Source: a virus | Length of the DNA: 22,417 nt | IMG/VR virus record: IMGVR_UViG_3300028394_000337 | Coordinates: 1-22,417 of that record | Direction: 5' to 3' (one strand) | Part shown: positions 1-22,417 of the stretch, piece by piece | Layout of the letters: each line of letters starts with the position of its first letter | Position numbering within the stretch: position 1 is the first letter of the stretch | Notes under the pieces: model-generated | The model's database searches: none | Seen by the model: only the letters and a program-made list of their open reading frames with translations | What the model was told of the DNA's origin: nothing | Program-made: the position numbers and the translations under genes

Positions 1-1184
1 CGTAGGTCCTTACGCTTTTCATACTTGACATATAGTTCTTCAAACCGTGGAGTGTCTTTGTAAAATGCTTCGTACAGGTCAGGCACTTCGTTGGGATCAA
101 AGAATGTTATATCTTCTCGATTCTTGAATCGTCTCCAGAAGAAAGCACTAAGCACAACCCCATAATCCATATGACGGACTCGGGTTTCTTCTGTTCCTTG
201 GTTGTTCTTGAGCACAATAAGATCATCAAACTGATGATGCCAAATAGGATAAAAAACAGTAGCACTTGCATTACGAATACCTCCTTGACTACAACTTCTA
301 AGGTCACCAAACCATTTTTTCAAGAATGGAATCATACCAGTGTGCATGATCTCACCGCCACGGATAGGACTGCCCAATGGGCGTAGTCGTCCAATCTCCA
401 AGCCAATGCCGGCTCGCTTACTAGCATACTTGGCCATCATCTCACCACTAGCAAAGATACTGTCTAAGTCATCGTCTGATCGAATAAGCACACAACTGCT
501 GAACTGTTTAGTAGGAGTACCCAGGCCAGCCAACACAGGTGTGGCGAGAGTGAACAAGCCATCGCTGGCACAGTTATAATATTCTTTGATATATCGCATC
601 CTGGCGCTGTTGGGTTCTTCTCGATGAAATACTGTAGCGGCCGCAACCATGTATCTGACCTGTGGTGTTTCATAAATTTCTTTTGTGGCTCTGTTTTTAA
701 CAAGATACTTTTCAATCAACTGTTCAATGGCCGCATACGAATACAGTTCGTCACGGTCATGATCGATTACGTCGTTCATGCGATTCCAGTCATCTTCCGT
801 GTACCATTCTAGCAACTCAGGTGTATACAGTCCAGTGGCCACGTTGCGTTTGATTATTTCATACAGGTGGGGAGGATCATATGATCCATAAACGTCTTTC
901 CTCAACATGCTGAGTCTCTGCTTGCCAGCCACGTACTGATAGTTGGTGTGTCCCACTTCTGGGTTGGTTTCCACATCGATCAGATCCACAATAGATCTCA
1001 ATGTGATGCCGTCAATTTCTTTTGTGGTGATACCATCGTAAAAATGCAACTGGCTCTTGATCTCAATCATGCTCTGACTGACATCCGCAATACCGCTACA
1101 AACTTTAGCTATCTGTGCCTGCCATTTTTCTAGATCCAGTGACTCTCTGCGGCCACTTCTTTTGACTACTATAATTTGGGTCAT
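1..1184 (-). CDS. nrdA: Ribonucleoside-diphosphate reductase, class Ia large (alpha) subunit, C-terminus beyond the window
   Basis: Reduces ribonucleoside diphosphates to deoxyribonucleotides together with the di-iron/tyrosyl radical subunit NrdB, supplying precursors for phage DNA. About 394 codons are present, open to the left edge, roughly half of the usual length near 760. The N-terminal ATP-cone is clear (VVKRSGRRESLDLEKW from residue 6, then QLHFYDGI), followed by the catalytic-domain start. The segment TPTKQFSSCVLI contains Cys231, matching the redox Cys225 of E. coli NrdA. RAGIGLEIGRLRPLGSPIRGGE, SCSQGGIRNASAT and RVRHMDYGV also follow the E. coli protein closely. The thiyl-radical Cys and C-terminal cysteines lie outside the window. 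The ATG at 1184 is preceded by AAGGTAGGA. The gene is last in a run of minus-strand genes, 15 bases after the previous stop. T4-like phages commonly carry nrdA/nrdB. Confidence 0.97.
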   Translation of the reverse strand, partial: MTQIIVVKRSGRRESLDLEKWQAQIAKVCSGIADVSQSMIEIKSQLHFYDGITTKEIDGITLRSIVDLIDVETNPEVGHTNYQYVAGKQRLSMLRKDVYGSYDPPHLYEIIKRNVATGLYTPELLEWYTEDDWNRMNDVIDHDRDELYSYAAIEQLIEKYLVKNRATKEIYETPQVRYMVAAATVFHREEPNSARMRYIKEYYNCASDGLFTLATPVLAGLGTPTKQFSSCVLIRSDDDLDSIFASGEMMAKYASKRAGIGLEIGRLRPLGSPIRGGEIMHTGMIPFLKKWFGDLRSCSQGGIRNASATVFYPIWHHQFDDLIVLKNNQGTEETRVRHMDYGVVLSAFFWRRFKNREDITFFDPNEVPDLYEAFYKDTPRFEELYVKYEKRKDL

Positions 1185-1199
1185 TCCTACCTTCGTTTT

Positions 1200-1625
1200 C
1201 TAATTGTACTGCTGTTTTATTTGGCTCTGCGACAACTGCCGACAGATTTGTATTGCCAGGCTGGTATTTACAACAGTATCAGGGCTCCAATTAAGTATAT
1301 ATTTTGATTTGTCGACCACGACTAAATTATGTCCGTCCTGGGTCAAAACCAAGGTTGCATCCGTCAAATCTGCACGGTCCAGCAAACTTATAGTATACAG
1401 GATTCCCAAGGCTCTTGCAAGATCACAATAGACATTGTCGTTCAAAAGTTGCCAGGGATCTGGCCATGCGGGTTGATCGTCCCAGTGTAGGTAATAGGGT
1501 TGCCAAGGAGTTGAGAACCACCATGAGTTAATGGCAGGTAATATAGATTCAACTGAAAGAGCATGACATTGTTGTCGCAAGCTGTACCAGCTTTCTAGCC
1601 GGCCAGCAAAGGTAAGGGGCCACAT
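1200..1625 (-). CDS. Trp-rich conserved-looking phage protein, unknown function
   Basis: 141 residues, no recognised domain. The N-terminal half is unusually rich in Trp, Tyr and Pro (for example SWWFSTPWQPYYLHWDD and PAWPDPW). The C-terminal half looks like an alpha/beta segment (ATLVLTQDGHNLVVVDKSKYILNW). There is no signal peptide or membrane helix. Its ATG shares one base with the stop of the tail-fibre-like gene upstream (TGATG), so translation is probably coupled to it. This suggests a job linked to that virion protein, such as an assembly factor or a further structural part. That is inference from position only. Confidence 0.85.
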   Translation of the reverse strand: MWPLTFAGRLESWYSLRQQCHALSVESILPAINSWWFSTPWQPYYLHWDDQPAWPDPWQLLNDNVYCDLARALGILYTISLLDRADLTDATLVLTQDGHNLVVVDKSKYILNWSPDTVVNTSLAIQICRQLSQSQIKQQYN

Positions 1626-2107
1626 CAGGCTGAAACTGTGATGAGATAATTGAATTGGGCATTGAACCCGGTAGAAGAACTGATGTATTGTAATTCGATT
1701 TGTCCTCCAGAATAGACTACACTAAAAGTTATACCGGTCGCACCATATTCTGCTGGAGTATTTTCCTCAAGGTCGGATCCTGCAATTTGAATAACGCCAG
1801 CGCGATAATCGCCGTTTCTAGCAATAGTATAAGAAAACACCACAGCACCTGCTGCTATTCTAATTGCGGTAGTTGGCACAGATGTATTATCAATCAACGT
1901 CACTGTGGTTGGAACTGGGGTTAGATCACTAAATTCAGTAAGAATCTCAGTGTTACCAATAGCAGGTGCACCGTCTTCAATGGTACCATTACCAATGTAT
2001 AATTGACGAGTATCAGTGCTCCAGCCAAATTCGGCACCGGCTAACTGCGGTAAATTTGAGTTGTATCCTTTACGATTGGTGATCTGACTGATCTGTACAA
2101 TAGCCAT
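1625..2107 (-). CDS. Tail-fibre or tropism-type virion protein
   Basis: 160 residues. The N-terminus has the pattern LPQLAGAEFGWSTDTRQLYIGNG (residues about 20-42), with the AEFGW.TDTRQLYIGNG core that recurs at the N-terminus of phage tail fibres and of major-tropism-determinant-like proteins. The remainder is beta-rich, Thr/Ser/Gly-rich and low in charge, as expected for a fibre or baseplate-decorating domain. The start has a good Shine-Dalgarno AAAGGA six bases before the ATG and a T4-like late promoter core (TAAATACAC) 23-31 bases upstream. Expression is therefore probably late although the genes before it look early. The exact place in the virion cannot be read from the sequence. Confidence 0.88.
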   Translation of the reverse strand: MAIVQISQITNRKGYNSNLPQLAGAEFGWSTDTRQLYIGNGTIEDGAPAIGNTEILTEFSDLTPVPTTVTLIDNTSVPTTAIRIAAGAVVFSYTIARNGDYRAGVIQIAGSDLEENTPAEYGATGITFSVVYSGGQIELQYISSSTGFNAQFNYLITVSA

Positions 2108-2124
2108 TTGTTATCCTTTTGTGT

Positions 2125-2844
2125 CTATGGTGTATTTAGCAGATAATACTGCTCTACACGTTGCCACCATTGCTGGCGATACTGCTCAAATTCTGCACCT
2201 GATATCACAAATTCTTGGTATTCGGGTCGCCCAACAATGTTTCCAGAGTCGTCCATTTCAGGTTTGACACACATTAACACCACACCTTTTCGAATCTCAG
2301 TGCCATGCACTTCATTGTGTGCTTCAGCATAGGCACATAATTGCAAGAAATAATCATCAATCCAGTCGCGCCGTTTGGGCTTATTGGTCTGCTTGTAGTC
2401 CAAGATACTTTGTTCATTTAAATGCACACCAGCGGCGTCGGTGGTTCCTGCATAGATTCCAGGAAAGTATAAAGGAACTTCATATCCCCAAAACTCTGTG
2501 ACGTTACACAAGCCATGATCAATCACAGTCTGCGCCATGATATGGCTTTGTTTACTATACGGGTTACTACCAGCGTCGGCAATCTGTCCAGTTTTTGTAT
2601 AGTCTTCAAGATACTTGTGCATTCTAGTGCCGCGGTTGGCAGCTTCTGTGGTGATGGCCTGTGCCTGTACATGTCCCACTCGGTTACGCCAGTTCTGCAG
2701 AGCCTGCTTTTTTTCTTCAGGCTTGGTAGCTTCCAGGATTGTGGTCACGCTGGGTAATTTACGACCATCTGGTGTGGCATACAGTCTGCGTCCGTCTACG
2801 GTTTCCCTGGGTATGGGTTGATAATTAAATCGGGGGTTATACAT
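2125..2844 (-). CDS. PD-(D/E)XK nuclease, RecB/Cas4-like exonuclease family
   Basis: 239 residues, the usual size for stand-alone phage nucleases of this fold. Motifs in order are RGTRMHKYLE (His76, the helix motif typical of RecB-like nucleases), EVPLY (about residue 122), GTTDA (Asp136), ILDYKQ (Asp149-x-Lys151, the D/E-x-K catalytic pair) and QLCAYA (Gln168, the QhxxY motif). It probably degrades or trims DNA in phage recombination, replication or host DNA breakdown. Only three cysteines are present (about 113, 170, 192), and none lies before the nuclease core as in the four-Cys Fe-S clusters of Cas4/AddB, so an Fe-S cluster is not supported. The start ATG overlaps the end of the SGNH gene upstream by 8 bases. 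Confidence 0.9.
   Translation of the reverse strand: MYNPRFNYQPIPRETVDGRRLYATPDGRKLPSVTTILEATKPEEKKQALQNWRNRVGHVQAQAITTEAANRGTRMHKYLEDYTKTGQIADAGSNPYSKQSHIMAQTVIDHGLCNVTEFWGYEVPLYFPGIYAGTTDAAGVHLNEQSILDYKQTNKPKRRDWIDDYFLQLCAYAEAHNEVHGTEIRKGVVLMCVKPEMDDSGNIVGRPEYQEFVISGAEFEQYRQQWWQRVEQYYLLNTP
2130..2140 (-). promoter_or_regulatory. T4-like late promoter for the tail-fibre-like gene
   Basis: On the minus strand GCTAAATACAC ends 22 bases before the ATG at 2107. It lies within the last codons of the nuclease gene. The same nine bases TAAATACAC recur before the gene starting at 6955. T4 late promoters have a TATAAATA -10 element and no -35 element. Confidence 0.5.
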
Positions 2845-3502
2845 TTTTATGTTTTATCCAATCGTAAAGATAGTCGGCAATCAATTGATGACCATGACTG
2901 TTTGGGTGACGACATGGCAAAAAATATTTACTATGTACCTTTTGCATTGCCAAATATTCATCTTGATTATATCCTAAAATTTGAGTACATGTTTTAGGAT
3001 ATATTTTTTGTTTTTCAATGCCTGGCCAGTCAAATTTCATCTCAATCCAGCCTGAAATATAAAAATCTTGTATACCCACCTGAGAACAAACTTGTTGTAA
3101 TGCTAACATAGTCCGGCAAACATTAAATTCATCCATTGGAGCCGTGGACAAGTATTTGTAGTAAATTTCTGTTATATTTTTAACACGGTCAGGAGAATCT
3201 GGTGGTGGCGGAGTGTTAAAATCAATTATACTTTTGTTATAATCAACTAACAAAGACCTGCCAGGCGTAGTTATAAAAAAAATAGCTATATGATTTTTTA
3301 CAGTTGCATGACAAGAAATGTAATCAAAAAGTTGCGGTAATAATCTGCTTACACTTGATCTTGGTATGGATCCATTATAAAAATTTTTTATTTGTAACCG
3401 ATCACACAGCAAGGCACCGTATGGCTTTTCATCCTTTGGCCAAAGTCCAACTCCAGCTGGCCAACTATCACCAAAGGTGGCTAAATGATCGCTGTTTATC
3501 AA
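2837..3502 (-). CDS. SGNH/GDSL hydrolase-like protein 1
   Basis: 221 residues. Block I is ATFGDSWPAG with the presumed nucleophile Ser13. Block V is HPNSHGHQ near the end (His199). The Asp usually three residues before this His is replaced (PCRHPN), so the enzyme may use a Ser-His dyad or be inactive. SGNH enzymes cleave esters such as acyl or acetyl groups on lipids or glycans; the substrate here is unknown. The start is TTG: TTGA overlaps the stop of iscA, and no in-frame ATG lies upstream of block I. The coding sequence looks more AT-rich than its neighbours, suggesting transfer. Two further SGNH-like genes lie in the window (13368-14090 and 19365-20060). Confidence 0.82.
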   Translation of the reverse strand: MINSDHLATFGDSWPAGVGLWPKDEKPYGALLCDRLQIKNFYNGSIPRSSVSRLLPQLFDYISCHATVKNHIAIFFITTPGRSLLVDYNKSIIDFNTPPPPDSPDRVKNITEIYYKYLSTAPMDEFNVCRTMLALQQVCSQVGIQDFYISGWIEMKFDWPGIEKQKIYPKTCTQILGYNQDEYLAMQKVHSKYFLPCRHPNSHGHQLIADYLYDWIKHKNV

Positions 3503-3819
3503 ATTCTAAAACTTTCTCCGCATCCACAGCGGTCTTTTTCTTGAGGGTTGACAAATTCAAAGCCTTCGTTTAGGCCTGCACGAACATAGTCTACCAACAG
3601 TTCATCCAGGATAGGAAAGTCTTTGGGATCTACTACAATTTTAAAACCATCCGATTCAAACACTAGATCAGATTCTGTCGTGCCATCTACATATTCTAAC
3701 ACATAGGCCAGGCCTGAGCAACCGGTAGTTCTTACTCCCAGTCTTATGCCAATACCGCGGCCTCTACGATCAAGACTGGTGGAAATTTTGCCTGCGGCTT
3801 TGGGGGTGACGTGGATCAA
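3499..3819 (-). CDS. iscA: A-type iron-sulfur carrier IscA
   Basis: 106 residues, one shorter than E. coli IscA and alignable along its whole length (RGIGIRLGVRTTGCSGLAYV, GLNEGFEFVNP, CGCGESF). The three metal-binding cysteines are kept at Cys34, Cys98 and Cys100 (E. coli 35, 99, 101). A-type carriers receive clusters from the IscU scaffold and deliver [4Fe-4S] clusters to target enzymes. The start is TTG, forming a TTGA overlap with the iscU stop, so translation is probably coupled. Its own stop overlaps the SGNH start in the same way. HesB/IscA-like genes are known from phages, but the pairing with iscU is less usual. Confidence 0.95.
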   Translation of the reverse strand: MIHVTPKAAGKISTSLDRRGRGIGIRLGVRTTGCSGLAYVLEYVDGTTESDLVFESDGFKIVVDPKDFPILDELLVDYVRAGLNEGFEFVNPQEKDRCGCGESFRI

Positions 3820-4190
3820 TGTTTTTCTCTGTAGTCTGCGATAGCAGCCTTTATAGCGTCTTCCGCCAGGATGCTACAATGGATCTTGACAGGTGGTAGT
3901 GCAAGTTCCTGGGCGATCTGACTGTTCTTGATCGTGCCCGCCTCATCCAGAGTTTTGCCTTTAACCCACTCGGTGACAAGCGAACTCGATGCGATCGCCG
4001 AACCACAACCATACGTTTTAAATTTTGCATCTGTGATAATTCCATCTTGAACCTTGATCTGTAGTTTCATTACATCACCGCAAGCAGGAGCACCAACCAT
4101 GCCGGTGCCAATGTCCAAGTCGTTGGCATCAAACTTGCCCACGTTGCGAGGATTTTCGTAGTGATCTAATACTTTATCTGAATATGCCAT
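3816..4190 (-). CDS. iscU: Iron-sulfur cluster scaffold IscU
   Basis: 124 residues, full length, very close to proteobacterial IscU (MVGAPACGDVMKLQIKV, KTYGCGSAIASSSLVTEWV, HCSILAEDAIKAA). All functional residues are visible: Cys37, Asp39, Cys62, His104, Cys105 and the LPPVK motif (98-102) that recruits the HscA chaperone. IscU assembles [2Fe-2S]/[4Fe-4S] clusters with sulfur from the desulfurase IscS. Neither iscS nor hscBA or fdx is present here, so the phage scaffold would have to work with the host desulfurase and chaperones. The start is ATG with AGGA about 11 bases upstream. It lies 11 bases after the secreted-protein gene, in one operon from the promoter at 4511-4539. Confidence 0.97.
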   Translation of the reverse strand: MAYSDKVLDHYENPRNVGKFDANDLDIGTGMVGAPACGDVMKLQIKVQDGIITDAKFKTYGCGSAIASSSLVTEWVKGKTLDEAGTIKNSQIAQELALPPVKIHCSILAEDAIKAAIADYREKH

Positions 4191-4201
4191 TTTGTGTTTT
4201 C

Positions 4202-4492
4202 CTAATTTGGAACTAGAACTAGTCTATAACAGTTACAGTTAGCATCTAGTATTTGCTCTTGATGATATCCATTGGGTGCCAACGGCGGTGCCAATGGTTG
4301 CACATAAACTGGTTGTGGTGCCACATACACGTACGGAGGGTTGTGATGTGGTCTAGATAATTCGTAACCAATGACACCACCAATAATGGCCGGTGCTACC
4401 CAGTAACTTCGATATGGATGCGGGCTGTGATGCCAGGGGCCAGCCTGTACTGCGGTGGCAAATACGGCAAGAACAACAAGTAATTTTTTCAT
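4202..4492 (-). CDS. Small secreted glycine-zipper protein
   Basis: 96 residues from the ATG at 4492. That start has AGGAG seven bases upstream, whereas the TTG two codons earlier would touch the Shine-Dalgarno. A classical signal peptide is present: KK, a hydrophobic core LLVVLAVFATA, and a VQA|GP signal-peptidase-I site near residue 18. The mature part is His/Pro/Tyr-rich and holds a short hydrophobic glycine-zipper stretch (APAIIGGVIGYELS), a Pro/Val/Tyr-rich linker and a C-terminal NCNCYRLVLV with a CxC pair. It probably acts in the periplasm or outer envelope and resembles small envelope proteins of bacteria, so it may be host-derived. A role in superinfection exclusion or envelope change is possible but inferred. 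It is first in the operon with iscU and iscA. Confidence 0.85.
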   Translation of the reverse strand: MKKLLVVLAVFATAVQAGPWHHSPHPYRSYWVAPAIIGGVIGYELSRPHHNPPYVYVAPQPVYVQPLAPPLAPNGYHQEQILDANCNCYRLVLVPN

Positions 4493-4510
4493 AATCAACT
4501 CCTTTTTACA

Positions 4511-4539
4511 AGTATACGATACTTATGCTACGAAGTCAA
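4511..4539 (-). promoter_or_regulatory. Sigma70-type promoter of the secreted protein-iscU-iscA operon
   Basis: On the minus strand TTGACT (4539-4534), a 17-base spacer, then TATACT (4516-4511). The next bases run into AGGAG and the ATG at 4492, giving a short normal leader. The spacer shares TAAGTAT with the uvsW promoter. The site begins right after the stop codon of the preceding late-type gene. Confidence 0.82.
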
Positions 4540-4543
4540 TGAT

Positions 4544-4888
4544 TTAGGTGCGGCGATTCAGGGCCGCTTTGGCGTTTTTGTCTACAATGGCTCTAGCTTG
4601 ATCAACTGGCATGCCAGTATCACCTTCGGTGTTGCCACGGAATCTGACTACACCACTGTTTGGATCAAACGGTTCAAGGATATCTTTGAGCGGGTCTCGT
4701 GCGATATACTCGGGCAAGTTTTGTGGATTCACTTCAATGCCAAGACTTCGAGCTGCCTGCATGAAAGCATCTGTGCTGATTTCTTTTCGAGCATTTTCAT
4801 CATCGGCCCGGCCGGCTAAAAACTGACTCAAGGCCAATAATTTTTGTGCGCTGGGATCAGCTGACTCACAAATTTCACTGAAACGCAT
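4544..4888 (-). CDS. Probable virion-associated protein with capsid-targeting-like N-terminus
   Basis: 114 residues, no known domain. The N-terminus MRFSEICES contains I-C-E, fitting the (I/L)-x-E cleavage consensus of the T4 prohead protease, and resembles the starts of three nearby proteins (MKLQEL, MNIFEG, MQIHEL). The middle is helical and acidic (ADDENARKEISTDAFMQAARSLGIEV). The end is basic (VDKNAKAALNRRT). The ATG overlaps the previous stop as TAATG, so it is translationally coupled to the 308-residue gene. A prohead-core or internal-protein role is inference from the N-terminus and position. Confidence 0.8.
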   Translation of the reverse strand: MRFSEICESADPSAQKLLALSQFLAGRADDENARKEISTDAFMQAARSLGIEVNPQNLPEYIARDPLKDILEPFDPNSGVVRFRGNTEGDTGMPVDQARAIVDKNAKAALNRRT

Positions 4889-5814
4889 TATCTGCGACCA
4901 CGGCCTAACGCAGCAGGAGGTGTTTTCATGTTGGCATCAATATCAAGATCAGCTTCAAGATCATCAGCTGGCATTTCAGCATCCATCTCTGGAGCGGCCA
5001 TTTGACCATCGTCCGGTAATCCAGCGCCACCTAGTGCATCCATGGCGGGAGGAACAGCGCCACCTTGGCCAGTTACTACACCAAGAGCCTGTTCTAGTTG
5101 TTGCTTGCTGGCTTGTAAATTTTGTACTAGCCCGCCCAATGCCGCATTGGCATCAGTGTTGAATTGTACCGACTGCTCAACACCAACTTCGTTTTTGACT
5201 TGATCACATAATGCAGGTAAATCTTTAAACTGCATACTGGTCACATCTTCCAACATCTTTTGAACACGATCAACCATGTCCTGGGCAGCCAATACTACCT
5301 GTGCCTGTTGAATTTCACTTTCTTGCAAACGACGATACAAACGATTGTGCTTGCGATTTTCCATTGCAGGAGCAACCATGGCAGCAGGACTGTTCATAGC
5401 CTGCTGGAGAGCGGTTTTTTGTTTGTTCATTTCTTCTATCTGCTTTGTAATCGCTGCAATCTGATCGGTCAATGCTTTTTTACGTTCTTGTTGGGCCTGT
5501 GCTGGATTAACAGGTGTAGTTGACCCTGAAGTGGCAGGAGCAATTGTACCGGCTTGCATTGGCATGACATCTTCGTGCATCTTCTTGGTCAGCACTTGCT
5601 CAAGCATGATCAATTTTAAATAGGTGGGATTTTTTTCACTGTTATGAAATTCTGGAGTCTTGCGATGTTCTTGCACCAGGCCACGCACACGACCAAGTAG
5701 ATCGCGAGTCTGTCTACGGCTGATAGTACTAAGGCGTATACGACCACCAAAATAACTTTCAAATACCTTAGCGGCTTGTTTTGTTGGGCTTGCGGCCAGT
5801 TCTTGCAGTTTCAT
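4888..5814 (-). CDS. Coiled-coil protein, possible prohead core/scaffold-like component
   Basis: 308 residues. Begins MKLQELAAS, with L-Q-E fitting a T4-type prohead cleavage site. A basic N-terminal region follows (GRIRLSTISRRQTRDLLGRVRG), then a Gln/Lys-rich coiled coil (about residues 105-145, QERKKALTDQIAAITKQIEE), a second helical region, and an acidic Met/Ala/Asp-rich tail (about 270-295) ending GRGRR. This high-charge, helical, low-complexity make-up recalls scaffolding or core proteins, but no homology is recognised. A late promoter core (TAAATATTA) lies 21-29 bases before the ATG, inside the preceding gene, whose 3' end overlaps this gene by 47 bases. Confidence 0.85.
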   Translation of the reverse strand: MKLQELAASPTKQAAKVFESYFGGRIRLSTISRRQTRDLLGRVRGLVQEHRKTPEFHNSEKNPTYLKLIMLEQVLTKKMHEDVMPMQAGTIAPATSGSTTPVNPAQAQQERKKALTDQIAAITKQIEEMNKQKTALQQAMNSPAAMVAPAMENRKHNRLYRRLQESEIQQAQVVLAAQDMVDRVQKMLEDVTSMQFKDLPALCDQVKNEVGVEQSVQFNTDANAALGGLVQNLQASKQQLEQALGVVTGQGGAVPPAMDALGGAGLPDDGQMAAPEMDAEMPADDLEADLDIDANMKTPPAALGRGRR

Positions 5815-6262
5815 TGTCTAATCCTCGTTGTTGATAATATTTAGCCTGATTGACACAATTGGCCAATTGAAGTTCAAGTTGCTTTTTCAGTATTATCTTG
5901 CCTTCCAGCTTGATTTCAATGTCTTCACGGAATTGGGGTCGAGTGCTACGATCACCTATAGCGGCTCTTACGGCTATGTCGTTGGTGATATGTCCCAATT
6001 TTTGATCCAATCTATGTAAATCACGTGCCAGTGCATATGATTTGTTTTTGTCGGCTATACACCAACTTAGTGCATTACGAGTATTAGTAAACACACCCAC
6101 ATCAGTTGCTGCGCACGACACGTGGTATCCGTCGGATCCAGGTCGTATAACATAACGCCCAAATGCTTCATATTCACCATTGTCATTTTGGAAAATCATC
6201 TGGTCCATCAAGACACGGAATTCCTGTCGGAAAATCCGGTCAAATTCCTGTTCTGTATTCAT
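5768..6262 (-). CDS. Phage protein of unknown function with helical C-terminus
   Basis: 164 residues. The N-terminal half looks globular (FGRYVIRPGSDGYHVSCAAT, then VFTNTRNALSWCIADKNKSYA). The C-terminal half is a long charged helix with probable coiled coil (IEIKLEGKIILKKQLELQLA) and a basic tail. No domain is recognised. The ATG overlaps the stop of the membrane-protein gene upstream (ATGA), so translation is coupled. Its last 47 bases are shared, in another frame, with the next gene and carry that gene's ribosome-binding site; the next gene's late promoter also lies inside this gene. Confidence 0.82.
   Translation of the reverse strand: MNTEQEFDRIFRQEFRVLMDQMIFQNDNGEYEAFGRYVIRPGSDGYHVSCAATDVGVFTNTRNALSWCIADKNKSYALARDLHRLDQKLGHITNDIAVRAAIGDRSTRPQFREDIEIKLEGKIILKKQLELQLANCVNQAKYYQQRGLDNETARTGRKPNKTSR
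5835..5843 (-). promoter_or_regulatory. T4-like late promoter for the 308-residue gene
   Basis: Minus-strand GGCTAAATATTATC, core TAAATATTA, 21 bases before the ATG at 5814 and before its GAGG Shine-Dalgarno. It matches the TAAATANTA pattern found before other structural genes in the window. Confidence 0.5.
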
Positions 6263-6522
6263 TTAATAACGTAGGTTGCCACAAGCCAAGCTATGGTTCC
6301 AATCAAGGTACCAATGATACCAACACCCCAGGCAATCATTCTGTCGGTGGATTTTTCATGCAGGCTGTTTATGGTGATTTTGACTTCTTGTAGCATTTCG
6401 CAAAGATGTGAGATATTTGTGCCCATGGCCACCATCTTGTCTTCTAGTGCATTGTATCTTTCGGCGCATAATTCAACGTGCGCTTCCAGGCTCTTTTTTT
6501 CAATTTCTGTTGTTCCACTCAT
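6259..6522 (-). CDS. Small coiled-coil protein with C-terminal transmembrane helix (holin- or XhlA-like topology)
   Basis: 87 residues. A hydrophilic, probably coiled-coil N-terminal part (about 1-60; heptad-like NISHLCEMLQEVKITINSL) is followed by one hydrophobic helix at the very C-terminus (about 63-86, WGVGIIGTLIGTIAWLVATYVI), with a GxxxG-like face. This N-coil/C-tail-anchor topology is that of XhlA-type haemolysin/holin-accessory proteins, and it would place the N-terminus in the cytoplasm. A function in lysis or membrane attachment is inferred from topology only. ATGA overlap joins it to the next gene. Confidence 0.8.
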   Translation of the reverse strand: MSGTTEIEKKSLEAHVELCAERYNALEDKMVAMGTNISHLCEMLQEVKITINSLHEKSTDRMIAWGVGIIGTLIGTIAWLVATYVIK

Positions 6523-6535
6523 GATTTTTCCCAGT

Positions 6536-6955
6536 TCATTTATTTACCGTGATTGGACTAAACCAAATGTTTTGTCTGGGCCCAGAAGTCACAACCACGG
6601 ACGCTAGTTCTCTACGGTTGTCAAGATCTGTCAGCATGGGCACACCGTCTGCATCGCTATACAACACGGCCACTGGGTCAGCATCAGTGCCGTATGCTCC
6701 CGGAGTTTCAGTTTCAAATTCAAAACTCCAACTGGATCCTTCGCGCTCGGGCACAGTTGACTCGACCTGTGTTCGCATGCCAATGATTTGATTTACAGTT
6801 TCCCAGTTGCGTTGTTGATTCCTGGATCTGTTCCAATCTGCAACATCTTGAATGGTATTGCCAGCACGATCTTCAAAAGGCACTCGCGACAATTTAAAGT
6901 ATCCAGTGACACCAGTGGCGGTAATATCAAACAAAGTGGTGCAGGAGAATCTCAT
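6536..6955 (-). CDS. T4-like phage conserved-type protein, probable structural/assembly role
   Basis: 139 residues. The sequence MRFSCTTLFDITATGVTGYF, followed by DRAGNTIQDVADWNRSRNQQ and RNWETVNQIIGMRTQ, resembles proteins of unknown function that I recall from T4-like cyanophages (recollection, not checked). The first half is alpha/beta, the second half beta-rich (WSFEFETETPGAYG). There is no signal or membrane segment. A late promoter core lies 23-31 bases upstream, directly after the terminator of the preceding gene, so this gene starts a new late transcript running into the holin-like gene. Confidence 0.85.
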   Translation of the reverse strand: MRFSCTTLFDITATGVTGYFKLSRVPFEDRAGNTIQDVADWNRSRNQQRNWETVNQIIGMRTQVESTVPEREGSSWSFEFETETPGAYGTDADPVAVLYSDADGVPMLTDLDNRRELASVVVTSGPRQNIWFSPITVNK

Positions 6956-6977
6956 TGATTAGTAGTTAGCATCGAGC

Positions 6978-6986
6978 GTGTATTTA
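6978..6986 (-). promoter_or_regulatory. T4-like late promoter for the 139-residue gene
   Basis: Minus-strand ATTAAATACAC, the same TAAATACAC as at 2130-2138. It lies between the terminator (6991-7021) and the ATG at 6955. Confidence 0.45.
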
Positions 6987-6990
6987 ATGC

Positions 6991-7021
6991 CAAAGAAAAA
7001 CCCCAGGTTTTTAATCTGGGG
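6991..7021 (-). terminator. Rho-independent terminator after the 141-residue gene
   Basis: Minus-strand stem CCCCAG (7021-7016) and CTGGGG (7006-7001), with an adjoining extra C, and a 9-base AT-rich loop, followed directly by TTTTTCTTTG. It lies 35 bases after the stop at 7056. Confidence 0.88.
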
Positions 7022-7055
7022 TTGATCAACGACGAAAGTCGTGCTACTGACTCGA

Positions 7056-7481
7056 TTAAGAGTAGTATGTACCTTGAGTGACGAATGTTGCTCGTGCAAA
7101 CACGTTAGCAGTTGGAATACCAATAGTTGCTGTGTTAGCTGTTTGAGCAGCAGCAACTAAAGTAGCTGTGTCATAAGCAGCAACAGGATACAATGCAATA
7201 GCGATGTTTGCGTTTTGTGCACCACCAACTTGATACATTGCAACTGTTGAAGTCTGTTGAATTGCTTGTAGAACGTTAGAAACAAAGTTAGAACCACTAG
7301 CAATTCCACCTTGACCAGTTAAAGCAGCGTTAGCCACCACTGTGAAAAAGTCTAATTTAGGACCTTGGAAGTTGGTAACTGCGGCGTTAGCCACGTTAGA
7401 TGATTGTGCTGGTGTACCATTAAGTACGTCTGTTGCGAATACCGGTTGTGCGCCACCGGAAACTACGGTTATATATGCCAT
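7056..7481 (-). CDS. Ala/Val-rich small protein, probably an abundant virion or decoration protein
   Basis: 141 residues, very rich in Ala, Val, Thr, Asn and Gln with few charges (for example NANIAIALYPVAAYDTATLV and VAAAQTANTATIGIP). No cysteine and no signal peptide; beta-rich. No family is recognised. It stands alone as a transcription unit: a late promoter core (TAAATAATA) 38 bases upstream, the best Shine-Dalgarno in the window (AAAGGAG, seven bases before the ATG) and a strong terminator directly after it. This layout is typical of abundantly made capsid or tail proteins. The precise role is inferred. Confidence 0.88.
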   Translation of the reverse strand: MAYITVVSGGAQPVFATDVLNGTPAQSSNVANAAVTNFQGPKLDFFTVVANAALTGQGGIASGSNFVSNVLQAIQQTSTVAMYQVGGAQNANIAIALYPVAAYDTATLVAAAQTANTATIGIPTANVFARATFVTQGTYYS

Positions 7482-7518
7482 TTTAAATCTCCTTTATGTA
7501 TGGACTCAGAGGTCCTAC

Positions 7519-7529
7519 TATTATTTATG
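7519..7529 (-). promoter_or_regulatory. T4-like late promoter of the 141-residue gene
   Basis: Minus-strand CATAAATAATAG, seven of eight bases of the T4 late consensus TATAAATA, in one of the few noncoding gaps of the window (7482-7544). It lies 38 bases upstream of the ATG at 7481 and has no -35 box, as expected for late promoters. Confidence 0.7.
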
Positions 7530-7544
7530 ATCTGGAGTAAAAAA

Positions 7545-9470
7545 TCAAGTTTTGGGTTGTTGATCTGGATTGTTTTTGGCACGATTGGCGCTGGTAAATC
7601 CACCTGCTAGACGGTTCACAGCCTTGGAGATACCAGCCGGAGTTGCCATTACCCAGCCTTCTTGCCCGGGATGTTGTAGATCCAGCTGTCGTAGTATGTC
7701 CATCTTGATGTCGTGTAGCAAGCCCCAGGCTTCAAATGCCGCGGCCATGCCTTCCAGATTGCTACGTGGGCTTTGTAGGTATTCTACTATGTTGGCAAAC
7801 TTTCTTGGACTCTGTGTGCTTTCGAGCCAAGGTCCAAAGCCGGCAATCAAGTTGTCAAAGTCAGTGCCTACTCTGCTATTAATATAATCAATGCACAGTT
7901 TAGGCAAGTCGGTGATTTGCAAGGCTCGCAGTTCTGCTGGATTGAATAGGCCATCTATGGCCGACCCTGATGTTTTGTATACGTCTCTTAGGGCTTGTAC
8001 CAAGTTCTTATTGGGCCGCACATTTTCTTTGGCATACACAGGTTCTAGTAACAACAATCCTGGAACACGTTTGAAATCAATGTTACCGATTGATTCTTTT
8101 GGCGCACCCGGTTCAGCGTACTTGGTATGCATGGCAATGCCAACTTCGCTATTGCCGATACGTTTTCCAACGTCACTGGCGATAGGAATCCTGTAGGTAA
8201 TAGCATTGGGAGTAAACACAAAATTGCCAGCATCTTCTGGAGGACGATCAGTGTATAACAAATCACCTTGTACATAGCCACGGAATGTCTTGGGCAATGC
8301 GGCACTTAATAAAGGCCATAATTTTTCATATATGGGACCAAGATACTCAACTCGCCCGGCTGGCTTGCCTTTGGCGGCTGCATCTTGATCGCGTTGTGCT
8401 AATAGTCCAATTGCTTGCCGTGGGCTGGTAAACAGGCCATTGTAACCTTTGGCGCCAAAGCCAGACACATCAGTTAGGACAAAAGTTCCGTCTGGATCAC
8501 GTCCAAATACCAGGGCTGGCTTGCCATCCCACTTGACTGTGGTAGTGGCACCAGTGTTCTCTGCTGTGTTCTTTACTATGTCCATGGCCTTTTTAATACC
8601 TGCGCTACCGTTACGGAACACATAGTCTTCTAGATGTTCAATGCCCTTGGCACGACCACCTTGTACTTCAGCTTCTACTATGACCTGCATGCCTTGATTG
8701 ACTATGCGATCTCGCAGTCGGGCCAGGAAGTTTACTTCGTTGTATTCTTGATAAGGATTGACCACGGCACTTTCCATGAATGGAATGCCTTCACGTTCCA
8801 TGTGTGCTCGAAAGTCAGCTAGTTTGGCGTCACGTTTGGGATCTGTGCTTATGGCCTGTAGTATGCTTTCTACACTGGCTAGATCTTGGCGTGTAGCAGT
8901 TTTGTTTAGGAGTAATTTGGCAACTCGATCTGGATCATCAGTGATTAGTTTGTTTGTGGCTCTATCAGCAATACCAGCCACTTGATTCAGTTTGTAACCC
9001 ATACTCTTGGCAAGACTGTTCATTAACACATTACGTTCGCGGCCTTTGAACTTGCTGTCTGCTGGCATGGCTCCTAGCACAAACTTTGACCAAGGCACAT
9101 TGTTCATCAGCATAAAATCAGTTTGCACATACCCAAGATCAGGTCTTCCTGTGATGGGTGTTTTAAAATGTACTGCTGTGCCTGACTTCTTGACCCATTC
9201 CTGTGGCTTGAAGCCGTGGCTGATGGCCCATTGTTCCAGTCTGTGTTGCAGTTGTTCTTTGGAGACCCGGTTGGCATCCACGGCGATATCTAGATCACCC
9301 GACGTGTCTTTGATACCAGTACTACCTAGTGTATTGTTCAGTAGATCCAAGCCTGGGACCAGTTGTTCTAACCAGGCCAGAGTAGGTTTGACATCGGCTT
9401 GATTGATACGCTGTGTGAGCGCACGCCCGTCGGCATCTTTGAATACATTGCCACCTTCAAAAATGTTCAT
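7545..9470 (-). CDS. Fused nucleotidyltransferase (pol-beta type) and ligase-like nucleotidyltransferase
   Basis: 641 residues. The N-terminal domain has the polymerase-beta/MNT-type nucleotidyltransferase signature: LGSTGIKDTSGDLDIAVD with Gly49-Ser50, Asp59 and Asp61, and a third carboxylate in YVQTDFML (Asp118). A second domain from about residue 275 has TTTVKWDGKPALVFG, where K313-W-D-G fits motif I (KxDG) of ATP-dependent DNA/RNA ligases and capping enzymes. GYVQGDLLY (398-406) and EVGIAMHTKY (442-451) are in place of ligase motifs III and IV. The rest is helical, ending in a basic Asn/Gln-rich tail. The ligase-like half resembles an uncharacterised family in T4-like cyanophages (I believe DUF6267; not checked). 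It starts MNIFEGG, with I-F-E fitting a prohead-protease site, and overlaps the previous stop as TAATG. Activity on tRNA, RNA ends or DNA is possible; the substrate is unknown. Confidence 0.9.
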   Translation of the reverse strand: MNIFEGGNVFKDADGRALTQRINQADVKPTLAWLEQLVPGLDLLNNTLGSTGIKDTSGDLDIAVDANRVSKEQLQHRLEQWAISHGFKPQEWVKKSGTAVHFKTPITGRPDLGYVQTDFMLMNNVPWSKFVLGAMPADSKFKGRERNVLMNSLAKSMGYKLNQVAGIADRATNKLITDDPDRVAKLLLNKTATRQDLASVESILQAISTDPKRDAKLADFRAHMEREGIPFMESAVVNPYQEYNEVNFLARLRDRIVNQGMQVIVEAEVQGGRAKGIEHLEDYVFRNGSAGIKKAMDIVKNTAENTGATTTVKWDGKPALVFGRDPDGTFVLTDVSGFGAKGYNGLFTSPRQAIGLLAQRDQDAAAKGKPAGRVEYLGPIYEKLWPLLSAALPKTFRGYVQGDLLYTDRPPEDAGNFVFTPNAITYRIPIASDVGKRIGNSEVGIAMHTKYAEPGAPKESIGNIDFKRVPGLLLLEPVYAKENVRPNKNLVQALRDVYKTSGSAIDGLFNPAELRALQITDLPKLCIDYINSRVGTDFDNLIAGFGPWLESTQSPRKFANIVEYLQSPRSNLEGMAAAFEAWGLLHDIKMDILRQLDLQHPGQEGWVMATPAGISKAVNRLAGGFTSANRAKNNPDQQPKT

Positions 9471-10705
9471 TATCTTGATCTCATTGCTTGTATTATTAGC
9501 TTGTCCCAGAAGTCGTTTCCAGTTTTTTGGGGATCAGGTCCACCAGCTTGATCAGCCAAGGCACCCAAGTTCCGTAACTGGGTTGTAGTCAATCCGGTCT
9601 GGACCGGTTGACCTGGTTGACCTGGTTGACCTGGTTGACCTCGTCGAGCCTGATAACGTAAATTGTTTCCGCCACTGGTGCGCCGATCCCAATCAATCAC
9701 ATGATTGGCTGCAGTGGCCAATGCAAAAATATCGTGTAGGGATTTTTGCTGGGCTGGAATATCTCCATTCAAACTGACCACTTGATTTATTAATTTTTCT
9801 ATTCTGAGTTTTAGTTCAGGAACACCGGCTTCCACTGTTTTTAAATCAATGGTGCCCAGTTGGCTGTCGATCCATGTCCTTATATCCTTGGATAAATTTA
9901 AATTAGCTTTAGCTACATCAGGCGAGACAGGCGAGAGTTGTCCTGCCATGTTAGAAAATGCCTGTGCGCCATCTTCCTTAATTCCTTTTCTAGCAGCAGA
10001 TTTAATTGCCAGCTTGTCTGAAGCGGTTTGCTGGAACGCTGGCTTGGCTTTTGCGGCATCAGCGGCAGTTTTAATTTGTGCATCTTCTGCATTCTTGGCG
10101 GCATTTGCTTGTTGCGTAGCGGCCATTTGCTGTTGTGCCTGTTTTTGGCCCGCTTGTCCAGCAACCTGTTTAATTGCTGTATTTTTCTTTAATTGGTCCA
10201 GGTCCAACGATTGACCTTGTGTTGTCGGGATTGCTGGTTGTACAGTTGGTTGTACAGTTGGTTGTACAGTTGGTTGTACAGTTGGTTGTACAGTTGGTTT
10301 GGCTGTATGGCGAACGGTTCGCGCAGTTGTAGTTGCTACCCCTCCGGTACTGGTAGGCGTGTTTCCGGGTGTTCGTTTGCTTGCAAGAGTTTTTGCTTCC
10401 TCAGGCCATTTGGCAACTATGCCGTCAATCCACTGTTTAGCGACTGGATTTACTTTTAATTTAGCCAAGGCTGAGTCCAGGGTGGGTTTTTTATCTAGTC
10501 CGTCTTTTTTGCCTTGTGCTATAGCTTTTGCGGCATAATCTTGATATCTGGCCTGTTGGGCTTCTTGATCGGCCTTTTGATTTATTAAACTTTTGCCGCC
10601 AGTCTTCCATGCTGATTTGGCCTGTGCGAACACACTGTCAGGACCAACCCAGTCAACTTCATCTAGTCGGGTTTTTTTGGGCTGGGTTAGTTCATGAATT
10701 TGCAT
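9470..10705 (-). CDS. Low-complexity repeat protein, probable virion-internal or structural protein
   Basis: 411 residues. It starts MQIHELTQ, sharing the M-x-(I/L/F)-x-E pattern of three neighbouring proteins. An N-terminal helical part is followed by a Thr-rich linker with five PTVQ repeats (about residues 137-156), a long Gln/Ala/Lys-rich helical region (about 165-240), a folded part (about 245-340) and four GQP repeats (about 355-366) before a short C-terminal domain. No family is recognised. The many Gln/Ala helices and repeat linkers fit an elongated, multi-domain virion protein. It overlaps the gene upstream by 14 bases and the nucleotidyltransferase gene by one base (TAATG), so the three are co-translated. 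Confidence 0.82.
   Translation of the reverse strand: MQIHELTQPKKTRLDEVDWVGPDSVFAQAKSAWKTGGKSLINQKADQEAQQARYQDYAAKAIAQGKKDGLDKKPTLDSALAKLKVNPVAKQWIDGIVAKWPEEAKTLASKRTPGNTPTSTGGVATTTARTVRHTAKPTVQPTVQPTVQPTVQPTVQPAIPTTQGQSLDLDQLKKNTAIKQVAGQAGQKQAQQQMAATQQANAAKNAEDAQIKTAADAAKAKPAFQQTASDKLAIKSAARKGIKEDGAQAFSNMAGQLSPVSPDVAKANLNLSKDIRTWIDSQLGTIDLKTVEAGVPELKLRIEKLINQVVSLNGDIPAQQKSLHDIFALATAANHVIDWDRRTSGGNNLRYQARRGQPGQPGQPGQPVQTGLTTTQLRNLGALADQAGGPDPQKTGNDFWDKLIIQAMRSR
9606..9641. repeat. Four tandem copies of a 9-bp unit
   Basis: Perfect copies of ggttgacct (plus strand) encoding GQP repeats in the gene at 9470-10705. The unit length is a multiple of three, so copy-number change would keep the frame. 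Confidence 0.95.
10236..10295. repeat. Five tandem copies of a 12-bp unit
   Basis: Perfect copies of ggttgtacagtt (plus strand) encoding PTVQ repeats in the same gene as the 9-bp array. Identity at the DNA level implies recent expansion by slippage or unequal recombination. There are no spacers, so it is not a CRISPR array. Confidence 0.97.
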
Positions 10706-10940
10706 CAGTTCGTCTCACTGTTCTTGTAAACTTGGCAGGATCTCTTAGTTTGATAGCATTGATCAATTTACGCTGTAGGTTTTCAGCCTGTTCTGCTGTG
10801 TAACTTGAATCTATTTGCTCAAGCAGGCGTATGGCGCTGGCAATGATGTTTGCGGCACGATTTTCGATAACATGACGCTGATCACGCTCGGCGTATAGTG
10901 TTTCTAATTCTTCGAGAATGCTACGGGTTTTCTTTTGCAT
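10692..10940 (-). CDS. Small helical phage protein, unknown function
   Basis: 83 residues from the ATG at 10940 (MQKKTRSILEELETLYAERD), almost wholly helical and charged, with coiled-coil-like heptads (AIRLLEQIDSSYTAEQAENL) and a basic C-terminus. An ATG 42 bases upstream (10982) is in frame, but a late promoter core lies between the two, favouring the inner start; AAAGG stands about 12 bases before it. It is first in the late run leading to the repeat protein and the nucleotidyltransferase fusion, overlapping the repeat-protein gene by 14 bases. Confidence 0.75.
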   Translation of the reverse strand: MQKKTRSILEELETLYAERDQRHVIENRAANIIASAIRLLEQIDSSYTAEQAENLQRKLINAIKLRDPAKFTRTVRRTDANS

Positions 10941-10957
10941 ACGGGTCAGGACCTTTG

Positions 10958-10966
10958 TATTATTTA
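10958..10966 (-). promoter_or_regulatory. T4-like late promoter opening the structural block
   Basis: Minus-strand CAATAAATAATAC, core TAAATAATA, identical over nine bases to the core at 7519-7527. It overlaps the stop of the radical SAM gene and lies 17 bases before the ATG at 10940. Confidence 0.55.
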
Positions 10967-11974
10967 TTGTTTTTGTCCACATATATCATCACAAATAACC
11001 AAACGGCCGTGCTTGTATTTGTCAATGGCCCAACTCTCTTCTATAGAATTAAACCATTTTATACACTCTTCTATTGGATAGTTTAATGCATTATTTTTCA
11101 CAATCAATGGTGTTAATTGGGCATTAACTGCTTCATGATATTGTCCACTACCATAGGTTTTAGGGTAAAAACCAGTCCAACAACAAGGACTAACATCACC
11201 GGTAGCAGAAATATATATTGATTTTAAAATTTTAGTTTTACAACTGATAGACTGTGCAGGCACTCGATCTATTGTAATATCTTCAAGTAAAATTTGATCT
11301 GTTTTTTTCTTGTGGAACAATATTTCAAAACTTTTTTCACCAGTATAATTTCCTAATAAATGAGTCAAATTTCCATTTTTATCAAATACTGGGGCAGTAT
11401 CACGTCCTTCATTAACCATGTAAAACTGTTTGAATCCAATATCTTTACTCATTTCTTGACATTGAGAAATTTGATGTGAGTTATGATCAAACTTAATCAT
11501 TTTCCAAAGTGCGTATCCGCCTGACGCAATAAATGTTTGAGCATTACGAATTACCGTCTTCCATACGGTATTTTGTCTGTATAAATGATGCGTATCTTCT
11601 AGTCCATCAAGACAAAACGATACCCGTACTGGAGTTTTTGCTAATTGTATCCAGAACCTACTATCTCTTGCACCCCCGTTGGTACTGATAGTAACCAACA
11701 ATTTTGGATTTATACTAAAAAAATAATCAACAATATCTGCTCCCTCTGGGTTCATTACAATGTCGCCAAAGTTACCATTGATACGTATGCTTGTTAATTG
11801 AATTAAAAAATCTGTAGTAAAAACTTTTTTAGCGTGTTCTAATGTAAAGTTTATTTCTGGGTATCCTCCATTATAAGGATATCCCCAAAATGTTCTGGGA
11901 CACCAGGGACAACTAGCATTACATAGACTAGAAATTTCTAAATGAACATCCAGAATGTCTTGATATTCTATCAT
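10964..11974 (-). CDS. Radical SAM enzyme with SPASM/Twitch-like C-terminal cluster domain
   Basis: 336 residues. The [4Fe-4S]/SAM motif is LCNASCPWCPR (Cys18, Cys22, Cys25; CX3CX2C), followed by a radical-SAM barrel (SIRINGNFGDIVMNPEG, VTISTNGG, VSFCLDGLEDTH). The C-terminal part has Cys245-X13-Gly-X4-Cys264, matching the opening CX9-15GX4C of SPASM domains, then Cys265, Cys304, Cys328 and Cys332, enough for at least one auxiliary cluster. SPASM enzymes modify peptides, proteins or small molecules; the substrate here is unknown. The gene looks clearly more AT-rich than the helicase upstream, suggesting acquisition. ATGA overlap with the helicase stop couples translation. Its need for Fe-S clusters may connect it to iscU/iscA. 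Confidence 0.9.
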   Translation of the reverse strand: MIEYQDILDVHLEISSLCNASCPWCPRTFWGYPYNGGYPEINFTLEHAKKVFTTDFLIQLTSIRINGNFGDIVMNPEGADIVDYFFSINPKLLVTISTNGGARDSRFWIQLAKTPVRVSFCLDGLEDTHHLYRQNTVWKTVIRNAQTFIASGGYALWKMIKFDHNSHQISQCQEMSKDIGFKQFYMVNEGRDTAPVFDKNGNLTHLLGNYTGEKSFEILFHKKKTDQILLEDITIDRVPAQSISCKTKILKSIYISATGDVSPCCWTGFYPKTYGSGQYHEAVNAQLTPLIVKNNALNYPIEECIKWFNSIEESWAIDKYKHGRLVICDDICGQKQ

Positions 11975-13374
11975 GACGTTTTAATTTGTCCCAAAAGTTG
12001 TTTTAATTTAGCACTTTGTACGTCGGCTGTAATCTTACTAATTTCACCAGTGGTCTGATCTACTGTTTCTGTTGGAGTAACTCTGCTTTGTGCCTTGATA
12101 CTTTCATAGATGTTGGGCTTTTTAAAGCCTCCTCCAGTCTGTTCATCTTCGCCTGGATCCGTGATACGCATGGTTTCAATGTTGTAGTCCAGGTCAATCT
12201 TCATGCCCACACCTGTACTGCTTCTTGACTTCATGCATTGTATTTGATATTTGCCACGTTCTTTCATGGCCCTGCTTGTAAAAATACCAAACACATTGTC
12301 CGCAGTATTGATCTTGCTTATACCACCTGAAATATGGCTATGATCAAACTCCACTTCCTCTACTGCACTACGATTCAACTGTGACGCAGTCACAAATAAC
12401 ACATTGAGTTCTTTGGCCAAGTTCCGCAGTTCTTCACTCACATACTTGTCTTTGACAAACAGATCATTTGGACTAACCTTGGCCGACACTGGCATCAGCA
12501 AGTCTAGATAATCACACATGACAAAGTCTACACGGATACCAGTCTGTACTTGCACTTCTTTTATATAACTACGGATGTCATTGATTGTGCTCTGCGCTGG
12601 TATGGCCTTGATTCTATACTGTCCAGCCTTCTTACTGACCAGTTTAACTTTCAGTTCTGTTTGGTCAATGTCCTTGCGTATTTCTTTTGTGCTCATTCCA
12701 GCCAACATGGCATCAGTCCTTAGGGCACACAGTTCTTCGCTTAATTCCAAACTGATATACACTCCACTTAGACCGGCCTGGAGCCACGATAATGCTATGT
12801 TCATCATGACCAGACTCTTGCCCGATCCCGACCCACCAGCAAAGATGTTGAGTTCTCCGCGACTGAATCCACCATACAAGATACGATCCATCTGTGGCCA
12901 CCCTGTGCTGACTTGCCCACCTGAATTAAAATACCGGTCTATTCGAGCTCTTGGATCAGCCCAGTAGTCTGTGCCCATGTCCTTGGTCAAGCTGATCTGC
13001 ACTGCATCTTTGATCAGTTTTTCTACCGGATCATACTCGCCTTTTTCCAGCAAGTCTGCACTCTTTAAAATTGCACGTTCTAGTTCTTGGCGTCGGGTGA
13101 ATGCTTCAAACTCTTCCATGAACCAGTCAAAGTGCCCTGCGTTAAGATCAGGAATGTGTTGTAGTCGAACCCCTGTTGTTGCGCCGATCTGTTCAGCAGA
13201 AGGCAGTGTTTTATGATCATTGCTGTGCCGGGCAATGAACTCAGCCGCTGGTCTGAGACTACGATCAAAGTTTTCTGGATTATAAATGTTCTGCACACGC
13301 ACATAACTCTCTGCGTCTTGCAACATCATTTCTAAGAATAGTCGTTGGACATCAAGTCCGTAATCTTTTAACAA
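11971..13374 (-). CDS. 41: Replicative DNA helicase, gp41-like (DnaB/RecA fold)
   Basis: 467 residues, matching the 475 of T4 gp41. The N-terminal helical domain (about 1-130) is followed by the RecA-like motor. Walker A is GGSGSGKS (180-187), followed by the H1a-like SLELSEELCALR. Walker B is VDFVMCDYLDLL (about 282-293). ASQLNRSA and the HISGGISKINTADNVF stretch correspond to H3 and later motifs of DnaB-family helicases. It forms a hexamer that unwinds at the fork and works with the primase encoded just upstream. The start is TTG inside a 16-bp repeat also found at the start of the preceding SGNH gene; AAGGAA lies upstream. The last part is a flexible Thr/Lys-rich tail. Confidence 0.96.
   Translation of the reverse strand: MLKDYGLDVQRLFLEMMLQDAESYVRVQNIYNPENFDRSLRPAAEFIARHSNDHKTLPSAEQIGATTGVRLQHIPDLNAGHFDWFMEEFEAFTRRQELERAILKSADLLEKGEYDPVEKLIKDAVQISLTKDMGTDYWADPRARIDRYFNSGGQVSTGWPQMDRILYGGFSRGELNIFAGGSGSGKSLVMMNIALSWLQAGLSGVYISLELSEELCALRTDAMLAGMSTKEIRKDIDQTELKVKLVSKKAGQYRIKAIPAQSTINDIRSYIKEVQVQTGIRVDFVMCDYLDLLMPVSAKVSPNDLFVKDKYVSEELRNLAKELNVLFVTASQLNRSAVEEVEFDHSHISGGISKINTADNVFGIFTSRAMKERGKYQIQCMKSRSSTGVGMKIDLDYNIETMRITDPGEDEQTGGGFKKPNIYESIKAQSRVTPTETVDQTTGEISKITADVQSAKLKQLLGQIKTS
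13359..13374. repeat. 16-bp direct repeat, copy at the helicase start
   Basis: cgtaatcttttaacaa (plus strand). It is identical to 14075-14090 and encodes the first five codons (MLKDY) of the helicase. Both copies are preceded on the minus strand by AAGGAA and an A/C-rich spacer. Confidence 0.97.
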
Positions 13375-14090
13375 AGTTTGTTCCTTTGCATAGTTGGTAG
13401 TAATGAGTTTTCAAAAAAATATTTGTTTCCTGCTGGACCATGGTGTCCCTCGGGCATGTCAGAGTCAGCTGGCCTATTGACACCAATGTTGATGCCATGG
13501 TAAGTATCTTCGAATAATATGCATTTCTGATGATTCATACAGTAAGGCAATACAAAATTGCTAGGACCCCATATGTTATTTTTATCAAAGTCTTTGCTTA
13601 AATTAAGTATCATGTAATTTGCATTGATGCTGTCTAACCATTTAGTTAGAAAAAATACTGTTCTTAATACTTGAGTTTCTAACCAAGAACGGTCGTGATG
13701 TATAATCAATTCTTTATCTGTACCGTAATTTTGCAACGATACCAACCCACGATGTACCGCTATATCAAACGGTTGATCTTGCCAGGTCTGTGTATCAATT
13801 GTATGTCCTATATATTCAGTATTTTTGTGATTGTCAAACACCGTGATTCTTTCCAACGGAGGAACACCAATTAATACAAGATCTGTGTTCCACATTATTT
13901 CGTTTTGTAATCCAACTACTAACTGGCAAACAGCATCAAAACTATTGACAGGTCTGGAACAGTTTTTAATTGTGCGAATGCCAAGATATGAGGCTAGCAG
14001 TCCCCAAAAACTATCGTTGGGCTCTACACAAAGACCTGGCGTGGTATAGCTATCACCAAATACCCAAAGTTTATCGTAATCTTTTAACAA
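13368..14090 (-). CDS. SGNH/GDSL hydrolase-like protein 2, inserted between primase and helicase
   Basis: 240 residues. Block I is WVFGDSYTTPG. A block-III-like IGVPPLERI follows, and near the C-terminus DMPEGHHGPAGN supplies the candidate catalytic His in HHGPAGN. The DMP(E/D)G motif is shared with the SGNH-like protein at 19365-20060. The start is TTG (TTG TTA AAA GAT TAC), and its first five codons are identical in DNA to those of the helicase. It overlaps the end of the primase gene by 20 bases and the helicase start by 7. The sequence looks AT-richer than the flanking replication genes. Ester hydrolysis of a lipid, glycan or peptide substrate is expected from the family, but the target is unknown. 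Confidence 0.83.
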   Translation of the reverse strand: MLKDYDKLWVFGDSYTTPGLCVEPNDSFWGLLASYLGIRTIKNCSRPVNSFDAVCQLVVGLQNEIMWNTDLVLIGVPPLERITVFDNHKNTEYIGHTIDTQTWQDQPFDIAVHRGLVSLQNYGTDKELIIHHDRSWLETQVLRTVFFLTKWLDSINANYMILNLSKDFDKNNIWGPSNFVLPYCMNHQKCILFEDTYHGINIGVNRPADSDMPEGHHGPAGNKYFFENSLLPTMQRNKLC

Positions 14091-15024
14091 GTTGTTTCTT
14101 CCTTAGTTCAATTTTAATTCGACTGGTCTCTTTCGATCGCATTATAGTTAGCAAAGTAGCCAAACGTCCCATACAAATTACTGCATCGTTTACATCTTTG
14201 ATTCCGGTTGGCCACTCTGGCATGCTTACACTCCAACCTAGCTCAACAGCACGTTCTACCAATCGCATGCCCGGTACATCTTGATCTGGCACAACAACCA
14301 CTTCTCGTTCAAGGCTTCTTACAAGTCTAGCCTGTGCGTCATTTATGTCTGCATGTAACACAGCCACACCATTGATGCTGAGTGCATCAAATACTCCTTC
14401 TACCAGGATCACTGTCTGCCAGTTATTCCGTTGTAGGTCTGTGCCAAATACATATCCTGGTTGTATATCTTGGATATACTTGGGTGTCCTATCGTCTAAG
14501 AATCTTGTGGTGTGTCCAACTATCTGCCCTTCGTAGGTAAATGGTACGACGATTCCAGGCCGTGTGCCTCGCTTGGACAGGTATGGATAGTCTAACATAA
14601 TACCTCGCTTGGTCAAATATGCTTGGGCTGTGTCTGTTAGTTCTTCAGTGTCGGCTGGTAAATCGCATTCTTCAAATTCTATCTCAGCAGGTCTAACAGC
14701 CTGTTGTCGTTCATTCAGTATGCCTTCGATATTCCTATGTCGTAAACTTTCAAGATTGATACGTTCGATTTCTTCTTGTGGCACATTCAACCAGGTCAAC
14801 AACTTGCGAGCTTTGAATGTAAGTGTGCGACCAAGTACAAAACTGGCAGTGTATTGACAATTGAAACAGTGGAAACTCCAGCCTTGGTCTGTGTTTTTTA
14901 TACCACCACGCTGTCGTCTATCAGCAGATTCACTGTTGTGTACGCAACAAGGGGCATTGAAACTGATCCAACCACCAGAGGTCTGTTTGCGTTTTGCAGG
15001 TAAGAAAGCGATCACATCAATCAT
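14071..15024 (-). CDS. 61: DNA primase, gp61-like (CHC2 zinc ribbon and Toprim)
   Basis: 317 residues, close to T4 gp61 (342). The zinc-binding part is CCVHN...FHCFNCQY (Cys26, His29, Cys53, Cys56). The Toprim domain has VILVEGVFDALS (Glu209) and VVVVPDQDVPG (Asp247, Asp249), the metal-binding residues of primer synthesis. It makes RNA primers and partners the gp41-like helicase. An extended -10 promoter TGCTATAAT ends only 5 bases before the ATG and there is no Shine-Dalgarno, so the mRNA may be leaderless. The last codons (KKQLVKRLR) lie over the 16-bp repeat that forms the start of the inserted SGNH gene. Confidence 0.95.
   Translation of the reverse strand: MIDVIAFLPAKRKQTSGGWISFNAPCCVHNSESADRRQRGGIKNTDQGWSFHCFNCQYTASFVLGRTLTFKARKLLTWLNVPQEEIERINLESLRHRNIEGILNERQQAVRPAEIEFEECDLPADTEELTDTAQAYLTKRGIMLDYPYLSKRGTRPGIVVPFTYEGQIVGHTTRFLDDRTPKYIQDIQPGYVFGTDLQRNNWQTVILVEGVFDALSINGVAVLHADINDAQARLVRSLEREVVVVPDQDVPGMRLVERAVELGWSVSMPEWPTGIKDVNDAVICMGRLATLLTIMRSKETSRIKIELRKKQLVKRLR
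14075..14090. repeat. 16-bp direct repeat, copy at the primase end/SGNH start
   Basis: Identical to 13359-13374. It lies at the 3' end of the primase gene and forms the first five codons of SGNH 2. The two copies bracket the SGNH gene. Confidence 0.97.
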
Positions 15025-15040
15025 GCTTTATTATAGCATG
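15018..15040 (-). promoter_or_regulatory. Extended -10 promoter with palindrome at the primase start
   Basis: Minus-strand TGCTATAAT (-10 at 15035-15030) is followed by five bases and the ATG at 15024. CATGCT (15040-15035) and AGCATG (15027-15022) form an inverted repeat around the -10 box and the start codon. No -35 box is visible, and the extended TGn motif would make up for it. Confidence 0.65.
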
Positions 15041-15051
15041 TTTTTTGGCTT

Positions 15052-16200
15052 TTACCTATAGAAAAGGTCCACTACATAACCAGTACTGATTACCACCATG
15101 GCACCTTGATTATTAGGAGGAACTGGATAATACGGTGTATTGATTCCAGCATTTGGTGCCAACCAATATCCTGAACCACCATTGGTCACTGTGATACTTG
15201 CTATTTCACCTGCACCACCAATCGTGGCAGTGGCTGTTGCGCCAGCACCTTCACCAAGTATGCTGATTTTTGGTGGAGCTAGATAGCCCGATCCAGCATT
15301 TTGTACCTGTATTGATGTGACCACACCGTCTTCGCAGATGGCATAGGCCTGTGCTGGTATACCGTTTCCACCTGGCACAGCAAAGATACTGTTGTTGAAA
15401 CACACACGCACCAAAGGATGCCAACCAACAATGTTGAGGTAAATGGTACCAGTACGATCAAGATAGGTAGTGCTTTCAGTCACATTGAATGGCACGCTTT
15501 CGTAGTCAGCAGCCGCTTGGGCCTTGATCGTGCCTGTGTAACCATCCAAGGTCATCTGTACTGTGGTTATGCCCTGCGTGGGCTTAACGAAACTGCTGTA
15601 AAATTCAGTAAGGGCAAAACTGTTCCAGTAATTGGCGCCGTTGGGATTGCCATTCCAGTAATAGTCTCCGCCAGCATTGCCAAAACTGGTGCCATCAGCT
15701 GATCCCTGGGCACTGAGTTTGGTAGTTGGTATGGTAAGTGGGCGGCTTGGAACATATTGTGGTAACACACTATCCACCACATTAAGCGGTGCACGACTGC
15801 CCGACTGTGCATCAACGAATACCGGTTCTAAAAGATTTCCACTGGCTCTAGTGATACTATAATAAGCAGGTTGGGCCAGTAATTCCAATAACTGACTGGA
15901 TAGTAAAGTAACTTTGGCACGGCCAGTTGCGGCATTAAGGATCACCAAGGGTTCTTCTAACAACACAGTAGTTCCTTCAGTGTTGATTACACGGAATACA
16001 AAACTGCTGCCAGTGATGTTGACGGGTTTTTCATTTTGATTGATAAACTCAAACAACAACACATTGTCGATGCCTTTGTTTATGGTTAGGACTTTTGCGT
16101 ACACGGGATTATACCTGTAAGTGAATGTAGAACCAGCACCGGTATCTATGCTCAGGACCTGGGTTATTTGTTGATATAGATATAGGGTAGTTGAGTACAT
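15052..16200 (-). CDS. Virion structural protein, baseplate/tail-fibre type
   Basis: 382 residues. An N-terminal beta-sandwich-like region (about 25-140; LLFEFINQNEKPVNITGSSF, then VLLEEPLVI) resembles the N-terminal domain of BppU-type baseplate proteins. A Gly/Asn/Tyr-rich middle follows (DYYWNGNPNGANYW). The C-terminus has two copies of the I-x-V-x-N-x-G-S-G-Y module (TSIQVQNAGSGY, ASITVTNGGSGY) around GAGATATAT, common in phage fibres and large virion proteins. It is probably a tail or baseplate component; the receptor, if any, is unknown. The ATG at 16200 lies only a few bases after a late promoter core and lacks a Shine-Dalgarno. Confidence 0.88.
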   Translation of the reverse strand: MYSTTLYLYQQITQVLSIDTGAGSTFTYRYNPVYAKVLTINKGIDNVLLFEFINQNEKPVNITGSSFVFRVINTEGTTVLLEEPLVILNAATGRAKVTLLSSQLLELLAQPAYYSITRASGNLLEPVFVDAQSGSRAPLNVVDSVLPQYVPSRPLTIPTTKLSAQGSADGTSFGNAGGDYYWNGNPNGANYWNSFALTEFYSSFVKPTQGITTVQMTLDGYTGTIKAQAAADYESVPFNVTESTTYLDRTGTIYLNIVGWHPLVRVCFNNSIFAVPGGNGIPAQAYAICEDGVVTSIQVQNAGSGYLAPPKISILGEGAGATATATIGGAGEIASITVTNGGSGYWLAPNAGINTPYYPVPPNNQGAMVVISTGYVVDLFYR

Positions 16201-16297
16201 ACATACTATTTAGCGACAGTGTCATCCGGTGACTCATTCATTTGGGTTGGATTCATTTTTGGTAAATATCTCGTGATCAATTTATTATATAATATTT
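16201..16297. promoter_or_regulatory. Divergent intergenic region with late-promoter-like and -10-like elements
   Basis: This is the only divergent gap in the window. Minus strand: TAAATAGTA at 16212-16204 and CATAAATATTA at 16300-16290, both late-like. Plus strand: TATAAT at 16287-16292, four bases short of abutting the ATG at 16298 (ATATTT lies between in part), and GGTAAATATC at 16261-16270, another late-like core. No clear -35 box for the plus-strand gene and no Shine-Dalgarno on either side. Confidence 0.5.
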
Positions 16298-16675
16298 ATG
16301 GGTAACGATATCTTTACCAAACTCGCTGACAAGTACCCTTTCATCTCCCTCTGCGTCTACGCCACCACAGAATACGTAGGAATCATACAAAATCAAGATG
16401 AAATTGTGACTACAATTTACGATTTTGGTAGCATACTGGATCTTGAAGATAAACGGCGTTTTTTAGAATTGGCAAACATTTGGTGGTGGGAAAGCAACAG
16501 GAGTATACCCATCAACATATTCCTTAAAACAGAATGGGATCAGTTCAGACCCACCTTACGCACTTTTATCAACAAAGATTTAGCTGTACTACATGGGCCT
16601 GTTTGTAGTTTACTTGAAATGGCCCGTAAAAAATCCAAGCGTAAATCGATCACGCTGGTACGACGTCTTGACTGA
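16298..16675 (+). CDS. Only plus-strand gene: small phage protein of unknown function
   Basis: 125 residues. It looks like a real coding sequence: a structured alpha/beta N-terminus (DIFTKLADKYPFISLCVYAT, then EYVGIIQNQDEIVTTIYDF), a Trp-rich middle (FLELANIWWWESNRSIPINI) and a very basic C-terminus (RKKSKRKSITLVRRLD), which suggests nucleic-acid or RNA contact. No family is recognised with certainty. It runs against all other genes, and its last 26 bases overlap the 3' end of the mini-DnaE gene on the other strand, with no terminator between. No ribosome-binding site is visible before the ATG. The opposite direction suggests separate timing of expression. Confidence 0.85.
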   Translation: MGNDIFTKLADKYPFISLCVYATTEYVGIIQNQDEIVTTIYDFGSILDLEDKRRFLELANIWWWESNRSIPINIFLKTEWDQFRPTLRTFINKDLAVLHGPVCSLLEMARKKSKRKSITLVRRLD

Positions 16676-17228
16676 GCAAGTTAATGTGTAATGCTACTAG
16701 TGCCGCATAGCCAATAGCATGGGCTTTTTTAAAAACAAATCCTCGAGAATCATCACCATCCCAAACTGATTCAAATACTTCTGTCCAGGGCTTGTTTTGT
16801 AAGTGAGCTTTGCCAGGACGAATAATACTAATAAATGCAGCCATTCTAGGTATCGAGTCTGGTCTCATAGTGTTTAATAACTCTGTGTAATTGCCCACAT
16901 GCACCAGTTGCTGTGCCCAATCCGTATCCGTCCAAAGACGTTGCCAATCTGGAGATTGATCTAACATGGCTTGATAATGTTCTGGACTCTTGATCAGTTG
17001 ATACACTGTCATGTTTAATAGATCTATTTTAAAGTATCCACGTGTTTCTGCTGTTTCATAATCTATAGCAGCACACTGGTTGATAGGATTGTACGGTATG
17101 TCTGTGACATACACACCCGAGTTGTGTCGGCGTATCTGTCCCTGGTGCACTTGATGTGCTGGTGTGGCCTTGATAAGTTTTAAAACTTGTTCTCTGTCAG
17201 CAAAGTCTAAATCAATATCTGCGCTCAT
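16650..17228 (-). CDS. Miniature DnaE-like protein (DNA polymerase III alpha palm/finger core)
   Basis: 192 residues from the ATG at 17228, which overlaps the preceding stop as TAATG; a TTG two codons earlier is less likely. It aligns in order with the catalytic core of bacterial DNA polymerase III alpha. SADIDLDFADREQVL matches PDFDVDFxxxxRDQVI (Asp4 and Asp6 in the places of E. coli Asp401 and Asp403). RRHNSGVYV matches KHAGGVVI. GYFKIDLLNMTVYQLI matches the segment GLVKFDFLGLRTLTII (Asp69 in place of Asp555). MRPDSIPRMAAFISIIRPGK matches the QPDxFEDMIALVALFRPGP region. FKKAHAIGYAALVALH matches NKSHSAAYALVSYQ. The PHP, thumb and beta-clamp/tau-binding regions of the 1,100-residue enzyme are absent. 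Role unknown: catalytic, accessory or interfering with host replication. Confidence 0.85.
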   Translation of the reverse strand: MSADIDLDFADREQVLKLIKATPAHQVHQGQIRRHNSGVYVTDIPYNPINQCAAIDYETAETRGYFKIDLLNMTVYQLIKSPEHYQAMLDQSPDWQRLWTDTDWAQQLVHVGNYTELLNTMRPDSIPRMAAFISIIRPGKAHLQNKPWTEVFESVWDGDDSRGFVFKKAHAIGYAALVALHINLLSQDVVPA

Positions 17229-17899
17229 TACCAACCGGCCTTTTGTAATATATCTCTAGCATACTCTTGATCTGCTGGATAGTCCCGAAATTTTTTCTGC
17301 CATATGTCCGCATCAATGTAGGGCCATATCATGGCCACCTGTGTGGCATCTAGTTCACCTAGGAATTTTTGACCCGAATCACTGTTGTAGATTACCCAAG
17401 GGCTCACTCGTCCAGTTGTGACAGCATACACCATGCTGTTGGTATTGCCATAACGGAGACAATGTTCAGGTGGATTGCCAGTCTTCTCATTCCAGTCTAG
17501 TCCAAACTCCATGGCACGAGCCAGGGCATCATTGACATTTTCTACTTGTAAATAACCTATTAGATATTCAGTGTATACGGTGTCGCGACACCAATGATCA
17601 ATCTTTTTATTTTGTTTGAGCACCCATTCCACAAATCTTGCTGGATTGACTGCACGAATATCTACACAGTAGCGGCCAAACTTTACAAAGGCACGGTAAT
17701 AGGCGCTTTCACAAAAGTCATCAAATGTTTTGAGACGTGCTGAACCTTGTGTGAGTTCATAGAACTTGAGATAGGCCTGGAATCCCAATCTGACTCCAGC
17801 TTCGTTTTGTTCTTGCCTACGGCGACGTGGCTCGCAACTGTGTACAGCCAGGCTTGCTTCTTTCACAAAGTCTTTTTTACAGTACTGACAAGTGTTCAT
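17228..17899 (-). CDS. Zinc-finger protein of the replication-type operon, unknown function
   Basis: 223 residues. It begins with a compact zinc-finger-like motif, CQYCKKDF...AVHSC (Cys4, Cys7, His20, Cys22), followed by a basic stretch PRRRRQ. The rest is a helical, Trp/Tyr-rich domain (FCESAYYRAFVKFGRYCVDI) ending in a compact alpha/beta part (RVSPWVIYNSDSG, then IWPYIDADIWQKKF). No enzyme motif is recognised. Its ATG overlaps the previous stop by four bases and its stop overlaps the mini-DnaE start by one, so the two are translated together. The zinc finger suggests nucleic-acid or protein binding in replication or transcription. Confidence 0.85.
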   Translation of the reverse strand: MNTCQYCKKDFVKEASLAVHSCEPRRRRQEQNEAGVRLGFQAYLKFYELTQGSARLKTFDDFCESAYYRAFVKFGRYCVDIRAVNPARFVEWVLKQNKKIDHWCRDTVYTEYLIGYLQVENVNDALARAMEFGLDWNEKTGNPPEHCLRYGNTNSMVYAVTTGRVSPWVIYNSDSGQKFLGELDATQVAMIWPYIDADIWQKKFRDYPADQEYARDILQKAGW

Positions 17900-18111
17900 T
17901 CGCCCTGCGGTTGGAAGTGTCTGGTTAGGTTGTTTTGTTCTATATAAGGTTTGATATCTTGTCTGTGCATGACCGAGCCAAACACCGGTGCCAACAAAGC
18001 CATTTCAAATGCCGTGATGTCTGGTTGTGGAGCATAGCGCCATCCGCCAAATACGATTGCTTTGTGTTCGGGAAACTGTGCTACCGGTTTCTTTTTAAAA
18101 AATCCCATCAT
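17896..18111 (-). CDS. Small phage protein, unknown function
   Basis: 71 residues, starting MMGFFKKKP. The first ATG overlaps the previous stop (ATGA); the second ATG is the next codon. The sequence has a short hydrophobic stretch (ITAFEMALLAPVFGSVM) that is too short and irregular for a confident membrane helix. It is kept tightly between two coupled genes with four-base overlaps on both sides, which supports that it is real. Confidence 0.72.
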   Translation of the reverse strand: MMGFFKKKPVAQFPEHKAIVFGGWRYAPQPDITAFEMALLAPVFGSVMHRQDIKPYIEQNNLTRHFQPQGE

Positions 18112-18560
18112 TTTGTTTTCTCCTGTCCTAATTCTCGTAAGTATATATCAATTTCTTTCTTGGTAGTTATCTGCGCCAATAACGCTAGTTCATCATCTTT
18201 TAAATGTGGAAATAAGTCGGCTAACTGTTTGCGCATACTACCTGCACCGGGTTCTTTCTTTTTGGGTGCAATCCAGTTGTGTCTAAAGTTGCCCAGTCCA
18301 GGACTCACTGTGGTGGCCATTAACCACTGTAGTTTTTTATGCTGGGCAGTATTCACAGCAAAGAACTTTTTGTTCAAGCGTTCGTTAGTGGCAATCAAGT
18401 AAAACTCCTGTAGGTCTCGACTGCCCGACACTGAACTGCCGTAGCGTATCATCAGGAATGGACTGAACTTTTTGCGTTCTTCATCAGTGAGCTCATCAAA
18501 GAATAATCGATTCTTTGAATCAAACTGGGCCATTTCATTGCCAATACTAAGTTTGTCCAT
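18108..18560 (-). CDS. Possible clamp-loader small subunit-like protein (gp62-like), tentative
   Basis: 150 residues. The order of features recalls phage clamp-loader small subunits: an N-terminal helix, FSPFLMIRYGSSVSGSRDLQ, then ATNERLNKKFF, KLQWLMATTVSPGLGNFRH, a basic patch APKKKEPG, and a helical C-terminus (FPHLKDDELALLAQ). Compare the pattern of a P-(F/Y)-h-V/M-x-R segment, a short helix with N-E-x-N/L, a Q-W/Y-x-h-h segment and a basic R-x-x-x-W-I stretch in gp62 proteins. The likeness is weak and from memory, so the name is a suggestion. It overlaps the gene before it by 14 bases and the one after by four, within an operon holding a DnaE-like gene. Confidence 0.8.
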   Translation of the reverse strand: MDKLSIGNEMAQFDSKNRLFFDELTDEERKKFSPFLMIRYGSSVSGSRDLQEFYLIATNERLNKKFFAVNTAQHKKLQWLMATTVSPGLGNFRHNWIAPKKKEPGAGSMRKQLADLFPHLKDDELALLAQITTKKEIDIYLRELGQEKTK

Positions 18561-18831
18561 CGTCTTTACTCAAATGATATAGTTCTACTACACGATCCAA
18601 TGCATCTTGTAATGTGATATTGTCTCGAGCTTCTAACCTAATTTTATGCCATAGCTGATCATCTCTTAGCGCATTCAGCATTTCTTGGCGTTCATGTCTG
18701 CCGGGATTGTTAGGATCAAAATCCCAACCTATTTCTTTTCTTGTGCCGGGATCTGCACCAAACTCTCTAGCATACACAGTATCGCCATTGCGTTCGTATA
18801 TGTATTTTACTCCAGGTGTAAGTGTACCCAT
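18547..18831 (-). CDS. Small conserved-looking phage protein, unknown function
   Basis: 94 residues. TLTPGVKYIYERNGDTVYARE near the start and ALDRVVELYHLSKDD near the end resemble small hypothetical proteins in T4-like phages (recollection only). The protein is hydrophilic and acidic, with no cysteine, signal peptide or membrane segment. Its ATG follows the previous stop after one base, and its 3' end overlaps the next gene by 14 bases, so it is an integral part of the operon that starts at 19333. Confidence 0.82.
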   Translation of the reverse strand: MGTLTPGVKYIYERNGDTVYAREFGADPGTRKEIGWDFDPNNPGRHERQEMLNALRDDQLWHKIRLEARDNITLQDALDRVVELYHLSKDDGQT

Positions 18832-18832
18832 G

Positions 18833-19333
18833 TTACCAAGCCTTGTTATAATCTACAATTTCACAGTTACGACTGATGTCTTTGACAAAGTACACACAGT
18901 CGGGTCTGTCACCTTCACTAACTGGCACACACAACATCTGTCCGTTTTTTAGTTTAGGAGCATACCAGGCCATCTCTTGATACACATCCACAATTTCAAT
19001 ATCCAAAAAGCTGGGACGGAAACTGGTAAGTGGATTGAACTGGAATGCCTTGAATCCTCTATCATTGATGGCAGTAAGTGGTAACACTTCCAGGTCACCC
19101 AGGTCAGGTTCTCCAATCAGGATCTGCCAATCCACAGGCATGCGTATTCTATTGTCGCCAATTCTTAATACCAGGGCAGGAGCATTGAAGCTTTCTAAAA
19201 AGATTAGCGGAATGTAATGATAATCTGGATCTTGTGGATTTGAATTGTCCAGAATGGCAAATCTCATATCATCCACTTCTTCAGGAAGATGATCAAGATC
19301 GAATGCTGTGTTGTCTAAGGTTAGTATTTGCAT
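18833..19333 (-). CDS. First gene of the replication-type operon, unknown function
   Basis: 166 residues, mostly beta-rich and acidic (ALVLRIGDNRIRMPVDWQIL, then GEPDLGDLEVLPLTAINDRG). No motif I can name. PVDWQILIGEPDLGDLEVLP and FNPLTSFRPSFLDIEIVDVY are distinctive and should find homologues easily. The promoter's -10 box TAATAT lies six bases before the ATG, and no Shine-Dalgarno is present, so translation probably starts on a leaderless or nearly leaderless mRNA. It leads five coupled genes that end with the mini-DnaE. Confidence 0.85.
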   Translation of the reverse strand: MQILTLDNTAFDLDHLPEEVDDMRFAILDNSNPQDPDYHYIPLIFLESFNAPALVLRIGDNRIRMPVDWQILIGEPDLGDLEVLPLTAINDRGFKAFQFNPLTSFRPSFLDIEIVDVYQEMAWYAPKLKNGQMLCVPVSEGDRPDCVYFVKDISRNCEIVDYNKAW

Positions 19334-19339
19334 AGTTGT

Positions 19340-19368
19340 ATATTACAGTAATTAAAGGTAAAAGTCAA
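19340..19368 (-). promoter_or_regulatory. Sigma70-type promoter of the operon 19333-16650
   Basis: Minus-strand TTGACT (19368-19363), 17-base spacer, TAATAT (19345-19340), then six bases to the ATG. The -35 box overlaps the stop codon of the SGNH 3 gene. Confidence 0.7.
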
Positions 19369-20060
19369 GCCCATTTAGCAGTTTGTTGAACAAGCAGATC
19401 AAAAAATTTCTTGTGTGCAGTGGGTGGGTTATGATTGATGATTCTGGTTCCAACGCCATCGGGCATGTCCCAAGGTTGTGTGCCTTGCCAGACTGGGAAT
19501 CCCGACCAATCAAAATAGAACAACGGGCCTGGAATAAACAAATACGGAATACCAGCACGATCAAGTTCGCGTAGTCCGTCTCGAATGATATAATAGTTGC
19601 GTCGATCTTCTATGTCAAAGTTGTGTACATCACGCAGGTATTGTTTCACAGTGTCTTTTGTTGTGCTATCTAAATCGGTATAGCTGTGCTCGATCACGTT
19701 GTTGAGTGTGTCACTTATGATGCAGGCCTGTGCGGCATTGACCCATTGTTCACTAGCGGCATGATAATTTCTGTAGTGGATTAGATCCAATCTGATGGGC
19801 AAGTTTTGACTGTAGGCCTTGCCCGCGACGTCGATACGGTCACTACTGGTTGCACCCACTATGACATAATCAGCATGATCCTGTATGGCACGTTCTATCT
19901 GTAGATGTATGCAGAAGTTGGTGGCTCCAGGTCTGGCTAGACTCACATGTTGCCATCCGCGATGGTCGGCATACTGATCCAGGAAACTGGGTTGGTCAGG
20001 CCAGCGAGTGTCTGTACTCATGAAACTGCACCCTAGCGAGTACACCGTTGTCATTTCCAT
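19365..20060 (-). CDS. SGNH/GDSL hydrolase-like protein 3
   Basis: 231 residues. Block I is VYSLGCSFMSTDTRWPD, with Ser in a GCS context as in many phage members of the family. Block II is SLARPGATNFCIH. A block-III-like VGATSSDRIDV follows. The C-terminus has DMPDGVG followed by INHNPPTAHKKFF with a candidate catalytic His. The DMP(E/D)G motif is shared with SGNH 2. The usual Asp three residues before the His is not seen. The start is ATG at 20060, overlapping the uvsW stop by 10 bases; a second ATG at 20054 makes an ATGA overlap and is equally possible. Composition looks like that of its neighbours, unlike the two other SGNH genes. Substrate unknown. Confidence 0.82.
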   Translation of the reverse strand: MEMTTVYSLGCSFMSTDTRWPDQPSFLDQYADHRGWQHVSLARPGATNFCIHLQIERAIQDHADYVIVGATSSDRIDVAGKAYSQNLPIRLDLIHYRNYHAASEQWVNAAQACIISDTLNNVIEHSYTDLDSTTKDTVKQYLRDVHNFDIEDRRNYYIIRDGLRELDRAGIPYLFIPGPLFYFDWSGFPVWQGTQPWDMPDGVGTRIINHNPPTAHKKFFDLLVQQTAKWA

Positions 20061-21511
20061 TCCAGTTTTTCTTGGGTGAATGGATAGCTGGCTTCCTTAT
20101 AAAATGCTTTGCGTTTGGTCAAGTGTCGTTTGGCAAACTTGCAAGTGCTGGTCACGTCCCAGATTTCCACGTGGTCTTTGTCTTCGGCCTTGCGAATACC
20201 CCGCCCGATCGATTGGATAACACGGACAAAGGATTTACCCGGTTCAATAAGCACAAGATTGAATATCCTAGGAATATTGATACCAACAGCAGCAATGCCA
20301 TAGGTAGCAATAATAATCTTACCACTACTGACGCTAATCTCATCGTATTCATCTTGTCTCGCCTTTGCTTTGGTTGCTCCTGATACAAACACTGCCGCTT
20401 CGCCCAACAGCGCGGCTAGAGCATGTCCTGCGGCCACACGGTCTACCAAGACTAGTGTATTGCCTGTTGCGTTTACCTGTGCTATCAGGCCAGCCATGGT
20501 CTTTAAGCGATCGGGTTCTTCTAACAAGAACTTCAGTTCGCTTTGGTAGTTGGTAAACTCAGCATGGTCTACCAACTGTACCACATTCACATGGCACTGT
20601 GCCAACACACCACGATCCTGTAGTTCGCTGGCACTGAGCTGATTGATAACTGGACCAAGACTACACTTTAGTGCTTGAAATTCGTAGGGTTCCTTGGGCA
20701 CAGTTCCTGTGAGTCCCCAGCGCAATGGCACACGGCTCATGACACCAGTCAACAAGGTTTTCAATGCGTCGGCCTTGGCCATGTGTACTTCGTCAACGAT
20801 AACACATACTACATCTTCCAGGAACTCTTGTATGGTGACATCGCCCACGCTGTTCTTGGTATTCTTTAATAGCACATTCAGGCTTTGCCAAGTACAGATG
20901 GTATGCTGGCGACCAAACTCTTTGCGGTCTCCAAAAAACACACCCACATCCTGTTGCATGTTGATGTAGTCTTTTTCGGTTTGCGTAACCAGACTTTTGT
21001 TTGGAACAATAATGATGGTACGCCCATGTGGTGCTACGGCATTACTTAGTGCGGCTGTGATAACAGTCTTACCAGCACCAGTGGCTATTTCCTGTATGCA
21101 TTGTGGATTGGATAAAAAATTATTGATCACTTCCACTTGGTAGTCACGCATGACCATGGGCTGGCCTTCCATGGGGTGACCTTTGCCCCATGCAATATGA
21201 CTGAATGTACTTTCTGTTACCTCTTGGAATTCAAATGTAGTGCTATACTCTCTTTGGTCATCCAGTTCAATGTCATAGTTAAACTTTTCTAAAATAGGGA
21301 TAATCTCGGGCAGTAGGTTTACATAACTGCTACCGCCTAATTGGAAGTAACTGACCTTGCCATCCCATCGGCCTAGTCTAACTGCAGGAAGATATCTGGC
21401 GCCTGGAACATCGTATTTGAATGCGTTTACCAAGGCACGGCGAGCATCAAGTTCTAAACCTTCTATCTTGACGTTGACTTCATCACGTATGATTATCGTA
21501 GCTGTTCTCAT
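20051..21511 (-). CDS. uvsW: UvsW-type superfamily 2 DNA/RNA helicase
   Basis: 486 residues, near the 503 of T4 UvsW. An N-terminal substrate-recognition domain (about 1-110) is followed by the two helicase lobes. Visible motifs are MRDYQVEVINNFL (Q-like), ATGAGKT (Walker A, 143-149), IIIVPNKSLVTQ (Ia), VDEVH (240-243, motif II), GLTGT (266-270, motif III), LVLVDRV (IV), IIATYGIAAVGINIP (V) and QSIGRGIRK (VI). UvsW unwinds R-loops and branched DNA and drives the switch from origin-dependent to recombination-dependent replication in T4. The -10 box TATACT ends six bases before the ATG and no Shine-Dalgarno is present. A coupled SGNH gene follows. Confidence 0.96.
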   Translation of the reverse strand: MRTATIIIRDEVNVKIEGLELDARRALVNAFKYDVPGARYLPAVRLGRWDGKVSYFQLGGSSYVNLLPEIIPILEKFNYDIELDDQREYSTTFEFQEVTESTFSHIAWGKGHPMEGQPMVMRDYQVEVINNFLSNPQCIQEIATGAGKTVITAALSNAVAPHGRTIIIVPNKSLVTQTEKDYINMQQDVGVFFGDRKEFGRQHTICTWQSLNVLLKNTKNSVGDVTIQEFLEDVVCVIVDEVHMAKADALKTLLTGVMSRVPLRWGLTGTVPKEPYEFQALKCSLGPVINQLSASELQDRGVLAQCHVNVVQLVDHAEFTNYQSELKFLLEEPDRLKTMAGLIAQVNATGNTLVLVDRVAAGHALAALLGEAAVFVSGATKAKARQDEYDEISVSSGKIIIATYGIAAVGINIPRIFNLVLIEPGKSFVRVIQSIGRGIRKAEDKDHVEIWDVTSTCKFAKRHLTKRKAFYKEASYPFTQEKLEWK

Positions 21512-21517
21512 TGTGTT

Positions 21518-21547
21518 AGTATAGCATACTTAGCACGACAAAGTCAA
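21518..21547 (-). promoter_or_regulatory. Sigma70-type promoter of uvsW, fused to the upstream terminator
   Basis: Minus-strand TTGACT (21547-21542), 18-base spacer, TGCTATACT with -10 at 21523-21518. The last bases of the preceding T run form the first bases of the -35 box. The spacer has TAAGTAT as in the promoter at 4511-4539. Confidence 0.78.
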
Positions 21548-21572
21548 AAAAACAGGCACCTAAGTGCCTGTT
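21544..21572 (-). terminator. Rho-independent terminator after the AAA+ ATPase gene
   Basis: Minus-strand AACAGGCAC, loop TTAG, GTGCCTGTT (21572-21551), a perfect nine-pair stem followed by a T run. It lies 40 bases after the stop at 21612. Confidence 0.93.
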
Positions 21573-21578
21573 GTAAAA

Positions 21579-21600
21579 TGGACAGTATTGCTACTGTCCA
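21579..21600 (-). other. RNA hairpin with GCAA tetraloop before the terminator
   Basis: Minus-strand TGGACAGTA, loop GCAA, TACTGTCCA: a perfect nine-pair stem closed by a GNRA tetraloop. It lies between the ATPase stop codon and the terminator and would protect the mRNA 3' end or bind a protein. Confidence 0.85.
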
Positions 21601-21611
21601 GGAGCTACCGG

Positions 21612-22417
21612 TTATGCATTGTTCATACATGTTGATGCCGCAAGTGCCTTCCAGTTGGTGCTGGATACCTTGGTCAAGTCTGCAATCTTGAGTGCCATAC
21701 GCAGGCTCATTTCTCTCAAGCGGTTCTTGTTAGCATCCATGAATGCTAGTATCTCTTCACCTTGTTCGGGTGTGAAATCATAGTCCTGGAACAAGTCGCC
21801 TTTACGGAAGATCTGTTTGATACGCAAGAATCTGTCACGTTGCGTGTTCAAGGTAAGATCCAGAAAGTGACAACGACTCTGCAGGGCCGCCAAATGGTCT
21901 TGTAGCTTCTTGCTTTTGAGATTCTGGAACTGCAAGTTGGTGATAAAGATACAGGCACCTTTGAAGTCAAAACAGTCAGGAACACCTTCACGTCTTAGCA
22001 TGGCACTATCGCTATTCCAATAAATCCTACGCTTCTTGCCCGAATCCAGGGCCGCTTTGAGAATATTCAAGCTCAGGTCATCTTGGAAAACGCTGTCACA
22101 GTCATCGAATACCAACACATTACATGGATCCGAACTCTTGTACAAGGTACAGTATAACCCAATCGGGGTCATTGCACCCTTGATAATTTCATACTTGATT
22201 CTACGTCCAGCCAACTTGTCAAAAAGACCTGACTGTTCTAGTTGTTTTTCTACTCCGTAACTCTTGCCAACTCCAGGAGGCCCAACCACGATCATTGCTC
22301 TAACATCGCCAGCAATGGTGGCCTTGGTCATTTGATCCAAGATATCGAAGCGTTCGCCGATACGGGCCATTACTTCGTCGTCAGTTTCCGTCGGAGCGAC
22401 TGTTTTAACTACGGGCA
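21612..22417 (-). CDS. AAA+ ATPase, N-terminus beyond the window
   Basis: At least 268 codons are open. An ATG at 22370 lacks a Shine-Dalgarno, and the frame stays open to the right edge (coding PVVKTVAPTETDDEV before it), so the true start is probably outside. Walker A is VVGPPGVGKS, Walker B is NVLVFDDCD, and a sensor-1-like CIFITNLQF and candidate arginine finger QSRCHF follow. The C-terminus is a small helical lid domain. The family of single-domain AAA+ ATPases occurs in T4-like phages, but its role (remodelling or loading of a partner) is unclear; it is not the gp44 clamp loader as far as can be seen. A hairpin pair with terminator follows, ending this transcript before uvsW. Confidence 0.92.
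   Translation of the reverse strand, partial: PVVKTVAPTETDDEVMARIGERFDILDQMTKATIAGDVRAMIVVGPPGVGKSYGVEKQLEQSGLFDKLAGRRIKYEIIKGAMTPIGLYCTLYKSSDPCNVLVFDDCDSVFQDDLSLNILKAALDSGKKRRIYWNSDSAMLRREGVPDCFDFKGACIFITNLQFQNLKSKKLQDHLAALQSRCHFLDLTLNTQRDRFLRIKQIFRKGDLFQDYDFTPEQGEEILAFMDANKNRLREMSLRMALKIADLTKVSSTNWKALAASTCMNNA

Follow-up and report, generated by a model that had tools for sequence, protein, structure and literature searches.

A phage protein combining predicted Pol X-like and ligase-like nucleotidyltransferase domains behind a putative capsid-targeting N-terminus

On the minus strand of a 22,417-nt viral DNA fragment (IMG/VR record IMGVR_UViG_3300028394_000337, hereafter the window), a single gene encodes a protein in which the signatures of two unrelated nucleotidyltransferase (NTase) superfamilies follow each other, and the locus raises the question of what a phage might do with both activities in one polypeptide that, in addition, begins like a protein destined for the phage head. 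The original prediction of two unrelated active sites in one protein, made from the sequence alone, is upheld by the conservation of both motif sets and by the two predicted folds, and the motif residues that it named lie exactly where it placed them in the 641-aa protein. The features of the gene and of its neighbors are as follows.

7545..9470 (including the stop codon), minus strand: two-domain NTase fusion gene, 641 aa (PF19782, 5e-28; 126-sequence alignment)
9456..9470, minus strand: N-terminal extension MNIFE, a predicted capsid-targeting propeptide cut after E5 (conserved junction, see below)
8775..9455, minus strand: N-terminal domain, Pol X-like palm and thumb, residues ~6-232 (VIA-align, Foldseek)
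9288..9329, minus strand: NTase motif L48-GSTGIKDTSGD59-L-D61 (alignment)
9117..9119, minus strand: D118 (QTDF), third metal-binding Asp (126/126 sequences)
8652..8774, minus strand: linker of low model confidence, residues 233-273, with the conserved FLARLRDRIVNQGM (model and alignment)
7548..8651, minus strand: C-terminal domain, DUF6267, predicted covalent-NTase (ligase) fold, residues 274-641 (profile and model)
8523..8534, minus strand: ligase motif I, K313-W-D-G316 (126/126; invariant also in stand-alone DUF6267)
8253..8279, minus strand: ligase motif III region GYVQGDLLY, residues 398-406, with D403 (126/126)
7650..7661, minus strand: ligase motif IV, E604-G-W-V607 (alignments)
7611..7625, minus strand: ligase motif V, K616-A-V-N-R620 (alignments)
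9470..10705, minus strand: upstream gene, 411 aa, PT repeats, begins MQIHE (ORF and domain search)
4888..5814, minus strand: downstream gene of a virion structural protein family, begins MKLQE (phrog_14154, 2.2e-12)
4544..4888, minus strand: small downstream gene, begins MRFSEICE↓S (ORF list; here and below the arrow marks the putative cut)

Two nucleotidyltransferase sites in one protein

The fusion gene starts with ATG, and the opposite (plus) strand over 7545-9470 is full of stops. Upon scanning IMG/VR with the fusion protein, 80 loci were retrieved, mostly with the complete two-domain gene; profile scans returned at least 600 matches, and the full-length fusion is present in at least 167 ORFs, some of them from overlapping loci. 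Conservation was assessed over 126 distinct full-length sequences, the window protein and its IMG/VR homologues, with identities of 47-100%. The residues D59 and D61 are each kept in 125/126 and D118 in 126/126, K313, W314, D315, G316 and D403 are each found in 126/126, E604 and G605 in 125/125, and K616 in 124/124, so that the residues on whose conservation the original prediction had been staked (K313, D59 and D61) are retained in at least 125 of the 126 sequences. The sole exception at the NTase site is a homologue (L201:3855-5411) that has lost the DxD and whose N-terminal site is degenerate; its ligase motifs are intact, and a frameshift or natural loss could explain the change. Among 50,697 GenBank phage records none has a place covering 80% of the query, which suggests that the fusion is known from uncultivated phages alone. 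For the DUF6267 domain, tblastn detected relatives in 464 records of sequenced phages.

For the first half of the fusion Pfam gives nothing above threshold. This half displays the complete pattern of the Pol-beta NTase superfamily (G49 and S50, D59-x-D61, D118), and in a full-length AlphaFold model (42 aligned sequences as input, mean pLDDT 87.7) its predicted fold matches family X polymerases, in accordance with the domain originally proposed. Comparison with the PDB by VIA-align yielded Z scores of 10.7-11.2 to Pol lambda and Pol beta over ~158-183 aligned residues, a match that covers model residues 1-205, corresponding to palm and thumb, and the Foldseek list is led by the DNA polymerases lambda, beta and mu, TdT and AsfvPolX (best E-value 2.6e-4). 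The palm and thumb predicted by the model and the GS...DxD...D arrangement are thus common to the fusion and to Pol beta, Pol lambda and AsfvPolX. Nevertheless, the signature of family X polymerases is GSxRRG...SGD, for which the fusion has GSTGIKDTSGD, and the 8-kDa lyase domain is missing. The sequence link is also weak, since PF14791 (Pol beta thumb) gave poor matches in 13 of 18 members, all at 0.015 or worse and at 0.11 for the window protein, and PF14792 (palm) did not match the window protein at E-values up to 10. For this reason the domain, as modeled, is described here as a Pol-beta-superfamily NTase with a Pol X-like fold and not as a family X polymerase. Sequence-profile searches of the PDB with the alignments of either domain returned chance matches only (DesK, MxiC, Rad24). 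In a contig of a Methylophilaceae MAG (L323) two N-domain-like NTase genes lie close together (4962-5945 and 7458-8927); one of the pair begins MLVREILIE↓GG and the other, a tandem paralogue, matches PF14792 (DNA_pol_B_palm) at 0.008.

The C-terminal 368 residues belong to DUF6267 (PF19782; 5e-28, 99 bits against a curated cut-off of 27), the profile of which matches all 42 fusion representatives. This family is listed by Pfam as of unknown function, the fusion protein is assigned by PHROGs to phrog_455, likewise annotated as unknown function, no paper in the literature searched mentions DUF6267, and to our knowledge no activity is known for any of its members. In the cyanophages and the Methylophilales phage examined DUF6267 stands alone, starting at a position that aligns with window residue 274, whereas in the fusion it is placed behind the Pol X-like domain. 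An alignment that includes stand-alone cyanophage members has 27 invariant columns, among them KWDG-x-P-A, the Asp of GDL and the E-G of motif IV. When the domain was modeled alone (mean pLDDT 93.7, pTM 0.89), the NTase core of ligases was present, and all 50 VIA-align hits among the matches listed are RNA or DNA ligases; the best is the Naegleria gruberi RNA ligase (Z 8.6, rmsd 3.9 Å, 177 residues aligned), with Z scores of 7.3 for T4 Rnl1 and of 6.8 for each of T4 Rnl2, Trl1 and human DNA ligase 1. Foldseek E-values are modest, the best being 0.0095. Together with motif I, K313-W-D-G, this predicted core agrees with the covalent NTase that had been proposed for the second half. The proposed motifs III and IV are both conserved, but the placement of motif IV had to be corrected, as motifs IV and V are located at the C-terminus (EGWV and KAVNR). 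Likewise, the search for motifs V and VI was successful for the former, and motif VI is absent: in the models the protein ends 21 residues, forming one helix, after R620, and therefore has neither an OB domain nor motif VI, both of which DNA ligases and capping enzymes have after motif V. The predicted fold, motifs I, III, IV and V and the lack of an OB domain after motif V are shared with ATP-dependent RNA ligases (Naegleria Rnl, T4 Rnl1 and Rnl2), from which the fusion differs in falling below any sequence threshold (no match of the window protein to PF09414, RNA_ligase, at E-values up to 10), in the Asp (D403) that takes the place of Glu in motif III and in a modeled helical insert of ~110 residues that separates the core strands from motif IV; in motif V a single Lys (K616-x-V-x-R) is found and not KxK. 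Based on these models, DUF6267 is predicted to have the covalent-NTase (ligase) fold, and the protein is highly likely to possess two functional NTase sites, one of the Pol-beta and one of the covalent-NTase superfamily. This outcome exceeds the earlier idea in two respects, the Pol X-like thumb of the N-terminal fold and the occurrence of unfused partner genes together in other phages.

Genomic setting and the N-terminal extension

The original prediction had set the gene apart from replication genes and under a late promoter. The former is wrong, since a DnaB-like helicase, a primase, a UvsW-like helicase and an exonuclease lie on the strand of the fusion within about 12 kb, and the latter found no support, as no exact TATAAATA is present and its one-mismatch matches number 24 against 24.2 expected by chance. 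Upstream on the same strand are the UvsW-like helicase, a DNA polymerase-family match, the primase and the DnaB-like helicase, and the stop of the adjoining upstream gene overlaps the fusion start, the stop-start junction reading AGATAATG. Downstream are the virion structural protein, the Fe-S proteins IscU and IscA, the exonuclease and a ribonucleotide reductase. The adjoining IscA-like and IscU genes (3499-4190, minus strand; IscU 5.6e-66, IscA 2.5e-41) are unusual for a phage. A radical SAM-domain protein (10964-11974, minus strand; phrog_21308, 1.9e-16) is encoded between the helicase and the fusion gene block, and three further minus-strand genes (2837-3502, 13368-14090 and 19365-20060) have GDSW, GDSY or GCSF starts that by eye resemble SGNH-type hydrolases. 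All three large contigs in which the fusion was found contain a separate gene for a T4-like DNA ligase, and a role as replicative DNA ligase was therefore rejected for these related contigs.

The fusion homologues start with 5-9 residues ahead of GGN(V/I)F, and E5 is found in 125/125 aligned sequences. In all 49 distinct complete extensions the junction reads (L/I/V)-x-E↓GG, with Leu in 32, Ile in 14 and Val in 3 at the position two before the Glu, while the residue in between (P2) takes eleven identities. In the unfused N-domain homologues the first residues are MGG or MSG, and the extension is therefore an addition in the fusion; the distant N-domain homologue in the Methylophilaceae contig also starts with such a junction, MLVREILIE↓GG. 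A comparable N-terminus is that of T4 gp24, MAKINELLRE↓S, which we take to be cleaved after MAKINELLRE. The T4 prohead protease gp21 cuts after L/I-x-E, and mature T4 virion proteins have shed 7 to 65 residues from the N-terminus as propeptides (PMC9026906). The short predicted propeptide ending in L/I-x-E thus likens the fusion to T4 Alt, IPI-III and gp24, from which it differs in that its extension has only 5-9 residues and in that cleavage is predicted from sequence. A gp21-type S77 protease is encoded in two of the large fusion-bearing contigs (G002, 5.9e-24; G003, 1.4e-26) and was not found in the third (G001), nor in the window, itself a 22-kb fragment. The capsid-targeting-like N-terminus of the original prediction is therefore strengthened by the 49/49 junction and by these two proteases. 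Furthermore, the annotation of the N-domain homologue gp253 of phage PA5oct lists it as a structural protein on the basis of ESI-MS/MS. In the window the start M-x-(L/I/F)-x-E is shared by four neighboring genes (4544-10705), that is, 4 of 31 genes against 0.53 expected (P 0.002, for a pattern chosen after inspection); the enrichment is limited to this block of window genes, as G003 and G001 taken singly do not show a significant excess of this start, and across the two large contigs as wholes L-x-E was not seen to be overrepresented close to N-termini. A T4 capsid-targeting-like start, MKSFLQFLKE↓AA, is also found in a virion-detected NMNAT-like protein of S-SCSM1 (gene 91, L322:28820-30049).

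Unfused relatives of the two modules

The N-domain occurs alone in Agrobacterium phage Atu_ph07, Sinorhizobium phage Phosso, PA5oct-like Pseudomonas phages and the Flavobacterium immuto phages, and in the first three of these, which represent three genera, a ligase-like gene bearing E-K-x-D-G and E-G-x-V, with a K further downstream, is located separately, 0-2 genes away. The two genes adjoin in Atu_ph07 (gp065/gp066, the latter matching Pfam RNA_ligase at 0.002) and in Phosso (447/446, which overlap), and in PA5oct the pair (gp253 and gp256) is separated by two further genes. The ligase-like gp256 was matched by the DUF6267 model in a structure search of BFVD (3e-5, probability 1.00) and, independently, in a search of a small ORF set with the DUF6267 profile (7.1e-6); it carries no virion-protein mark in the annotation. 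When the three unfused ligase-like proteins were compared with DUF6267 profile against profile, the match was weak (8.9% probability) and restricted to the motif IV/V region. The immuto N-domain gene, for which no clear ligase partner was seen, is a counter-example to this pairing; adjoining it is immuto gp088 (L212:6908-9628, 907 aa), whose N-terminus is Pol-beta-like and whose middle part resembles a cytidylyltransferase. Since three genera have the modules as neighbors and many other phages have them fused, they very probably work together. IMG/VR scans with the N-domain genes of Phosso and PA5oct retrieved no relatives.

No N-domain partner was found near the stand-alone DUF6267 genes in the neighborhoods of P-HM1, S-PM2, S-CRM01 and S-SZBM1. 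DUF6267 is absent among the S-SCSM1 virion proteins 89-93, and it does not appear in the portion of the S-SZBM1 virion proteome table covered by the analysis, though two of its neighbors are listed there. In four cyanophage loci (L081, L213, L214 and L215) the stand-alone DUF6267 follows mazG and precedes, or is fused to, cytidylyltransferase-like genes.

A putative fill-and-seal enzyme and its alternatives

We hypothesize, at even chances, that the fusion is a two-domain nucleic-acid end-repair enzyme of the fill-and-seal kind carried in the phage head. The more specific claim, a single virion-packaged polymerase-ligase enzyme that repairs broken strands at infection and would represent the first function for a DUF6267 protein, falls a little short of an even chance. 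Residues 1-5 would steer the fusion into the prohead, where a gp21-type protease would cut after E5 and leave an N-terminal Gly-Gly, and the enzyme would then enter the cell with the genome and act before phage gene expression. By two-metal chemistry involving D59, D61 and D118, the Pol X-like domain would extend a 3' end or fill a gap by one or a few nucleotides, while the DUF6267 domain would load AMP (or GMP) onto K313, transfer the nucleotide to a 5'-phosphate and then seal the strand. Both catalytic activities, the cooperation of the domains, packaging and injection are what we infer from the motifs, models and gene neighborhoods described above.

With regard to the substrate, the evidence leans slightly toward an RNA strand or a nick containing RNA, because RNA ligases are the nearest folds of the C-domain, the OB domain is missing and the three large related contigs encode a DNA ligase of their own; repair of nicked or gapped incoming DNA is almost as probable, given the Pol X fold and the replication-gene neighbors. 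In bacterial end joining by LigD, one ribonucleotide is added before sealing, and a mixed case of this type, in which a single ribonucleotide is added and then sealed, would suit the RNA and the DNA evidence alike.

Taken as an explanation of its own, the same two-step enzyme acting on DNA, filling short gaps and sealing nicks in the phage genome at head filling or just after injection, is a serious yet rather unlikely alternative. The Pol beta/lambda-like N-domain, thumb included, and the neighboring helicase, primase, UvsW-like helicase and exonuclease are consistent with it, as is the small number of tRNA genes (none in the window and one in the 356 kb of two related large contigs), which leaves little phage tRNA to protect. 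DNA ligases have an OB domain after motif V, whereas the C-domain lacks it and is nearest to RNA ligases, and the T4-like DNA ligase of the related phages also argues against this explanation. Less probable still is an unpackaged enzyme synthesized in the host after infection, which would repair RNA cut by host defense nucleases, the L-x-E being incidental. Precedent comes from the RlaP Pol-beta NTases that accompany RNA ligases in jumbo phages (PMC7824862), and the overlap with the upstream gene and the proximity to replication genes would fit synthesis during infection. Nevertheless, a junction constant in 49/49 extensions while P2 varies over 11 residues, the lack of an extension in unfused homologues and the virion mark of PA5oct gp253 speak against an incidental motif. 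The fusion shares with the RlaP and RNA ligase pairs the logic of nucleotide addition and sealing by partner proteins, but it differs from them in that its modules are fused and apparently head-targeted and in that PF10127 (RlaP) has no match at E-values up to 10 in the window and the three related contigs.

The remaining explanations move away from strand repair. The protein might nucleotidylate a protein, cofactor or small molecule, like the NMNAT-like proteins of cyanophage virions, and the stand-alone cyanophage DUF6267 genes indeed adjoin, or are fused to, cytidylyltransferase/NMNAT-like genes, some of whose products are virion proteins; yet the N-domain has kept a polymerase-type thumb and the closest folds of the C-domain, among the matches listed, are all strand-sealing enzymes, which renders this explanation improbable. 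A catalytically dead structural or scaffold relic would agree with the virion association of PA5oct gp253, but the catalytic residues are essentially invariant at overall identities of 47-100%, and such a relic is very improbable.

The packaged end-repair enzyme that we favor combines known and new elements. Pol-beta partnerships of RlaP with RNA ligase and viral PolX-ligase pairs are already known, and African swine fever virus, like the fusion, has a minimal PolX and a ligase that are both viral (PMC5330486, PMC6344480), but as separate proteins, with a ligase of the DNA type and in an unrelated virus. New are the fusion itself, the assignment of DUF6267 to the ligase type, the partner genes that occur unfused and the junction of protease type. 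With a ligase-type active site, DUF6267 gains a testable activity, and the constant (L/I/V)-x-E↓GG junction provides a simple sequence rule for finding further packaged enzymes. If the fusion is packaged, these phages would import their own gap-filling and sealing activity, and repair could take place before any phage gene is expressed.

Follow-up and report, generated by a model that had tools for sequence, protein, structure and literature searches.

An apparent hotspot of gene gain, loss and exchange at the primase/helicase overlap of uncultured giant-type phages

Background

How can a phage add a gene between two essential genes whose coding sequences overlap, without breaking either of them? 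The question is raised by the IMG/VR virus record IMGVR_UViG_3300028394_000337, of which a stretch of 22,417 nucleotides (hereafter the window) was analysed. On its minus strand a DNA primase gene is followed by a gene for a predicted SGNH hydrolase and then by a DnaB-like helicase gene, and the middle gene is bracketed by two copies of a 16-nt sequence. The initial annotation, made from the letters of the window alone, regarded this repeat as the footprint of a cargo gene whose insertion duplicated the translation-initiation region and so kept the helicase expressed.

Results

The 16-mer CGTAATCTTTTAACAA (minus strand, TTGTTAAAAGATTACG) occurs twice in the window, with no third copy (Table 1). 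Each copy begins at the TTG start codon of an open reading frame, that of the SGNH gene or that of the helicase, and AAGGAA lies 8 nt ahead of the former and 6 nt ahead of the latter; the sequence and the ORF positions thus confirm the arrangement as initially described. The last 20 nt of the primase gene overlap the start of the SGNH gene, and the SGNH stop codon TAA (13368-13370) falls within the downstream copy, in TTGTTAA. AAGGAA also precedes the helicase TTG in relatives that have no gene between primase and helicase (empty relatives). Judged from its position, the upstream motif would serve the SGNH gene in the window and the helicase in empty relatives.

Table 1. Features of the primase-helicase junction in the window
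Feature	Position	Strand	Basis or remarks
DNA primase (Toprim)	14071..15024	-	Toprim_2 1.3e-5; phrog_47 DNA primase 6.6e-33
AAGGAA ribosome-binding site, inside primase end	14099..14104	-	sequence
Upstream repeat copy (L)	14075..14090	-	primase tail LVKRLR in one frame, SGNH codons 1-5 (MLKDY) in the other
SGNH/GDSL-fold hydrolase (predicted), inserted cargo gene, 240 aa	13368..14090	-	AlphaFold2 pLDDT 92; Foldseek to GDSL hydrolases
AAGGAA, new helicase ribosome-binding site, inside SGNH 3' end	13381..13386	-	sequence
Downstream repeat copy (R)	13359..13374	-	helicase codons 1-5 (MLKDY)
DnaB-like replicative helicase	11971..13374	-	DnaB_C 4e-21; phrog_19 3.5e-73

Apart from two short tandem-repeat tracts, this 16-mer is the only exact repeat of at least 16 nt in the window, and dinucleotide-shuffled windows contain 0.28 such repeats on average. 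The repeat alone is not extraordinary, but its register at two starts is. The SGNH and helicase genes have 13 nt in common directly after the start codon, and none of 2,765 non-adjacent control gene pairs shows 10 or more identical nucleotides there. Two other IMG/VR records, L002 and L004, each from a different sample, match the window at 100% across the junction (7.8 and 10.7 kb), and therefore the repeat is not an assembly artefact. Short tandem repeats at 9606-9641 and 10235-10298 both lie within the coding sequence of the ORF at 9470-10705, and the second encodes repeated PTVQ units.

No domain was found in the SGNH protein of the window by Pfam search, and Pfam, PHROGs and a PDB sequence search together returned nothing useful, so that its identity comes via the fold alone. 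The predicted AlphaFold2 model matches GDSL/SGNH hydrolases in Foldseek, and the best PDB matches are GDSL/SGNH enzymes (for example 3bzw, 4rw0 and TesA). Residues G12, D13, S14, N43, D209 and H216 are invariant across 25 SGNH sequences, and these positions supply the hallmarks of an SGNH/GDSL hydrolase, namely the N-terminal GDS, the conserved Asn and the C-terminal Asp/His block. The cargo is thus a predicted SGNH/GDSL hydrolase; a free-standing homing endonuclease was rejected for this gene, which has an SGNH fold and no Pfam or PHROG match. The family was seen at the primase-helicase junction alone: 77 of 79 loci have both neighbours and the other two lie beside the helicase. The stop codon of 30 of 66 SGNH genes falls within the downstream TTGTTAA, an arrangement that would couple translation of the neighbouring genes. 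In the L083/L453 insert, two tandem SGNH genes both begin with LLKKYN codons, so that the start region is present there one more time. Two more SGNH-like genes of the window, at 2837-3502 and 19365-20060 (both minus strand), have unrelated neighbours and short overlaps; they gave no Pfam or PHROG match and no repeated start was detected. At 3499-4190 (minus strand), two adjacent genes resemble, by eye, NifU/IscU-like and IscA-like iron-sulfur cluster assembly proteins.

Relatives were gathered from IMG/VR with SGNH, helicase, primase and radical SAM queries, which yielded 420 loci with both neighbours, 248 of them distinct at the junction; all the junction alleles are metagenome assemblies. 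The distinct junctions comprise 122 empty and 126 filled alleles. A 23-nt overlap of primase and helicase is present in 105 of the 122 empty alleles, with the sequence AAGGAAGAAACAAC followed by TTGTTAAAAGATTACGGACTTGA, where the helicase starts at the boundary between the two parts and the end is the primase stop. This overlap is nearly invariant, with four variants among 77 empty loci. When the SGNH gene and one of the repeats are removed from the window, the empty-site overlap sequence is left, and the fused junction that the initial annotation predicted from such a deletion is present exactly in empty relatives; in L134, for example, the identity with the joined flanks of the window extends to nucleotide 45 of the helicase. 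No empty junction without the repeat sequence was encountered among the relatives lacking the SGNH gene. Filled relatives in which the two starts share no sequence, which had been named as evidence against the footprint, do occur in part: many copies have diverged from each other, and certain cargo families start with codons of their own.

Primase and helicase are also adjacent, with no gene between them, in five cultured giant phages (PA5oct, Atu_ph07, Phosso, Vibrio 2.275.O and XaC1), so that the empty state is the older, ancestral one. The window helicase is 48% identical to that of Pseudomonas phage PA5oct. On the helicase tree, parsimony counts 32 changes of occupancy, of which at least 13 are forced by well-supported branches, in trees that are disturbed by recombination. 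To judge from these alleles, the primase/helicase junction appears to be a hotspot that gains, loses and swaps genes in a large group of uncultured giant-type phages.

The inserts measure ~0.6-3.7 kb and fall into about 25 gene clusters. The SGNH family of the window is one of the two largest; the other is a radical SAM family, whose relatives are also found elsewhere. Other cargos are a methyltransferase, a sulfotransferase-like gene, a B12-radical SAM gene, HNH and GIY-YIG/NUMOD3 endonucleases, and unnamed ones. The primase end is overlapped by 114 cargo genes. For 69 of them the start agrees with that of an empty site at 12 or more of 15 positions (at most 3 mismatches), a match reached by 0.5% of random start codons. 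At least eight unrelated cargo families match the helicase start at 4 mismatches or fewer (LLKDY, LSKxY), and the match is fused where their relatives have a start of their own. Both states coexist in the radical SAM family (captured LLKDYGNWCPE, native MSHNWCPE) and in a second SGNH type (captured LLKKHSELKQVLICADS, native MRILVCGDS). A sizeable minority of the junction cargos combine their own start with a recoded primase tail, and therefore duplication of the overlap is common but not universal. In the window, a radical SAM gene (10964-11974, minus strand) directly follows the helicase and overlaps its stop by 4 nt, and in many relatives a different radical SAM family begins directly at the helicase stop; this suggests a second cargo site downstream of the helicase.

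The initial annotation had also proposed a search for other cargo genes flanked by copies of a neighbour's start. Among 700 adjacent gene pairs of the window and ~0.8 Mb of four relatives, sharing of more than 8 nt after the start codon was seen at the primase-helicase site only (in the window and in G003). With no other such junction in the ~0.8 Mb, generality of the arrangement in these genomes is unsupported.

The two copies differ in what they preserve. Upstream copies keep the primase residues LVKRL and tolerate drift in the other frame (25 changes silent for the primase only, 6 for the helicase only), and downstream copies keep the helicase residues LKDY while the primase frame breaks (33 changes silent for the helicase only, 0 for the primase only). 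Since the 23-nt overlap encodes both primase and helicase, an insertion must leave each gene one copy, and this accounts for the persistence of the repeat. As each copy keeps one duty, the doubling frees a dual-coding stretch. The two copies of one locus differ at 2.70 of 12 positions, compared with 2.95 of 12 between random loci (permutation P 0.024, relatedness ignored). A match barely better than random suggests that many of the duplications happened long ago or moved along with the cassette, and the coupling was rejected, as too weak, as proof of fresh duplication.

Comparison of filled and empty alleles with similar flanks provides clues regarding where the exchanges end. The filled L003 and L371 and the empty L062 and L370 are about 95-98% identical on both sides of the junction, the only group with both flanks near-identical. 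Relative to L062, L003 has gained a 724-bp cassette; it retains the resident ATGCTTAAAGAATAC as upstream copy, and its downstream gene opens with foreign TTGTTA before resident sequence returns from about codon 3. The insertion reading largely holds, with a refinement drawn from this pair: the overlap that was already there is the upstream copy, and the cargo brings the ribosome-binding site and start that lie downstream. Compared over 600 nt, the empty L095 shares 99.8% identity with the window as far as the upstream copy and 88.7% past the junction; excision of the window's own cassette was rejected as the origin of L095, since the helicases differ by 11%. L086 and L083 have nearly identical helicases (right flank 99%) and differ in the first codons and the cargo. 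One derived upstream copy, TTGTCAAACGCCTAC, precedes an SGNH gene in L104 and a radical SAM gene in L045, and L015 keeps the SGNH-type start LSKKYNK ahead of an unrelated gene. The near-isogenic pairs, together with the swap of cargo behind a kept start, place crossovers within the start region. In these individual pairs, the breakpoints lie in a short sequence common to both partners. The SGNH proteins of the window and L003 are 83% identical but the primases of the two 58%, which points to transfer of the cargo. L096 and the window part inside the primase, and the flanking genes also recombine freely. A RecA/UvsX-type recombinase is encoded in all six large relatives, by a search (phrog_97) that also matches cellular genomes via RecA.

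Discussion

We consider it likely that the cargo genes are exchanged as cassettes by homologous recombination at the start region, and that the two copies are kept since each serves one of two essential genes. Ancestrally, the end of the primase, the opening codons of the helicase and the helicase ribosome-binding site are all packed into the 23-nt overlap and the bases directly before it. In the filled state the cargo gene lies within this overlap and the resident copy remains with the primase; the resident start codon leads into the cargo as an in-frame fusion, and the old start signal of the helicase would thus serve expression of the cargo. The helicase resumes at a duplicate of its initial codons, presumably expressed from the ribosome-binding site in the 3' end of the cargo, and each copy retains one of two former coding duties. 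Such a first duplication event is what we infer. Later, start regions at cassette ends could pair with that of an empty or differently filled junction, resulting in gain, loss or swap with no need for a new duplication. The enzyme would probably be the phage RecA/UvsX-type recombinase, acting in mixed infection. The insertion footprint proposed initially is supported; the repeat by itself does not prove a special insertion enzyme. More tentatively, and with some doubt on our part, the overlap could be a reusable docking site, where a population-wide set of one-gene cassettes, all with the helicase ribosome-binding site and first codons at their end, circulates among giant-type phages through recombination in the start region, primed by junction-specific homing endonucleases. 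If true, any arriving gene would at once be translated within the replication operon.

Chance identity of the two start regions deserves little space. An exact 16-mer repeat is indeed expected 0.28 times in a shuffled window, but the register with two consecutive starts, found in 0 of the 2,765 control pairs, and the recurrence of this pattern in dozens of relatives already refute it, and its probability is practically nil. The filled state might instead be ancestral, with the empty alleles derived by deletion between the repeats. Such a deletion would yield the exact empty sequence, and losses surely happen; however, the cultured relatives (helicases 40-48% identical) all have adjacent primase and helicase, and the filled L003 lies nested within a group of empty ATGCTTAA alleles, so that we find this history quite improbable. 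Another possibility is that random illegitimate recombination strikes anywhere and that the survivors are those that leave the primase its tail and the helicase its start, the repeat never being used for recombination. The constraint of each copy by a different protein fits this explanation, as do the own-start cargos, which would be other tolerated solutions, and the confinement of the signature to one junction in ~0.8 Mb, expected if a long coding overlap is required. It agrees less well with breakpoints within the repeat in near-isogenic pairs, with the cargo swap behind a kept derived start and with many unrelated families fused at the same five codons; we regard it as possible but not likely.

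Homing offers a different driving force: endonucleases encoded at the junction would cut the overlap of empty phages, repair from a filled partner would copy in the endonuclease, the neighbouring cargo or both, and recoded helicase starts would protect the filled alleles. The near-invariant overlap is the kind of conserved target that homing endonucleases choose. Inserted genes with an endonuclease domain are present at the junction in L124 and L130 (HNH_3) and in L052, L243 and L482 (NUMOD3/GIY-YIG type). In L243 an SGNH gene and a GIY-YIG/NUMOD3 endonuclease stand in tandem, possibly a cargo-plus-driver cassette, and L482 retains most of the empty-site sequence upstream and has the recoded helicase start ATGCTTAAAGATTATTC. 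Yet these are the only such alleles, about 5 of 126 filled ones; GIY-YIG or HNH_3 genes occur in three of six large relatives, all elsewhere in the genome, and the other three have none above the cut-off. Moreover, the cleavage sites of T4 free-standing endonucleases lie hundreds of bases, or further, from the endonuclease gene itself (PMC2988022). We therefore think homing an unlikely explanation for the locus, and one that may drive part of the cassette traffic. A transposon with target-site duplication was also considered. The insert does have a short direct repeat at both ends, with one copy in the empty site, and the copies are coding and diverge by constraint; the transposon was rejected, there being no transposase and no inverted repeats at the insert ends, and a single ORF fills the insert.

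Exchange by recombination at the start region, the reading we favour, implies that phages can add genes inside an essential overlapping pair with neither gene broken, the overlap being doubled with one job per copy, and that the newcomer receives a ready-made start signal. The hundreds of natural alleles at one site make the entry of cargo into tight phage operons directly testable.

Our literature search found no report of many unrelated cargos repeatedly capturing the start of a downstream gene in a dual-coding overlap. Several known systems show partial parallelisms. Morons, as usually defined, have their own promoter and terminator. Like them, the cargos here are extra genes between genes that are adjacent in relatives; unlike them, the cargo uses the resident translation start, and the insert overlaps the coding sequence of both neighbours, with little room for a promoter or terminator of its own. 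PeSLs, promoter/stem-loop motifs between genes, are reportedly mobile regulatory cassettes of T4-type phages, said to have been described by Arbiol in 2010 and Comeau in 2014. They are cited in PMC4503421 as mediating shuffling in T4-like phages. Both they and the present repeat are repeated sequences at gene borders that serve modular shuffling, but PeSLs are regulatory and lie between genes, whereas the repeat here is coding sequence with a ribosome-binding site and a start codon. The free-standing homing endonucleases of T4-like phages also lie at gene junctions, several without their own promoter and with an 11-24 bp overlap with the upstream gene (PMC2988022), and endonucleases of the same broad kinds are found at the primase-helicase junction. 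In contrast to them, most cargos here, including the SGNH gene of the window, are non-endonuclease genes that begin, by fusion, with a duplicate of the downstream gene's start. Finally, gene 68 of Island3 is present in one of two near-identical mycobacteriophages, Island3 and Brujita, bounded by a repeated neighbour gene end of about 50-60 bp, and was explained by general recombination between the repeat copies (PMC3029335). As at the junction described here, a gene is flanked by a short direct repeat of its neighbour's sequence. However, Island3 presents one case with one gene and a 3'-end repeat, whereas at the primase/helicase junction the repeated sequence is a translation start located where two genes overlap, used by many unrelated cargos and represented by hundreds of alleles.
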